This document shows positions 1 to 64,000 of a DNA stretch of 64,000 bases, one piece after another. The position numbers were made by a program, and so were the translations under genes. The first letter of the stretch is position 1; every line of letters starts with the position of its first letter. A model generated the notes under the pieces. That model worked only from the letters and a program-made list of their open reading frames with translations, did not search any database and was not told the origin of the DNA. The stretch is from Candidozyma auris (taxonomy: Eukaryota > Ascomycota > Pichiomycetes > Serinales > Metschnikowiaceae). The stretch spans positions 1,736,001-1,800,000 of the forward strand of contig NC_072812.1 of the NCBI RefSeq assembly GCF_003013715.1, written 5' to 3'.

Positions 1-216
1 AGGAGACAAATGACGAGCCACCACAGGAAGAACCGTGGGGATGTAGTAAATGAAGCCAAGAAGACTTGTCACCAAGGAAACACCCGTTCTGTTTTCCCAG
101 AAATCCAACTTGCCCAAGGCGACACATGAACAGATGAAAAGGGAAAAGGTCCAGGCGAGGAGCGCGGCACGAAGCCCTAAAGCAATGGAGTTTTTCAAAG
201 AATAAGTAAACGCCAT
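1..216 (-). CDS. MARVEL-like multi-pass membrane protein, N-terminal part
   Basis: The gene runs off the left edge, so only the first 72 codons are present, from an ATG at 214-216. The peptide begins MAFTYSLKNS and contains two hydrophobic stretches (about residues 10-35 and 47-68) separated by a short polar loop with an N-glycosylation sequon (ENRT). Small fungal MARVEL-type four-helix membrane proteins have this arrangement, but the rest of the protein is needed to decide. It is divergent from VPS21 across 844 bp. A CGGGTAA (Reb1-type) site lies about 100 bp upstream of the ATG. I do not recognise a specific ortholog. Confidence 0.5.
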   Translation of the reverse strand, partial: MAFTYSLKNSIALGLRAALLAWTFSLFICSCVALGKLDFWENRTGVSLVTSLLGFIYYIPTVLPVVARHLSP

Positions 217-1060
217 AGCAATGATGATTTGGAAAAAATGACAACCTGTACGTTTGTGAGCAGGGGGAATTCAGGGACTATTTATCCTTCGTTATTGAGT
301 ACGGCCCAGAATCCCGGGTAAAAAGCCCCCTGTAAACAATCCATCCTGAGCAGTGACCAAGGGCCGCGTAAAGGATGCAGAGGATTATTGCACCCACACA
401 GGACAAGCGCCAGCCGTGTCTTAAGCTTAGTGATCACATACGAGCACAAGCGCGGCCACTCTCAGCAGGGTACCTTAAACGGGGTAAAGTGAGCCCACCC
501 TACGAATTGAGGATTCTTCAACGAGAGAAATTTGTGTAAGAAAGAAGGTTCGAGGCAAATAATCATTCCACACGACAGTGAGTGAGATCTCACTAAATTT
601 TGTGCCTGAAATGGCTTTGGTCCTGGACGGAGGCCGTTTGTGCACATTGTGAGACATGGCTAAAATTAACGTGGAGCCGACCAGACAAGGGATTTGACAA
701 GAAGGCAAGCGTTCCGTGTTCTGGACGGGTGATTGAGGATGAGTCAATCCGTCATGTTTCCTACAGTAGTTAGAAATCCGCGGAACCGTCTACATTCTAT
801 TTTTGCGGAGGTGGTGCATGAGAAAACAAAGCTCCGTCTGAGTTCGGCTCTCACTCGGGTTCCAAGCATTGAGTGAGATAAGCGGATCAATGCGAGCATA
901 GGTGGCACCCTGGCCTCACTTTGTAAATTCGAGAAGTCTTCATTTACGCTCGTCAAAATATATAGGGAGTCGTGCGTGCACCATGCGATATCATAATTGC
1001 AACTAACAACCTGGATATGGACTCGCTTCCGCAAGACCAACCTGACCCTCAGCTTCGACC
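217..1060. other. Divergent intergenic region, membrane-protein gene / VPS21
   Basis: This spacer of 844 bp separates two divergent genes. Short open frames on the minus strand (462-747 and 744-1040) lack any family resemblance and look accidental. The only site I can name is CGGGTAA at 315-321, a Reb1-type core. No tRNA-like element or repeat was seen. Confidence 0.5.
315..321 (-). promoter_or_regulatory. Reb1-type site (TTACCCG)
   Basis: CGGGTAA on the plus strand reads TTACCCG on the minus strand, the core bound by the Myb factor Reb1, whose gene lies at 54189-56117. It is about 100 bp upstream of the membrane-protein ATG. The match is by sequence only. Confidence 0.4.
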
Positions 1061-1708
1061 ATGTCTGACAACCGGTTTGTTCAGTTTAAATTGGTCCTTC
1101 TTGGCGAGAGTGCTGTAGGCAAATCGTCAATCGTGCATCGTTTTGTGAAAAATACCTTTGATGATATGAGGGAGTCCACCATCGGTGCTGCCTTCCTCAC
1201 CCAGTCGATCTCGTTGCCTGAATTGAGAACAACAGTAAAATTCGAGATATGGGATACAGCTGGCCAGGAACGCTATAAGAGCTTAGCACCCATGTACTAC
1301 AGAAATGCAAATGCTGCATTATGTGTTTACGACATCACAAGCAAGGCTTCTTTCTACAAGGCACAGGACTGGATAAAGGAGTTGAAGAGAAGAGCTCCCG
1401 AGGGCATCGTTCTAGCGTTAGTGGGCAACAAAGCAGATTTGGCTGAAGAGAGGGAGGTGGACGAAACTGAAGTCGCCCAATATTTGGAACAATTCAACCA
1501 AGAAGCTACCGCTGCTGGTGAAGCATCAACGAATGTGATCCACAAGGAGTGCTCCGCCAAGTCCGGCGAGGGTGTTCTTGAAATCTTTGACGAAATTGCT
1601 CGGGCATTGCCTCTCGAGGAGGCCAACGATAGAATGACGCCGCAACTAGGGAAGAGGGTAGAGCTTGGAAGACCTCCGCAACGCCAGCAGCAGCAGGGCT
1701 GTTGCTAG
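1061..1708 (+). CDS. VPS21: Rab5-type small GTPase Vps21/Ypt51
   Basis: A Rab5-family GTPase of early endosomes. GTP-bound Vps21 recruits CORVET and other effectors for tethering and for vacuolar protein sorting. The 215-residue protein has a complete G domain: P-loop GESAVGKS (15-22), switch I Thr40, WDTAGQE (64-70), NKAD (123-126) and SAK (165-167). It ends in Cys-Cys (214-215), the site of double geranylgeranylation. A short N-terminus before the first strand and the GAAFLTQ switch region are Rab5-like. A loop rich in Ala/Glu around 145-158 is slightly longer than usual, and a Gln run precedes the tail. It could also be the paralogue Ypt52 or Ypt53. Convergent with MBF1, 111 bp away. Confidence 0.9.
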   Translation: MSDNRFVQFKLVLLGESAVGKSSIVHRFVKNTFDDMRESTIGAAFLTQSISLPELRTTVKFEIWDTAGQERYKSLAPMYYRNANAALCVYDITSKASFYKAQDWIKELKRRAPEGIVLALVGNKADLAEEREVDETEVAQYLEQFNQEATAAGEASTNVIHKECSAKSGEGVLEIFDEIARALPLEEANDRMTPQLGKRVELGRPPQRQQQQGCC

Positions 1709-1819
1709 GATTACATGTATAAGAGCAGACTAATGAACAACTAAACAACAAGCAAGCTTAAATAATCTGTCGTGAATCGTATTGTGCAAAAAAGCTATTC
1801 AGTCTATCAAAAAGGATAT

Positions 1820-2275
1820 TTACTTCTTCTTTGGGCCGAAAAGAGGCTCACCAATGTTTTTTCCTCTCAACTTCACACCCAATGCTCTCTCAATCTTGGC
1901 CAAAACTTGCTGGTTTGGCACAGCTCTACCAGCCTCGTAATCATTGATGACTTGTGGCTTTTCGTTCACTTTGGTGGCCAAGTCCTTCTGAGTGAGCTTC
2001 TTCTCCTGTCTAGCTTGAGAAATGGTCTTACCGACGCTCACATCCACCTTTTTGACCGAAACGACATCATCAGTGTTATCCAATTTGGTCAATCTCTGAC
2101 CTTCAGGGTTGGACTTTGTGTTGGTGGAGCCGTACTTCTTCTCCGTATTGATGGCAGCGCCGCTTCTTCTGGCAGCATTGATCTCGGCCTGAGTACGGGC
2201 CACCTTTTCTCTTGGGCCACCGCCGCCAACACGAGCTTTTTGGCCAATTATAGTAACGTTATCCCAGTCAGACAT
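1820..2275 (-). CDS. MBF1: Multiprotein bridging factor 1 (transcription coactivator)
   Basis: Mbf1 bridges TBP and bZIP activators such as Gcn4, and also sits on collided ribosomes to prevent frameshifting. The frame stays open well upstream, but the ATG at 2273-2275 gives [10 protein letters not shown], the canonical start, and a 151-residue product, the usual yeast length. Residues 1-70 form the MBF1-specific N-terminal domain with basic [10 protein letters not shown]. Residues about 82-136 are a Cro/C1-type helix-turn-helix ([15 protein letters not shown] ... EAGRAVPN). The lysine-rich tail ends FGPKKK. A perfect ATCACGTGAT palindrome lies about 100 bp upstream. Confidence 0.95.
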
Positions 2276-3039
2276 ACTTGATGAACTTAGATTATTAAGA
2301 GGAAAGGGATGTATCCTTAGGTGAAAGAAGCAAATGGACGTTGGTGACTGCGTTGTGCGAAATGAAGGTGAGATCACGTGATCCTCGCCGTAGTTCCACG
2401 CTTTTTTGCCCTCATGGAATTTTCTGGACACCCCTGTCAACCAATGCGGCGTGCGTGTCGATGGCGTCAGAATCGAACAAGGTTCATTCAAGTGCAAATA
2501 GATGTAGAGTAAAATGAAAATGATGCCAGATTTTCTTGCCCTTTTCGGCAAAGAGAAGGAAGCAGGTCGCAAGATTTTTGATTTGTTCAGTACTGCCATG
2601 AAACTAAGCGATTTTTGCAGATGGCCTAAAAAATTGTAGTTCTAACAAACATTTTGTCGCTAAGTAGCATCCATCTGTTCGCTTCCCTAACAAATTCTTG
2701 CGGAGTGCTTTTTCATCTGGTATGGTTTATGGATCATTCGTGTTTGCTGCTTGCATTCACATTTTTCGCAGCCAAATGCTTTGAGGTAGCGTGAACTTAC
2801 AAGAATCAACTTCTGACAAGATTTGAAATGATTATACCAAGGACACGTGGCATCCATGTGAAATCAAAGCCATCCACCATAAAATATTTATTGATCTTTC
2901 TCTCGATCTTTTTACATTGTCTCAGTATAAGTTTGCTACTTTTGGTGCACATTTCCACTGTACTACACCCGCACGACCATCTATCCCCGGTTAAAACGGC
3001 GCGGCCGAGGAAAAGGGATGCTACAACAATTATTCGACA
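2276..3039. other. Divergent intergenic region MBF1 / TSC13
   Basis: A shared promoter region of 764 bp. It holds two E-boxes: ATCACGTGAT at 2373-2382 on the MBF1 side and CACGTG at 2844-2849 on the TSC13 side. A plus-strand open frame at 2828-3058 overlaps the TSC13 start and has no family resemblance. Confidence 0.5.
2373..2382. promoter_or_regulatory. CACGTG palindrome (Cbf1-type E-box)
   Basis: ATCACGTGAT is a perfect 10-bp palindrome about 98 bp upstream of the MBF1 ATG. CACGTG is the core for Cbf1 and related bHLH factors. In Candida albicans, Cbf1 also serves ribosomal-protein and translation genes, which would suit MBF1. Binding is inferred. Confidence 0.5.
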
Positions 3040-3987
3040 ATGGCGTCAATTGCAGTGAATCCGAGATCCAAGACGATCAAGGGGTACTCCAGCTCGCTTG
3101 ATAGCTTGTTGGTGGCTCCTATTATAAAAAAGATTGGCAAGGATAACAAGTTGGATACGAACAGAATCAGACTCACATATAAGGATGCTGCTGGCAAACA
3201 TGTTCCCTTGGATCCATCGAAGTCATTGATGGATTATTTCACTGGCGACCAATTGACCAAAGTGGTTGATCTTTACGCAAAAGACTTGGGGCCTCAGATC
3301 GCCTGGAAAACTGTGTTTTTGTTGGAGTATCTCGGTCCCATCCTTCTTCAAGTCCTCGTCTACACTTACTTTGCTATTGTCCGTCAGGTTCCCCAGACTC
3401 AGACTCAACAACTCGCTTTTATCATGGTGAACTTGCACTTCATCAAGAGAGAGCTTGAGACCCTTTACGTTCACAAGTTCTCCAATTCCACAATGCCTTT
3501 ATTCAACTTGTTTAAGAACTCCAGCCACTATTGGTTTTTGTCAGGCTTCAACTTGTCTTTCTTTGTCTACTCCAAGCCCGTTTCGTCATTGTCCTCTTTA
3601 AACACAGTTGAGAAGTTTGCTTTCTACGTGAACGACTTTTCTCCAGTGGTGAACTTCTCCATCTTTGGCTTGTGGGCTTTTGCCGAGTTATCAAATTTGA
3701 AAACTCACCTTACCTTGGCTAATCTCAGAAAGAACGATAGTAAAGCCTATGTCATCCCATATGGATACGGTTTCGACTTGGTCTCTTGTCCAAACTACTT
3801 CTTCGAGTCTCTTTCATGGATATTTTACTCACTTCTCGTGGGAAACTGGTCTGCATGGCTCTTCATGGCCGTTGGTTCCGGTCAAATGTACATTTGGGCT
3901 GTTCAAAAGCACAAGAGGTACCTAAAGACGTTTGGAGACGACTACAAGAAGTTGAGAAGGACCGCCATGTTCCCATTCTTAGCTTAG
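3040..3987 (+). CDS. TSC13: Very-long-chain trans-2-enoyl-CoA reductase
   Basis: Tsc13 performs the last, NADPH-dependent reduction of each cycle of very-long-chain fatty acid elongation in the ER, supplying acyl chains for ceramide. The protein has 315 residues, close to the family norm. An N-terminal ubiquitin-like segment (1-80) precedes several transmembrane helices. The C-terminal steroid 5-alpha-reductase domain shows the signature blocks FIKRELETLYVHKFS (near 130), GYGFDLVSCPNYFFE (near 240) and the terminal KRYLKTFGDDYKKLRR. No CTG codon is used. Convergent with MXR2, with 118 bp between stop codons. Confidence 0.95.
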   Translation: MASIAVNPRSKTIKGYSSSLDSLLVAPIIKKIGKDNKLDTNRIRLTYKDAAGKHVPLDPSKSLMDYFTGDQLTKVVDLYAKDLGPQIAWKTVFLLEYLGPILLQVLVYTYFAIVRQVPQTQTQQLAFIMVNLHFIKRELETLYVHKFSNSTMPLFNLFKNSSHYWFLSGFNLSFFVYSKPVSSLSSLNTVEKFAFYVNDFSPVVNFSIFGLWAFAELSNLKTHLTLANLRKNDSKAYVIPYGYGFDLVSCPNYFFESLSWIFYSLLVGNWSAWLFMAVGSGQMYIWAVQKHKRYLKTFGDDYKKLRRTAMFPFLA

Positions 3988-4105
3988 TGTACTTGTTTTA
4001 TTGACTGTCGAATATACACTTCCACTGTTATGTCAAAAAATTAGTATAGACCCATACTCCAATCCTCTTATCCCGTTATCACCGTGGCTGTCATATTGAT
4101 GCTTC

Positions 4106-4567
4106 CTACTCGGGGTTGAACTTCAAGCACACACTGTTAACACAGTGTCTCTCATCTGTCGGAGTGTTGTAACCCTCTCCCTTGAAGATATGACCCAAGT
4201 GCCCGTCACATTTGGCGCAACGCATCTCCGTTCGGACCATTCCGAACGACCTATCTTCGATTGTCCTCAAGGCACCTGGGATGGCTTCGAAGAAAGCTGG
4301 CCATCCACAACTAGACTGAAATTTGGTATTGGCCTTGTAGAGAGGCAGACCACAACCCACACACTCATAGACTCCCTTTTCGCTAGCTGGAGTGTCTGTG
4401 TATTTCCCTGTGAAGGGTCTCTCAGTTCCCAGTTCCCTTAAAACTCTAAACTGTTCTGGGGTGAGAATTGCACGCCATTCTTGCTCTGTTTTCGACATTC
4501 CTTTAGACAACGAATAAGAAAATTGCCTTGTTGTTCTAATTCTTAGAAGAACAGCTCTAGTGATCAT
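4106..4567 (-). CDS. MXR2: Methionine-R-sulfoxide reductase (MsrB), probably mitochondrial
   Basis: The enzyme reduces methionine-R-sulfoxide in proteins using thioredoxin. The 130-residue catalytic core, counted from MSKTEQEW (ATG 4496-4498), has two zinc-binding CxxC pairs (46/49 and 94/97), the SSCGWPAF motif (Cys64) and the catalytic Cys119 in RHCVNS. The frame continues upstream to another ATG at 4565-4567, adding 23 residues rich in Arg, Leu and Ser with no acidic residue (MITRAVLLRIRTTRQFSYSL). That is a typical mitochondrial presequence, so I take this longer start. The inner ATG could give a cytosolic form. Confidence 0.9.
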   Translation of the reverse strand: MITRAVLLRIRTTRQFSYSLSKGMSKTEQEWRAILTPEQFRVLRELGTERPFTGKYTDTPASEKGVYECVGCGLPLYKANTKFQSSCGWPAFFEAIPGALRTIEDRSFGMVRTEMRCAKCDGHLGHIFKGEGYNTPTDERHCVNSVCLKFNPE

Positions 4568-4765
4568 ACAGTGGCAAGGTAGCGTATGACAGCAAGAGTA
4601 TGCGCGAAGGGTATTGTGAAGTATTAAATGGTCGGTATTGGCGACCTCCAACTACACTGCTTGTCTACGATCTTGTCTTAGACCCTCTGATTGTCCTATT
4701 AATACATGGAAGAAGCAAATGCAGAATATACGTCCTGATGCAATGAATGTCATAGCTGCGCTCAT

Positions 4766-5779
4766 CTAACGCATGAAGTAGTTGTATTTGCCCTGCTGCT
4801 CGCGAGACTTATCGCCTGACACTGTTTTGACGTTCCATTTGATCTCAATATCAACTTCACGAGGATTGTGGGCATTTGGCCTTGAAGCGATCAGACCCTT
4901 GATCTGGTCACCCTTACGCAAATCGAGAACTTGGTCCATGTAAAACACGGTCTGTTTCCAGTGCGTGTAGGCCTTCATTGGACCAGTGTATAAGGTGACT
5001 TTTTCGTCACCGGGGAAATCGCAGTCAAACCAGACAATGTACGCGTGGCACAAGTCGCTGTCAATAGCCTCGACAGTGAAGTCTCTGTGAAACGATAACT
5101 GCTCCTTGGAGACAGTATTAATATCGAACTCAAAGAACTTATGTGGGGTGGTAATCAAAGAGTTATTGTCAACGGTATCAACTAAGGGTTCAGCCATGGC
5201 CACCTTGATGAATGGAGAGTAGTCGAAACCGTAAACATCCTCCCAGTAGTGGATCTTCTCGTCTTTGTACTGACCATCTTCAATACCAGCAATGTACATT
5301 GAGCACTTGTCAGGCAAGATCAAACCGCCTTCTACTAAATACTTGTCTCTGGCGTACAAAACGGTATCCAACATAGACTCGTACAACAAAAAGTACCCCA
5401 TCCACTCAGACACAATGATATCAACAGAGTCCACCGGCAAGTCAATGTCCTCCAACTTACCCTGAAGCAAGGTGATCTTGTCTTCAAAACCGTTCAACGA
5501 GACAATTTCCTTAGCCTTCTCGATGATGTTAGACATGTCCACAGAGTAAACATGTTTAGCACCTGCCTTGGCAGCAAACATGGACAATATACCAGTTCCA
5601 CATCCCACGTCCAACACAACCTTGTCCTTGAACAAGTGCTTGTTTTTATACATGGCAGATCTGTAGGACAAGGTTCTGGAGGTGTCTTTGAGCATCTCCT
5701 CGTGGATGCCAAAATGATCATACGAGGAGAAATAGTGTTGCTCAGTGAACGGCAAGGAGTTCTTATCAGTGGCAGACAT
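4766..5779 (-). CDS. HMT1: Type I protein arginine methyltransferase Hmt1
   Basis: The main type I PRMT (Rmt1/PRMT1 family). It makes asymmetric dimethylarginine on RGG proteins such as mRNA export factors. I choose the ATG at 5777-5779 (MSATDKNSLP), giving 337 residues, near the family length. An upstream in-frame ATG would only add an unconserved leader. Motif I VLDVGCGTG (55-63) binds S-adenosylmethionine, the double-E loop SEWMGYFLLYESML supplies Glu125 and Glu134, and the THW loop (AYTHWKQT) is near residue 270. The C-terminus reads NYFMR, as in yeast homologues. Confidence 0.95.
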   Translation of the reverse strand: MSATDKNSLPFTEQHYFSSYDHFGIHEEMLKDTSRTLSYRSAMYKNKHLFKDKVVLDVGCGTGILSMFAAKAGAKHVYSVDMSNIIEKAKEIVSLNGFEDKITLLQGKLEDIDLPVDSVDIIVSEWMGYFLLYESMLDTVLYARDKYLVEGGLILPDKCSMYIAGIEDGQYKDEKIHYWEDVYGFDYSPFIKVAMAEPLVDTVDNNSLITTPHKFFEFDINTVSKEQLSFHRDFTVEAIDSDLCHAYIVWFDCDFPGDEKVTLYTGPMKAYTHWKQTVFYMDQVLDLRKGDQIKGLIASRPNAHNPREVDIEIKWNVKTVSGDKSREQQGKYNYFMR

Positions 5780-6059
5780 GCAGATGGTTTGAAGAAAAGA
5801 AAGACGATGGGTTGGTATCGATGACTTTGGTGCCAAAGGAGATGAGGTGCGAAAAAGTCTCTACCGTACAAGCGAGCCGCGGGAAGTGGTCCAGCCATGC
5901 AGCCAGCTTCGGTGATGGCATACTCAAAATTGAGTGAATCTATCAATTGACGAAGTCAACATAGTTTTACCACTGAATTTAGTTTCATTGATCTATAATT
6001 CTTCTGTTAAGTCTATAAATGCGCTTTTTAGTGAATCAGGGTAACTAGATCGCATAAGA

Positions 6060-7586
6060 TTATTTTTGCCTGATTTTGTCCTTCAATACATGACAAGTGA
6101 GGGCTGACACCACACTTATGCCCAACATACCCACCAAAGTCATGTTCGAGTTTCTGTAGAGGCGAGCCTTGTCGGATGGCCAACCCGAATACAAGGCGTA
6201 GGTGGCAGTAACAGAACCTAAGTTTCCCAATCCAGAAACAATAGCAGCGCTGACGGCATTACCAACGTCACCGTAGCGAGGGCCAAACAATTCTGCTGAC
6301 CACGACATGCAGATGGGAATGGTAGGACCAAGGCCAAACCCAGAGATCAAAAGCCCTGCCCATCTGTTCCAAAATCCTTTGGCAAACGTAGTTACAAATA
6401 ATCCAACCATGATTACGACACAAGCACCACAAAAGAAAAATGCACGATGCTTCTTGTACCTATCAGCAAAAGGTGTGATCAACAAGATTCCTCCAAGATC
6501 GAAGAGCCAAATTGGAGCGTACAAGAGGGAGACATTGATGGAAGAAAGACTAGGGTTGAGGGCAGCAATAATGGTAGAACCAAACACAGCCAAACCGAAA
6601 CCAGTACCCACGGCGCCGAAATACATCAAAATGATGAACCATACTCTAAGGTCAGTCATCACCTGCACAACATCCTTCAATGTCCATTTGATCAATTTGT
6701 AACGATGCTCAATATCTTTGAGGTGCATGAGTCTGTCTTCTTCATTGAGTGGATGCTTCGTTGTGAAGAATCTGTGGTAAAACTGGCTGATCTTGGAAGA
6801 CTTCTCATTGTATTTGTAGTTAGGTCTGTCAGGAAGCCACCAGAGCAAGGAGATACCAACAGCCATGGTCACACAACCATAGACCAAATACATCCATTGC
6901 CAGCCAGTGTAACCCCTGTCGCCGTCCATTTTCTGAAAACCAGCACTTACGAGACCAGCAGCAGCCGCTGAAAGTTGTGCAGCAGTGTAGTAGTATCCGA
7001 TACGGCGGGTCTGTCTGTCGTTCGGATACCACAACGAGACGTAGTAGGACAAACCGGGCCAAGTCCCAGCACCAACCATACCCGAAATGAATCTCACAGC
7101 TTTAAGTCCTTTGGCGTTATCTAAAGCCTGGTAGCATGTGTACACCAAACCAACGGTGATGACAATTCTTGCGAGCCAAGATTGTGGAGATACCTTGGTC
7201 ATAACTAAGTTCATGGGCACATCAAAGATAATGTAGCCCAAGTAGTACAATGCAGAAGCTGTTGAAGTGTCATGAGCAGTCAACTTCAATTTCTGGCCCA
7301 AAGAGTGACCGTCCTCCCTGTTCATTGTGAGCGTGACTCCGTAGACGTTGGAGCCAAACGACGTAAGAAAGTACATACACCAAAGGGCAGGGATGATCCT
7401 GAGATCCAATTTTCTGTAGATCATATCAAGCCTGTGCTTCTCTTCCGGTGTCCATGAGGGCAACCCTAACTTCAGTTCAACGGTTGCGATTTGGGCTTCT
7501 TTCTCTCTGGCTTCCATGGACGCCGAATCACTCGAGACTTTAGGGGCACTTTCAAATGAGCTTTGCATTTTTGGTTGGGATTTCAT
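6060..7586 (-). CDS. MFS anion:cation symporter of the DAL5/SOA1 group
   Basis: A 508-residue major facilitator protein with about 12 predicted transmembrane helices. It has a cytosolic N-terminus carrying the family motif EEKHRLDMIYRKLDLRIIP and a long central loop (about residues 255-300). It belongs to the fungal allantoate permease family (Dal5, Tna1, Fen2, Seo1, Soa1). The segment SLWYPNDRQTRRIGYYYTAAQ followed by VSAGFQKMDG closely resembles what I recall of the sulfonate/sulfate carrier Soa1 (YIL166C), so sulfur compounds are the favoured substrate, though this is not certain. A second Met at residue 7 could also start. A long inverted repeat with a TGACTC core lies about 180 bp upstream (7759-7783). 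Confidence 0.75.
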   Translation of the reverse strand: MKSQPKMQSSFESAPKVSSDSASMEAREKEAQIATVELKLGLPSWTPEEKHRLDMIYRKLDLRIIPALWCMYFLTSFGSNVYGVTLTMNREDGHSLGQKLKLTAHDTSTASALYYLGYIIFDVPMNLVMTKVSPQSWLARIVITVGLVYTCYQALDNAKGLKAVRFISGMVGAGTWPGLSYYVSLWYPNDRQTRRIGYYYTAAQLSAAAAGLVSAGFQKMDGDRGYTGWQWMYLVYGCVTMAVGISLLWWLPDRPNYKYNEKSSKISQFYHRFFTTKHPLNEEDRLMHLKDIEHRYKLIKWTLKDVVQVMTDLRVWFIILMYFGAVGTGFGLAVFGSTIIAALNPSLSSINVSLLYAPIWLFDLGGILLITPFADRYKKHRAFFFCGACVVIMVGLFVTTFAKGFWNRWAGLLISGFGLGPTIPICMSWSAELFGPRYGDVGNAVSAAIVSGLGNLGSVTATYALYSGWPSDKARLYRNSNMTLVGMLGISVVSALTCHVLKDKIRQK

Positions 7587-7887
7587 TTTGGGAGACAGAA
7601 TCGACGTATTTTATATCGCAGAGGAAAAAATTTTGTTGGCCGTTTATGCTTCCAAAGTTTGGTTCGGAGCTGCCAAAAATTAAAGCCGCATAAACGCTAG
7701 CCGCTTTATGAGCCAATACTTGAGTCGTTTGAGCGATGGGAGAGGAGCAAATGCAGGCGGAAGATGACTCTGAATCATCTTCCCGCACTCATCAGGCGAG
7801 CAGAAAATGATCATGAGTCGCCCTCACTTACTAAAAAAAATTATTCTTGCGTCGTATATATGCAACTTGTTGGGCGTTGCCGACCTC
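7587..7887. other. Promoter of the SOA1-like gene and 3' region of the hydrolase gene
   Basis: Both flanking genes are on the minus strand. The region holds a TATA-like stretch near 7610 and a 9-bp inverted repeat at 7759-7783. Nothing else stands out. Confidence 0.5.
7759..7783. repeat. Inverted repeat, 9-bp arms, 7-nt loop, with a TGACTC core
   Basis: GGAAGATGA (7759-7767) pairs perfectly with TCATCTTCC (7775-7783). The left arm and loop include TGACTC (7765-7770), the core bound by Gcn4 or Bas1. It is about 180 bp upstream of the transporter ATG, so it may be a dimeric operator or simply a hairpin. Confidence 0.6.
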
Positions 7888-8892
7888 TCAGCTTCTAGAC
7901 AATGCGGCACAAGTTATTTCGGCAAACTCAACGCTTTGGTCTATGCAGAAACTGTGATTGATCGCCTTCTTTTCTTCTGTATCGTTCTCGCCAACTTCAA
8001 AACGAACATCCTCATTCAATGCATCGTGGTACCTGGTTAAGATATAGTCTCTTGAGTTGTCGTGGACCCAGTAATCAAAGGGGGCAAAGAAACTCCAGAT
8101 TTTTGTCCCCGTCAATGGGAGTTCTTTAAAAAACCAGTCATTGACTTCGTCATCCCTGTGGATCTTGTTGAGCTCCTCTTTCGCCATCACTATAGTCTGG
8201 CGAACAATTCGCGTCGAGTCGTATATCTTGAACGTTGCATTCACAGCGTTGTTCCAAGCCTCAATCAGATCTTTATCGCTTAAAGCGGGCTTTGCAATGA
8301 CGTACTTACGAATAATAGCCTCTGCAACCAGGTTGGGTAAGATCCATTGCAACACGAATATAAGGTATACTGCCACATGCACCAAAGGAAGCCAATTGAA
8401 CAACTTGGTGAAGTACTGGCCCAGCAATGACTTTGCAATGTCCACCAATGTAGGGCAGATGAGACCCACAAACTTGATGTCCACGTACTGACTGTATTCC
8501 TTGTCATAAACAAGTTTTTTGGATACTCGTTGCATAATATATGCTCCCATTGAGTGGCATAAGAATGATACTTCCTCTTTCGCCTTACCCCGAGTGGCAA
8601 GAATGTGATCTCTGATCACTCTACATTTGTGGTCGACTTGGTAATCCAAGTCATACACCACCAGATCTTTTCTTTGGTAATTGTCGGAAGTCTGATATCC
8701 AGCATGACTGATTGCCAAAATCTCGTATTGGCGGTGCTGTTGGGCGATAAGGTCAAGATATTTAGTGTAGTAGTCGATGAGACCGGGGTTACCGGGGATA
8801 AAAACCAACAAGGGCGGATTCTTCGCTTCTCTCAAAGGCTGCCTGTGGTAAAGAGTGGTGAAAGGCTCAGTTTGCGAAGTTTGTAGTGACAT
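7888..8892 (-). CDS. Lipid-droplet-associated serine hydrolase (LDAH / YPR147C family)
   Basis: An alpha/beta hydrolase of 334 residues in the LDAH family found on lipid droplets, linked to sterol ester or triacylglycerol turnover. The early strand ends in the family signature FIPGNPGLIDYY (31-42). The nucleophile elbow is CHSMGAY with Ser114. A C-terminal NHSFC histidine is the probable third triad member, and an Asp within the FAPFDYWVHD block is a candidate acid. A hydrophobic segment around residues 175-200 (VHVAVYLIFVLQWILPN) is typical of the membrane-anchoring insert. The ATG at 8890-8892 is the only good start. Confidence 0.85.
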   Translation of the reverse strand: MSLQTSQTEPFTTLYHRQPLREAKNPPLLVFIPGNPGLIDYYTKYLDLIAQQHRQYEILAISHAGYQTSDNYQRKDLVVYDLDYQVDHKCRVIRDHILATRGKAKEEVSFLCHSMGAYIMQRVSKKLVYDKEYSQYVDIKFVGLICPTLVDIAKSLLGQYFTKLFNWLPLVHVAVYLIFVLQWILPNLVAEAIIRKYVIAKPALSDKDLIEAWNNAVNATFKIYDSTRIVRQTIVMAKEELNKIHRDDEVNDWFFKELPLTGTKIWSFFAPFDYWVHDNSRDYILTRYHDALNEDVRFEVGENDTEEKKAINHSFCIDQSVEFAEITCAALSRS

Positions 8893-9158
8893 GCCTGTTG
8901 AAAAGTGGTTCGATGTATGTTACCAAGCTAGAAGTGGCCACCAGACTAGAATCTTTAGCGGAGCGCTGCTTGGTATGTGAGCACAAACCCAAGCATCTCG
9001 CAAATATCGAATTCTCCGCATAAGAAAATGAGCATGAGAAGGGGCCAGACAGAGAAGAATACAAAAATTAGAAAAGGAAGGAAATAGCGACGTAAAATAC
9101 AGTTAGCCTATGCCATGACAGGGTTGCTTACGGAATTCTGTCATAGCCTGGCAAATTG

Positions 9159-10148
9159 CTATTTGTTGCCTATGCTAAACTGTAGATGTTGTTCACGAAT
9201 GTGCATCTTGTCGGTGTCGCCGTTGTACAAGTCCCGTTCGTAGTAGTGCAACGTGCCTTCTTTCGAAAGGGCAATCACCGTTTGCGTTCTCGTACCGTAG
9301 TACTTACCAACAGCGTAGCCCATCTCTTTCAGCTTCAGCTCGTATGGCGTGACAAGAGGAGGAATGAAGATGGAGTTTTGAAGTTCCTTCATCTTCTGGT
9401 CAAAAGTGCCCTTTTTTCGAATTTCAGCGTCGTAAGTGTCAGAACTCAAAATCTCAAAGCAAGATTCAATGAGCTCTTCCTGGCTGTACCCTTCAGACAC
9501 AGACCTCCGAGCAAGACTACTTAGCTTCTTCCGCCCAAGCTCCACCTTCAGCCATGGCATATAGTATAGCGAGTTAGAAAGCCCAAAGGTCTCCTGTCGA
9601 TGGAAATGGTCGTGCATGTCGTCTAGCAGCACTTCTTGTGAATGCACCCTCCCTCGGTCGCCTCTATTGCTCATGAGATTGAGGGGCCTGAGCTTGTGCT
9701 TTCGGTCTAATTCAAGCGTACCATAGAGCAAGGTGAACCCGCCAATCTCACTCAATTTCGTTGGTTTGCCCGTGACACCACTTTTTTTATTCATTCTCTC
9801 TTCAAGTCCATCGTACCACTCAGAGTCCAGAAGGTCTGACACAAGGTACTCAAGCGGGAGAATGCCTCTTGACACTTTACCTGCTGCAGCGGTGTCTTCT
9901 CTGTAGTTGACCAAAACAGAGAGCCTGCCTTCCGAAGAAACACCTATCCATGTGCCATGTTCTGGTCTTGCGAGGTCTAGCGGTGACAATATTTGCGTGC
10001 CTTTGTTGGTGTCTCGGAGTGTCGCCAACTGAGTGGGCCTGGCAAAGTACTCGTCTCTGTTGGAAAGAAGAAGGAGTGGGAAATCTGGATGTGAGGTTGT
10101 TGTGAGTAGTATACATAAGCCACAGTTAAATATAAAGATTTTTAACAA
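9159..10148 (-). CDS. TANGO2 / NRDE family protein; start codon unresolved
   Basis: A homologue of TANGO2 (yeast YGR127W family), proteins tied to Golgi organisation, mitochondrial lipid and haem handling. The body matches well: CILLTTTSHPDFPLLLLSN followed by RDEYFARPT carries the NRDE signature, and PEHGTWIGVS and VLVNYRED follow. Family members begin Met-Cys-Ile. Here the codon before Cys-Ile (TGT at 10113-10115) is TTA, and no ATG occurs in frame until far downstream. Upstream the frame holds a TTG at 10146-10148, a TAG at 10152-10154 and then an ATG at 10221-10223. An ATG at 10114-10116 is out of frame by two bases. The given 5' limit is arbitrary; an intron, a 2-bp deletion or a sequence error are all possible. 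Confidence 0.7.
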   Translation of the reverse strand: MLKIFIFNCGLCILLTTTSHPDFPLLLLSNRDEYFARPTQLATLRDTNKGTQILSPLDLARPEHGTWIGVSSEGRLSVLVNYREDTAAAGKVSRGILPLEYLVSDLLDSEWYDGLEERMNKKSGVTGKPTKLSEIGGFTLLYGTLELDRKHKLRPLNLMSNRGDRGRVHSQEVLLDDMHDHFHRQETFGLSNSLYYMPWLKVELGRKKLSSLARRSVSEGYSQEELIESCFEILSSDTYDAEIRKKGTFDQKMKELQNSIFIPPLVTPYELKLKEMGYAVGKYYGTRTQTVIALSKEGTLHYYERDLYNGDTDKMHIREQHLQFSIGNK

Positions 10149-10527
10149 AATCTAGCTTATTGACAGTGGTCTAATCGGTACCAATGGACGCTTTATATCG
10201 TCCTGTTGGGTGTGTGCCTGCATGGCTCAACACCTAGTGTTCTGATCTTCTCGGCATCTACTACTTTTTCGGTCACGGTGTGGGGTAGTCAGATGATGGA
10301 ACCAAAATATTTTGGTGCCTTCAATGTTGGGCCCGATGGTATCTAAAGCAAGGGAAACATACGACTATCCGATAACAACATAGGATAGTCTTGCAAATAT
10401 ATCTCATTCATCCGTATAGAATTTTCGTAAAAAAAATAAAGTCAAACATTTATGTACGCCGAGACCCTCTGGCGCTCTCTACTTTATCATTTTGCAGCCG
10501 CCCGCGGCTGACTCCGACACCACTGAA
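10149..10527. other. Intergenic region between the TANGO2 gene and the IME2-like gene
   Basis: A spacer of 379 bp. It contains GTATGT on the minus strand at 10357-10362, a possible 5' splice site, but no TACTAAC branch point. Near the IME2-like stop it has the TTTTGCAGCC motif (10490-10499), overlapping an inverted repeat at 10495-10510. Confidence 0.5.
10495..10510. repeat. GC-rich inverted repeat CAGCCGC-CC-GCGGCTG
   Basis: Seven-base arms (10495-10501 and 10504-10510) with a 2-nt spacer sit 18 bp past the IME2-like stop codon. The left arm overlaps the recurring TTTTGCAGCC motif. It could form a hairpin in the IME2-like 3' UTR or be a palindromic binding site. Confidence 0.55.
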
Positions 10528-11997
10528 TCAACACGAGATTCGGTGGCAAAAGGACGTATCGGTGTCGAAACTCAATTCCTCAAATGGGCAAACCTGAAGC
10601 ATCTCCGATTCATTCTGAACATCTTCGTTGTCATGTTCAGGCTCAAAAACCCAGCTGTTAGTGGCATCAAAGGAGGTGTTTTTTGATCCAAATACCATGC
10701 TCAAATGCTGCTCATCCTCTGGCAAGTACGAATTTCTCAAACTCACCACATCGTAGCCCGTATTTTTCTGCTGTAAGATGTCACGAAGCATGTCCATCGA
10801 CCTGCTTGTGCCAACCGTCGAGTAGATGGTGTCAGGGCTGTCACCAGTGGTTTTGCAGGACTCGGTAGTAGACAGCAAAATGTGAAGCGGGTCCTCTTCT
10901 AAGATAGTGCCTTTGAAGTACGGATGGTGGCAGAGATCAAACACAGTGGGCCGTGAGTCAGGGTTCCACAAAAAGCAGGGACGAAGCGCAGAACACAAGA
11001 GGCTGTATTCTGGTTTAGGAATGAGCTCTTGCATGCTCAGGCCACGCGTCTGAGGCATGTAGAGACCAAGATTTTCTGCGAGCAGCCTACCTTCTTCCCA
11101 GTACCCACCAAAGGCTTCGCCATCGGGATCAACGTCGGTGGGGTGACCGAGACACTTGAGAACATGCCAGATCTGTTCTGCTTCGTTCGCTCCGGGAAAC
11201 AAGGGACGAGAGTTGACAATCTCCACGGCCACACATGCGAAGGCCCAGATGTCAATTGGCTGAGTGTAGTCACGCAGTCTCAACAAGATCTCGGGTGCCC
11301 GGTACCATCAGGTGGACACGTACGGGGTGAGGTCTTTCTTGTTGCTGAAGTGACGTGCAAGACCGTAGTCACACAACTTGACCATGTAGAAGTCTTTTTT
11401 CCTCTCGATCGGCACGTTGTCGGCGTCGCCATAGTACTGCACTGTCGGAGTGACCAAGATGTTCTCCGGCTTCACGTCCCTGTGGAAATAACCTTGGGAG
11501 TGGATATGACGAATGCCGTTCAAGAGCTGGGCGAGCATTGACTTCACCACATCTGGGGGCATGTGCTTGTTGCCATGTTTCTGGATGAGCAGGTAGAGAT
11601 TCTGGTTCATGGCTTCCATGACGATGCAAAGCTTCCCGCTCAAGCTGTCGATGAAAATGTGGTGGATCTGCAACAAGTTGATGTGAGAAGGCATGCTTTG
11701 AATGAAATTGACCTCAGTGATTTTGCGGTAGTCGGACTGCCGCTTGAGGTGGCTCTTCATCATTTTGATGGCGACCAACCCGTTGGTGCGGGGCCTAGTG
11801 TGTGGCAGCGACGCCGAGTGACACACGGGCTCCATCATGGTACCGACTTTTGACACGTCTGGGTCAAGCATCGTGGAAGATTTTTCTTTATACTTGGCCA
11901 AAAGGGCCTGACCGAACGACCCTATACCGAGACGGTGAATGACGAGAAAGTTGTTCAGGAGCATCAGATAACGCACATCGAACTCTTCTGAGCTCAT
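10528..11997 (-). pseudogene. IME2: IME2-like meiotic kinase interrupted by one in-frame TGA
   Basis: A CMGC kinase of the Ime2/MAK group, which drives meiosis in S. cerevisiae and developmental switches in other fungi. From the ATG at 11995-11997 the frame encodes 229 residues: glycine loop GIGSFG, VAIK lysine, HRDVKPEN catalytic loop, DYG in place of DFG, and the TPY activation site. It then stops at TGA (11308-11310). In the same frame the next codons read WYRAPEILL and continue 259 residues to a stop at 10528, with SRPLFPGANEAEQIWHVLK typical of Ime2. The TGA replaces the arginine of the invariant T-R-WYR motif. One base change from CGA or AGA explains it, and no other lesion is visible. 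The truncated protein would lack the kinase C-lobe. Confidence 0.85.
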
Positions 11998-13397
11998 GGT
12001 GGAAATTTGAAAGAGTATTAAAAATTTGTGAGGATCACCCAAGGAAGTAGATGAGGAAGAAGGGGTTGAGGGCGCTCCCTGAGTTGCTTTGTTATTTTAT
12101 AGGCAACGCCTGGTGCAACACCTCGATTTGGACCATTTTTTTTTGCAGCCATTCGCGCACAAGATCTACCTTAAACAGGTCCCTTCCAGCGCGAGACCGC
12201 TCAGAAAACAAGTAGATTGCGAATTATGGCAACTTTCGGCATATTTTTGGCAACCCATCAGAGATTTTGTATTTAAGTTCATATTATCCACTCTCCAAGT
12301 TCCCTGGCCTCTTCACCTGTGTTCCTTTCCAGGCTCTGGGGACTTCGCAAAAAGGGTCTCTGAGGGCAGGACTTGGGACGCTTGCCTTGCCCTGGCTGAG
12401 CCACATAGTACCCCTCGTTATTTGGTCCCTTGTGGATCAGCTTTGAATAGGCAAGAAAGAAAAGCAGCTCTCATCAGAATGCATTCTCCGAACTGTGAAC
12501 GTTTTAAATTATCGCTCTTGTCTCTGGTTCCTCGATCCTCTGCGACTGTCATCCCTTTTTGTCTTCCTTTTTTGTTTTCTTCTTTGAGGTAGCGACTGAG
12601 CTGAGGCTAGTGGGCCCGGCGCCACGCGAAGCCTGCGGGACTACAGCAGATGCCTGCCTGGGATCGGTAGGCTCGAGGAGCCTGCGCAGCCTACGCTCGA
12701 GGCGAATTGCGGCCCGCACAGATAAACTTCTTGCCCATCTGCGGCTAGGGAGGAGCCCAGGTGGTGGCACAGGTGGCACAGACGAAAAGGAAGAGGAAAA
12801 CAAAGCAGAACGCATTTTAGGGGGTTGTCTGTGACTTGGATTACTCGAATGTGATATTGGTGATGTTTGTTTTGCTGTGGACATCATGAGGATGTCTTGA
12901 CATTGGTGTTGACCGCTGGGCGTTTTCTGGCTTGTGGCTGAAATTTCTTATGCTTGGTCTGGCAAAGGAAGCTGCAGCAGATCTCGAGGCAGATGTGGCA
13001 GGGAGGGTCCTAGGCATTGGCCAAGCAAGGGTCATGTGAAACTGGGCCACTTAGGCAATGCATACTTAAAACAGAATCTGGGATGAAATCATAGTACATC
13101 GTTTTTGGAGATCTTGTGCTGGGTCAGTGGGTCGTCCAGGGACCGGTGTAACGGGTATTGGTATGGGTATCATCTGAAGAATGATATTATTAATGTCACT
13201 TGTTAACATGAAATCCACTATGGATGTTTGTGGATGCAATATTAGTACCAAGAGGTTCACCAAACATTCTTCTTTGTATTTTGGGGTAGAGTTTTCCTGG
13301 CCTTGTTGAGTCTCGTAGCTGGCTGCGAAAGCATTCTTGCTCGCGGTCTGCACTCATCACTCATACATACCAACCAGCTACTCCACATCCTCTTCCC
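11998..13397. other. Long intergenic region upstream of IME2-like and RQT4, with a GC-rich core
   Basis: A stretch of 1.4 kb between divergent genes. It has TTTTGCAGCC at 12141-12150, pyrimidine tracts near 12550-12590, then a GC-rich block (about 12595-12780) with nested inverted repeats. One pair is GTAGGCT (12667-12673) with AGCCTAC (12688-12694). A GCGGCTA (12741-12747) resembles half of a Ume6 URS1 site. A minus-strand frame (12549-12887, 112 codons) is rich in Ser, Pro and Arg with a lysine-rich tail and could be a small gene, but I recognise no family. A structured non-coding RNA is the alternative. Long promoters are usual for meiotic regulators. Confidence 0.4.
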
Positions 13398-14924
13398 ATG
13401 TACGAAAACCTCTACAAATATGCCACGGACGCCATTGCTGAAATTCTACCGATAGACAAGAATCTGTGCAAAGAGATGGTAAAGTATGCCCTCTCGCTAC
13501 CGTCTGACCATGAGCTAGAGTCTCATTTTCTCGATATTCTAGGGCCCAGCGACGCAACTTTCGACATTATCAGAAACTTCAAGCAGATCAAAGAAGAGGA
13601 GGACAAGAAGCGTCAAGATGAAGAACGACTCCGAAAAATGAGAGAAGAACGGGCAAAACCCTCTGCTGCTGCCGCCCTTGCTCCTTCCGGCAGCAAGGGG
13701 AAGAACGCATGGGGAGCTGGACAAGAGAAAAGGGGCAATTCAGGCGCCAGGCTCAATGCTAATAAGAACTCAGTCACCATATCTGAGCTTGCTGACGCAA
13801 AGCCCTCCGGCAAGGCTACCCAAGCTACTGCAAAGAAGCGGAAGAAAAAGAATCTCGACAATTTGAAGGACATTGAGGCTGCTCTCAATGATCTCGAGGT
13901 AGAAAGTGCCGCCAGCGGCCTAGATAATGCTATAAGCTCTCGTCGTGTTTGTAATTGCATGGCTACCAGGCATCCTCTCTTTGAAGTTGCTCCTAACTGC
14001 CTTAATTGTGGGAAGATTATCTGCTCAAAAGAAGGTTTGCAGCCGTGCTCATTCTGTGGAAAAGAGCTTCTTCTGTCGAACGAAAAGAAGGAGATAATTA
14101 CGATTTTGCGGTCAGAAAGGGATCAAAGTGACAACAAAAAGGAATTCCATCATATGGAGAGACCATCTCTGGCAACAGGAAAGGCCAAGAAGGGCATCAA
14201 GGTCTCAGTATCCGCAGGTGAGAACCTTTGGAAGGCGCAGGAGGCAGCCTTGGCCGAGGCAGACGCTGAGCGAAAGAGGGTGAGCGCCATGAAGGAAGAG
14301 GAGATTAAGAAGAAGAAGGAACTCGAGGAGCTGCTTAAAGAGATCGAACACTATGAAAAGACTAAAGACATCAACCCAGATCTCCTAGAGGCTCAGAACA
14401 GGCTAAACACATTGCTTAACTTTCAAGCTACTGGTGCCGAAAGAACCAGAATAATAGATAATGCTGCTGATTTTGAGATGCCCTCCGAATCCAGTGCAAG
14501 CATGTGGCTCTCCCCAGTGGAGAGAGCGTTGCAACTCAAAAAGCAGCAAAAGCTACACAGAAAAGCCGAGGAACAGAGAAAACAACGAATTGGCAGAACA
14601 AAGAAAGTGGTGGAAATGGTTATTAAGGACGGGAAAGTCAAGATGGTAGAGAAGCACATTGAGACCGAAGATACTGGGGAGGATGACAGGGAAATACAGG
14701 AGTTGCAAAACGATTTACACAATGAGAGGTTGGAGCAAGAATCCACCATGGCAAAGAATGTGTGGGATTACGAATGTGATGGAAAACGGTGGAACAGACC
14801 AGTGTATTTGGGAAATGAGAAATCGAATGGAGGGCAAGATGTCACGGATGCCCCCAAGCATTCGAAGGTTCAGCCTGTTGATAAGGTGGACAGTGATGAA
14901 CTTATAGTCGCCTTGCCTTCGTGA
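13398..14924 (+). CDS. RQT4: Ribosome quality-control trigger complex subunit Rqt4 (TRIP4/ASC-1 zinc finger)
   Basis: The yeast counterpart of TRIP4/ASC-1 (YKR023W). With Slh1 and Cue3 it forms the RQT complex, which splits collided ribosomes. In the 508-residue protein the ASC-1-type zinc finger spans about 182-225, with Cys in CNC, CLNC, ICSKEG and CSFC. The N-terminal 50 residues (YATDAIAEILPIDKNLC ... LDILGPS) are helical and resemble the homologues' N-terminal domain. Lys/Glu-rich coiled segments lie at 75-95 and 270-330. A conserved acidic/aromatic patch (KNVWDYECDGKRWNRPVY) is near the C-terminus. The gene converges with SLD2, with only 26 bp between stop codons. Confidence 0.85.
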   Translation: MYENLYKYATDAIAEILPIDKNLCKEMVKYALSLPSDHELESHFLDILGPSDATFDIIRNFKQIKEEEDKKRQDEERLRKMREERAKPSAAAALAPSGSKGKNAWGAGQEKRGNSGARLNANKNSVTISELADAKPSGKATQATAKKRKKKNLDNLKDIEAALNDLEVESAASGLDNAISSRRVCNCMATRHPLFEVAPNCLNCGKIICSKEGLQPCSFCGKELLLSNEKKEIITILRSERDQSDNKKEFHHMERPSLATGKAKKGIKVSVSAGENLWKAQEAALAEADAERKRVSAMKEEEIKKKKELEELLKEIEHYEKTKDINPDLLEAQNRLNTLLNFQATGAERTRIIDNAADFEMPSESSASMWLSPVERALQLKKQQKLHRKAEEQRKQRIGRTKKVVEMVIKDGKVKMVEKHIETEDTGEDDREIQELQNDLHNERLEQESTMAKNVWDYECDGKRWNRPVYLGNEKSNGGQDVTDAPKHSKVQPVDKVDSDELIVALPS

Positions 14925-14950
14925 TGTATATGTATATAAAAAGGATCATT

Positions 14951-16318
14951 TCACCGCCTTCTCATTCTCAGCTTGAACCTCTTTGAGCGAGGATCATTGA
15001 TCTTAAGTCTTTGAAAGTTGCCGCTGATGGGCTTGAATGTTCTACTTTTTTTCAGCAGCTCACCAGCGTGTAGTGATGGTTTGGTAGTGACGACTTCAGG
15101 CTCCAGGGTATCACAATCTGTTGAGTCATCATCCTCTGACTCCCCCTCATGGTGCCCCATCAACATCCTCATTTCCTTTTCTTTAATCTTTTTGATTTCA
15201 TCGTGAACATTCTTGCCTTCAAAAGACTCAACCTCGCCATCTTCTTCCCTCGGCTTAATCTTCCACCTCCTTGTCGTTCTCTTCTGTGTTATTCTCTTCC
15301 TTTTTTTGCCAAACGTAGATGCACCTATATTATCATCCTGCTTCTCCCCCTCTTCAGCAATTTCCTTTTGCATCTCTAGCATGAGCTCCAGTTCAACTTC
15401 TAATTTAAGCAGTTCATCGAGCTGAAGGCTGACAGCTTCGTTAAAGACATCAGTCAATTTTCTGTTGTTCCCCAACGATGACATTCTTTCAAGCTTTATT
15501 GGGGATGGTGATATCAGAAACTTCGAGTTTTCAAGCTCAAACTTGATTGGAGTTTGAGGTAGCATAGTTGTGTGTTTTGATTTGCTAGCTGAATTTGTCT
15601 GTAAGGGCAGCTCAGGCTCATCACGAAACAGAAATTTGTTGTTGACTTTGCCCAAGTAAAATGGCGTCTCTTCGTTAACTCGTTGAGTCTGAGTTACATG
15701 CAACGTTTGACCATGTTTTAGAGGAGACTGCGCCTGCTGTAGTGCCGCTGTAAGTGATTTCTTTGTCAGACTGTTAAACGCTGGAGTCAAGTCAGAATAC
15801 TCAATGCGTCTCACTGCTTTTGTAGGTGTCTTGAATATGGCCCCGTCCTTCAATGGAGATGAATTGAGGGTTTTAGGGACTTTGCTAGCAATGTTTTTCG
15901 AGGGAGATGACTCTGGTGGACTCAAGAAATCGAATAATGAGAGAACTTTGCCGTTTGCCTGAGGCGTCGGCCCCAACTCCGCGTTAGATCGAGGGTGGCT
16001 CTCATCTGCATTTTCCTTTGACTCCTCGTTTAATTCAACAGGTAGTGGAACAAAGTCTATTGCATCTAGATGATTCTCCAGTATTTTGTTCGTCACTCTG
16101 TCATCTCTTTGTTTTAAAGGCTCGCTTTGGGCTCTCTTCTGTTTTGATTTCAAGTGGTTGTAGCTCTTGTAAGCTTTATATATCTCTGGGTTGGCCTTGA
16201 CATCATCCTTTGAAGGATTTCTCCCATTGGCTTTTGCAAACGCCTTTTCCCATTCTTTTATATGTAGTTTTTGTCTTAGAAGGTCATTCTGTAAAGACAG
16301 GTCATTTTGTAAAGACAT
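14951..16318 (-). CDS. SLD2: DNA replication initiation regulator Sld2 (Drc1)
   Basis: Sld2 is phosphorylated by S-phase CDK, binds Dpb11 and helps load GINS and DNA polymerase epsilon. The N-terminal block shared with RecQL4 is clear: LLRQKLHIKEWEKAFAKANG, then NPSKDDVKANPEIYKAYKSY (about 13-53). Several S/T-P sites, many followed by basic residues (FKTPTKAVRR, SPSPIKLER, LPQTPIKFE), are candidate CDK sites. The end KKSRTFKPISGNFQRLKIND is a conserved Sld2 patch. Length is 455. The first 36 coding bases are a tandem 18-bp duplication (MSLQND then CTG-SLQND). Three ACGCG sites lie in the 98-bp upstream gap. Confidence 0.9.
   Translation of the reverse strand: MSLQNDLSLQNDLLRQKLHIKEWEKAFAKANGRNPSKDDVKANPEIYKAYKSYNHLKSKQKRAQSEPLKQRDDRVTNKILENHLDAIDFVPLPVELNEESKENADESHPRSNAELGPTPQANGKVLSLFDFLSPPESSPSKNIASKVPKTLNSSPLKDGAIFKTPTKAVRRIEYSDLTPAFNSLTKKSLTAALQQAQSPLKHGQTLHVTQTQRVNEETPFYLGKVNNKFLFRDEPELPLQTNSASKSKHTTMLPQTPIKFELENSKFLISPSPIKLERMSSLGNNRKLTDVFNEAVSLQLDELLKLEVELELMLEMQKEIAEEGEKQDDNIGASTFGKKRKRITQKRTTRRWKIKPREEDGEVESFEGKNVHDEIKKIKEKEMRMLMGHHEGESEDDDSTDCDTLEPEVVTTKPSLHAGELLKKSRTFKPISGNFQRLKINDPRSKRFKLRMRRR
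16283..16318 (-). repeat. 18-bp tandem duplication at the SLD2 start codon
   Basis: On the coding strand the unit ATG TCT TTA CAA AAT GAC (16301-16318) is followed at once by CTG TCT TTA CAG AAT GAC (16283-16300). They differ at two bases, one of which turns ATG into CTG. It adds six residues before the conserved Sld2 N-terminus. Confidence 0.9.
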
Positions 16319-16333
16319 GCTAATTATGTTTTA

Positions 16334-16381
16334 ACGCGACGGCCTGATACGCGCTGTGAGAACTGGTGCTGCCTACACGCG
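16334..16381. promoter_or_regulatory. Three ACGCG (MCB-type) cores before SLD2
   Basis: ACGCG occurs at 16334-16338, 16349-16353 and 16377-16381, within 65 bp of the SLD2 ATG and in the only 98 bp available for its promoter. ACGCG is the core of the MluI cell-cycle box bound by MBF (Mbp1-Swi6) in G1/S, which suits a replication factor. Confidence 0.65.
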
Positions 16382-16416
16382 ATGGTTGCAAAATAGCGTA
16401 TGTACATGATTGATCC

Positions 16417-18213
16417 TCAGAGCTCTGCTATATATGTCTGAATACCTTCGAATTTGTTCTTGCCTAAACTCTCTAACATTGAACTGGCAGCTCTTTTAAA
16501 AGCATCCTTCTCGTTATCAGACTGAAATTTCTCCTTGTTTGCACGAAGCGATTGCATAACAGTTCCTCCTACTTCTGAGCCGTTATCCCAGTAGCGATTG
16601 AAGAAAAATAGGATCTGAGCACGATTATTGACGAGACTTAGGAAAACCATTAGTCTTAGCCATGACTGAAGGACGACTTCGTCCGATGGTGATACTCTTG
16701 AAAAACAAATCTTATTCCACTCTTCCCAAAAGATTTCCCATTTACCGGCATTGCCATAAGTGAATAGAATGAGTTCTTGGACAGGTGCGGTAAGCTCATG
16801 CCCAGCCTCAATCTTCTCCGTGAGATAATTCACGAGGCTTAAAACGTCTCTAGCTCTTTTGGACGCAATGCTAATCGAGGGACCTGGTTCTCTAATAATC
16901 ATTTCGTCTCCATGGTGAATGATGCCGTCCACCATCTTGGGAGTCACGGGTTCTTTGTTCTCGTCGTATGCTAGTCTCCAAAGAAGGGGAATGAAATCGG
17001 GGTTGGTGATCATGGAGAAGCGTTCGTTTGAAAAGCTGTAAAGAGTACGAATAAAAGTAGAGAGCTTTTGAAATCTGAGGTCAGCGTGATGCTTCTCGAA
17101 ACTCGCTTCGTTGACATCTGGAGAATCGAGTAGGAGCTTCATGTATTCGGACACATCCTTGGCTTTCTCCGATGCATAATCAAGGGAATCATCAAGAGCC
17201 AAGTCAATAGAAGCGTACTTGCTAAGTAACACTTCCTCGCATTTCTCGAATGTGACGATGGCCGGACGTATCAAATGAAGCGTTTTGTACATTTGAAACC
17301 TCAAACTATAATCACGAAAATTGGGATTCTCACATGCTTTGTTGAATGCAACAAGACGTTGCTCTAGTTCAGCATCCGTACTGTCCGGACTAAGGGAGTG
17401 CAATTGGTATAAATGCGTTTCCAAAGTCTCCAGACTCGAGTACAAAGTTTTTGCAGAAGTATGCAATCGCCTTATTCCACTGAAGATGTGATCTGATAAT
17501 TGAGGAGCGCTTTCCTTAGGTGCATACTTCTCAGCATCTTCAGGCTTGCACCAAAGGGACTCGAGGTTCAATTCTTCTCTTCTCTCTTTCGTCATCATAT
17601 GGATGTCAATATTTTCATGATGGCACATTATCCACGAGTTTGCAGATTTGCCATAGTCGTTTGCTGTTGCAGGGGGCCCTCTGGATGCCCTTCTGAGGAG
17701 CCTCCTCCGCATTATAGGTGACATGGCTCCACTGACCATTCCTTCCATTAGAGGGAAGTAATCATATGTGTGCTTAAGGTAGTGGCGAAATTCAGTCGCA
17801 GCCTTAAAGTTATGCTTCTCAGATTTACCTGAGCAGATCAAAATGTAGTCAACGCTTTTGTTTGTCGCCCTGAATTCGTGGCTGTCATCAAGTGTGGTCA
17901 TGTCAAAGAGATGAATGTCCGTCATACCATACTTATTGGCCAAAAGATCACAGAACGTGGAAACTTCTTGAGGAGCATTCGTTGGAATTTCAGGGAGCTC
18001 AACTTTCTGTGTCTCCAGCAACGGCGAAGCCACATCTTCCCTCAAGTACCAAGGCACATTGATATCCTCTGTTGAATTCTCAGCTTTTTCATCAGTAGGC
18101 CGTTTCTCGACGAGTTTGTCTGATAGTCGTCTTGATAGTAGAAGAGTCGACGGAAGAGGCGTCTTGGCAACATGGCGGACAATTCCTTTTACATGAGTAT
18201 TGAGCTTCAACAT
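16417..18213 (-). CDS. ATP25: Mitochondrial Atp25 (RsfS-like domain plus OLI1 mRNA stabiliser)
   Basis: Atp25 is made as one precursor and cleaved in mitochondria. The N-terminal half resembles the ribosome silencing factor RsfS; the C-terminal half stabilises the OLI1 (Atp9) mRNA and supports the ATP synthase c-ring. The 598 residues match the usual length of about 610. A basic presequence (LNTHVKGIVRHVAKT) leads. The RsfS-like domain is at about 85-220 (FCDLLANKYGMTDIHLFDMT, KSVDYILICSG, WIMCHHENIDIHMM). The remainder is helical (RLHTSAKTLYSSLETLETHL) and matches the M-domain. ATG at 16417 side checked: the start codon is at 18211-18213. Confidence 0.88.
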   Translation of the reverse strand: MLKLNTHVKGIVRHVAKTPLPSTLLLSRRLSDKLVEKRPTDEKAENSTEDINVPWYLREDVASPLLETQKVELPEIPTNAPQEVSTFCDLLANKYGMTDIHLFDMTTLDDSHEFRATNKSVDYILICSGKSEKHNFKAATEFRHYLKHTYDYFPLMEGMVSGAMSPIMRRRLLRRASRGPPATANDYGKSANSWIMCHHENIDIHMMTKERREELNLESLWCKPEDAEKYAPKESAPQLSDHIFSGIRRLHTSAKTLYSSLETLETHLYQLHSLSPDSTDAELEQRLVAFNKACENPNFRDYSLRFQMYKTLHLIRPAIVTFEKCEEVLLSKYASIDLALDDSLDYASEKAKDVSEYMKLLLDSPDVNEASFEKHHADLRFQKLSTFIRTLYSFSNERFSMITNPDFIPLLWRLAYDENKEPVTPKMVDGIIHHGDEMIIREPGPSISIASKRARDVLSLVNYLTEKIEAGHELTAPVQELILFTYGNAGKWEIFWEEWNKICFSRVSPSDEVVLQSWLRLMVFLSLVNNRAQILFFFNRYWDNGSEVGGTVMQSLRANKEKFQSDNEKDAFKRAASSMLESLGKNKFEGIQTYIAEL

Positions 18214-18842
18214 TCGATCTCCACGTTATATGGCTCGGTGAAAATCCAAGAATATCTTGAGTATGAAAGTCGTGTGTGCAGTAAACCAAGGTTTGCAGCC
18301 GACCATCAATACATACTTGAAGAGGTTTGAACAGGGAAGATTGAACATTATAAATAGAAATAATTATATTTTGTCAGATATAAGTCGGCTGTCAAGAAAT
18401 TTTCAGATCTTTTGCACTGCGGCAATCGACCTATCAAATTTTGCAGGCGAACTGAGTACTAGTGTTGGAACACAAGGGAACCATAGAGCCCCATATAATG
18501 CTTGGAAAGGCTATGACATAGTAAAGAATGAGCTAATATACAGCTTTGGCTAGGTTTCACTGCAGAATTTCACATCGATCTGATATTGTGGTATCCCGTA
18601 TCACTTCTACTCAAAAACTTGTACAAAGACTTTATACTCAAAGTCGATCACATTAGCAACTGCAAAATGGGAATCAGTTAAAATAATCGATTTAATATGA
18701 GTCAAATTTCAAAATTTGTCAAACATTTGAAGTTGATGACTTCAAAAAAGTACCCTCTTATCAGCGCCCTGCATATCTCCGATTCTACATTAATGCGATG
18801 AGGTTGTTTCACAGTGAATCTAATTAAGTAACTTCCACAGCG
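18214..18842. other. Divergent intergenic region ATP25 / UTP11
   Basis: A spacer of 629 bp. GTTTGCAGCCG at 18291-18301 is a near match to the recurring intergenic 10-mer. A PAC box is at 18795-18802, and AT-rich stretches such as TCAAAATTTGTC around 18710 may be a degenerate RRPE element. A plus frame of 98 codons (from 18257) shows no family resemblance. Confidence 0.5.
18795..18802 (+). promoter_or_regulatory. PAC box GCGATGAG before UTP11
   Basis: GCGATGAG is the exact PAC element found before ribosome-biogenesis genes in yeasts, bound by Pbf1/Pbf2 (Dot6/Tod6). It lies about 40 bp upstream of the UTP11 ATG, matching that gene's role. Confidence 0.75.
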
Positions 18843-19580
18843 ATGGCTAAGTTAGTGCACAATGTTCAGAAAAAGCAGCATAGAGAACGTTCGCAGACTC
18901 TGGATAGGGCAAAGTATGGCCTTCTAGAAAAAAAGAAGGACTATCGGCTAAGAGCTGCAGACTACCACAAGAAACAAGCTGCGCTCAAGGCTCTTAGACA
19001 AAAAGCTACACAATACAATCCTGATGAGTATTACCATGCTATGACAAGAAAAAGAACAGACGATGAGGGCATTCTCATCACTGAAAGGGAAGGTGAGTCT
19101 CTTTCCACCCAACAAGTGAAGCTTCTCAAATCTCAAGACTTAAACTATGTAAGAACAATGCGATTAAATGAAAGTCAGAAGATCGAGAAGTTGAAAAACA
19201 AGCTAGGCTTCAAAGCTGGCGGGAAACATACAGTCTTTGTTGATAATGAAGAGAGCCTTGAACTGTTCAAAGCCGAAAAGTTCTTTGATACGGATGAGAG
19301 CATGCTAGAAAGAAGAGAGAACAGACTCAGGTTAAATCAGCTCGAAACGAGCGAGCGTATCATGAAGGAGATAGAGTTTGATGACAAAGAAAAACTCGAC
19401 AAGCAAAAGCTAGCAGACTACAAGCTTTTAAAGGAGAGAATGGAGAGAGAGAGGAAACTCAAGGAAGTTGAAGATAGACTAGAGACGACAAAAGAACTAA
19501 TGAAGAAGGGTGCGAAGAAGAAGTTGTACGATGCTGATGGCGATGTGCATTTTAAGTGGATGAACGAAAGAAAACGTTGA
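18843..19580 (+). CDS. UTP11: U3 snoRNP / SSU processome protein Utp11
   Basis: A component of the small-subunit processome needed for 18S rRNA maturation in the nucleolus. The 245-residue protein matches the family from the first residues: HRERSQTLDRAKYGLLEKKKDY, RLRAADYHKKQAALKALRQKA and NPDEYYHAM are hallmark blocks, followed by QDLNYVRTMRLNESQKIEKLK. The C-terminal half is highly charged and helical. It converges with KTI12, with 49 bp between stop codons. Confidence 0.95.
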   Translation: MAKLVHNVQKKQHRERSQTLDRAKYGLLEKKKDYRLRAADYHKKQAALKALRQKATQYNPDEYYHAMTRKRTDDEGILITEREGESLSTQQVKLLKSQDLNYVRTMRLNESQKIEKLKNKLGFKAGGKHTVFVDNEESLELFKAEKFFDTDESMLERRENRLRLNQLETSERIMKEIEFDDKEKLDKQKLADYKLLKERMERERKLKEVEDRLETTKELMKKGAKKKLYDADGDVHFKWMNERKR

Positions 19581-19629
19581 TTAGAGTTTTGGGAGCTAGG
19601 TTCTATTAAAGTTTGCAAACCATAGAGAT

Positions 19630-20490
19630 TTATTCGTTATCGAAGGATGAATTGACGTAGTCAACAAATAATGGAGTAATCCGATCAGGTTCGATCTGAC
19701 GCATTCGATTCAAAGAGATAAACGTTCTTCTGATTCTCTGAAGCTGAGCAATGCTCACTTTATTCACAGGAAGATCGATGAGTAAATCTTTTGAAATGAC
19801 CACTTGGCCGCCCAAGGATAGTTGCTGATGCTGCAAGATCTTGGTAATGACATTTTGGGTGAGTGTATCTAACTGCTGAAGGAAGTCATTGCTGGAAGTA
19901 GGCTTAACCAATGTAGCAGCATTGGGAGGAGGTGGACGCTTTAGGACAAGAGCATCCCAAATTTCGTCCACTGGCAATGTCTCATTCTCGTAGTCTGTTA
20001 CCAAAGTGAATAATGGAGAATCCCACCTTGCGTCTTCTCGAGGTTCCTCGTACCTCATTTGAAGTTGCTCAATTAACTCCGGACTCCATTTGTTACCACT
20101 CTCCTTGTTTCTTTCAAGGCATTTGTCCAAAGAACTCACGACGTGAATAACGCAGTGAGGTGTGACAACGCCCTTGGCCTCGCAGAAGAGCTGGTAGCGG
20201 AAACCTTTGATGTAAGAAAGAGAATTGAGAATAACAAAGGTCGATCTCGATAGGTCTCTTTTGACTGCAGACATCTGTGCTCCTCTCGCACTTTTCTCGG
20301 TGGCAGACTCTTTATAAGATTCAGGATTTACACCGATGCTCTCATCTGAGTGGTATACAATGTTATAGTTGTGACCTGGAGCGTTTGACTCCTTGGCAGC
20401 CTCAATTCTCTTTTCGAGTTCGCTAACGAGTTCTTTGGCCCATTTTGATTTCCCTGAGCAGGGGAGGCCCGTGAATGTGATTAGAGGCAT
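19630..20490 (-). CDS. KTI12: Kti12, Elongator-associated P-loop ATPase
   Basis: Kti12 binds the Elongator complex and tRNA and is needed for wobble-uridine (mcm5U) modification. The protein begins MPLITFTGLPCSGKSKW, with a Walker A motif (8-15) of the PSTK-like kinase fold. HSDESIGV (about 48-55) and the alanine/arginine patch EKSARGAQ follow. The RYEEPREDARWDSPLF block (about 146-161) and the C-terminal QRIRRTFISLNRMR tRNA-binding helix are conserved in the family. Length is 286. It is divergent from MTG1 with only 96 bp between start codons, so the two probably share a bidirectional promoter. Confidence 0.93.
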   Translation of the reverse strand: MPLITFTGLPCSGKSKWAKELVSELEKRIEAAKESNAPGHNYNIVYHSDESIGVNPESYKESATEKSARGAQMSAVKRDLSRSTFVILNSLSYIKGFRYQLFCEAKGVVTPHCVIHVVSSLDKCLERNKESGNKWSPELIEQLQMRYEEPREDARWDSPLFTLVTDYENETLPVDEIWDALVLKRPPPPNAATLVKPTSSNDFLQQLDTLTQNVITKILQHQQLSLGGQVVISKDLLIDLPVNKVSIAQLQRIRRTFISLNRMRQIEPDRITPLFVDYVNSSFDNE

Positions 20491-20586
20491 TCTAGGTGTG
20501 TGATTGAAAATCGGTTCCTAGATATGTAGGTTGATCATCGCGATACATACACTAAAGACTAGCACCCCATTCCATCATCCACATCT

Positions 20587-21690
20587 ATGTCATTTGTACC
20601 CAGAAGAGTCTTTCCGGATTATAGACTAATACTTTCAAACTTCAAAGGACATCATCAGAAAGCTCTCACGCGGTTTAGCTATTTAGCCCCGCAAGTTGAC
20701 CTAGTGCTTGAGGTGAGAGACTCCAGAGCACCTATCTCCACAACTAATGTGTTGTTTGATAAGGTGCTAGCGAGAAAAGAGAAGATAGTTCTCTACTCCA
20801 AGAAAGATCTTTCAGTCTTGAAACCAGATCTACAAAAGAGGTGGCATGGTGATGAGAAATTTCTCTTTGTGGATGCCAGGAGTAACAAAGATGCGAGATC
20901 GATACTTAAGCTTCTTAAGGAGAAATACGAAACAATGTACCCGCCGCCTCCACTCGGACTTCGGACAATGATCATCGGTATGCCAAACGTGGGCAAGTCT
21001 ACTTTGGTCAATACTCTCCGTTCCGTGGGATACGTCTCGCAACTACCTAAAAGTGTTTCGTCGAAGAAAAAGAAGGTTGCCAGGACTGGCGGTCAGCCCG
21101 GTGTTACCAGAAATACAAGTGAAGTCATACGTTTGAGTGAGGATCCTGACATTCTCGTTTACGATACTCCCGGAGTTTTTCTACCTACTGTGAGGGATAA
21201 TGAAACAATGCTTTCGCTAGCCCTCGTTGGATGTGTTCATACTTCATTTGTTGATCCAATAATTTTAGCTGATTATCTCCTTTATGTTCTCAATCTTCAA
21301 AATTCAACAGGTAAAATGTATAGGACCTACATGGATCATCCCACAAATGACATCCACGAGTTGCTCTACAATATAGCTCTCAAGAGGAGAAAGGTCAAGA
21401 AAGATGGAAGCTTTGATGAGATTGGAATGGCGAATTTCTGGGTTGACACCTGGAGGCAGGCCCGCGATGGAAGATTCAAGGGTTTATTTGACAAGGAGGC
21501 CATTCTCGAAATTGAGGATTCTGAATTAAAGCAGATCATGAAGAAAGAGAAGAATCGCGTCAAAGAGACTGGCGTGTACACCAGAATGGTTGCAAGGTTG
21601 GGTGACGATGGCACAGCAACGTCGTCGAACCGTAAAAGAACAGCGAAAGATAGAGAATTCGATTTGCGCAATCAACTTTTCAAATTGTAA
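20587..21690 (+). CDS. MTG1: Mitochondrial ribosome assembly GTPase Mtg1
   Basis: A YlqF/RbgA-type GTPase that helps assemble the large mitoribosomal subunit at the inner membrane. The motifs occur in circularly permuted order: G4 SKKD (71-74), G5 DARS (96-99), G1 GMPNVGKS (131-138), G2-like region GQPGVTRN (169-176) and G3 DTPG (193-196). This order defines the family. The short basic N-terminus (MSFVPRRVFPDYRL) is compatible with mitochondrial import. Length is 367, as in yeasts. The stop codon lies only 10 bp from that of YKU80 on the other strand. Confidence 0.93.
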   Translation: MSFVPRRVFPDYRLILSNFKGHHQKALTRFSYLAPQVDLVLEVRDSRAPISTTNVLFDKVLARKEKIVLYSKKDLSVLKPDLQKRWHGDEKFLFVDARSNKDARSILKLLKEKYETMYPPPPLGLRTMIIGMPNVGKSTLVNTLRSVGYVSQLPKSVSSKKKKVARTGGQPGVTRNTSEVIRLSEDPDILVYDTPGVFLPTVRDNETMLSLALVGCVHTSFVDPIILADYLLYVLNLQNSTGKMYRTYMDHPTNDIHELLYNIALKRRKVKKDGSFDEIGMANFWVDTWRQARDGRFKGLFDKEAILEIEDSELKQIMKKEKNRVKETGVYTRMVARLGDDGTATSSNRKRTAKDREFDLRNQLFKL

Positions 21691-21700
21691 ATACTAAGAG

Positions 21701-23578
21701 TTAAAACCCGAAGTCAGGAACAGCATCGTATTCTCCCTCATCAGCTCCATAATAACCTTTTGTATCAAATGTATCACCTCCTTTTCTTGGCTTCTTCTTC
21801 TTGAGATCCTCCTTCCTTACATACTTTATATCGAGCTCGTCAACTAGACCTCTTGATGTGTCCTTAGCACGGCGAGACAAATCCACAAATGAGGCCGAAC
21901 TGGCACTATAGCTTAAGCAGTTCCGCAAATTGAAGAAATTTGAAGCAAACAGATCACTCTTGAGAACGTTTGAAATTAGGCTCTTCTGTTGTAGGAATTT
22001 ATCTAGGTCATCCTCATCCAATGACCTGATTATGATTTTTCTCACATAGTTCAAAAGGCGGACTTGACTCGTGGATGATGTAGAAAAAATTTCTTTTGAT
22101 GTGTTCGGCAATGGTAACTTGGACGACTGAGAAGTCCTCATGGTGACTCGATGATTATGGAGAGATTGTGAATCCTTCGTTTCTTGTTCAGTGAAAGTTT
22201 TGCTTTCGATGAACTGCTCCATCAACTTTGGCACAATTTTATCCAGTTTATGTTCTTTTAAACTTGGGAAGTTGCCTATATTCTCATCTTCTCTAAACGG
22301 TAACCTCACAAGAAGATAATTAAAGGAGTTCTTTGTACCATCCTTAATCTTGATTGGAATTAAAACACCTAATTCGACTTCCTTCGCTTGTTTTCTGACA
22401 AAACGTGCTAATGCAGCCGATTCCGTCTCCAAGAGAGCCTTAGCCAAAATGGTATGACTGAGGTTCGCTCTTAGTGTGGCAGCCTTCTCTGGGACAACGA
22501 AGAAGGTTTCACTAGTAAGGTAGGCCGGAGGTATACTTTCGGATTTGATGAATCCCAAAATGTCAAAGGCACTAAAGATTTTAAGTCTGGCTGATTCAGT
22601 TAAGTCATCATCAAGAGCAATGAGATCAAAATTTGAGAACTTGAACCCAGGAGTAAAATCCTTAGATTCAACCTCAACTTTGTGAAACTTTTTTGTGTCC
22701 ACATCTTCCTCATCAGGGTACTCTGGTCGTTGATACTCCTCATTTTTCGACCAGACGTAATGTGACGATTTCCTCTCCAAACGTATGGGTCTGCCATCCT
22801 CAAGAATGTAGTCATGAAATGAGATAGATGACACATCTTTCTTGGCAGCAGGATATACCTCTACGGGCCATGATAATGCCAAGTCGTCGGCCTCACAAGC
22901 GTATGAACTGTCCTCGATTACAGCAAAGAAGTCAGATCCAAATCGTAGCTCTCCTCTGTATATTGGCAAAGGTCTTACTTTTTTGGCTGGAGGTACATTT
23001 TGAGCGGTGTAGCGGGCCTGCTTTGATGACATAATAATGAACTCTGCAAAACTTGGTTTCAAAAGCGCCCATTGCGAGTATGTCTCAGAAGATTCCTCGA
23101 GACCGTCTACCACCACGATCATGTTCACACGTAGGTTCTTTAGAATGTTGGGAATACCATCTGCTTTTTGCTCTGTGAGTGAACTCAATGGAGACTCATG
23201 TGACGTAAGCACCACAATGTTACGAGTGAAGGCTTTTGTTTTCGTGTCTTCGAGCAAGCTGAGGGAAAATATAAAAGATTGAAAGCTATCGCTTTGTGAA
23301 GACTCCCAGCTGTCATTGACCCGCAATTCTTTCCTGATCCTAACAAGCTGCTCGTAGCTCGGCGTCTCGAAATTCAGTAACACGTTAACCCCAGGAAATA
23401 CCTTCTTCTCTGCAAGCTCATGTTTCGTAAGTGGGGAATGGTAGCCTACCACCGATACATAGTCCGTCTTGAGACCCTTCAAAAGCTTCCCTGATAAAAC
23501 TTCGTACAAGTAATCATGAGAAGATGCCGCTGCGGGGTGCAAGTCAACCACAAACACGGTTAATTCTTTATCTGCCAT
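21701..23578 (-). CDS. YKU80: Ku80 subunit of the Ku DNA-end-binding heterodimer
   Basis: With Ku70 it rings broken DNA ends for non-homologous end joining and also protects telomeres. I start at the ATG at 23576-23578 (MADKELTVFVVDLHP), giving 625 residues; an upstream TTG is not used. The N-terminal von Willebrand-like domain runs to about 200. The Ku core beta-barrel includes YRGELRFG and the segment FGFIKSESIPPAYLTSETFF-like DILGFIKSESIPP (about 350). The C-terminal arm follows, ending in a lysine-rich EDLKKKKPRKGGD patch. Ku80 of this length lacks the DNA-PK-binding tail of animals, as is normal for yeast. Confidence 0.85.
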   Translation of the reverse strand: MADKELTVFVVDLHPAAASSHDYLYEVLSGKLLKGLKTDYVSVVGYHSPLTKHELAEKKVFPGVNVLLNFETPSYEQLVRIRKELRVNDSWESSQSDSFQSFIFSLSLLEDTKTKAFTRNIVVLTSHESPLSSLTEQKADGIPNILKNLRVNMIVVVDGLEESSETYSQWALLKPSFAEFIIMSSKQARYTAQNVPPAKKVRPLPIYRGELRFGSDFFAVIEDSSYACEADDLALSWPVEVYPAAKKDVSSISFHDYILEDGRPIRLERKSSHYVWSKNEEYQRPEYPDEEDVDTKKFHKVEVESKDFTPGFKFSNFDLIALDDDLTESARLKIFSAFDILGFIKSESIPPAYLTSETFFVVPEKAATLRANLSHTILAKALLETESAALARFVRKQAKEVELGVLIPIKIKDGTKNSFNYLLVRLPFREDENIGNFPSLKEHKLDKIVPKLMEQFIESKTFTEQETKDSQSLHNHRVTMRTSQSSKLPLPNTSKEIFSTSSTSQVRLLNYVRKIIIRSLDEDDLDKFLQQKSLISNVLKSDLFASNFFNLRNCLSYSASSASFVDLSRRAKDTSRGLVDELDIKYVRKEDLKKKKPRKGGDTFDTKGYYGADEGEYDAVPDFGF

Positions 23579-24169
23579 GTGCAAAGAAAAGGCGATTCCA
23601 ACAACTTGAGGCTCGCCTAAACCTGTAGTTAGTTAAATCGTAGGTTGTGGGCTGTTGCGGCTCGGGTATGCGCTAAGAGGAGACGTGAAGAGAATAGCTG
23701 CTTATGAAAAGCGGCATAAATCACAATGAAAATAGCCATGCCTCATGACCACAAGCCCACCGTGTCAATTGCAGCGTAAACTATTTCTTGTTGTGGAGGT
23801 TAGCGGTGAGCACCATACAAGCGCAACGTTGGATCTCGCGGATCGCCCGAAACAGAATCTGGTGATTCACTAATACAATAAAATCTGTAAGTTAAGTGGA
23901 ACCTTAATAATCGAGTATTGTGCCACTTCCATGACTCTAGATTTCTTTCTTGTTCGCGAGACCAGTAAAAATGTCGAAGGCACCAGACCGTTAACCGAGT
24001 TGCAGTTATTCCACCTGCGCGGTTATAGTTTAACGCCCTCGATTTTTCGCCTGGCAGTAAACATTGTTTATAAGTTAGCGCTCCCATCGTCCAAGAATTA
24101 CTCACAGTTTCTTTCTACACTTCCTTCTCCAGTGGAGTTTTAAAAACACTCTTTCATCCTCTTGAGAAT
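23579..24169. other. Divergent intergenic region YKU80 / fungal regulator gene
   Basis: A spacer of 591 bp. I looked for an upstream exon encoding a Zn(II)2Cys6 cluster for the regulator and found none. Two short frames (minus 23800-24105, plus 23931-24143) have no family resemblance. No other structure is clear. Confidence 0.45.
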
Positions 24170-26113
24170 ATGTCCCAATTCAACCCAGGTGGTCCTCCTC
24201 CCCACCACAGTCACCAGCTGTCGTTGGATCAGCCTTTTCCTTACCAACATACCCTTCCACAACAGATCCCCTCCATTGTGGTCAATCCAATTAGTTCAGA
24301 GAAGAGATCTCGTGAGTATCAGGCTTCTGCACAGCTTCTTGCCCAGCCCCTGCCGTCAGCACAAGATCCTCGGATCTCCGGCCAAATGATCTATACGGTC
24401 CCTCTAAACCAAAGACAGCCTCAGCCGTACCCCGGAAGCTTCTACACCCCATTGCAGTCCGCACAGCCCCTATATCTTGCTAATCAACCTCCACTGAACC
24501 AGGTGGTTGGTCTGGAAGATGGCAGATTTGCTAGAGCACCAGCGCTTTTAAACCGCCTTCACAACAATGCTCCCTTGCAACCATTGATTCCGCTGCCGGC
24601 AGCGTTCAGCAGACCGAACGACTCGTCTGCGGAAATTCTGCCGACACTCCCGTCGAAGGAGCTGAGGACAACTTTCAAGCCGCTGCGGGTGAAGAAGAAT
24701 CTGAAGCCAAAGATCAACAAGATCAGCCACGAAGCTTTAGAGTTGCAGTTTGCAAGGAAAAAGCAGGAAACTACATTGGCTGAATATTCTTTGGATGCTT
24801 TGTATGCTGAATTTGCTGATGCTTTGAAGATCGCCTCTCCAAGATCACCTATAGGAGCAGTGTATCAAGATGTTCTTGAAGATGAGTTGGAGAGCAAGCT
24901 TTTCGACTTATTCGTTCATGTCATTTCCAAAAGCATCGACTCCTTCCTACCCCAGGAAAGCTTCCAGAAGCTTGTTTCCGAGCTAGCGTTATACGAAGAT
25001 ACCAAGATGATCCTTAATGCCATTTTTTGCTTAAGCTCGTTGATTCTTCTGAGGATCAATCCTGACGCTATTGATCCTTCGTATCCACTTAAATACTACC
25101 AAAAGACGGTAGGAACTATCAGACATCATCTAAGTCGTCCCGATGCTGAAGATGAAAACAATGGTATACTTGCTCGTTGTCTTATGTCAACAATCTTATT
25201 ATGTATCTACGAGCTCTTTTTTGTTGCAATTGACAGCACTTATGTGAAAGGTGCAGCGAGTATTCTTACATCGATCATGTCCAGAAGAAATCGATCTGAG
25301 AGTCTTCTTGCTAACTCGCCATTCTATCATACGTGTTTCTGGGCAATGTTCGTCTGCGATTTGATCTTGTCATTGAAGCTTGAGTTGCCAAATATGTACT
25401 CGTTAGAGAAAACATGGAAAGCGATGGATCCAATGTACTTTGAGTCATTCAACGATCTGAATTCCCATCTGGATGAGCCTGCAAGATCTGCAAAAGATGT
25501 TGAAGCATTTCTCTCGAGTTCTTTATTGACGGGCCAAAGCACTTTTTGGTGGCAGTACAAAGTGCTTTTGACTCTCAGCAGCATTAATGAGTTTACCAAC
25601 TCTTATGATGTGATCACAGAAGATGATTTCACATCTAATAGAGAATTTTACAAATGGATGGAGCTCAATCAAAAACTTGAAGATATTGATCGTAACCTTC
25701 CTGTTTCATTAAAGCCCAGCGTTTCTCGTCCAGCATCTAGAGCAAGAGTTTTTCCACTTATTCTTTTTAAGGACGAGGCAACCGCTATTGTTGGGCTCAA
25801 TTATAAATTAGCAAAAATCTGTCACTTCGTCAAGTTGTCCCAAAAATTAAGAGTCAAAGATACTTTTCTTGTTGAAGATCAGGTGGTGAAGTTTCCTTCG
25901 GATTTTCGTCTGAAGTTGTCCAAAGATCTTGTGGGCATACTACAAAGCTACCCAAATTCCAGCATATGGCCTGTTACTATTCACGCGTTAAGAGCGGCTT
26001 CGAGAAATATAGACAAAGAAGATGAAACAGCGATGAACCACCTTCGTGCCTTTACAAGACAAATGGTGCAATTCAGTCATACTCACCTGGATTTTGTTCC
26101 ACCAGCTGCTTAA
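24170..26113 (+). CDS. Fungal-specific transcription factor domain protein lacking a Zn(II)2Cys6 cluster
   Basis: A 647-residue protein. Its central and C-terminal part resembles the Fungal_trans_2 regulatory domain: YYQKTVGTIRHHLS, then MSTILLCIYELFFVAIDSTY, YVKGAASIL, and the FYHTCFWAMFVCDLILSLKL block (about 300-410) that corresponds to the fW..vR.D...A signature. Such domains usually follow a six-cysteine DNA-binding cluster, but the first 220 residues have no cysteine at all. They are rich in Pro, Gln, His and Ser, followed by a basic stretch (FKPLRVKKNLKPKINK, about 170-185). It may be a cofactor, or bind DNA through the basic part. The target genes are unknown. The stop codon is 8 bp from that of GLC3. 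Confidence 0.6.
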   Translation: MSQFNPGGPPPHHSHQLSLDQPFPYQHTLPQQIPSIVVNPISSEKRSREYQASAQLLAQPLPSAQDPRISGQMIYTVPLNQRQPQPYPGSFYTPLQSAQPLYLANQPPLNQVVGLEDGRFARAPALLNRLHNNAPLQPLIPLPAAFSRPNDSSAEILPTLPSKELRTTFKPLRVKKNLKPKINKISHEALELQFARKKQETTLAEYSLDALYAEFADALKIASPRSPIGAVYQDVLEDELESKLFDLFVHVISKSIDSFLPQESFQKLVSELALYEDTKMILNAIFCLSSLILLRINPDAIDPSYPLKYYQKTVGTIRHHLSRPDAEDENNGILARCLMSTILLCIYELFFVAIDSTYVKGAASILTSIMSRRNRSESLLANSPFYHTCFWAMFVCDLILSLKLELPNMYSLEKTWKAMDPMYFESFNDLNSHLDEPARSAKDVEAFLSSSLLTGQSTFWWQYKVLLTLSSINEFTNSYDVITEDDFTSNREFYKWMELNQKLEDIDRNLPVSLKPSVSRPASRARVFPLILFKDEATAIVGLNYKLAKICHFVKLSQKLRVKDTFLVEDQVVKFPSDFRLKLSKDLVGILQSYPNSSIWPVTIHALRAASRNIDKEDETAMNHLRAFTRQMVQFSHTHLDFVPPAA

Positions 26114-26121
26114 GACATATC

Positions 26122-28212
26122 TCACGCCCTAATTTTGTTCTTCAATTGTAACACTATGGCAGTTCTAGAAGGGATATAGATGAATAAAGCGTTAGATCTA
26201 TTGTTCCACTGCTCTGGCAGAGTTACGAAGTTGAGTTTTTCTCCTTTTTCGTTTGTGTCTTTGATTCTCCCAAAACCCCCGAATTCCTCAGCATCCGAGT
26301 CAAGCACAATTTGATAGTCCCCAGCAGCTTCTACGCCAACTTTGTAGTCGGGGTAGGATTGAGTTGGGTGGAAGTTGAAAATGAATAGGAGGCCATTTCT
26401 TTCGAAGACCAAAACTTTATCAATTTCATGTTTCAAAGACACATAAGCCTGAGGGGTCAACAAGACACCGTATTCGGTGTCAAGCTTGAGCATGGCAGAA
26501 TCGAAATGAAATAAGAATTTGTAACGCAAAAGATCGTCGTTAATCAAGTTGAATTGACGTCTCGCGTAATGATAAGAATCATTATTACCCTCTCTAGGGA
26601 AGTCTAACCATTCTGGATGGCCGAATTCGTTACCCTCAAAGTTTAAGTAGCCTTCACCACCCAAGGCGAATGTAACCAAACGAATCATTTTGTGTAAAGC
26701 AAGTCCTCTGCTTATAGTTTCTGTCATCGGTGAGAGAACAGACATGTTAGTGTACATTTCCTTATCCATGAGCCAGAATGCTATCGTTTTATCGCCAACC
26801 AAGGCCTGGTCGTGAGACTCGCAGTAAGCGATACACTTCTCTCCGTGTCTTCTATTAGTTAATGTAAAAACAATGTTGCCAATGTCCCACTCGTCGTCCA
26901 GTAAGTGCTTCAAAATCTTGATCCACATATCCGGGATAGCCATAGACAATCTGTAGTCAAATCCAATACCGCCCGCAGAGATCGGCAAACACAATGTGGG
27001 CATACCACTCACATCCTCGGCAATGGTTGTGAAGTTGGCAGGACCGTCATTATCCTTTATCTCATCAAGCAAGCGACGTCCGAGCATGAGGTAGGTAATA
27101 GCATCTTCATCGACCAAGTCTGAATTGAAGTACTCGTTGTAATCACCGCTGAAGCCGTAACTCAAACCGTGATGCTTGTACAACATAGAGGTGACGCCAT
27201 CAAAACGGAAGCCATCAAACTTGTAAACATCGATGTAAAACTTCAAGTTCGACAACAAGAAACGCAATGTCTCATAATTGGAGTAATTAAACAATCTCGA
27301 ATCCCACAAGTCGTGGTTTCCTTTGGCACCACCGTGGAATAAGTAGTGATCGGTCCCATTGAAATTATTCAAACCGTCTTCAACATTTTTGGAGCTATGA
27401 GAGTGAACAACATCAAGAAGAACTCTGATACCCAACCGGTGGGCCTCATCAATGAGTTCCTTGAGCTCCTCAGGGGTACCGTATCTGGAGGAGATGGCGA
27501 AGAAGTTAGTCACCTGATAACCGAAACTGGCGTAGTAGGCATGCTCCATGACAGCCATCAATTGGATGGTGTTATAGCCAAGCTTATGAATAATGGGCAA
27601 GGTGTTCTTGGTGAACTCCTTGTAGCTTGCGATCTTAGGCTCTGGAGACGAGATACCAACGTGCGCCTCGTAGACCTTCAACCCCTCCACATCGTTTAGC
27701 TCAGGTCTTTTTTGTTTGAAAGTGTAGGTCAGAGAAGGATTCCAAAATCTTCCCTCGTAAGTCGTTGTTTCCTTGTTGAATGTTGCTCTTCTGACCCAAG
27801 GATCCAATCGGTAAATGCGCTCTCCAGTGCGAGTCACCATCGAGATTTTGTACTTTGAATCGTGAGGAACGGCAAAGTCCTCCTTCACTGGAGGAATAGT
27901 GAGACTCCATAATCCAAAGTCGTTCACCTTTTGCAATTGGTGCCTTTCCACGTCCCAGCCGTTGAAGTCACCCACAAGCGATACCAGCTGTACGTCAGGG
28001 ATGTACTCGGTGATGGTAACCTCCTTAGTATCCGTGTTGGCGTGAAGGCCATACCGTTCGTATGAAGAAGCAAACTTGGCTAAGGAACCCTCAGTTTTTT
28101 CCAATGTCTCGAGCCATTGACGGTATTGCAACTGGCGGCTGATGAGCTGGTTGGAGTATGGTTCCAACCAAGGATCGATATCCAAGGCTCCCTTAATGAG
28201 TGATTTGGACAT
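26122..28212 (-). CDS. GLC3: 1,4-alpha-glucan (glycogen) branching enzyme
   Basis: A GH13 enzyme that transfers alpha-1,4 glucan segments to alpha-1,6 positions during glycogen synthesis. The 696-residue length is normal. Order: N-terminal leader, CBM48 domain (about 60-160, with LVGDFNGWD), then the catalytic barrel. Conserved sites are [20 protein letters not shown] with the nucleophile Asp338, [10 protein letters not shown] with acid/base Glu399, and [12 protein letters not shown] with the third carboxylate. The all-beta C-domain ends the protein. A 13-A tract and an AGGGG stress-type element (28431-28435) lie upstream. ATG at 28210-28212. Confidence 0.96.
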
Positions 28213-28908
28213 GATAAGAACTTAAGAAGAAAAAAGTAGTCGGAAAAAAAAAAAAATTGAAAGAAAAAGTAAAAAATGTTGGTAAGTGTGACTTGCCAGG
28301 GAATTGGCCGCTTTAAATTAATGTCTTGGAGGTTAGGGTCCGCTACTCACTTTACCTCTTGCTTCGGGGAACTATGGAGGATTTGGCGCCTTTTGGCTCG
28401 ATGTATGCACCATCTCACATCCATACGGCTAGGGGCGACCCGAGCAGCCCAGCGGGCAATTGGAAGGAGAAATTACTTACTTTCTGTTCTTGAAAAGTTC
28501 GGTAGTCTGTGTCGAATTAATTTTGCCTCCTTATCTGAAGCTCATAGTTAATCTGCTATTCTACCAGTGCTTCTCTTGAACCTCGCGTGATTGCTGGGAG
28601 TGCGGCTTCCCTTGTTCCACGTAGTAGCAGTCCGAATTTTTTAGGGCGGACCAAAAATTGGCCGACGGCGACGTATGATGCTATGGGTACATTGGAGCTA
28701 CATCTGCTTCCTTTCATTTCCCAATTTTTTATGATTTAAAGTCTTAGCTTCCTCAAAAGTTCTCTTAATCATTATCTATCTTTCTTTACACAATTCTAGA
28801 GTTAAGTTCTCCGCGGACCCTCTCATCTATGTGTGGGGTATATGAGAAGAGTTGGTGCGATTTTGCAGCCGCGAAGTCAGAAGGACCACGTTTGGGCTCC
28901 CCAACCTC
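28213..28908. other. GLC3 promoter and AIP1 3' flank
   Basis: A stretch of 696 bp between divergent-facing ends: the GLC3 promoter on the left and the AIP1 3' end on the right. It holds an A13 tract (28244-28256), AGGGG (28431-28435; STRE core for Msn2/4-type factors), TATA-like AT tracts near 28720, and the 13-mer ATTTTGCAGCCGC at 28860-28872. A plus frame at 28276-28551 looks accidental. Confidence 0.5.
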
Positions 28909-30759
28909 TTACTTGTATGCGGCAAAGTCGACCGACCACGCCTTCACCACACCGTCATTTCCAGTAGATACAAAGCTACCAATGTTTTTGTCGTATTTTA
29001 ACCACTTGACACCTGAAACACCGTTTTGGTGCGCCAATTGATACTTCAACACTTTCATGGGACGGGCCACCGAGTAGACAAAGATACTGCTATCTAGGCC
29101 GCCGCTAAGCAAAAAGTGAGAGTCCTCGGACCATTCCGCATCCTCAACACGGCTGTTGTGGAATGCCCACCTCGTAGTTACCACAGAACTGTCGCTAGTG
29201 TTGTACAATGTGTACTTGCCCATGCTGTCAGCAACTGCGGCGTACTTCCCATCAGGAGAGACCTTGATCAACGAAGGTGGTGATCTCAACGCCTGGTATG
29301 AACGTTCAAGTTTGCAAGACGTTCCCACACTGAACTCCTCCACCCTGTTGGCAGTCTGATTTGCGATAAGCACAGAACTTTCGGAGATTGCATCCACGTA
29401 GGTGGCCTTGAAATTGAGGGATGTTTTCGCAAGAACTTCGAGACTGCTAGCATCATAAACCAGTAATTGTCCCTCCTGGATCACGAACAACCTATCGCCG
29501 TACGAAGCAACTTGCTTAGGCTGCGAATCTATCTGGGCAGCTTGAATGACCGTCCCGTCACTTTTCCAAAGTTTGAGTTTATCGTCCCACCCTGCGGAAA
29601 CAATGTCGCTGTTGCTTTTCGTGATAGTTGCGATGAAGTTTGTATGCTGGTCCGCTCTAGATCCAAGTAATTCGGGAACGATTTCCAATTTGGCACCATC
29701 AATCTTCCATTTGACTAGCAAACCATCAGCGTCGCCTGTGTACACAAATTTGCCATCAGCGGAAACGGCTGACAACAGCTTTTGGTGACCGTACCAAACT
29801 TTCTGAGGAGACCCTCCAGTGTGAGCAAAGAAGTTCAAGTTTCCGTTCAAAGAGAGGGAAACAACATAATCCTTCGTCACTACAACACCAACTTGCTGGT
29901 TGGAAACAGTTGAGGGAGACTCAATTGTGTAAGTGTTCTTATGCTCGAGCTCGGGACTCCAACACTTGAGAGTGTTATCAGCGGAAGCAGTAACAAAACC
30001 AGATGAATTTGCAAACCAAGAGATCCCAAAAATTCCACCTTCATGAGCCTGTGGCAAGGTCTTTTTGACTTCTCCAGTCTTTCCATCGTAGAGCACAATT
30101 GTTCTGTCTGAGCCCACACTTACTAGCCATTGACCATCGGGGCTGAACTTGACATCTCTGATGGTGTTGCTGTGATTACAACGACAACTCTTATCAAACT
30201 TAAAAGGAGGACCATTGAAGAAAACCAACGCTTTATCATCACTTACGGTGGCAGCCCTGTAGGGCCTTTGCTTTTTGATGTCGACCGCATTGATGGTTTC
30301 CGCATGGCCTTGGATCTCGCCTACAGAGTTACCAGAGTCCCACGTGAAGCAATGCCCAAACTGATCTTTACCTTGTCCGACAGCAATAACTCTTTGATTG
30401 TCTCCGTCCCACGCAATGGACTTAATTGGGCCACTGAGAATCTGATACTCAGCCTTGACTACGGGCTGCTCAAACAGACCGCCTTCTTTGCCAAAGACAG
30501 AGGAATCCCAGATTTTCACATTGCCTGACTCATCTCCAGAAGCAATATAGTTGCCTGAAGGGCTAAATGTGGCCACAGTAGTTGGATATGTATGCTTAGT
30601 GAATTGGATAGGAGCAATTTCTTCGCTTAATGAGCGAACGATGATGGATCTTCCAGACGCGTATGCAATCCTATCATTGTTGAAATCGTAAGAAATGAAG
30701 GTGCTTGCAGCACGTGTGGTATTCGGCTGAGGTGGGTACAAGCTGATAGGAGTAATCAT
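28909..30759 (-). CDS. AIP1: Actin-interacting protein 1 (WD40 double propeller)
   Basis: Aip1 works with cofilin to sever and disassemble actin filaments at cortical patches. The 616-residue length matches yeast Aip1 (615). The sequence is built of WD repeats making two seven-bladed propellers. Clear blades include GNYIASGDESGNVKIWD, DGQWLVSVGSDRTIVLYDG, SGFVTASADNTLKCW, SDIVSAGWDDKLKLW and GSFVSTGNDGVVKAW. The N-terminus PISLYPPQPNTTRAA is characteristic of the family. The start is the ATG at 30757-30759. Confidence 0.95.
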   Translation of the reverse strand: MITPISLYPPQPNTTRAASTFISYDFNNDRIAYASGRSIIVRSLSEEIAPIQFTKHTYPTTVATFSPSGNYIASGDESGNVKIWDSSVFGKEGGLFEQPVVKAEYQILSGPIKSIAWDGDNQRVIAVGQGKDQFGHCFTWDSGNSVGEIQGHAETINAVDIKKQRPYRAATVSDDKALVFFNGPPFKFDKSCRCNHSNTIRDVKFSPDGQWLVSVGSDRTIVLYDGKTGEVKKTLPQAHEGGIFGISWFANSSGFVTASADNTLKCWSPELEHKNTYTIESPSTVSNQQVGVVVTKDYVVSLSLNGNLNFFAHTGGSPQKVWYGHQKLLSAVSADGKFVYTGDADGLLVKWKIDGAKLEIVPELLGSRADQHTNFIATITKSNSDIVSAGWDDKLKLWKSDGTVIQAAQIDSQPKQVASYGDRLFVIQEGQLLVYDASSLEVLAKTSLNFKATYVDAISESSVLIANQTANRVEEFSVGTSCKLERSYQALRSPPSLIKVSPDGKYAAVADSMGKYTLYNTSDSSVVTTRWAFHNSRVEDAEWSEDSHFLLSGGLDSSIFVYSVARPMKVLKYQLAHQNGVSGVKWLKYDKNIGSFVSTGNDGVVKAWSVDFAAYK

Positions 30760-30880
30760 CTTTCTTTAGAAATGGCCACTTGTTTGATTATCGAATCTGT
30801 TGGTGCCTCACTAAATTTACCTGCACAATTGCGTAAAGTTGCAAAATGCAAAGCACATCGAAGTCGTCCTCATTTTATAA

Positions 30881-30893
30881 TATATATATATAT
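30881..30893. repeat. (TA)n microsatellite
   Basis: A short TATATATATATAT run lies between the ARP4 stop and the AIP1 start. It may serve as TATA-rich promoter DNA for AIP1 or as an AT-rich 3' end signal for ARP4. Confidence 0.6.
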
Positions 30894-30921
30894 GTATGTC
30901 GTATAGTACAATTTTTTCTTC

Positions 30922-32349
30922 TTAACGGAAACGTTGGGTGAGGATCCTGTCGACACCAGCCTCCTCGTATTCGGCTTTGCTAACCCACATCTGATGAAAG
31001 GTTCCAAGCGATGCAAGCACGCTTCCTCCAATCCACGCCTGGTTGGGTCTCTCGTTGGCGTTACCAAGAGCATGGAGACGGATTTTAAGACCAGGATTAG
31101 AGTTCAGTAGCTCGTTGTATAGCCTCTCAGTCAATCTGGGGATCAATGAGGAACCTCCCGTAACAATAATGTTGTGCGCGATAGAAGTCCTCAAGTCGAT
31201 GTCGATAGAGGAAATTGCATGTGTTATTAGTTGGCTCAATCCTCTGGCAGTCTTGGTTGTCGTGCCATTTTCTGGTGCAGGGGTTGGCGTGGATGGGCTG
31301 GATCCCGCTTTTCTGGCCCTCTTTAACGGACGGTAGTCATCATAAGGACTGCTGATATCGAGCTCACCGTTGTTAGCAGGGTATTTCTCGTTAAGAGACT
31401 CATCCTCGAATGGATAACTAGCTGGATCGAAGAGCGTGTCAGCAAGACGGAAACGATCGATACCCATTTCGATAGACTGTCCTGAAGGAAGCTCGAAGAG
31501 TCTTTTTTCAGACTCATCGTCATACTGTTCTTTGATAGATTCAGCATTTTGGGCGTTACTTGAATTCATCTTTTTTTCCGGAACCTCAAGCATTAGTTCC
31601 TTGAACTCAGCATATATCTTCTCTCTTTGGAAGTCGTCGAACGAGGTAGTAATTTTATCAGGAATCTCTCTTTTGGTGAACTTAGCAGCGTCAGGGTACA
31701 CAGTTGGCGTTTTCTCTTTGATTCTGTACTTCAACTCCATGTTCACATCAGGATACTTTGATTTCAAGATATTATGAATGTGGTCATTCAAAAATTGGCC
31801 ACTATAATGGGTCTTCATAGAGTTCCTGAGAAGACAGATGCCGTCAACGACTGGAGTAACACTGACGCTGTCATGGCCTATATCGACCACCAAACAGCTT
31901 GATCTTCCCTGCTGAAAAGACACACACGTCGGCGTCCTGGCTAAATACAAAGCAGGGAAGTTGAACAGCTCATAAAAAGTCTCCACGAGTTTTTGTCTAT
32001 ATTCTTTATCGGTCCAAACGGGTTCGGTGATCAAAATGGGCTGTTCTTGATAGTCTACTTTCAACAACTCGTTAAAATAATGACGGTATTGTTCAATAGC
32101 TCCATCCCAATCCTGAATAAGGGATTCCTTCATAATTGGAATAATCTCCTGGTTGGAACGAGGATACTCCATGCCGTGGCCAAAGATCTTCAGATTATTG
32201 GCAGTCTTTGCATAGCATGAAGGCACAATCACTTTTGGGTAATCGTCTCCAGCGTATCCAATTCTCGTGGTGTAACTTCCAGCATCGAGGACGATGGCAT
32301 TGATCTCGTCGCCACCGTACACTGCCCCGCTATTCCCCGACGAAGACAT
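30922..32349 (-). CDS. ARP4: Nuclear actin-related protein Arp4
   Basis: Arp4 is a shared subunit of the NuA4 acetyltransferase and the INO80 and SWR1 remodellers. The 475-residue protein has the actin fold: EINAIVLDAGSYTTRIGYAG (phosphate loop 1), ILITEPVW, CLVVDIGHDSVSVTPVVDG (phosphate loop 2) and ITHAISSIDIDLRTSIAHNI leading to IVTGGSSLIP. Acidic and Lys-rich insertions (about 225-350) are an Arp4 hallmark compared with actin (375 residues). The end TFHQMWVSKAEYEEAGVD resembles the actin C-terminus. No CTG codon was found in the stretch I read (about residues 140-200). Confidence 0.93.
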   Translation of the reverse strand: MSSSGNSGAVYGGDEINAIVLDAGSYTTRIGYAGDDYPKVIVPSCYAKTANNLKIFGHGMEYPRSNQEIIPIMKESLIQDWDGAIEQYRHYFNELLKVDYQEQPILITEPVWTDKEYRQKLVETFYELFNFPALYLARTPTCVSFQQGRSSCLVVDIGHDSVSVTPVVDGICLLRNSMKTHYSGQFLNDHIHNILKSKYPDVNMELKYRIKEKTPTVYPDAAKFTKREIPDKITTSFDDFQREKIYAEFKELMLEVPEKKMNSSNAQNAESIKEQYDDESEKRLFELPSGQSIEMGIDRFRLADTLFDPASYPFEDESLNEKYPANNGELDISSPYDDYRPLKRARKAGSSPSTPTPAPENGTTTKTARGLSQLITHAISSIDIDLRTSIAHNIIVTGGSSLIPRLTERLYNELLNSNPGLKIRLHALGNANERPNQAWIGGSVLASLGTFHQMWVSKAEYEEAGVDRILTQRFR

Positions 32350-32496
32350 GTTGTGAGACTGGAATTTTGTTCTAGAGACTTTTTTTTATCTGTTTACCGT
32401 TGGGTGCACACCATACAAACTGCCTCAACTTTTAGCTCTTGCAATCATAGCATACACACTGATCGTGTTCTAACTTCGTTCAGAGATTTTATTTAA

Positions 32497-34215
32497 TTAC
32501 ATAATCTTCGACTCAGCATCAATCAAGCTGATCAAGTACTCAGCCTCCAACCTCACTCTAGCTTCTCTCACCCAGTCATCTGCCAATTTTCTACTCCATC
32601 CTTTCAAGTTGGCGACTTCCTCCACAGCAACGTCTAATTGACCGCGGACCAAACTCAGGTTAACTCTAGCGATCACCGACTCGATGTCTTTCCCATCAGG
32701 CTTGTTGCCCTTTACAGGCAACAAAAACTTGGAAAATATCACTGACGCAACATGTCCCAACAAACCAGCATTAGGAGGCAACAATGAAGCCGATCTCAAC
32801 TCGGGCGTGAGTTGCTCCCAAGCAGTCAATAATTGAGGAATAGATAAGATTGACTGGTTGGATTGATTTGAAAGTAATGGTTCCAACTCCTTTAACGCGA
32901 GCTGAAATACTTCGTTGTCGCTCTTGGCGGTTGCTTCGTCAACCTTTTTAACGTATGGTGTCAAGAATTTTGCGGGAGTGTTTGCATCTGTAGCAAAAAT
33001 TAGTGACTTTAACTTGTTTAATGCCAGTTGAATGACACCTCTGTTACTAGCGGCAACAGCTTGTTGCTCTAAGGCTTGTGCGTAGTTTTCGAGGTCCTCT
33101 AATCTACTGTTCAAGGCTTCTAAGTTTTTCAATCTGCCGTCCCTCTCATCATCAATCTTTTGCTTGACCATTTGCTCGAATTTTCTTGTTTGCTCGACTC
33201 TCACCATGGTAGTGGCGTTTACAGCAGCCTGTGTGATGGCTTGTTTGGCCGCCTCCACCTCCTGGGTAACTCTAGCTTTATATTTCTTCTCTAAGTTAGA
33301 CTTTTCGATGTTGAATTGGTCCAACAAGTTTTGAGTCAATTCTAGTTCCTTTTGCGTGTATGCGGAAAGCAATTCGGTCTTAGTACTCTTGAGTCTCTTT
33401 TGAAGCTCGTCCTCCAACGAGGTATTCAATGCCATCAATTTGGAGGTTAAAGCATGAACGTTTTCGTTGATGTTTTTGATCAATGCATCCTTCTTGGGGC
33501 CAACGTTGGAGGCATCTACCAACGCAATCAAATCATTGAAGGACTGAATAGTACTTTTGACAGATTCATCGGCAATGTCGTGAAGACCGTCTTTCAATTT
33601 GATCATTGGCAATTTTTCAATAACTTCACCCACTGATTCAACTTCAACAGGTTTCTGCAACTGTTCCTCGGGAGTAGTGTAGTGGGGTTTCTTAGAAAGC
33701 TTACTCTTGGTCTCCTTAATGAGAGTTTCGCTGCCTTTCTCGATTTTGGAGGTCAATTGGTCAATCTGATCCTTGGAAGGAAGCTTTATTCTACCCAAAG
33801 ATCTCTGCAATTCTGCGGTGGAACCGGTTTCAATGAAGTCAATTAATTCCTCGTAGTATGGCAAATCCTTGTCAATGACAAAGTCCATGACCTTATCGTT
33901 CTTGGTTGCAGCAAACAAGGTAGCGCCATACACAACAGAGGTCAACAAGATGGTCTTGAGCAAGAACCCAGTAAGAGAGAACTTCTTTTTCTTTGGGGTT
34001 GGCTCTTCTGGAATCTCATTGATTCTCTTGGCTTCTTCTTTAACCTCAGGTGACACTGGTGGAGCACCAAGGTTTCGTTTGACCGGTTGCGAGGTGACTG
34101 GAGTGCCTGGCCTGGTGTTAAGCTCCTGAAATGAGCGCAACGATGTGGCCAATGAGCGACGAGAAGCACATTGAGCAGATTGAGCTACCGCTCTGCGAGC
34201 AACAGTACTGAACAT
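32497..34215 (-). CDS. MIC60: MICOS core subunit Mic60 (mitofilin/Fcj1)
   Basis: Mic60 shapes crista junctions in the mitochondrial inner membrane and contacts TOM and SAM. I use the ATG at 34213-34215, giving MFSTVARRAVAQSAQCASRR, an Arg/Ser/Ala-rich presequence, and 572 residues. An in-frame ATG at 34276-34278 would add 21 residues. One transmembrane helix (about 85-107, SLTGFLLKTILLTSVVYGAT) follows a Pro-rich segment. A long coiled coil (about 220-410) leads to the C-terminal mitofilin signature (RVNLSLVRGQLDVAVEEV followed by ANLKGWSRKLADDWV). Confidence 0.92.
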   Translation of the reverse strand: MFSTVARRAVAQSAQCASRRSLATSLRSFQELNTRPGTPVTSQPVKRNLGAPPVSPEVKEEAKRINEIPEEPTPKKKKFSLTGFLLKTILLTSVVYGATLFAATKNDKVMDFVIDKDLPYYEELIDFIETGSTAELQRSLGRIKLPSKDQIDQLTSKIEKGSETLIKETKSKLSKKPHYTTPEEQLQKPVEVESVGEVIEKLPMIKLKDGLHDIADESVKSTIQSFNDLIALVDASNVGPKKDALIKNINENVHALTSKLMALNTSLEDELQKRLKSTKTELLSAYTQKELELTQNLLDQFNIEKSNLEKKYKARVTQEVEAAKQAITQAAVNATTMVRVEQTRKFEQMVKQKIDDERDGRLKNLEALNSRLEDLENYAQALEQQAVAASNRGVIQLALNKLKSLIFATDANTPAKFLTPYVKKVDEATAKSDNEVFQLALKELEPLLSNQSNQSILSIPQLLTAWEQLTPELRSASLLPPNAGLLGHVASVIFSKFLLPVKGNKPDGKDIESVIARVNLSLVRGQLDVAVEEVANLKGWSRKLADDWVREARVRLEAEYLISLIDAESKIM

Positions 34216-34429
34216 CGAAGAACTAATGCTGTACTTTCTTGGTGTTGAGGCTCTCAAGCTTTTGTTGCAATTCACCATACGTTTTTTTCTCGACCAACCA
34301 TAGTGCGACACTGGCGGTGGACGGGTCTAAGCTAGCACAATGCATTATCTACCGCGAATTGGTTGCAAAAAAAAGAAAAAAATAAAATGGCATAACAAAG
34401 TGTGGTCTATTGAACTACTAATGTTCGTT

Positions 34430-36106
34430 TTATTGATACAACACCTGGGGATTATAGGTGCTATCGTGGTAAAGTTCAGCACCGAATTTGACTAAACCTG
34501 TTTCTGCCTCATACTGACTCCAATGGTCAAGTAATTCTGCAAGGATGTCGGGCTCGCTTTCAGCCAAGTCCTTTGTCTCACCAGGATCAGCCTTTAAATC
34601 GAACAACTGCCACTTTTCAGGTCCCATAGGCTTGGGGATGTATAATGCCTTCCATTTGCCCTTCCTGATGGCTTGTTGTGCGAAAAGCTCCCAACCTGTC
34701 ACCGAATTCTCATCGTGGGCAAAGTCAGCTTCGCCTTTGATATAGCTTTTCCAGGAAAGACCTCTTGGCTTCACAACTTGTCTACCTCGGAACTGCGTTC
34801 CTGGATGTTCTATTTCTGCCAAGTCCAATACTGTAGGAAGGATATCCATCACTGTTGCAAATCCATGTTTGATATTTCCCCTGTTTTGTTGTGGAATTGC
34901 GTTTGGATGGTGGATTATCAAGGGACAACGGATGCCTCCTTCACTTGCCCACATTTTGTACATGTATGCTGGTGCAGTTGCCGCCTGGGCCCATTGATCG
35001 GAATACCAGACGAAGGAAGTTTTCTTGCCGATATTATCATATTGGTTGTTGTAGTGCTTCTCTATATTTCGTTGAAAGTTCTGGTTTTGGAGAGGAAGAG
35101 CCTCCATCATCATTCCCTCGGCACCGTTGTCAGACATGAAAAGAATAAAAGTGTTGTCGAGCTCTCCGGTCTTTTCTAGCCTTTCTACGACCCGTCCAAT
35201 GTTCTGGTCCAATGAATCGACCATAGCGGCGTAAGTCTCCATGATTCGGCTCTCGACCTTTCTTTCGTGCTCGGTCAAGTCTTTCCAGGCTTTATCCCTT
35301 TGAGTGACGACCTCATGAGGAACAATTCCGTCTGGGATAATTCCCAATTTTAAGGCTCTGTCTAAGCGCTCTCTCCTCAAAACCTCTGGACCCCCGTCAT
35401 ATTTTCCTTTATATTTTGCTATCAAATCCTCTGGCGCCTGGAATGGCCAGTGAGGTGCCGTGTACGTCAAAAAACCAAAGAACGGGCGTTGTTTCCTCTG
35501 CTCGTCATCGCCTAAAAAGTCTAAAAATCTATCTGTGAAGTAATCACTGCTGTAGTAGTTCTCGGGAAGTGTGTAAGGGTCAATACTTTCACCGTTCTCC
35601 TGGAATAATGGGGCCATAAATTTGGCAGGACCGCCATTCTCTGAGTCAATTGGAAAGTACTTGTAGTGGTTGCCGGCACCAGCCAACAAGGTGAACGTCT
35701 TCTGGAACCCTCTCTTGGAGGGCCAATATTCAGGAGTAAGCCCCAAATGCCACTTCCCGCTTTGAAAAGTGTAGTAGCCAGAATCCTCTAAAATCTCAGA
35801 CAAGGCGGCAACTCTATAATTCAAGTAGCCCTCGTAGCCCGGCTTCCCTCCGAAGATATCAGGATGGTTTCTTGCAAATTCTGCCATCTGCCCCAACCCT
35901 GCGATATGGTTGTCAGTGCCTGAGAGAAGCATTGACCGAGTTGGTGAACATGCCGAAGCCGTGTGAAAGTCGGTGAATCTGAGACCATTGAGCGCCAATT
36001 TATGCAAATTTGGAGTGTCAATTTCTCCTCCGAATGCGCTTAAGTCGGTGAAGCCCAAGTCGTCTGCAACAATTATAATGAAGTTTGATTTTTGCTTTAT
36101 CGTCAT
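34430..36106 (-). CDS. Type I (formylglycine) arylsulfatase of bacterial AtsA type
   Basis: A 558-residue sulfatase that would hydrolyse aryl or alkyl sulfate esters to release sulfate. It has the metal ligands DD (15-16), the C-x-P-x-R signature CSPTRSMLLSG with Cys53 to be oxidised to formylglycine, GKWHLG (His near 120), APHWP and FMSDNGAEG. It tracks the Pseudomonas aeruginosa AtsA sequence as I recall it along nearly its whole length: ADDLGF, FGGEI.TPNL, TDFHTAS.CSPTRSMLL, TGWELF and WQL.DL..DPGE blocks. No signal peptide is visible, so it is probably cytosolic, like AtsA. A bacterial gene acquired by horizontal transfer is likely. It fits a sulfur-scavenging role beside MET14 and the SOA1-like carrier. 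Confidence 0.9.
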   Translation of the reverse strand: MTIKQKSNFIIIVADDLGFTDLSAFGGEIDTPNLHKLALNGLRFTDFHTASACSPTRSMLLSGTDNHIAGLGQMAEFARNHPDIFGGKPGYEGYLNYRVAALSEILEDSGYYTFQSGKWHLGLTPEYWPSKRGFQKTFTLLAGAGNHYKYFPIDSENGGPAKFMAPLFQENGESIDPYTLPENYYSSDYFTDRFLDFLGDDEQRKQRPFFGFLTYTAPHWPFQAPEDLIAKYKGKYDGGPEVLRRERLDRALKLGIIPDGIVPHEVVTQRDKAWKDLTEHERKVESRIMETYAAMVDSLDQNIGRVVERLEKTGELDNTFILFMSDNGAEGMMMEALPLQNQNFQRNIEKHYNNQYDNIGKKTSFVWYSDQWAQAATAPAYMYKMWASEGGIRCPLIIHHPNAIPQQNRGNIKHGFATVMDILPTVLDLAEIEHPGTQFRGRQVVKPRGLSWKSYIKGEADFAHDENSVTGWELFAQQAIRKGKWKALYIPKPMGPEKWQLFDLKADPGETKDLAESEPDILAELLDHWSQYEAETGLVKFGAELYHDSTYNPQVLYQ

Positions 36107-36650
36107 GATGATTATATGTGAGTATAACTCAGGATGAGAAGAGGTGATGCATTTTAAATATTAATTCTGATACAAGAATCATCACGTTTATTTTCTGAAA
36201 ATTGTTTAATGTGGCTCTAGTAAGGTACAATAGTACATGGGATGTGCATCGAGTGCAGAGTTATTTTCAGGCCACTGGATACATAGGCGAGCCACACTTT
36301 TTAAAAACTCTAAAATTGAAATTTTGACGGAACAATGCACTAAATCCAATTGTGTATTGAAGCCGATAAGGTCTTGGACTGCAAATCCCTTCAAAGTTCT
36401 TGATGAAGCATAAATAGACCGCAAACTAGCTCGTCATGGTGCTGCAGGTCAAAGATAGAATTGTCTCAGGTGAGACATTTCCGTTTTTGATCGATTTCAT
36501 TGTCTAAAAACCCGTGTTCTTTTCACGAGATACCGTGAAGTCCATATATTAAGATTTCATTGAATATTCTCCTCCCTCCACGAGCCAATTTGATCCAACG
36601 CGAAATAATCGAAAGATATCTGCGTTGTTTAATATTTCATAATTCTCACA
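36107..36650. other. Divergent intergenic region sulfatase / cupin gene
   Basis: A spacer of 544 bp. Seen: half E-box TCACGT near 36184, GATAAG near 36366, and a small palindrome GTCTC-AGGT-GAGAC at 36463-36476. No full CACGTG is present on the sulfatase side. A minus frame (36206-36424) has no family resemblance. Confidence 0.45.
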
Positions 36651-37121
36651 ATGAGAGATAAATGGATACAGACTTTGACGTTACAACCACATCCTGAAGG
36701 AGGGTTCTACGCTGAGACAGGTAGATCAAAGAAGACCATTATCTCGGAAATAGGCCTTGATGTGCCATTGTTCACCAACATTCATTTTTTGCTAGAGGAC
36801 AAGAACCCTTCCAGGTTCCATCGGCTTTGTTCAGAAGAGGTTTGGTATTTTCACGACGGAGAGCCACTAACCGTCCACTGCATCTACCCGAACGGAGAGT
36901 ACAAGGCAGTCAAGTTGGGAAGAAATCCGGATGCCGGGGAAGTGCTTCAGTTTGAGGTGCCTCGTAATGTCATATTTGGCTCGACAGTAGAGAAAGGCTG
37001 GGCTCTTGTAAGCTGTATGGTGTCTCCTGGATTTGACTTCCGTGAATTCCAATTGTTCAGTGAAGAGGAACTTTTGCAGGTGTACCCAGAACACTCTGCA
37101 ATCATCAAGCGTCTTACGTGA
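36651..37121 (+). CDS. DUF985 cupin protein (YML079W-like)
   Basis: A single-domain cupin of 156 residues. The opening LTLQPHPEGGFYAETGRS is the hallmark of the DUF985/cupin_5 family, and FHRLCSEEVWYFHDGEPL holds the metal- or ligand-site residues (His, Glu, His) of the first cupin motif. GWALVSCMVSPGFDF with the Phe/Glu block FREFQLFSEEELLQVYP forms the second part. The S. cerevisiae member YML079W has a solved structure but no known substrate, and similar proteins occur in bacteria. The start is ATG 36651. It is divergent from the sulfatase gene; a functional link is possible but unproven. Confidence 0.85.
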   Translation: MRDKWIQTLTLQPHPEGGFYAETGRSKKTIISEIGLDVPLFTNIHFLLEDKNPSRFHRLCSEEVWYFHDGEPLTVHCIYPNGEYKAVKLGRNPDAGEVLQFEVPRNVIFGSTVEKGWALVSCMVSPGFDFREFQLFSEEELLQVYPEHSAIIKRLT

Positions 37122-37273
37122 ATACATTTAACCGGTCCTTGTTTCGTCGCAAATAGACCGGTAGAATAATAGATGCATTTTGGCTACGTTTACTAATTAA
37201 AAAAATTGTTTATTTGCTCCGAGAATAAGAAATAGTACGTAAGAAAGTCGAAAATCTTTTAAAGAGGGTATGT

Positions 37274-38134
37274 CTATTCGCAGTGTACCTCACCGTCGGC
37301 ATGGGTGTGGCATGACTTGTCGTTAGCAGTGGCAGTCGCCTTTTGAGTCAGGCTAGTATTGGACGCCGATTTGCTTTCCTTGTCAGGCTTGGTCTCCTTG
37401 TCAGGCTTTGTGCATCCCTTGCCTGGTACAGCGATGTCGTAGGCGTAGACGTCCAAGGCGTACAATCTCAATGTAGCCGAGTTACGAACAGCAAGGGATT
37501 CGTTCTTCTTGGCCAACTCCAAACACTCCTCATAGGTATCAGCATAGTGGCCAATGACCCTCTGACCCAACTTGTCAGTGTGCCACAATCTATGGAGTAA
37601 GTCAGCAGCAAAGATCAAGGAATTCTTAGACTCAGCGACAGTGAAATTCTGAGAACATAACTGGGACAACCACAATCTGCTCTTGTATGAAAGAGGGCAA
37701 ATGTTGGTCTCATCACTGTGGTTGGCACCTCTCCAGTAACCTGCCCAGCCGTCTTGACTACACTTGTCATCTGGATCATCACAGCGGAACAAGATTCCAG
37801 TGGTGTTTGCGGAAACCACTCCTTCGAAATTGCCAACTACTTCACCAATGGGAGCATTACCAAAGTACTTTCTGTAGAACTCGGATGAGTTACCATTGCG
37901 AAGAGTATGGAGTTTAGCGTGGTAAGCTAAAAGCTCAGTTTCTTCAAATGCCTGTCTCAATTGGTTGGCTTCCACCGGAGAGCATGAGTCGTGGATTTCG
38001 AAGGTGGTCTTCCAGTTCTCAGTCCAGGTAGTTTCCACCTTTACAGAAGAAGTGTTGGAAGAGCCCTCCCACAAAAAGGAAGTTGGGGCAGCGAAAGCAG
38101 AGGAAGCAACACAAAGAAGGGCAGTTAATCTCAT
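37274..38134 (-). CDS. PRA1: Pra1-type secreted zinc-binding protein (zincophore / pH-regulated antigen)
   Basis: Pra1 is secreted, binds zinc and returns it to the cell through Zrt1; in Candida albicans it also binds host proteins. The 286-residue protein has a signal peptide (about 1-15, ending AFA), many N-glycosylation sequons (NTS, NSS, NTT, NHS, NFT, NES) and an even set of cysteines. The deuterolysin-like zinc motif HRLWH is at 181-185, as in C. albicans HRxxH. A linker with repeated KPDKE and a histidine-containing tail SCHTHADGEVHCE (His276, 278 and 284) end the protein. The divergent neighbour is KIN3, not ZRT1. Confidence 0.9.
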   Translation of the reverse strand: MRLTALLCVASSAFAAPTSFLWEGSSNTSSVKVETTWTENWKTTFEIHDSCSPVEANQLRQAFEETELLAYHAKLHTLRNGNSSEFYRKYFGNAPIGEVVGNFEGVVSANTTGILFRCDDPDDKCSQDGWAGYWRGANHSDETNICPLSYKSRLWLSQLCSQNFTVAESKNSLIFAADLLHRLWHTDKLGQRVIGHYADTYEECLELAKKNESLAVRNSATLRLYALDVYAYDIAVPGKGCTKPDKETKPDKESKSASNTSLTQKATATANDKSCHTHADGEVHCE

Positions 38135-39094
38135 TCTTTGAAATATTTCACTGGTATTTTAATTACATCGTCTGATGAGAGCCCCACTATTTATACCTCT
38201 TCCTCAACCTACCCATCGTTTACCTTGACTTGATTAAGCCCATAGCCTAATGCCGATCGTAAGTGACTCTGGTCCTATCAAATGGAAGTTAGCGGTACCT
38301 CATCTTTCACCACAGAGGTTATGCTTTCTTGGCAAAAAGGCGAATGCCGTTGTATTTGCCGAAGATGGGGTATCTTGAGTGATGGTAAATTATGCGAGAA
38401 CCGCGAGGGTGCCAAAACTTGATGGGCGTTCACAAACGATATATTACATGCGTCATCAGCCTCAGGCACAGTATTGTTCGATCTTGGCAGAATAACTCAC
38501 TGCCCGTAATGGGACATGCCATTGACGAATTCGACTGCCCTCTGGCGATGGTCAAAACGAGGCTCATGACGAGGACGATTCTTTCTTGAGAATGAGTGGC
38601 TGTATCATCCGTATAAGACTCACAGCTTCTTACGTTTGCTTAAACTCAGGGTCCGCCTTCATTAAACATATGTGATCTCCACTAGAAGTTTTCCGTGATT
38701 ATCAGCGGAGCTACTTGTACTTACTATCAGTCATGGGCGGGGGATTGCAGAAGCAAGAGATTCTCCCATGCTTTTGAGAGCCATTTGAGAGCCAAATCTC
38801 AAAAAAGCATTAAAGGTCTAGGTCCACATGTTAAGATACCCTCCGGCTGCTCTTGTTATCATGCGAGGTTGTAGACCCAAAGAGGTCTCAACTTCGCAGC
38901 AATGCTTTTCTTTCCGTCTACAAGCATGTCGCTTCTACTCACATTCTACATTATGCGCATACTGGTCTCGTCGTACGCTAGCCGTTGCCCTGTATACTGG
39001 TCTGTACGTGCCTTCCTGATTTAGCAGCATTGCAAACAACAATTACACCTTCAACGGGCCCTCTTTGAAGATAAACCATACCAATTGGTCTACG
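38135..39094. other. Divergent intergenic region PRA1 / KIN3
   Basis: A spacer of 960 bp. It has a TATA-like ATTTATA near 38190 on the PRA1 side. I saw only a half match (ACCTTGA, near 38223) to the Zap1/Csr1 zinc-response element. A composite of an 11-bp direct repeat inside an inverted repeat lies at 38768-38810. Short frames (38392-38589, 38828-39019) resemble no family. Confidence 0.45.
38768..38810. repeat. Imperfect inverted repeat enclosing an 11-bp direct repeat
   Basis: ATGCTTTTGAGA (38768-38779) pairs with TCTCAAAAAAGCAT (38797-38810), allowing two extra A. Inside, TTGAGAGCCA occurs twice, 11 bp apart (38774-38783 and 38785-38794). It lies 285-330 bp upstream of KIN3. Confidence 0.6.
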
Positions 39095-40750
39095 ATGGCC
39101 ACGGCTGCTGATAAATACATCGCTCTAGAGGTCATTGGGAAGGGCTCCTTTGGGACGGTTCGTAAAGTACGCCTGAAGGAAACCGACGAAATCCTCGTTA
39201 GAAAAGAAATAGAATACACCTCCATGAGCATCCAAGAAAGGAACCATATCATTTCTGAGCTTCGGATTCTTCGTGAGCTCAACCACCCTAATGTTGTAAA
39301 ATACTATCATCATGATCATTTGCCGGAAGAGAAAGTTATTCATATTTACCAGGAGTACTGTGATGGAGGAGACTTAGCGAAAGTCATATCAACATTCAAA
39401 AGAAACGGCGAAAATGTGCCTGAGGGCTTCATATGGGAGGTAATGATCCTGACTCTCCTTGCTTTACATCGCTGTCACTACGGAATCGACGCTAAGAAGG
39501 TAGACCTTTTTCGAGGCTCAGACAATTCTGCAGAACCTCAGGTAGACTCTGAAACTGTCATTATACATCGCGATATCAAGCCAGATAATATCTTTATGCT
39601 TGACTCAGGTAAAACAATAAAGTTGGGAGACTTTGGGCTTGCCAAAATGCTCACATCCCAAAACGACTTTGCAAAAACTTATGTTGGGACTCCATACTAC
39701 ATGTCACCTGAAGTGCTAATGGACAATCCGTATTCCCCTGTATGCGACATTTGGTCTCTTGGATGTGTACTTTATGAGTTATGCAACCTACATCCCCCAT
39801 TTCGAGCCAGCACTCATCTACAATTACAAGCAAAGATCAAAAAAGGCGTTATACCCGAACTCTCTTCCATATATTCTCAACAGCTTCGTAAGATTATCAA
39901 AGACTGTATCACTGTTGACCCTGATATGCGTCCCACTTGTCATGATATGCTTGAAATTTTGGCCGTAAAAATGTTCAGGAAGGAAATGGATCTAAAGGTT
40001 GCAAATGCTACCCTAAACGAACTCCAAAAACAGCTTCTTATTAAGCACGAAGAGCTCAAAAAGAAGGAGTCTTCACTTAAGACTCTTGAGACCAAAATAG
40101 CAAGTGAAAAGGAGGATTTGGAAGCCAAGTTCAGAAGTTTTGAAAGACTAGCCCAAAGCCGAAAGAATGAATTGCAAGAGGATTACGCTAAGCTACAAAA
40201 GAAGTGTGACTTGCAAAAGCGACAATTTGAAGAAGAACTCATGATGGAGTTTGAATCACGCAAAAAGGCTATGGACATGGAAGCGAAAGAAATGAGGCTT
40301 AATTATCAGCGAGAGTTTAAGCATGTGGTGGAACATGAAGTACAACAGCGAGTTTCTGAAATTATTCTGCGAAGAAAGACGCTGGAACCTGAGTATCAAC
40401 TTCAAAGAAGACAAAGTGGATCATCAGCGTCGTCTTTTGAGCGCCAACAAAAAGCGAAGCCAAGGGGTCCTCGTGAGCTCCAGGAGGAGTGTCCCCAACA
40501 AAATCAATATTACACACTGCTTCAGAATCCATCAAATGTCCCATCAACTTCTCCAAAGCGCTCTCCTTTGAAGACCAGAAACATTGAATGGGAAGCAGAT
40601 ATGCATTCAAAATTATCGCCTGTAAGAACGCAACACACTCCTCAGAACTACAAAAAACGCATAACCGACGAGTTTGAGCAATTAACGCTTCAAAAGCGTC
40701 ATGTACCTGAATTTGAAGAACAATATTTGCGACAGAACTTTCGGCACTAA
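39095..40750 (+). CDS. KIN3: NIMA-related (NEK) protein kinase Kin3
   Basis: The yeast NEK/NIMA kinase, involved in mitotic progression and chromosome segregation. I start at ATG 39095 (MATAADKYIALEVIGKGSFG); an upstream TTG is ignored. The 551-residue protein has the glycine loop GKGSFG (15-20), Lys37 in LVRKEIEY, HRD (158-160) in HRDIKPDN, DFGLA and the GTPYYMSPE segment. Between RCHYG and HRDIKPDN is an insertion of about 25 residues (GIDAKKVDLFRGSDNSAEPQ...), seen also in some fungal NEKs. A coiled coil (about 300-430) follows, then a Ser/Thr-Pro tail. A CTG codon at 39449-39451 should read Ser in this clade. Confidence 0.9.
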   Translation: MATAADKYIALEVIGKGSFGTVRKVRLKETDEILVRKEIEYTSMSIQERNHIISELRILRELNHPNVVKYYHHDHLPEEKVIHIYQEYCDGGDLAKVISTFKRNGENVPEGFIWEVMILTLLALHRCHYGIDAKKVDLFRGSDNSAEPQVDSETVIIHRDIKPDNIFMLDSGKTIKLGDFGLAKMLTSQNDFAKTYVGTPYYMSPEVLMDNPYSPVCDIWSLGCVLYELCNLHPPFRASTHLQLQAKIKKGVIPELSSIYSQQLRKIIKDCITVDPDMRPTCHDMLEILAVKMFRKEMDLKVANATLNELQKQLLIKHEELKKKESSLKTLETKIASEKEDLEAKFRSFERLAQSRKNELQEDYAKLQKKCDLQKRQFEEELMMEFESRKKAMDMEAKEMRLNYQREFKHVVEHEVQQRVSEIILRRKTLEPEYQLQRRQSGSSASSFERQQKAKPRGPRELQEECPQQNQYYTLLQNPSNVPSTSPKRSPLKTRNIEWEADMHSKLSPVRTQHTPQNYKKRITDEFEQLTLQKRHVPEFEEQYLRQNFRH

Positions 40751-40791
40751 GCATCAAATCGCATTCATTATCTAATAAAAGCACAATCAAT

Positions 40792-41715
40792 CTAATCTTT
40801 CCAGGTATTGCCAGTCAAAGCTTCGTAAGCCTCAACGTATTTTTCTTTGGTCTTTTCTGCGATATCCTTATCCATGGAAACACCATCCTTGCCGTTCAAG
40901 TTGTTGGAAGTCAACCAATCTCTCAAGAATTGCTTGTCGTAAGACTCTTGAGACTTGCCCACTTCATACTTGGACGCATTCCAGAACCTGGAGGAGTCCG
41001 GGGTCAAAACCTCATCAACAAGCACGACATTGTCGTTTTCATCCAAACCAAATTCGAATTTGGTGTCAGCAATGATTATGCCCTTGCCTTTAGCGTATTC
41101 CTTCGCCTTAGTATAGAGGTCAATGGCTATCTTCGCAACTTTGTCACAAAGCTCTTTACCAATAAGTTTCTGTGCCTGCTCAGGAGTGATATTCTCGTCG
41201 TGTTCACCTTGTTCAGCTTTGGTAGAAGGCGTGAAGAGAGGAGTGGAAAGTTCCTGGGATTCTTGCAAATCTTCAGCAATTCGGATTCCATGAATGGTCT
41301 TCAGCTTTTTATACTCCTTCCAAGCAGAGCCAGTTACGTATCCCCTGACAATCACCTCCAAAGGAATGAGCTTCATCTTCTTTACAAGCAATGATCTTCC
41401 GACCAACTGCTGCTTGTACTTATGCTCAGACAATTCAGCAGGCAAGTGCTTAAAGATCTCATCTTCGTCACAGTGAGGTTCTAACAACAAATGGTTGTGT
41501 GCATAGTTGTATAAGAAAGAAAACCAGAACTCAGATAATTTTGTCAAGATCTTACCCTTGTTAGGGATGCCATTTTCCATAATCACATCATAGGCGGAGA
41601 TCCTGTCAGTGGCTACAAACAAAAGAGTAGACGCATTGACTTCGTAGATGTCTCTGACCTTACCTCTGTTCACAAGAGGTAATATACTGTCCAAATTGGT
41701 ACTGTGAAGTGACAT
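40792..41715 (-). CDS. ADE1: SAICAR synthetase (purine biosynthesis)
   Basis: Phosphoribosylaminoimidazole-succinocarboxamide synthase, which joins aspartate to CAIR with ATP in purine synthesis. From the ATG at 41713-41715 (MSLHSTNLDSILPLVNRGKV) it has 307 residues, almost identical in length to yeast Ade1. Signatures: RGKVRDIYEV (17-26), LLFVATDRISAYDVIM, PLEVIVRGYVTGSAW (substrate loop) and LVDEVLTPDSSRFW. An in-frame ATG 60 bp upstream would add an unconserved leader that runs over the TGACTC site. It converges with KIN3 (41 bp). Confidence 0.96.
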   Translation of the reverse strand: MSLHSTNLDSILPLVNRGKVRDIYEVNASTLLFVATDRISAYDVIMENGIPNKGKILTKLSEFWFSFLYNYAHNHLLLEPHCDEDEIFKHLPAELSEHKYKQQLVGRSLLVKKMKLIPLEVIVRGYVTGSAWKEYKKLKTIHGIRIAEDLQESQELSTPLFTPSTKAEQGEHDENITPEQAQKLIGKELCDKVAKIAIDLYTKAKEYAKGKGIIIADTKFEFGLDENDNVVLVDEVLTPDSSRFWNASKYEVGKSQESYDKQFLRDWLTSNNLNGKDGVSMDKDIAEKTKEKYVEAYEALTGNTWKD

Positions 41716-41752
41716 TGGTGCAATAAAGATGGTGATCCCATCACAATTGCAT

Positions 41753-41758
41753 TGACTC
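41753..41758. promoter_or_regulatory. TGACTC (Bas1/Gcn4-type) before ADE1
   Basis: TGACTC is the core recognised by Bas1 and Gcn4 in purine-gene promoters. It is 38 bp upstream of the ADE1 ATG, closer than usual, so it may fall inside the transcribed leader. Confidence 0.4.
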
Positions 41759-41837
41759 CGACTAATGAGGCCCATACACAGGATTCATCAATCGGCCATC
41801 GAGTAATACCACCATTCAATGCAAGTTGCTCACCAAT

Positions 41838-41856
41838 AAAAAAAAAAAAAAAAAAA
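41838..41856 (+). repeat. Poly(A) tract, 19 bases
   Basis: An uninterrupted run of A on the plus strand, upstream of ADE1. Such poly(dA:dT) tracts exclude nucleosomes in yeast promoters. Confidence 0.8.
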
Positions 41857-42284
41857 TCTGAGGCAGGTAGAGTGAGTTCATCTAGCCGTAAATATGTCAC
41901 GCCTTGTATACTTCAAAAGCAATCGGAGCATGCCGATGCTTCACCCGCGTTGGGGAAATCTGAATTTATCGTCCGCCTACAATAACCATATGTCAATTTA
42001 ACAGCCCTCTTGCTGGGATTTTCTTTTCTGTAGGTAAATATATTAAATAACAGCCAGGAGTCGAGTTACAGATGATCTAAATCCGAAAGACTCTATGCGG
42101 AAAGTAATACTATTTCTCGGAGCGAGAAGAGCCATGAATCAGGATTTATCATACCATCCCAAAGGCTACATCGACACCTTGTCCATCAATGAAGGTCGGG
42201 ACTTCGACGGTCTCGAATCTGCCGCAGTATTTGCGATCAAACAATTCAATAAGCTCTATGTGCATATCAAGTTCGTAATCTCAA

Positions 42285-42295
42285 TGACTCAGTCA
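42285..42295. promoter_or_regulatory. TGACTCA Gcn4 site in a TGACT-C-AGTCA palindrome
   Basis: TGACTCA (42285-42291) is the full Gcn4 consensus, and the extended 11 bp form a perfect dyad. It lies between ADE1 and MET14, both of which are general-amino-acid-control targets in S. cerevisiae. Use by either gene is inferred. Confidence 0.55.
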
Positions 42296-42723
42296 ACCTG
42301 AGTTGAAAATTTTTGCAGCCGACTGGCCAAATTGGTAAACTGGTTTAAATTCTACAATGCTACAAGCCGTTCAGGTAAAGTAGGAAACTACAAAAAAAAA
42401 ACATAAACTTTATGAAGGCCAGGAAATAAAGACCATCTATTTAGAAGCTCTGGTCAATAGATGTAATCTTATCAGGCTAACGTCTATCGTGACTTTGTAA
42501 CTGATCCAATTAAATTTCACTAATGCGGCTTATACACTCTGGCAAGCAACGATTATGCAAGTCATTCAGCTAATGCAATTCAACCCCCCACTTTGAAATG
42601 CGGCATGCAATCAGATCAGAAAGAAATAAAATATTCCACACATTTATAGCATTTCTTACCTAGGCAGGTGAGCTCATCAAGATCACGTCCTACATGTAAT
42701 TGAGTACTGCCATGCGAGACAAG

Positions 42724-42730
42724 TCACGTG
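42724..42730. promoter_or_regulatory. TCACGTG Cbf1/Met4 site before MET14
   Basis: TCACGTG lies about 120 bp upstream of the MET14 ATG. This is the Cbf1-Met4-Met28 element that activates sulfate-assimilation genes, and S. cerevisiae MET14 is controlled through the same site. Confidence 0.7.
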
Positions 42731-42852
42731 CGATTGTTGCATCTTTTTTCCACGAGTTATTGCAAATCACTATGTGAGTCTCTTCAGCACAGGCATTTTA
42801 TTTTTATTTCTCTTTCTTTCTAGAAAAAAATTATAGTTTTCTAAATTCTATC

Positions 42853-43452
42853 ATGGCTACGAACATCACTTGGCACGAAAATCTAACTCACGATGAGCGG
42901 GCAGAATTCAGAAAACAAAGGGGTGTTACTGTCTGGTTGACTGGTCTTTCCGCTAGTGGTAAGTCGACCATTGCCTGTGCTCTAGAGCAAACTCTCTTAC
43001 AGCGTGGGTTGAACTCTTACAGACTAGACGGTGACAACATTAGATTCGGCTTGAACAAGGATTTGGGATTCTCTGAAGCCGACAGAAATGAGAACATCAG
43101 AAGAATCAGTGAGGTTGGGAAATTGTTCACTGACTCGTGTTGCGTCACCTTGACTTCATTCATCAGTCCATACAAAAACGATAGAGACTTTGCTAGAAAA
43201 TTGCACGAGGAATCGAACTTGCCTTTCGTTGAAGTGTACGTTGACGTTCCTGTTGAGGTTGCCGAAAAGAGAGACCCTAAAGGTTTATACAAGAAGGCCA
43301 GAGAAGGTGTAATCAAGGAATTTACCGGAATTTCTGCCCCATATGAGGCTCCAGACAAGCCAGAGATCCACTTGAGAAATTACGATGGTCAAACAGTAGA
43401 GGAGTCTGCCCAGACAATCGCCGACTTCTTGATAGAAAAAAAATACATCTAG
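42853..43452 (+). CDS. MET14: Adenylylsulfate (APS) kinase
   Basis: Phosphorylates APS to PAPS, the second step of sulfate assimilation in the cytosol. The 199-residue protein equals yeast Met14 in size. It carries the P-loop GLSASGKST (31-39), [20 protein letters not shown] with the APS-binding residues, [18 protein letters not shown], and [10 protein letters not shown] followed by [12 protein letters not shown] at the C-terminal side. No CTG codon is used. A typical sulfur-regulon E-box is present upstream. Confidence 0.97.
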
Positions 43453-43521
43453 TTGTACGTAGACAACCTTTATTTATTGGACTTCAACTTTCGCTTAGCT
43501 GCAAGATGGGCCGGCTTTCAG

Positions 43522-44214
43522 TCACTTTTTCAAGCTATCTAACCTTGCTTGTAGATCATCCTCCTCCAGACCACCATTGTGTCCACCAATGGCTTCCGCC
43601 ACTCTGGCGTCTGCTTTTTGAGCGTTCTCCACATTAATGGTGTTGGGTGTGTCTTTTAAGCTTGTGTTAAGATCAACCCCAATCTCGTCCAATACCTTCG
43701 TCAAAATTTCGTCAACTTGCTCATCCTCGCCCAACTCCTCATCGTCAGCCATGGCATCATCAATGGCGTCATCCATGAACTCCTGCTTCTGATCCATGAG
43801 GTCATTTTCCTTCGCAAACTCCTGAGCTATACGTGAGAGCTGAGGCAAGTTCATTGACTTATTCATTCCCAGAAGTACCCTGGTGGCATCTCGCATAGAG
43901 CTACCCATCTGCTGATTACTTCTCACCGATTGGATTCTTAAGGAAATGGCTTGCAACTGAGCCTTCATCAGGTTGAATTTGACAATATAGTTTTTTGTTC
44001 TAACAAGATCTTTAGCTTGAATCTTAGCACTCGCAATTTGTCCCTGCTTTGCCAGTTTCTTTATCTCCAGCATCAAAGTTTTCTCCTGATTCTGGAGCTT
44101 TGTCACTTCCCTCGCTAGTTCTCTTTGCGTTTTCTCGAGTGCCCTTTGATTCTTTCGAAGCCTTTCCTGAGGCGTGAGTTTTTTCCCAAATGCCCATTCA
44201 AACAAAGCAGACAT
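43522..44214 (-). CDS. DID4: ESCRT-III subunit Did4/Vps2 (CHMP2)
   Basis: An ESCRT-III subunit that polymerises on endosomes with Snf7 and Vps24 and recruits the Vps4 ATPase. I use the ATG at 44212-44214 (MSALFEWAFGKKLTPQERLR); the frame is open further up but unconserved. The 230-residue protein has the basic N-terminal helices (RKNQRALEKTQRELAREVTK), KAQLQAISLRIQSVRSNQQM, an acidic linker (DDEELGEDEQ) and a C-terminal MIM1 helix DLQARLDSLKK that binds the Vps4 MIT domain. The S. cerevisiae gene has an intron near its start; none is needed here. Confidence 0.95.
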   Translation of the reverse strand: MSALFEWAFGKKLTPQERLRKNQRALEKTQRELAREVTKLQNQEKTLMLEIKKLAKQGQIASAKIQAKDLVRTKNYIVKFNLMKAQLQAISLRIQSVRSNQQMGSSMRDATRVLLGMNKSMNLPQLSRIAQEFAKENDLMDQKQEFMDDAIDDAMADDEELGEDEQVDEILTKVLDEIGVDLNTSLKDTPNTINVENAQKADARVAEAIGGHNGGLEEDDLQARLDSLKK

Positions 44215-44370
44215 GATGATTGACACGGTTGAAATGACGAGTTCAAAAGTGTAGTGGACTAGATAAGATACGCAGTAGTGCGAAGTGCAGAAACACACTA
44301 GCACCGCACGCTCTCCGATACGGCCCGCATTTGTGAAGATATTCAATTCCTATACAGATTTTTTATAAAC

Positions 44371-46296
44371 TTACTCATTTTCATTCAATGGTGTGGCACT
44401 GTTGAGCCTTACCCGTTCTTCAGATTCCCCGTCACCACTTTCCCCAAGAAGTTGGTATAATTTCTGAACCATATGCTCTGCGTTTTCTGTGTTCACATCC
44501 TCCATACCATAGATGTAGATAGTGTATATACCATAGACAGCAGCCAATGCACAAGCAACAATGGCTACATAACCCTTTGGAGTGAATCCTGGAGGCAAGG
44601 GCTTCACCTGGAGGTTTTCGCCTGTAAGATCGAGCCAGGACTCTTCAGTGTCCCCAAATCTGGCAGCAGCGTTACCCTTTGTTGGAATATTCAACTTCTC
44701 ACATGCTTCAAGATGAGATACTGGCAACTCAGCTTGTTTCTTTTGAATCAGTGCAGGGTCTTCAACCAAAACAATGGCCAAACCTTGCTCCAAGTGCCAA
44801 TCGACGTGACAGTGGAAAAACCACACACCAGGATTGTCAGCCTTGAACCGGATCCTGATGAAACCATTAGGATTCACCAACACAGTGTCTCTCTGCATTG
44901 GCATCTTAGGGAAGATCTCGTAGTCACTGTTCGAGGGGTCATAGACTTCTGGATTGTCATCATCATCTGTTCCCTCAGAACGAAATACCGTTTGGAAAAC
45001 ATGGCCGTGCAAATGGAATGGGTGCTTACCAGAGTCCATGTTATTCAAGACTATCTCCACAACCTCTCCAGGCTGCAAGACATGGGTGTTGGTATTTGAA
45101 CCGTAGATGGCTGCGTTGTTAGCGAACTTCCCAGCTGAAAGCACTGAAAACAACGTTGGGACCTTTGGTGCAGTGTAGGTGATATCGTTGAAGAACGCGT
45201 AGTTCACACCATCGCCAAGGTTGTCCATGGTGAAGTTAAGCACGATCTGCACATCAAAATCTTCATAGAGTGGCCTCTTCAGCGCAGGCACCAACTTAAT
45301 GTCATCATAAGGGTCAAGAAATTGAACAAGCTTATCAAATTTACCCTTTCCGTTAGCCAAAGGGGCAGGCTTGTCCGGCCTGCCACGGCCGTATTGCAAG
45401 TAGTTGGTAGAGATAATCTGGAGGTCATCTGGAATCAAGTCAAGCATTGGCTCGTCCAACACATTGACAAAGCGGAATACCTCATTACCGACATCTTTTT
45501 TCGTTTTCAAGAGAACTCCGTATCTCTGAGCAACAGTGATATAGAGTGACTCAGTCTCCACAGGCTCAACGTAAACACCATCAACTTCGACAATGGTGAA
45601 TGTATGGTTTTCGATGTATAAGTACTGGCTGACAAACATTCCCATGTTGACAATTCTCAAGAAATAAGTCTTATCTGGCTCGACATTCCAGGTCACATTT
45701 CTTGTATCGTTGAAGAGAGAGTTCTGAGGAATGGGCTCAGCACCTGTAGGATTATACCTCGACAAGAACTGGCTCATGATGTCGCTACTTTGTGCATGAT
45801 ACCAGTCACATACCGTGAGCGGCACTTCCTCATCAAACGTAAATGGGTACAAGTCACGGCTTTCCTCTTCAATGATGAACATTCCTCGAAGCCCATCACT
45901 ATACTGTGAGCCAGAGTGCGAGTGGTACCAATACGTGCCTGCTTGATCGTCCACAGTGAAGTTGTAAGTGAAAGTGTGGCCAGGTGGGATTGGACACTGA
46001 GTAACGTGTTCTGGTCCGTCCATGGCATTGGTGCCGTTCATGAACAAGCCATGGAAGTGCAACGAGGTGTTTCTGTCGGGCATCTCGTTAGTGAGATGAA
46101 TAATCACACGATCGTGGCGGGTGACTCGTATAATGGGAAGAGGCCACTGGCCGTTTATGGCTATAACGTCTCTCTCACGGACACCATCGGGGTTCTTCTT
46201 GATGAGGGAAGCATTGAAGTGAAACTCATGGGTTTTCGACAAAGCATGCACTGTCAAGGGTATGAGCCAGAAGAAATATAGGGTAAGAAGGTTCAT
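44371..46296 (-). CDS. FET3: Multicopper ferroxidase Fet3
   Basis: Fet3 oxidises Fe(II) at the cell surface and hands Fe(III) to Ftr1. The 641-residue precursor has a signal peptide (about 1-18, LLTLYFFWLIPLTVHA), three cupredoxin domains and many N-glycosylation sites. Copper ligands are in HFH (80-82), WYHSHSG (123-129), HPFHLHGH (425-432) and HCHVDWH (495-501), giving one type 1 site and the trinuclear cluster. A transmembrane helix (about 565-585) and an acidic cytosolic tail end the protein, as in Fet3 and unlike secreted laccases. FTR1 lies about 14 kb away. The 199-bp upstream gap has several CGG/CCG palindromes and a TATA box (46339-46344 region). Confidence 0.95.
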   Translation of the reverse strand: MNLLTLYFFWLIPLTVHALSKTHEFHFNASLIKKNPDGVRERDVIAINGQWPLPIIRVTRHDRVIIHLTNEMPDRNTSLHFHGLFMNGTNAMDGPEHVTQCPIPPGHTFTYNFTVDDQAGTYWYHSHSGSQYSDGLRGMFIIEEESRDLYPFTFDEEVPLTVCDWYHAQSSDIMSQFLSRYNPTGAEPIPQNSLFNDTRNVTWNVEPDKTYFLRIVNMGMFVSQYLYIENHTFTIVEVDGVYVEPVETESLYITVAQRYGVLLKTKKDVGNEVFRFVNVLDEPMLDLIPDDLQIISTNYLQYGRGRPDKPAPLANGKGKFDKLVQFLDPYDDIKLVPALKRPLYEDFDVQIVLNFTMDNLGDGVNYAFFNDITYTAPKVPTLFSVLSAGKFANNAAIYGSNTNTHVLQPGEVVEIVLNNMDSGKHPFHLHGHVFQTVFRSEGTDDDDNPEVYDPSNSDYEIFPKMPMQRDTVLVNPNGFIRIRFKADNPGVWFFHCHVDWHLEQGLAIVLVEDPALIQKKQAELPVSHLEACEKLNIPTKGNAAARFGDTEESWLDLTGENLQVKPLPPGFTPKGYVAIVACALAAVYGIYTIYIYGMEDVNTENAEHMVQKLYQLLGESGDGESEERVRLNSATPLNENE

Positions 46297-46407
46297 GATA
46301 CAGGCTTCTGATTTGACTAGAGGCGACGCTCAACACTATATATAAGATTCAGATTATGGAGAGTTTGTTCTCCTTATATACGGCTTGGCGGCAGCACATT
46401 ATACGAC

Positions 46408-46490
46408 CTCCGTGCACCGGAGATCAGACCAGGCACACTTCATGCAGCTCGGAATGTGCGTACTCTCCGATCGGTGGACGGCTGGAGCCG
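46408..46490. promoter_or_regulatory. Cluster of CGG/CCG palindromes upstream of FET3
   Basis: Within 83 bp there are CTCCG-TGCAC-CGGAG (46408-46422), CCGATCGG (46467-46474) and CGG-N6-CCG (46479-46490). Zn(II)2Cys6 factors bind paired CGG triplets; in Candida iron genes the activator Sef1 is such a factor. Assignment to any factor is inferred. Confidence 0.45.
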
Positions 46491-46495
46491 GACAC

Positions 46496-49400
46496 TCACC
46501 CAAATGTCTTTAGTTCAATAGTAGAGTCATTTGCATCCGAGACTTGATTGTGGCTTCTAGTTTTCTTCACTAAACTTTCGGTATGCTTCTTTTGTTCCTC
46601 ATCAAGGTACTCATTCACAACTCTCTTGAACGCCTCAGGATTTCTGTTAAGTAGTAACACCGTTTTTCCGTGTAGGTAGTCCTCACTAACAATGCCAGCA
46701 TTGTCGTGTTTCACAAAGAGCGGAAGAAGCATCGCATACAAGGATACGGCCCTCTCCAAGTCACTTTGTATCGAATCTGACACAGAAAATACACAAACAA
46801 TTTCGAAAGCTAGGAGCGGGTCAACAGTAGATTTCTCGTCTCCATTGGCCAATTGCTTCACCATCTTCAGCATCAAGTTTCTAACGACTGACGATTCGAG
46901 TGGCGACTTCGTGTCCTTCAAGAGCGATTTAACGGCCAGGACTCCTGCCGAGGCAAATTCGGTATCCAGGATCAAACCCAATATTGCATTGGCAAGATAC
47001 TCTGCTTCCTGCTCATCAAGTGTGATATCACTGTTGGTGATTAAAAGAATAATAGTAATAACCTGATTGTTTCTCCCCTTCGAAGTATCAAAGAACCCCT
47101 GACTCTTCAAGAGCGTGAAGAATGAACTCAAAACAGTGCTTTTATCTTTGCCTAATTCGTTCATCACAAGTTTCAAGTAGGGCAAAATCACTCCGATTAA
47201 ATTGTCGTCGTTGTGCTCGTAGAATTTCGCAAAAAGGTAAAAAAGACAGGAGCAGAGACTGGCTTTTGACTGACCATCAAAATTACTCAACATTTGAACC
47301 ACAGCAGATAACAGCTTTCTGAGAATCAACAAGCTGGAGGCGGAATTACATTTTTTTAGTGTCATCTGGTGAGTGATCTCCTCAGGGTCGTAGTCATCTC
47401 TCAAGAATGGGAAATTGCTGAACAAAGGGAGCATGGCAATTCGCAAAAGCTCAAACAACTTGGTCGAACTATCCAGACCATCCACTTCTTTCACGCACCC
47501 CCTAGATAATGTAAATGCGATCTCGATAACTTCAATTTTCGCTTCGGTGGGTTCTTCAACAAGGATGAGGCGGTCAAGTAGATCAATAACTTCTCCAAAG
47601 ATGTCATCAGCTATCAAACTTGAAACGAGAGTTGGTATGCTCACAAGACGTTTCATTGACAGAAGTACACGTGGAGTATCCAAACTCTTTATCAATGCCT
47701 CTGCACATTGACAGAACAACACGAAGAAAAAGTCGCTTGAATCATCTTGAAGGAGTTCAGTAATCTTCGTAGAATTCAGCTCAAGCTCGATCGTCAAAAC
47801 CTCAACAAAATTCAACCAACAGTCGCCGTAAAGCGGGATTTCTTTGCTCGACGGTTGACAATATCTTAGAGTAGAAAGATCCTTCAAGGCCAAGATCCAA
47901 AGTGAGACCAACAAATCGGAATACTTTGTCAAGATTGAAGCAAATTGCTCATTCGCCTCTTGTGTCGACTCCTCAAAATTAATCTTTACAACAGCCCAAC
48001 AATTCAAGATTGAAAGTTGAATTGCCTTTCTGTTGAACTCTGACATGGCTTCCAAGTAAGTAAACTTTATAAACTTGTTGGAAGAGATCTCTTCAAGCAA
48101 GCAAACTAAGGTCTTCAAGATCCTTTGCTTGGAGTAAAATTTGATTCTTGGAAGGTTCATGAATTTAGACGAAACACTGATTGCGTTTACGATGACTTCA
48201 GTATTGCTGTGAGGTCCGAAGCATGGCACCACTGCACTGATAATCTGAGCTTGCTGTTGCTCTAAAATAGATATTCCTGGATAAAGAGGATCTTGAAGCT
48301 GACCAAAAAGACTAAGTGTGCTGTCAAGCAATTCTATCCCTTTCAACTGAATTGCAGTAATTGGCGAAGTAGTGCCCAAAAATGACATCCGCACAATCTC
48401 TTGAATTTTGCTGGTCAATGATGACGCGAGCTTTGAATTCCTTCTTGCAGCATTCATTATGTGAATCATAACATCATATAAGAACAGGCGGAACTCCCAA
48501 GTGATCGGTTCATTCTTGTCTTCTGAATCAGCGTCCTCGTTGACTATGTTTTTCACTTCATCATCCTTCATGTCGATGGAATTGCTGTTCTTCTTCTTCC
48601 GTCTTTGTGTTAAAGGAAGAAGCTTTAACTGATATGTCTGCTCCAAAAAAGGACCTGTTAATCTTTTTGCAGACAGCTTGAACAAGGCATTCACCTGCGA
48701 AAACCAATCTTTCTCGGGGTGGGAGTCGACCCAGTAGTCAATAAGCTCCATTAACGAATTGGTAGGATTAATCTCCATTGCAATCCACGCAAGGTTCACG
48801 TTCTCCTTGTTCAAAGTAGGAATACCAACTTTTGTCATCTCCAAGATACTGGAAAAACCAAGATCGTATAACTCGATCGAGGTCGAGACTGGAAAAATTG
48901 ATTCAGCAGAAGGGAACGTTGGACTTACTACTCCAATTCCAAGTTTCATGTTAGCCTTTATCACATCTACCGCTTGTCTATGAAACCACGCTGAAAACCT
49001 TGGAGTGAATGAACTGTCAAAAATGAGAATTTGTTGAAAGGCACTGAGAACATCTCTAGTAACATTGACACACTCATCTGAATCGCAGTTTCCAATACCG
49101 TTAGCGAAATACACGAGCAAATCTGTGAAGGCTTGCTTGAGATTGTCGTCACATGATTTGAGCGCTGGTCCAAGAGAGGTTATACCAAAACACATTATTT
49201 TTGAATAGTTCGCTTGAACGTGATAACAGAGGCGCTGATTCTCCATGAGCTCATTTTCAAAATGAAGACCAAATGAGTCGTTGAGAATATTGCAGTGTAT
49301 TAGTGAAATCAATTGTTTCACTAAATAAGAATTTCCAAGTGAGTTTTCCAAGAGGACAACTGCTGCACTGGATGAGTAATATGCCATCACTGGATTGGGA

Positions 49401-52400
49401 TCCCTCATAAGTTGCAAAATGACGTCAAGCACATCCGAAAATCCACGATGGCTGTGTTTGAAAATAGCGGAAAGAAACAAGAGCATTCTTCCTCTGACGA
49501 GAGGATCGGTCTGGGAAACAATTTCGTTTATGTACCGTGCTATGATTCTCTCAACGTCATCGTTTGGTAACATCTTGCAGACCATCCCGACAGTCTCTGC
49601 ATTGAAATTATCAAGCAGAATGTTACTGAAGTTGATCGTTTCCACAGTGGTGAGAATGGCATCGAGAATTTCACTATCCACAATACTCTTTGACTCGTTA
49701 ATGTATCTCAATAGCCTATTAAGTGCGATGGTGTCATTCACTTGAATTGCTAACTTCCTCATTGGATCGACAGTCTTTTGAGACAATGATGACCTAAGCT
49801 GTTCAAGAAGTGAAAACTGAATCTTGAAGGTCAAGTTTGGGAAAACGTATTGAAAAAGCTCAATAGAGAAGTCAACAATTGATCTCAAAATACTTTTTGC
49901 ACAATACGTCTGATCTCGAGTCCCAGTCAACAAAAAAGAAGCTGGATCTTGATTGTATGCGAAAACCGAACCTTGCATGACTCTTTGTTCAAACCAGGAG
50001 GGCCAACTCAAAAACGTAGGCTCCCATTTGGAGCTAGAGTACAGGTTTGTATTGATGGAGTCCTTTGTTAAGGACATCTTGTCGGGGCAGCCCAACGAAG
50101 CAAACTTGCTTGTTACACCAAACTCATAATTGTAGTCGTCCTGGAGTTTGATTAATGTGTGATTTCTATGAGCGGCCCTGTGTAGAGCACCTTTATGCTT
50201 CCTCAGTTTGCTTCTCTCCTTTGATGGATCGTTGGTGAGCAACCTTGAGAAACACTTGACATCAGCAAAAACACGTGTGAGGAAAACCACTAAGCTAGAA
50301 TTGACATCACGTTTAAGGGTAGGAGCAAGTTTGATGAACCCCTGAAGAACAACCTTTTTGTTGTATAGTATCAAACTGGCTAGTCTATGCTTCGCTGGTA
50401 GAAGCTTCGAAGTGTGATAAGTTGAAAATATGAGATTGCCGATTGAGTTTGGATTGAAATTGCTTTCATTAAACGAATGTGAATTAAACGCCGTGATTGC
50501 ACCAACGTCTTCAAAGGTGGATTCCAAATAAGTGAGATAATTGTACGACTTGACAAGAAGGAACTGTAACTGACTCGGAATATCTGCAGTAGACGCAATA
50601 GAATCGATGTAGTTGTGCAAGCACAAGAGACTCAAAGATCGTAACATGAGGTTGTTCATAATCTCATTTACGTGAGAAGCGTCTGAAGTACTCCCTAAGT
50701 CCGCACTCACTAATTGAGACGTTAGAAGGTTTTTCCAGAAGACCAAAAATTGGGAGGAATTGAGTTTTACAAACTCCGAAGTTTCGCTGAACGTGACAAG
50801 ACTAGCCATGATAATCCAGCATGCGGCATTGCTAAGAAACCTCTTACTCGTATTACCACCGTGTTTCAAATTTTGTGTGCAAAAACTTAGTATTTTGGCG
50901 ATAGTAGAATTTTGAAGAATAGTGGAATCCGCTTGCTTCAACAAAGACAGTAGCGCCAATGAATTACTCAACAATCTCGTTAAGACATAGGGAGAGACAT
51001 TTCTCTCTGTAGAACTCGCGTCTCTTTGCAACTCAGAATTACTCAATTCCAGAGTGACTGAATGGAATAATCGAAGAATAAGGCTATTACTCTGAGACTT
51101 GTTAATGCTTGCATAATGGAGAAGAGATGACGTCGCATGGTTTCTCGTTTGTTCTAATTTATTGACAAGCAAAGAGACTAGTAGCTCACAAATATAGTCA
51201 TTTCCTTTGGATGGGACGGCTTCATCATCGTCTGCGGAGTCGCTTTTCTCGTCGTCATTGATGTGTGCGGAGTCACCATCCTCATTCTTTAAAGCAAGGG
51301 TTTGGTCATCTAAGGAATTGAAATCGATGGCATATGGAACAAGGTAATCGACAACCACTAGCAAGAGCGATAGTTGGTAGGGGTTGGTGTAAGGGTTAAT
51401 TGAGATTGAACCATCCCCCTTAGTTTTGGATTTTTTAGTTGATTTAAAGCCAAAAATTTTAGAATCTTGCTTCTTACCTTGTGTGGCATGTATAGTCTGT
51501 GAGTCTGCTCTTGAAAACTGCCCAGCTGTGGTTGAGAAGCGATGAACAATGTATTGTGCGACGAGTTCATGGACTGGCGCACCGCTTTCTTTGAGTAGAA
51601 AGTCAATGACAATTTTCCAGTGAGAGAGCACTATACTCCACTCAGAATTTGGTGCGTTCTCTGAGTTGTTTAAAGCAGCAAACTTCAATAATATAGTGTC
51701 AAATATCGAGCAAACCTTATTGGAGAGGAAGCTCCACTCTTGAAATTGCTGAAGTTGTAAGTACATGACGAGAGACTCGATGTAGCCAGACTGAATATTT
51801 CTGAAGCTCAAAGCGGCATCAATTATACCTTCACTATTGTGCACTGAAATTACATTTTGCTCTTCCCTCAGGGACGTGATGATTTCACCGTCAATTTCAA
51901 GGGTGTGGGAAGCTTCATTATTCAACAAACCGACGACAGGTAACGGGTACGACTCTACTATATAATCGATAGCCGTGAATTTTCCCGTGTCGACAAAATT
52001 GTGTAATAAGTGAGCTAAAAACTGAGCTGTGGCAGAACGAATCTGAGGGAACTCGGATGCAAAACCAAATTGGAATATTTTTTTTTGAGTGTTCAACATA
52101 TTTGATTGAAACTGGTGCTGCTGAGTCATTATTGCTTCTGGCTTTAATTTCGATCCTGATGAAGTTGAAGCTGAAAACTCTAAAAGCTGCTCGTAGTGTG
52201 ATGCAGACAGTAGTATCAATATATTTTTGAGAGCCTCAATATAGTACTCGACTTGTAAGATGGACGAGGTGTTCGAGTCCAGAGTGCTGGCGTTGGAAGA
52301 TATGGTGCTCACGAGAATGCTCTTCAGAAGATGTTTGGTTAGTTTAGCTTGCATCTTCTCATCAATATCTGACTTCAGCGCATTTTTGAGTACGGTGCTG

Positions 52401-52918
52401 AGTAAATAGATGATATTGGTTGAATTACACTTCTTGAGAAGCTTGTACGCAACGGTGGCCCCAAAGTTGAGAAGCGAGGTCAAGTGGTGCGGATAATTCT
52501 CAAAAAGGTCGATGAGCACGACGCTTGCAGCCTTTCCAGGAATGCTGAGTTCGCCCAAGTCGTTCACTTCAAGGTACGGAAAAAGGTCATTTGCAGTGTC
52601 GTAGATTTTGTTAGGGAGCTTTTCGAGAACAATCACAATGTCTCTAGAAAGGAGCTTGATCAAATTCAATGACATCTTCTGCTTTATTGACTCACTCGAG
52701 TTTGCATCTTTTGACTTCCCTTTCGTTTCGCCCTCACTTGATTGTGTCTTACATAGCTCGTGTATCAATCGCGTCAACTTGTACCAAATCTCTTGACAGT
52801 TGGCTTCATCCCCTAAGGGATCCGAGTTTGTGAGATGTAGGTACGTTTCGCTTGCAAACTTTAATGCATCATCTTTATCAAGACTCAGAATGAGCTCGTC
52901 GAAATTGGTCAGCATCAT
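46496..52918 (-). CDS. LAA1: Laa1-like HEAT-repeat protein (HEATR5 family, AP-1 accessory)
   Basis: A very large helical-repeat protein of 2140 residues, the longest gene here. Laa1 (about 2014 residues in S. cerevisiae) and HEATR5 proteins help place the AP-1 clathrin adaptor on trans-Golgi and endosomal membranes. Supporting blocks are SEFPQIRSATAQFLAHLLHN, MRDPNPVMAYYSSSAAVVLL (compare DPHPxV in HEATR5) and KFTYLEAMSEFNRKAIQLSI. A Lys/Ser-rich disordered loop and an acidic stretch (SDSADDDEAVP, about 560) interrupt the repeats. Utp10 is another large HEAT protein, but its conserved N-terminus is absent. The end sits 200 bp from the FET3 start. Confidence 0.65.
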   Translation of the reverse strand: MMLTNFDELILSLDKDDALKFASETYLHLTNSDPLGDEANCQEIWYKLTRLIHELCKTQSSEGETKGKSKDANSSESIKQKMSLNLIKLLSRDIVIVLEKLPNKIYDTANDLFPYLEVNDLGELSIPGKAASVVLIDLFENYPHHLTSLLNFGATVAYKLLKKCNSTNIIYLLSTVLKNALKSDIDEKMQAKLTKHLLKSILVSTISSNASTLDSNTSSILQVEYYIEALKNILILLSASHYEQLLEFSASTSSGSKLKPEAIMTQQHQFQSNMLNTQKKIFQFGFASEFPQIRSATAQFLAHLLHNFVDTGKFTAIDYIVESYPLPVVGLLNNEASHTLEIDGEIITSLREEQNVISVHNSEGIIDAALSFRNIQSGYIESLVMYLQLQQFQEWSFLSNKVCSIFDTILLKFAALNNSENAPNSEWSIVLSHWKIVIDFLLKESGAPVHELVAQYIVHRFSTTAGQFSRADSQTIHATQGKKQDSKIFGFKSTKKSKTKGDGSISINPYTNPYQLSLLLVVVDYLVPYAIDFNSLDDQTLALKNEDGDSAHINDDEKSDSADDDEAVPSKGNDYICELLVSLLVNKLEQTRNHATSSLLHYASINKSQSNSLILRLFHSVTLELSNSELQRDASSTERNVSPYVLTRLLSNSLALLSLLKQADSTILQNSTIAKILSFCTQNLKHGGNTSKRFLSNAACWIIMASLVTFSETSEFVKLNSSQFLVFWKNLLTSQLVSADLGSTSDASHVNEIMNNLMLRSLSLLCLHNYIDSIASTADIPSQLQFLLVKSYNYLTYLESTFEDVGAITAFNSHSFNESNFNPNSIGNLIFSTYHTSKLLPAKHRLASLILYNKKVVLQGFIKLAPTLKRDVNSSLVVFLTRVFADVKCFSRLLTNDPSKERSKLRKHKGALHRAAHRNHTLIKLQDDYNYEFGVTSKFASLGCPDKMSLTKDSINTNLYSSSKWEPTFLSWPSWFEQRVMQGSVFAYNQDPASFLLTGTRDQTYCAKSILRSIVDFSIELFQYVFPNLTFKIQFSLLEQLRSSLSQKTVDPMRKLAIQVNDTIALNRLLRYINESKSIVDSEILDAILTTVETINFSNILLDNFNAETVGMVCKMLPNDDVERIIARYINEIVSQTDPLVRGRMLLFLSAIFKHSHRGFSDVLDVILQLMRDPNPVMAYYSSSAAVVLLENSLGNSYLVKQLISLIHCNILNDSFGLHFENELMENQRLCYHVQANYSKIMCFGITSLGPALKSCDDNLKQAFTDLLVYFANGIGNCDSDECVNVTRDVLSAFQQILIFDSSFTPRFSAWFHRQAVDVIKANMKLGIGVVSPTFPSAESIFPVSTSIELYDLGFSSILEMTKVGIPTLNKENVNLAWIAMEINPTNSLMELIDYWVDSHPEKDWFSQVNALFKLSAKRLTGPFLEQTYQLKLLPLTQRRKKKNSNSIDMKDDEVKNIVNEDADSEDKNEPITWEFRLFLYDVMIHIMNAARRNSKLASSLTSKIQEIVRMSFLGTTSPITAIQLKGIELLDSTLSLFGQLQDPLYPGISILEQQQAQIISAVVPCFGPHSNTEVIVNAISVSSKFMNLPRIKFYSKQRILKTLVCLLEEISSNKFIKFTYLEAMSEFNRKAIQLSILNCWAVVKINFEESTQEANEQFASILTKYSDLLVSLWILALKDLSTLRYCQPSSKEIPLYGDCWLNFVEVLTIELELNSTKITELLQDDSSDFFFVLFCQCAEALIKSLDTPRVLLSMKRLVSIPTLVSSLIADDIFGEVIDLLDRLILVEEPTEAKIEVIEIAFTLSRGCVKEVDGLDSSTKLFELLRIAMLPLFSNFPFLRDDYDPEEITHQMTLKKCNSASSLLILRKLLSAVVQMLSNFDGQSKASLCSCLFYLFAKFYEHNDDNLIGVILPYLKLVMNELGKDKSTVLSSFFTLLKSQGFFDTSKGRNNQVITIILLITNSDITLDEQEAEYLANAILGLILDTEFASAGVLAVKSLLKDTKSPLESSVVRNLMLKMVKQLANGDEKSTVDPLLAFEIVCVFSVSDSIQSDLERAVSLYAMLLPLFVKHDNAGIVSEDYLHGKTVLLLNRNPEAFKRVVNEYLDEEQKKHTESLVKKTRSHNQVSDANDSTIELKTFG

Positions 52919-53066
52919 CTTTCAATGAGTTCTGAGTTGTTTGGTTGAGCATAGTTGAACACTACTAGTGGTGTCAACACTGCGGTTTGCGAACAGCCAT
53001 GCAGGAATACACATGTTGAACGCTAGTGACAAGAAGCCGAATACATTGATTAGCTATTTACAAACG

Positions 53067-54104
53067 TTATGCAAAGAATTTCATGACAGTTCTTAGTCGG
53101 CTTTTCTTGGTTGTAGGTTTTGCCTCACTCAACTTTCGGTAGTTCAAAGTCAGCTCGCGCAGTATCGGTTGCGACGTTTGACCACCATGTCGGGGCTTGT
53201 CTCGAGTGGTTTCATGGTCTTTGGCGTTAGTTGAATTTAAAAGCGAAAAGCTCTTTTTAGCATTTTTATTAAAATTTGAGATTTGCGGCGTTATCTGCGC
53301 CCTCTGTGGAGGGACATGTATGGTGCAATTGGCCTTGAGATCAAAATACTGTTTTACCTCGCCTACTTTCTGTGCAATCTCTTCGGAGCGGAGGTAGTGC
53401 TCATGGGTTTTGCCCATCGATCCTGATCTTGGTGTTTCACCATGCTTCTTCGGTGGTTCTGGAGGTTCTGTCGCGAGGAATTCATTGATATCGAGGAATG
53501 TTCCATCAACGGTTGTATCAGCGATAGATTGGGTGCTCTTGGAAGTACTGAGCCTTTTGTTTTTGGCTCCAAACTGCTGCAGGTGGCGTGCCTTTTGAGT
53601 AGGCTTGACTTCTGCTGCCTCAAAGTTTGAAATGCAAAGTCTGTGTTGCGCATTCAATTGTTTTTCGTTCTCTAACTCACTTTCCACCAAAGCTAGTTTT
53701 TCCAAAAGCTCATTTTTTGCTTGCTTAGCGTTTTGCAACTCACTCTCAAGTATGCGATCATTGACTCCCATATCATCATTCAGAATCTCCACTGCTACGA
53801 GCTTTTGCTTCAATAGGTTGATCTCATTCTCATATTGGATTTTCTGTTTCTTCTGTGCTTCCGAAAGCCTGTTTATTTCATTATTGGCTTCAATTAGCTG
53901 AGATGCTAGCAGTTGAAGCCTATTATCTCTAGCATTGATCTGTTCCGTGAGAGCTTTATTTTTTTCCTCTAGCTCGTTCAATTCCGCCTCAAGAGCTTCT
54001 TCCAATTCTTTGCTTGACTGCTGAAATTCAACAAGCTCCTGCTCTAGATCGACCATGCGCTGGAAAATAGTTGACTCTTCATCATCTTTTGGTGAGTAGT
54101 TCAT
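53067..54104 (-). CDS. NDL1: NudE-like coiled-coil protein (dynein cofactor Ndl1)
   Basis: NudE/Ndl1 proteins bind Lis1 (Pac1) and recruit dynein to microtubule plus ends for spindle positioning. From the ATG at 54102-54104 (MNYSPKDDEE) the protein has 345 residues; an upstream TTG is not a real start. A continuous coiled coil fills about residues 14-165. Its opening EFQQSSKELEEALEAELNEL is the NudE signature block that binds Pac1/Lis1. The second half is low complexity and basic, with Ser/Thr-Pro sites, and ends in KKSRLRTVMKFFA. Yeast Ndl1 is shorter (189 residues), so the tail is an extension seen in filamentous and CTG-clade homologues. Confidence 0.7.
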   Translation of the reverse strand: MNYSPKDDEESTIFQRMVDLEQELVEFQQSSKELEEALEAELNELEEKNKALTEQINARDNRLQLLASQLIEANNEINRLSEAQKKQKIQYENEINLLKQKLVAVEILNDDMGVNDRILESELQNAKQAKNELLEKLALVESELENEKQLNAQHRLCISNFEAAEVKPTQKARHLQQFGAKNKRLSTSKSTQSIADTTVDGTFLDINEFLATEPPEPPKKHGETPRSGSMGKTHEHYLRSEEIAQKVGEVKQYFDLKANCTIHVPPQRAQITPQISNFNKNAKKSFSLLNSTNAKDHETTRDKPRHGGQTSQPILRELTLNYRKLSEAKPTTKKSRLRTVMKFFA

Positions 54105-54188
54105 CTTCAGAAGCTTATTGATGCCCAAAGGGAGGCGGTAATGTCTTTGTTTTGATTACACGTGACTTTGCAAGATTCGCGTCAATTC

Positions 54189-56117
54189 CTACTCCCTCCA
54201 CAAGCTGTATTCTTGTGGTTGAGCATCATGCTCGTTAACTCCAGTTGATACCGCGGCAACAGCGGCGGTTGCAATACTATCAGCCTGTCTCTCTGCGGAG
54301 TGTTCTTTTTCGACCTTGATCAAAGACTCATGAGGCACCAATTCGCCGCGATCGGATCCAGTCTCTGAATATAGAGAGGAAGCAATTTTCGAGAGAACCG
54401 TATGCAAGGACTGATTTTTGTGGTCCTTCACGATGCCTCTTAATCTCTCAAAGCCGACCTTAAAATCCGTGGTCGTCCATAAAAAGTCTTTACTTTTCGA
54501 ATCTTTGTTCCACTCATGGTAGAGATGTAGAATATAGTCCCAGTCAATGCTCTCGACGTTGGGAAAATTACCCTCGATCAAGCGATTGATTAACCACACC
54601 TTAGTCTCATTGTCCATGAGCTCCACTCTCGAAATTGATTCTCTTCTTAGAAGCTTGTTCCACTTGTATCTACATTGAATGCGGGAACGTACGCCATTCA
54701 TTCGTTCACTCACCAAAGTCCAATTGATGGGTCCGTCAGACTCGCTAGTGATCATCTCCAAGACAATGTTTTTCAACGTTCTCTCCTCTTCCTCGGACCA
54801 TTTGTTCAGTGCCCTATTGTCACCACATTTCACATAATTTCTCCATCTGTCTCGACAGTCCTCTGGCATACGATTCATAGCCTCACCAATTTTCTTCCAG
54901 TTCATCTCGGTGGACTGTGTGAGCCTGCTAAGAATTTCATCTTCTTCTTTAGTCCACTTGGCTCTGATTTCAAAGATATGGTATTGGCGGCGAACATGCT
55001 TATATATTGATGCACGGCTTCTGTAGGGTAGAACTTTGGCAACAGCCTCCCAAAACCCGTCTTTCAACTTTTCCGTAGACCAGACACGCCGACAAACGTC
55101 TAGACGAGTCATGTTATTTAGACGACAATAACCTGCAATGTAATTGTCGACAATAGCTATCTCTTCTCGAGAAAATGCTCGCGGACCTGAAAGTGGTAAA
55201 CTGTTTTGCGAATGAAACCAATTGTAAGCATCGGTAGCGCACTGCTCTATCAAAGAGTCCATCGATGCTGCGTCATACTTTGATTGTAGCTCCTGGTTTT
55301 TTAAAGAATTATCGTTTTGCTGGATGATTTTGTTTCGAGAAGGTAGCCTTTGCTTGAGTGAGGACCTTGCTCTTCCTTTAGCGGACAAAGCAGATGCGGC
55401 GTGGGCCAATTGATTGATAGCAGCACCATCAGGCCTGCTATGGTGATGATTATGCGAATGATGTAGATTTGATGATGTTGGCGGTAGTGAAAGCTGTTTA
55501 GCAAGTTCTCCTGCTCCCATGATAGCAGCATGAACTAGCTGGTCATGCTCTGTTGGTTCCGCCTCCAAGCCCAGTATTGCTGTATCAAGCTCATTATTGT
55601 TCACAAAGCTCCTTCTTCTTCGAGGCCGCTTAGGCGAGGGTCCGTCGAAATCAGCAACATTTTCTTCGAGGAAGCTGTCCCATTGGTAGTCACCAATGTG
55701 AGACATAATCTCCTCGTGATGTACGCGTCTTTTAGAGTTCTCTGAACTGAGAATGTTGCCACCACTAGTCTGGGAGCCTTCACCATTGGTATGGCCCTCT
55801 TCTGCCCTTTCATTATCTTGCGAGTCGTTACCTTCAAGCGTACCTCCCACATACCTCATGACTGCAGCTTCAACGGCGTCATTTAATTGCTGGTTGGCCT
55901 TATCTTCGAGAGATTCATCATCATTCTGTGACTGGTCTCCATTTGCATCAATACTATGTTGATTTTGCTCTCGAAGATCGGTCTCTTCTAAATGTTGCGG
56001 GTGCAAGTCTCCCTTATCGTCCCCAGAGGCGTTTTGATTCATATCGTCCGCCTTTGACTCTTTCGTCCCTAGAGAGAGAAGAGCCTGAGCACCGCCTATA
56101 TCTTGCAGTCGATTCAT
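54189..56117 (-). CDS. REB1: Myb-type general regulatory factor Reb1
   Basis: Reb1 binds TTACCCG, clears nucleosomes at promoters and terminates RNA polymerase I and II. The ATG at 56115-56117 (MNRLQDIGGAQALLSLG) gives 642 residues; the frame upstream lacks another likely start. An acidic N-terminal half precedes the DNA-binding region (about 310-500): EEIAIVDNYIAGYCRLNNMT, RAKWTKEEDEILSRL, NWKKIGEAMNRMPEDCRDRW, LNKWSEEEERTLKNIV and MNGVRSRIQCRYKWNKLL. These are the Reb1 bipartite Myb repeats. A TTACCCG site lies 87-93 bp upstream of its own ATG. Confidence 0.9.
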   Translation of the reverse strand: MNRLQDIGGAQALLSLGTKESKADDMNQNASGDDKGDLHPQHLEETDLREQNQHSIDANGDQSQNDDESLEDKANQQLNDAVEAAVMRYVGGTLEGNDSQDNERAEEGHTNGEGSQTSGGNILSSENSKRRVHHEEIMSHIGDYQWDSFLEENVADFDGPSPKRPRRRRSFVNNNELDTAILGLEAEPTEHDQLVHAAIMGAGELAKQLSLPPTSSNLHHSHNHHHSRPDGAAINQLAHAASALSAKGRARSSLKQRLPSRNKIIQQNDNSLKNQELQSKYDAASMDSLIEQCATDAYNWFHSQNSLPLSGPRAFSREEIAIVDNYIAGYCRLNNMTRLDVCRRVWSTEKLKDGFWEAVAKVLPYRSRASIYKHVRRQYHIFEIRAKWTKEEDEILSRLTQSTEMNWKKIGEAMNRMPEDCRDRWRNYVKCGDNRALNKWSEEEERTLKNIVLEMITSESDGPINWTLVSERMNGVRSRIQCRYKWNKLLRRESISRVELMDNETKVWLINRLIEGNFPNVESIDWDYILHLYHEWNKDSKSKDFLWTTTDFKVGFERLRGIVKDHKNQSLHTVLSKIASSLYSETGSDRGELVPHESLIKVEKEHSAERQADSIATAAVAAVSTGVNEHDAQPQEYSLWRE

Positions 56118-56670
56118 TTCCTCAAAAATTAGAAAAATTGGCAAGAGTCTCGGATGCAAATGGCTGCAAATCTAATCTAGGGTGTATACTGAAAGGTAAG
56201 GGGTTACCCGAAAACTTTTCTCACTAATGCTAGCGCCTCAGAAGATCTGTCTCATGCAGGTCCTACGTTGACACCTTAGAAGTGTTTCGAAACATAAGCA
56301 AGAACTGATGAAATGAAGCTTCAATCACATTTATTTTTATTTTTGTATATTAATTCGCAGAATAGTTGTAGCATATGTGATATTCTGCGAGTGAAGCTTC
56401 ACACAAAGTTGGTAATATTCAACTATATTCACTTCATAATATCGCCGTGGGTTTATACGATCACTCCTTACCCACCACTAATCGACTGCCTCTATTTGTG
56501 TCCTCTCCAACCTCAACAAGTATCTCTCTGATCTCACATAAGAAAATGCTAAGAAATCTGTGATAGTAGTCGCTTATCGAGTGTTGTGGTGACTGTCTGA
56601 GCTGCACACGACTTTCCCACGATAATGCTGTTCAGTACCGCAGCGAGTGGAGATTCTTGACGAACAACCC
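56118..56670. other. Divergent intergenic region REB1 / SEC5
   Basis: A spacer of 553 bp. It contains the Reb1 site at 56204-56210, GGCTGCAAAT (56162-56171), which is a near match in reverse to the recurring motif, and AT-rich DNA at 56310-56450. Confidence 0.5.
56204..56210 (+). promoter_or_regulatory. Reb1 site TTACCCG in the REB1 promoter
   Basis: GGTTACCCGAAA contains the exact Reb1 core TTACCCG about 90 bp before the REB1 ATG. S. cerevisiae REB1 is repressed by its own product through sites in its promoter, so autoregulation is the natural reading. Confidence 0.7.
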
Positions 56671-59571
56671 ATGTTGAATTACAATGACAACGAACAAGCC
56701 CTTCAGGCATTCTACGGTTCGTCGGTACTAGAACCTCGCACTATTGCTGACTTCACCAAAGTAGATGATTTACGCCCTCCAGAGGACCTCGATCAACTAT
56801 CTACGGATGAGCAGTGTGCTGTATTGGTCAACTTTTTGAAGGACGCCGACGACGCTCATACTTCAGCCTACCGCTTTGGCGGTGAGGATCTCAAGGATCC
56901 ATTGACTGGTCAAGATTTGATGAGTTTATTACTACGAAAAGGAGTCATTGGCTCTGAGAATGACCAGGAATTGACGAAGTACGTAGTATCTTCGCAGAGT
57001 TTCAATTCCCAAGCATACTTGTCTGTCGTTCACAAGGACACTCCTATGGATCAACTCGTGACGTCTTTGGATATGCTTGACAAGAGTATAAGAAGCCAGA
57101 CATCTCAATTGAAGGCTGTTCTTAATGAGAATTATTCGAGCTTTGTCGACTGTAAAAAATTCATCGACGAAGCTTTGGTAAATTTCAAGAATTCTAAAAC
57201 CCGTGCACAAAAGGAGAGTGAGAAATCAAGAGTTTTCAATCCCAGCTCCCGCTGGAATAAAAAGCTTCGAGTCGGAGAAAGCATATCCTCTCAATTGGAG
57301 GAGTCCATCAATAACTTGAATATGTCTTCGTCCCTAATGATCCGTCCAATTGTGAAGCATAATGACAAAGAAGCCAAACTCTCAAGGCTAATTGAGTTCA
57401 TTCAAAAAAATAAATTTTTTTTCGATCTTCCGAAAAAACTTGTGGACTACCTCTCGCTGCACAACCATGACCGCTTCATCGATGACTACAACACCTTTTT
57501 AAAGGAGAAAGAATTTATTGAGCATAGACGTGAAAAAGCTCTTCAAAAAGCGCGAAGCACAAACGATGAGGTTGAGGTCAAAAAAGTTGAACAAGAGTAT
57601 ACCTTATATTTCACAGTGCTTCTGCGAGCGTTTTTGGAAATTGACAAGATCGCTGAAGAATTTAGAAAAAAAGCCTTTCGTGATCTTCTCTCCATGGATC
57701 ACGAGGTAACGGTACAAGGAAGAAGCAAGAAGTCCGCCCTGGACATCAAATTTATTGATTTGGTGGACAAGTTGCACCGACTCAAGAATAAGGCGAATAC
57801 CAATCCAATTTACGAATTCCTCAATGAACAATTATCGAAGGTCAAAAAAGATTTAAGCTATCAAGATGACAAGTTCGAAGCAAAATTCACCATGATGCAG
57901 AAGAAACTCTTAGACTACATCACAAGCTTAGCCAATCAAAGAGAAGGGGGATCCAATGTCAGGCACATTGAAGAGAAATTTGATAGTGTTGAAGATTACT
58001 TCGGCACATCTTCCTCCATCAAAACAATGGACATCGATGAAGCGAAGGAAACAGTAATCGTGGAGATGTTCAGTAGCGCTGACAATCTAGACCTTTCCAT
58101 CATCAACGAAACATGGCTCGTTCTACTGAACTACATCAAGTACCTCGAGGAATTTTTTTCAAATGTGGTGCTGAAGTTTGTAAAAAACTACGTCCATTAC
58201 GCTGATCCACAAAGCGGCTTCACTATTGATGAAAATGGCACTTTGAGAGATGCTTTCTTCCAACTATGTACTGACGTGGTAGCCCACGTTGTCAGTATTT
58301 TTGACTGTGAAGCAGAAGTTGATCAGATCCGTGTAACGCCCGCTAATTATCCGAATTTTCTTCCGCCGCATGCCAACTCGCTTTCAACGATCTTTCACTT
58401 GACTGACATCAATACTCGCATATCTCGGTTGCTTATACATGTATCAACCTATGTTGCTCAAGTGGGTAATGTTTCCAAAAGTTTTGACACCAACAAGCAC
58501 ATAAAATATTTAAAAGAGTCAGCCTCCCTCGTTGAGCAAAGAATTTTGGAGGCTATATGCGCCACTTGGGTCAATGATTGCTCGCAGTTTTACGATCTTG
58601 AGAATTGGGAGATGTACAGAGTAGAAGGCAACCACAAAAGCACGGTTTATACAAAGCTGATGCAAATCATGCAATATTACGAACGATATGTGCTTCGAAA
58701 ACTAGCAGCTTTAGTATTCGACAGGAGCGATCTTCCTCAAAGTGAATATAGGGTTGTTTCAGCGTATCCAAGCAAGCGCACTCTTGTCAGCCTTGAAATC
58801 CAATTTATGAGGAGTATTAATGTTTTGATGGATTCCATAATGAAGAAGTTTACCGCGACGAAAAGTAAATACAACAATACTCAGGACTTTGAAAGGCATG
58901 ATATTGACAATGACATTTTCAAAATAATGACGATGAACAACTTCCAGGTTCTTGGAGAGGTCATGTTCCCATCTTTGATAAAGAGGTTTGATCAGCTTTT
59001 CAACAAGGATTTGCATAAGCAAAACCTAAAATTGTATGCTGACCTTGATAAAGTTATCATTACAGTCTTAGACGAGATAAGCGATAATGAGAAGTCGTGG
59101 ATCGAGAAGCGGATTATGGTTCATTTTGAGAGCTTGGACAAGAAGCTCAGCAATGATACTTTTCAGGTTGACCCATTTGTCTATGAGTGCTTGATGCATT
59201 TTGTTAAATTGGTCCATGTCTTTAAGCCGATAACTGCCGAACTGACGTTTAACAACTTGATACACGAATTACAGAATCACTTTCTAAAACAACTTACTCG
59301 CGCTATACGCGAGGTAAAGGAAAAACAACACATCATAGTGCGTATTCTTGGTAACCTTCGTCTTGATCTCGACTACTTCATTGATGTTTTTGAGTCCAGT
59401 GATAGTCTAAGGTTAGACGATTATTCCCTTTCATTGGGCAGGGTTGCCGTGAAGGAGATTAAAGAATGCGAAAGGATATTTAAAGACCTCGATTATACAG
59501 ATGATGACATTGAGTCTGCTCTCAACAAGGCAGTGGAGCACAGTCAAAAGGAATTTTCCTGCTTCATTTAG
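56671..59571 (+). CDS. SEC5: Exocyst complex subunit Sec5
   Basis: Sec5 is part of the octameric exocyst that tethers secretory vesicles to the plasma membrane at growth sites. From the ATG at 56671 (MLNYNDNEQALQAFYGSS) it has 966 residues, against 971 in S. cerevisiae; the upstream GTG is not a start. The conserved N-terminal rod begins at SFNSQAYLSVVHKDTPMDQL (about 117-136), with FVDCKKFIDEALVNFKNSKT just after. The remaining CATCHR-type helical bundles run to the end, with an FFFDLPKKLVDYL block near 255-267. The gene ends FSCFI. Confidence 0.9.
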   Translation: MLNYNDNEQALQAFYGSSVLEPRTIADFTKVDDLRPPEDLDQLSTDEQCAVLVNFLKDADDAHTSAYRFGGEDLKDPLTGQDLMSLLLRKGVIGSENDQELTKYVVSSQSFNSQAYLSVVHKDTPMDQLVTSLDMLDKSIRSQTSQLKAVLNENYSSFVDCKKFIDEALVNFKNSKTRAQKESEKSRVFNPSSRWNKKLRVGESISSQLEESINNLNMSSSLMIRPIVKHNDKEAKLSRLIEFIQKNKFFFDLPKKLVDYLSLHNHDRFIDDYNTFLKEKEFIEHRREKALQKARSTNDEVEVKKVEQEYTLYFTVLLRAFLEIDKIAEEFRKKAFRDLLSMDHEVTVQGRSKKSALDIKFIDLVDKLHRLKNKANTNPIYEFLNEQLSKVKKDLSYQDDKFEAKFTMMQKKLLDYITSLANQREGGSNVRHIEEKFDSVEDYFGTSSSIKTMDIDEAKETVIVEMFSSADNLDLSIINETWLVLLNYIKYLEEFFSNVVLKFVKNYVHYADPQSGFTIDENGTLRDAFFQLCTDVVAHVVSIFDCEAEVDQIRVTPANYPNFLPPHANSLSTIFHLTDINTRISRLLIHVSTYVAQVGNVSKSFDTNKHIKYLKESASLVEQRILEAICATWVNDCSQFYDLENWEMYRVEGNHKSTVYTKLMQIMQYYERYVLRKLAALVFDRSDLPQSEYRVVSAYPSKRTLVSLEIQFMRSINVLMDSIMKKFTATKSKYNNTQDFERHDIDNDIFKIMTMNNFQVLGEVMFPSLIKRFDQLFNKDLHKQNLKLYADLDKVIITVLDEISDNEKSWIEKRIMVHFESLDKKLSNDTFQVDPFVYECLMHFVKLVHVFKPITAELTFNNLIHELQNHFLKQLTRAIREVKEKQHIIVRILGNLRLDLDYFIDVFESSDSLRLDDYSLSLGRVAVKEIKECERIFKDLDYTDDDIESALNKAVEHSQKEFSCFI

Positions 59572-59836
59572 CGGCTCTACTAATTAGGAGGAAATAAACA
59601 TGTATTTACGACCCGACTAAAAGTGACCCCCGTCCCTTTCAAAATGTTGTCTTCAAGAATGTCAAGCAAAAAAATGGTAAACAAAAACACTTACATATCA
59701 GATGACTAGCTTGACCCCATGATAAGCAGAAATTGCACATAGCACAGATGGTTTTGAGTTTGTGTGTGTGTATGTAAGAAATGCTCGTGTCATTCTCTTC
59801 TCACATGGGATAAAGCCAAATTAGCCATGAGCAAGA

Positions 59837-61033
59837 CTACTTCGATGGAAGCTTCTCTACGGTGACTTCGCCGAACTTCTTATCCTCATCCTTGGTTTCT
59901 TTTGAGACGTCGGAAGAGGATTCTTTGTCGGCTTCAGTGATACCGAAGTTGTGCCTCTTGACCTTCTCGAACAATTCCTCTTGCTCTGTCTTTGACAACT
60001 CGTTCTTCTTCTTACCCTTGATATGATACATTGGGTTGAGCTGTCTTAAGGTAAGGTTCTTACAGAATGGCAAGTGCCCATGCTTCTCCTCATACAACAT
60101 CAAGCCCAACACAGTCATCAAGAAAACCCAGTACAAGTTGTATGAGATAACGGAACCGTAAGTCGCCGAATTTTGCCAGCCTAACAAGGCGTTGAATACA
60201 TCCCAACCGTTGTCGAGTTCAGGGTTGCAACAGTTGACGTGCCAGACAGACTTGGAAATATCGTAGGATCCAGGGCCAGAACCAGACTCGGAGGCATCAC
60301 CACCAGTCTTCTGATTGTAGATCTGGGTTTCGAAGTACCAGACACCTCTGGAAAACAATCCGGCGGAGATCAAGTACAAGATACAAGTAGACACAATCAA
60401 GCAGACCTGCAAAGATGCAGTAGAGCCGAAATAGTATAGCAAGACACCGACAGCGATCCCGGCAATCAAGCCACATATGACAGGAAGAGGGAATGCTGCA
60501 GCGCCTGTGTGTTCAGACAAACCAACACCACCGACAAACACCACGGCTTCTAAACCTTCTCTCAAACATGTGATGAATGGCAACACGAACATACAATACT
60601 TCGTAGTCAAACGGCCAAGTTTGAATCTGTCTTTCCTGAGAACAGGCTGTTTAATCAAAGCTTGGGCGATCTTGGTTCTCCACTTCTCCTTCATTTTGTT
60701 AATACGCAACATGGCGATACCCATGATAGTGATCAAGATGGTCGCAATCATACAAAAGGTTCCTTCCCATATCTCTTCCGACTTTCCCCAAATATCATGT
60801 CCAAGGGTGTAGAAGACAGCAATAAAAGCACATCCAATACATAAACAGATAAATACTCCTAAAATGGATCCCACCCAAACTTGTAGTCTGAGTTTCTTGT
60901 ATACGGTCTGGTCCTGATCAGCACCTCCCAACCCTTGTTTAAGGAAGGCCAAAAGCACAGACACAACAAGCACGGCTTCCAACGATTCTCTGAATACCAC
61001 AAAGAAGACTTGAACGTTGAAGACGTTGGTCAT
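59837..61033 (-). CDS. FTR1: High-affinity iron permease Ftr1
   Basis: Ftr1 forms a complex with Fet3 and imports the Fe(III) that Fet3 produces. The 398-residue protein has seven predicted transmembrane helices and both iron-binding motifs: RESLE (15-19) in the first helix and REGLE (158-162) in the fourth. An extracellular loop with a Gly/Ser-rich stretch (SESGSGPG) and the block SVWHVNCCNPELDNGWDVF follow. The cytosolic tail is Lys/Glu-rich. The start is the ATG at 61031-61033. Its promoter has three CCAAT boxes and a TATATA at 61083-61088. Confidence 0.96.
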   Translation of the reverse strand: MTNVFNVQVFFVVFRESLEAVLVVSVLLAFLKQGLGGADQDQTVYKKLRLQVWVGSILGVFICLCIGCAFIAVFYTLGHDIWGKSEEIWEGTFCMIATILITIMGIAMLRINKMKEKWRTKIAQALIKQPVLRKDRFKLGRLTTKYCMFVLPFITCLREGLEAVVFVGGVGLSEHTGAAAFPLPVICGLIAGIAVGVLLYYFGSTASLQVCLIVSTCILYLISAGLFSRGVWYFETQIYNQKTGGDASESGSGPGSYDISKSVWHVNCCNPELDNGWDVFNALLGWQNSATYGSVISYNLYWVFLMTVLGLMLYEEKHGHLPFCKNLTLRQLNPMYHIKGKKKNELSKTEQEELFEKVKRHNFGITEADKESSSDVSKETKDEDKKFGEVTVEKLPSK

Positions 61034-61121
61034 TTTTTGGGAGGGTGAGGTGAAAGAGTAAAATGGCGAATTTACATGGCATTATATACGTTGAGTCGGG
61101 GCGCTATTAGCGAGACGGTCG

Positions 61122-61255
61122 CCAATGACATTATGCAATGTCGGCGGAAGCCTTACGAGCATGAAGAAGCTATGCATGGCTATTGGTTCTGGGGAGGGCA
61201 CCGAGGTATCCAGAACCTTAGATATCTCATGCGGGAGGGATAGAAAACAGCCAAT
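61122..61255. promoter_or_regulatory. Three CCAAT boxes in the FTR1 promoter
   Basis: CCAAT at 61122-61126, ATTGG at 61182-61186 and CCAAT at 61251-61255, about 60-70 bp apart and 90-220 bp upstream of the FTR1 ATG. In Candida the CCAAT-binding Hap2/3/5-Hap43 complex and Sef1 control iron genes, so iron-dependent control is likely. Confidence 0.5.
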
Positions 61256-61711
61256 AGTGAACTGCGGCGAATAATTAAACTCATGCGGGCGATGCCATCA
61301 GCTGATTAATCTGATAACTAATGGATGTTAATACAACAAGGAAATGAAATTGAGGAAATAGGATCTTCCTGTTTGTTTAGCACCAACTCAGTTTGGAGTG
61401 TTCCTCAGTAGCTCGCTAAGCGAATATGTCAACCTGTAGAAATGTGTCAAACTAATTCTTGGCGCCACCTTTCACTGCACTGGAAAGGAACGAGAAAGAT
61501 AATTCACCATCAGACAGGACAGAGCGAGCTGCGGCGCCTTTTACGAAAGGTTTACTCCACTGCTTCAGAGATTGTAATTAAGATGCAATTCCCCGCAGTG
61601 TCAATAGTATAAAGCGTAATTCCGTAAAAGTTGAAACATTTGTGATTTCAAAATTTAGAAGCGATATTCGTTTGTTTGAGTTATCTGAAACATCAGCAAC
61701 AAAGAATACGA

Positions 61712-61732
61712 TTTTTTTTTTTTTTTTTTTTT
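61712..61732 (+). repeat. Poly(T) tract, 21 bases
   Basis: An uninterrupted run of T, probably a nucleosome-excluding promoter tract. Its true length may differ because homopolymers are error-prone in sequencing. Confidence 0.85.
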
Positions 61733-61920
61733 CGTTGACAGGTTGAGCTGCATCTTGCAACTGCCTTCAATTCGAGGCAAGTACAGGCAGAAACGACTGT
61801 GAGACCGGTCCTGAGGAAAGAACAAACGAACAAGCGCTTATGCATTGCGCCCGCCCAAGTGCATTTCTGCCAATGTGGATTCGAGAGTTTATCTCGGGTA
61901 AGGCAAGTTTTCTTAAAAGT

Positions 61921-61966
61921 AAAAAAAAGAAAAAAAAAAAAAAGTGAAAAAAAAAAAATGAAAAAG
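61921..61966 (+). repeat. Interrupted poly(A) tract
   Basis: A-rich DNA broken by single G or GTG/TG, about 190 bp upstream of the following gene's ATG. Together with the T21 tract it frames a likely nucleosome-depleted region. Confidence 0.8.
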
Positions 61967-62154
61967 TAAGAGCCGATGCCGGGGATTGCAGCTTTCGCCT
62001 TACCGGTTGGTTTTTGATTTGAGTAAGTCCAGTAACCATTCTGAGAGGAGAAGGAACTGCCCACCCAAGAAGGCATCTCTTATTTTGCCTCATATTATGA
62101 TCCGTAGATATCTGGACTCTGTAAGTGGTACCAACAAGTAAAGGTGACCAGAAT

Positions 62155-63096
62155 ATGTCCAGACCAGAAGACCAGTGCAATTTAGACGATTTGCAGGCTC
62201 TAACCATGGGCACGGAGAACCTTATGTTCCCGACAGACGACACGGATACCCCGATGGGACAGATACCTGTACCGCATGGAATGAAGCTGGACTCGGCTGT
62301 CATACCACAAGCTGAGGTGCACCAGCCATTGTCGATTGCATCTCGAGATCTCGCCAATCAGCCTTGTTCCCCAGGTACAATGTTCGTCGATGCTGCTAAA
62401 AACTGGTATATCATTGATGCACATGGATATGCTGTTCCCGTGAAGCGTGTTATGCCTGGAATGACACAAAGTTTGTCGCCTATATCTCCATCAGATCAAA
62501 TTATCAAGGGCTCCCCGAGTCCACCTGCGGGAAGGAGACGAGCAAAGTTCCAGTATGTTTCTATCAATAGAGGCACAAAATCAAAGGTGAAGTCGCCAGT
62601 TGATCATCACTTGGGAATGAACCAGAGGGTTTGGTACGACAGGTTCTATTCGTGCTCCACCAATCGATACGGTGCTGACAGCTTCGGCATACTTGCCTTG
62701 GGCTCCGATACCAGTCTTAGGAGTAATGCCTTGAACAAAGTAGGATCACAGGCCGACCCGCAATATAGAAAATGTATTGAAGGAGAAAATTCCAGGCGTG
62801 AGCTAATCAGAAACGGAATCTCTCCTCAAGTACATGTCAATAATATCAGCAACAGAGCAAATGACAGCGACGTTTCTGATGCTGGATCCTCGCATACTTC
62901 GGGCAATTCTAGATGGAACTCAAGTGAAGTGACCAGCAATTCAAACTTGTCTGATATGACTAGGAACGACAGTACTGGACATTTGCATAAACTATATAAC
63001 GAAAGAGAACCGAGAGGAGAGTCAGGTAGAGACACTGCAGATGATTTCAAGCAACAAGTGAAAAATGGACGGGTGCAGCATTCAAAAACAGAATAG
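62155..63096 (+). CDS. Uncharacterised protein, Ser/Asn-rich
   Basis: I do not recognise this gene. From the ATG at 62155 (MSRPEDQCNLDDLQAL) it encodes 313 residues. The first 110 include a compact hydrophobic stretch (AAKNWYIIDAHGYAVPVKRV, about 80-99). A Ser-Pro cluster with basic residues (SLSPISPSDQ, GSPSPPAGRRRAKF, about 108-136) looks like a phosphorylated linker. A Trp/Tyr-rich segment (NQRVWYDRFYSCSTNRYG, about 157-174) follows, and the end is Ser/Asn/Asp-rich and probably disordered. No signal peptide or membrane helix is visible. An upstream GTG in frame is not a likely start. Confidence 0.6.
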   Translation: MSRPEDQCNLDDLQALTMGTENLMFPTDDTDTPMGQIPVPHGMKLDSAVIPQAEVHQPLSIASRDLANQPCSPGTMFVDAAKNWYIIDAHGYAVPVKRVMPGMTQSLSPISPSDQIIKGSPSPPAGRRRAKFQYVSINRGTKSKVKSPVDHHLGMNQRVWYDRFYSCSTNRYGADSFGILALGSDTSLRSNALNKVGSQADPQYRKCIEGENSRRELIRNGISPQVHVNNISNRANDSDVSDAGSSHTSGNSRWNSSEVTSNSNLSDMTRNDSTGHLHKLYNEREPRGESGRDTADDFKQQVKNGRVQHSKTE

Positions 63097-63217
63097 GCAT
63101 TTGCCGGTGTTACATAGTTTGAATTGGTGTTCTAAAGTCCACTCGAGGTGTCGCAGCGATTCACTCTATGTACGAAAAAATGAGATGTAATAACTGGCCA
63201 AGCACCCTCTGTCAAAG

Positions 63218-63751
63218 ATGCCCTCAGGAACAGAACGATTAGCGGAGATATTGAAGGAAGAAAACGACGTTTTTGTAACAGAATCCCGTGAGCTTTACGT
63301 GGATGTCTCTGACGCCTTGAAATTGCCTCCTAAGATGGAGGCAAGTCTAGTTCATGTCTCACGCAATACACCATCGCAAAGGCTCGTGGAGAAAAGTATC
63401 AAAACATTAAACAATGAAAATGGAATACTTTTGACCGCTCGAGGAAATGAAGTGAAGAAACTTGTTGCCGTCATTGAGCAGATAAAGCAACAAGGGCCAA
63501 AGAAGTTGAGGCAGCTAAATCGCATCTCGATCCAGCCGTCCTTGATCAACCCAAGCTACAATGCCAAACACAGTATACCAAATATACAAGCATTTTATGG
63601 CGACGAAATCACTACCACCAGCACAGAGATCGCTCTCACGAAGGAAATCAAGGGCCATAAGGTCTACGATGTGCCAGCTATGAGTGTTCTACTATTGAAG
63701 CTGTCGGTTGAAGTTCCCTACTCGAAGTTTAGCGATTGGACTTTTCAGTAA
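63218..63751 (+). CDS. POP6: Alba-domain protein, probable RNase P/MRP subunit Pop6
   Basis: Pop6 pairs with Pop7 and binds the P3 domain of RNase P and RNase MRP RNAs. The 177-residue protein starts at ATG 63218. An Alba-like core runs from about 45 to 165: VHVSRNTPSQRLVEKSIKTL, GILLTARGNEVKKLVAVIEQ (the typical Alba strand-helix turn with ARGNEVKK) and a C-terminal strand VPAMSVLLLKLS. The length is close to yeast Pop6 (158). The family assignment is by pattern only; a Pop7/Rpp20 homologue is the main alternative. Confidence 0.6.
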   Translation: MPSGTERLAEILKEENDVFVTESRELYVDVSDALKLPPKMEASLVHVSRNTPSQRLVEKSIKTLNNENGILLTARGNEVKKLVAVIEQIKQQGPKKLRQLNRISIQPSLINPSYNAKHSIPNIQAFYGDEITTTSTEIALTKEIKGHKVYDVPAMSVLLLKLSVEVPYSKFSDWTFQ

Positions 63752-63973
63752 AAGGGAAACGACATCTAATCATCATTTTCGTGGGCAGCGAAACTTCCAG
63801 GCGACCCTAGGCTGGTTTTTGAACTCTCAAGGTATAGGTGCCTCTGGTGGTGAGACTGTGTGATTCCTGTACCTGGCTCGCACTCAGCCAATAGTCTGGA
63901 GGCATTTCGCACCATAGTCAAAAAATCGTAAGTTTCATCAACTCGTTAGTCTCATCATTACAACTTCACAACC

Positions 63974-64000
63974 ATGGCTTTGGATTTAGAAAACTTCAAA
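63974..64000 (+). CDS. Start of a gene cut by the window edge
   Basis: An ATG at 63974 in a good yeast context (ACAACCATGG) opens nine codons, MALDLENFK, before the window ends. The 222 bp before it are non-coding. Too little is present to name a product. Confidence 0.4.

What the first reader, a model, noticed from the sequence alone, without database searches (positions are those of the whole stretch)
11308..11310. Single in-frame TGA in the activation loop of an otherwise intact IME2-like kinase
The frame reads ...TPYVST, TGA, then WYRAPEILL, and continues 259 codons with full Ime2 C-lobe features. CMGC kinases have an arginine exactly here (T-R-WYR), and CGA or AGA becomes TGA by one base change. 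No other stop or frameshift is visible, so the event is recent, strain-specific, a sequence error, or the stop is read through. If real, this lineage lacks a full Ime2, which bears on whether it can complete meiosis or on Ime2's other roles in filamentation.
Basis: partly seen in the sequence, partly recalled or inferred. Interest (0 to 1): 0.85.

Follow-up and report, generated by a model that had tools for sequence, protein, structure and literature searches.

The report
Broken meiosis kinase in Candida auris
The reference genome of a Candida auris strain from Japan carries a stop signal in the middle of IME2, a kinase gene that yeasts use for meiosis, so this strain probably cannot make the working enzyme; this bears on whether this hospital yeast can still have sex.

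Summary
The minus-strand gene at 10528-11997 is a 489-codon IME2-type kinase interrupted once, by TGA at codon 230 (11308-11310), between the T-P-Y activation loop and WYRAPE. The site is arginine in 120 of 120 aligned relatives. Two published marker primers lie at exactly the coordinates given for Candida auris B11220 (clade II, Japan), so the window is from that assembly. No second IME2 was found; of 67 places matching an IME2 query, only this one has an internal stop. Sequence beyond the stop has not decayed, so the loss looks recent. Readthrough lacks support: the TGA is not conserved, no stable RNA fold follows, and no UCA-anticodon tRNA turned up. Assembly error is unlikely (published Illumina polishing) but not excluded without reads. 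Unexpectedly, the only two other conspecific records found carry different lesions: one base fewer in an A-run (P0001), and HRD changed to HMD (P0020, full length). They represent clusters whose other members I could not see, so allele frequencies are unknown. Most likely this is an ordinary nonsense allele in an informative gene and species; repeated decay of IME2 across C. auris lineages, beside the known STE6 lesion of clade I, is the bolder reading.

The parts
10528..11997 (-). IME2-type kinase gene, 489 codons plus terminal TGA, interrupted at codon 230
   Evidence: a named Candida maltosa IME2 finds this locus first in the genome at 49% identity, next best 35%
11308..11310 (-). In-frame TGA at codon 230, between the activation loop T-P-Y-V-S-T and W-Y-R-A-P-E
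   Evidence: arginine in 120 of 120 relatives
11311..11997 (-). Codons 1-229: N-lobe, catalytic loop HRD (R173), DYG (D210) and activation loop; what would be translated without readthrough
10531..11307 (-). Codons 231-489: WYRAPE, the rest of the C-lobe and a C-terminal tail; open frame cut off by the TGA
11395..11400 (-). Run of six A (coding strand) at codons 200-201; the conspecific record P0001 has one A fewer and is frameshifted from here
11479..11481 (-). Codon 173, arginine of HRD, intact in the window; methionine in the conspecific record P0020
11923..11925 (-). Codon 25 in the glycine-rich loop: Ile in the window, Leu in both other conspecific records

Best explanation
The TGA is a real, recent nonsense substitution that inactivates IME2 in this haploid Candida auris clade II isolate. 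Shown: the stop, its place in the kinase domain, its absence from 120 relatives, and the lack of a second IME2 in the assembly. Inferred: without readthrough, translation ends at codon 229 and gives a kinase without the P+1 loop, the APE motif and C-lobe helices F to I, which should be inactive and may be unstable, with the mRNA a candidate for nonsense-mediated decay. The gene became dispensable because the lineage reproduces clonally, so the substitution could drift to fixation. [quoted passage not shown] 2014), its loss may impair both in this lineage.
For: One TGA replaces one profile position with both halves otherwise conserved. Identity to five Candidozyma relatives is 77.7-80.8% before the stop and 73.3-79.3% over codons 231-365 after it, and only codon 425 differs from P0020 after the stop, so the 3' half has not decayed. 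No long-term acceleration: P0020 is 50.4% identical to the outgroup P0026 against 50.5-52.0% for five relatives. A full-length conspecific record with R at 230 exists (P0020, 485 of 489 residues equal). 66 of 66 other places matching an IME2 query have no internal stop. Published assembly: B11220 was nanopore plus four or five rounds of Illumina Pilon correction (passage in PMC8128392). Under no constraint, a nonsense change somewhere in the species tree has a chance of about 0.21-0.27 for a gene of this make-up, so it needs no special cause once the gene is dispensable.
Against: No reads were available, so an error at this base is not excluded. Nothing here tests expression, readthrough in the cell or mating. 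Other sex and meiosis genes looked at (SPO11-like, STE12, three NDT80/PhoG, two Rad21/Rec8, STE2, STE3) have no stop inside the matched stretch, so general decay of the pathway is not seen; these searches would not show frameshifts outside the match. PMC9218166 (passages) reports limited signatures of recombination within clades, against full clonality.
Confidence: 0.82

Rival explanations
1. The TGA is a base error of the B11220 assembly and IME2 is intact in the isolate.
For: The assembly rests on nanopore reads (passage in PMC8128392); both other conspecific records differ from the window at codon 25 too; no reads could be inspected.
Against: Four or five rounds of Illumina correction are reported; leftover nanopore errors are mostly indels (recalled), not substitutions; no other interrupted ORF pair of this kind was found in the 64 kb window and 66 of 66 other places matching an IME2 query are uninterrupted.
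Confidence: 0.12
2. The stop is read through, by chance or by programme, and some full-length Ime2 is made.
For: TGA is in general the leakiest stop in yeast, and arginine is one of the residues reported at read-through UGA (both recalled).
Against: Not conserved: R in 120 of 120 relatives. The next bases are TGGTAC, not the recalled CTA-type or CARYYA readthrough contexts (one search shows the context). The downstream 100 bases fold no better than shuffles (z 0.90, 161 of 200 shuffles at least as good). A pattern for tRNAs with a UCA anticodon gave 16 places against 27 for its control, and ARAGORN found no tRNA at any of the 16 (no positive control was run and ARAGORN used the bacterial code).
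Confidence: 0.04
3. An intron removes the TGA.
For: A GTACGT donor-like site lies 13 bases before the TGA.
Against: No in-frame donor-acceptor pair of 40-300 bases that spans the TGA was found within coding bases 601-900, and 120 of 120 relatives have the residues around the site (T229, R230, W231, Y232, R233) in their protein, so splicing them out would cost the activation segment.
Confidence: 0.01

Closest known systems
IME2/SME1 meiosis-induction kinase (RCK-type CMGC kinase) of Saccharomycotina
   Same: Both kinase halves, VAIK lysine, HRD, DYG, T-X-Y activation loop, WYRxPE; reciprocal best match of a named IME2
   Different: Frame cut by a TGA at codon 230, so no complete kinase is encoded without readthrough
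STE6 frameshift of C. auris clade I (loss of the a-factor exporter)
   Same: A fixed loss-of-function lesion in a sex gene of one C. auris lineage (passages in PMC7746259, and PMC9218166)
   Different: Other gene, other clade and mating type (here clade II, MTL-alpha), a nonsense substitution and not a deletion
Stop codons in kinase genes opened by A-to-I mRNA editing in filamentous fungi (PUK1 of Fusarium; recalled)
   Same: A sexual-stage kinase with a stop inside its kinase domain
   Different: Editing of TGA would give Trp, not the conserved Arg; the stop is not conserved; such editing is not known in budding yeasts (recalled)

Membership tests
IME2 kinase orthologue | Protein kinase domain over its whole length | tested here: met
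   Pkinase 22-160 and 162-263 of 263 in the two halves; met only across the stop
IME2 kinase orthologue | Best match of a named IME2 in this genome | tested here: met
   P0113 (Candida maltosa IME2/SME1): this locus E 1e-94, 49%; next 7.6e-23, 35%
IME2 kinase orthologue | Catalytic residues and T-X-Y activation motif | tested here: met
   K78, R173, D174, N179, D210, T224, Y226 present in the window
IME2 kinase orthologue | One uninterrupted frame encoding an active kinase | tested here: not met
   TGA at codon 230; filed as a broken IME2 allele, not as a working member
IME2 kinase orthologue | Role in meiosis or mating | not testable with these tools
   needs genetics
Programmed stop-codon readthrough | Stop codon conserved in relatives | tested here: not met
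   R in 120 of 120 relatives
Programmed readthrough | Favourable downstream context or structure | tested here: not met
   TGA TGG TAC; fold z 0.90; the consensus contexts are recalled
Recoded TGA or suppressor tRNA | tRNA with anticodon UCA | tested here: inconclusive
   16 pattern places, control 27, ARAGORN 0 of 16; no positive control
Recoded TGA | TGA not used as a terminator | tested here: not met
   TGA ends 10 of 35 ORFs
Recent nonsense allele (young pseudogene) | Conspecific record without the stop, no decay after the stop | tested here: met
   P0020 has R230; identity after the stop kept
Recent nonsense allele (young pseudogene) | Present in raw reads and other clade II isolates | not testable with these tools
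   no reads or other C. auris genomes at hand

The most novel reading that the evidence does not exclude
IME2 is being lost in parallel across Candida auris: a nonsense codon in the clade II reference, a one-base frameshift in another lineage (P0001) and a catalytic-loop HRD to HMD change in a third (P0020), so that, with STE6 broken in clade I, several lineages have each closed a different door to sex after the clades parted.
Probability: 0.35. Interest if true: 0.65.

Novelty: new member of a known kind. Interest (0 to 1): 0.45.

Why it matters
Whether C. auris can mate and undergo meiosis is an open question with clinical weight: opposite mating types now meet in the same hospitals. [quoted passage not shown] A broken IME2 in the clade II reference, and other lesions in conspecific records, would mean that presence lists overstate the sexual capacity of some lineages, and gives three defined sites to score in public genomes. 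It is also a caution for anyone who uses B11220 as a mating partner or as the reference for this gene.

Tried and rejected
Intron across the TGA: no in-frame donor-acceptor pair. Readthrough structure: fold z 0.90. Rfam scan of the window: no match. Suppressor tRNA: nothing found, with the limits told above. Using P0001 to see whether its lineage also has the TGA: not possible, because in its shifted frame two of six arginine codons give the same peptide as TGA. C-lobe search for separate C-terminal fragments in databases: 19 proteins, none conspecific; N-lobe search: 18 proteins, one conspecific, P0001. These searches have length limits and show cluster representatives only, so absence means little. 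Two C. auris papers on meiosis-gene conservation and on clade II genomes were looked at in passages and do not mention IME2 in the main text (PMC6297351, 'ime' 0 occurrences) or premature stops (PMC12843039); supplements could not be read. Literature searches for IME2 with C. auris listed three papers each, five different ones in all; only PMC12359140 was opened, in passages. Searches gave no report of this lesion in their listings; this covers only the held open-access library and only the papers that I opened in passages. Sherwood et al. 2014 (PMC4051440) is not held; its result is taken from a passage of PMC12359140.

No structure prediction was run.

Full report
What is there. The minus strand of 10528-11997 holds a 489-codon gene with a single in-frame TGA at codon 230 (11308-11310) and a terminal TGA. 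The two halves match the Pfam protein kinase profile at positions 22-160 and 162-263 of 263: the stop stands in the place of one residue. In the 120 proteins listed in the homology search (of 2631 with E up to 0.001) that residue is arginine in 120 of 120, and the flanking T229, W231, Y232, R233, P235 and E236 are equally invariant. The window keeps the catalytic lysine, HRD, DYG and the activation-loop T-P-Y. A named Candida maltosa IME2/SME1 (P0113) finds this locus first in the genome (49% identity, one TGA inside) and the next place at 35%, so it is the IME2 orthologue and no second copy was seen.

Where it is from. The genome has 12,249,773 bases in 7 contigs. The ClaID universal primer for C. 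auris lies at C6:525555, and the clade II-specific CSS-2 primer at C4:14050. PMC9045239 (passages) gives these very coordinates for CP043536.1 and CP043534.1, the sixth and fourth of the B11220 accessions CP043531-CP043537 listed in PMC8128392 (passages). A MAT-alpha box is present, as reported for clades II and III (passages in PMC9045239 and PMC9218166). The window is therefore C. auris B11220, clade II, Japan. That B11220 derives from the type strain is recalled, not tested.

Is it more than chance or error? In the window only this gene, and its antisense shadow, is a pair of long same-frame ORFs split by one stop. Of 67 places in the genome that match P0113, this one alone has an internal stop; in an earlier search with the N-lobe all 46 matches were free of stops inside the match, this one because the query ends before the TGA. 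The 67 are matches, not 67 different genes. The assembly was corrected with Illumina reads in four or five rounds (passage in PMC8128392). I could not see reads. If the gene were free of constraint, the published number of SNPs (63,674 among 87 isolates) implies about 7.6 changes per such gene and a chance of 0.21-0.27 for a nonsense change somewhere in the species. So one stop is not remarkable once the gene is dispensable, but it is unexpected if the gene is needed.

How old. After the stop, codons 231-365 are 73.3-79.3% identical to five Candidozyma relatives, against 77.7-80.8% before it. The conspecific full-length record P0020 differs from the window at four residues, 25, 173, 230 and 425. 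The C. auris protein is no more distant from an outgroup than its relatives are (50.4% against 50.5-52.0%). The loss is recent.

Other alleles. Three protein searches gave two further conspecific records, both from the source labelled lgn alone. P0020 (489 residues, cluster of 39 sequences) has arginine at 230 but methionine in place of the HRD arginine (residue 173), which is R in the other 119 of the 120 relatives. P0001 (238 residues, cluster of 4) equals the window, apart from residue 25, if one A is missing from the run of six at codons 200-201, and ends soon after in the wrong frame. So three of three conspecific sequences that I could see carry three different changes expected to disable the kinase. 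The HMD effect is inferred from the known role of the HRD arginine (recalled); kinase activity was not tested. The caveat is heavy: these are cluster representatives, their other members and strains are hidden, rare variants or assembly errors may stand for a cluster, and an ordinary intact allele may be common among the 39.

Other sex genes. SPO11-like, STE12, three NDT80/PhoG, two Rad21/Rec8, STE2 and STE3 genes, nine places in six families, have no stop inside the matched stretch. This does not exclude lesions elsewhere in them; the Rad21/Rec8 matches are only 26-29 residues long.

How it works, or fails. Most likely nothing is read past codon 229: the fragment would hold the N-lobe and catalytic loop, but not the P+1 loop, APE and the C-lobe helices that a kinase needs (established kinase anatomy). 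Readthrough is disfavoured by lack of conservation, by context, by the lack of a stable downstream fold and by the lack of a UCA tRNA candidate. TGA is in normal use as a terminator, ending 10 of 35 ORFs. In Clavispora lusitaniae IME2 is reported to matter for both mating and meiosis (passage in PMC12359140, citing Sherwood et al. 2014, which I did not see). If the wiring is shared, this lineage would be impaired in both.

Against what is known. STE6 is broken in clade I (passages), and PMC6297351 lists meiosis genes missing from C. auris but does not mention IME2 in its main text. I found no report of an IME2 lesion in C. auris in the searches, of which I opened only the papers named here, in passages. 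PMC9218166 reports limited recombination signals within clades, which speaks against strict clonality and is not explained by my reading. Verdict: a real observation, a new instance of a known kind (loss-of-function allele of a sex gene), with a bolder reading of parallel loss that public genomes can test at once.

Noticed in passing
G000:C6:379715 and C6:525555 (outside the window): The C. auris universal primer site occurs twice, 145.8 kb apart, on one contig. This may reflect the segmental duplication with two centromere copies described for this assembly (passage in PMC8262905).
   Followed up: partly
P0020 residue 173 (window codon at 11479-11481): A full-length conspecific IME2 record has HMD in place of HRD in the catalytic loop.
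   Followed up: partly
P0001 (window A-run 11395-11400): A conspecific IME2 record has one A fewer and a frameshift at codons 200-201.
   Followed up: partly
11923-11925: Isoleucine in the glycine-rich loop of the window's IME2, where the other two conspecific records have leucine.
   Followed up: no
9159-10151 and 13290-18213: Neighbours of IME2: a TANGO2-domain gene, a C2HC5 zinc-finger gene, a Drc1/Sld2 gene and an RsfS-domain gene, each in an open frame.
   Followed up: no
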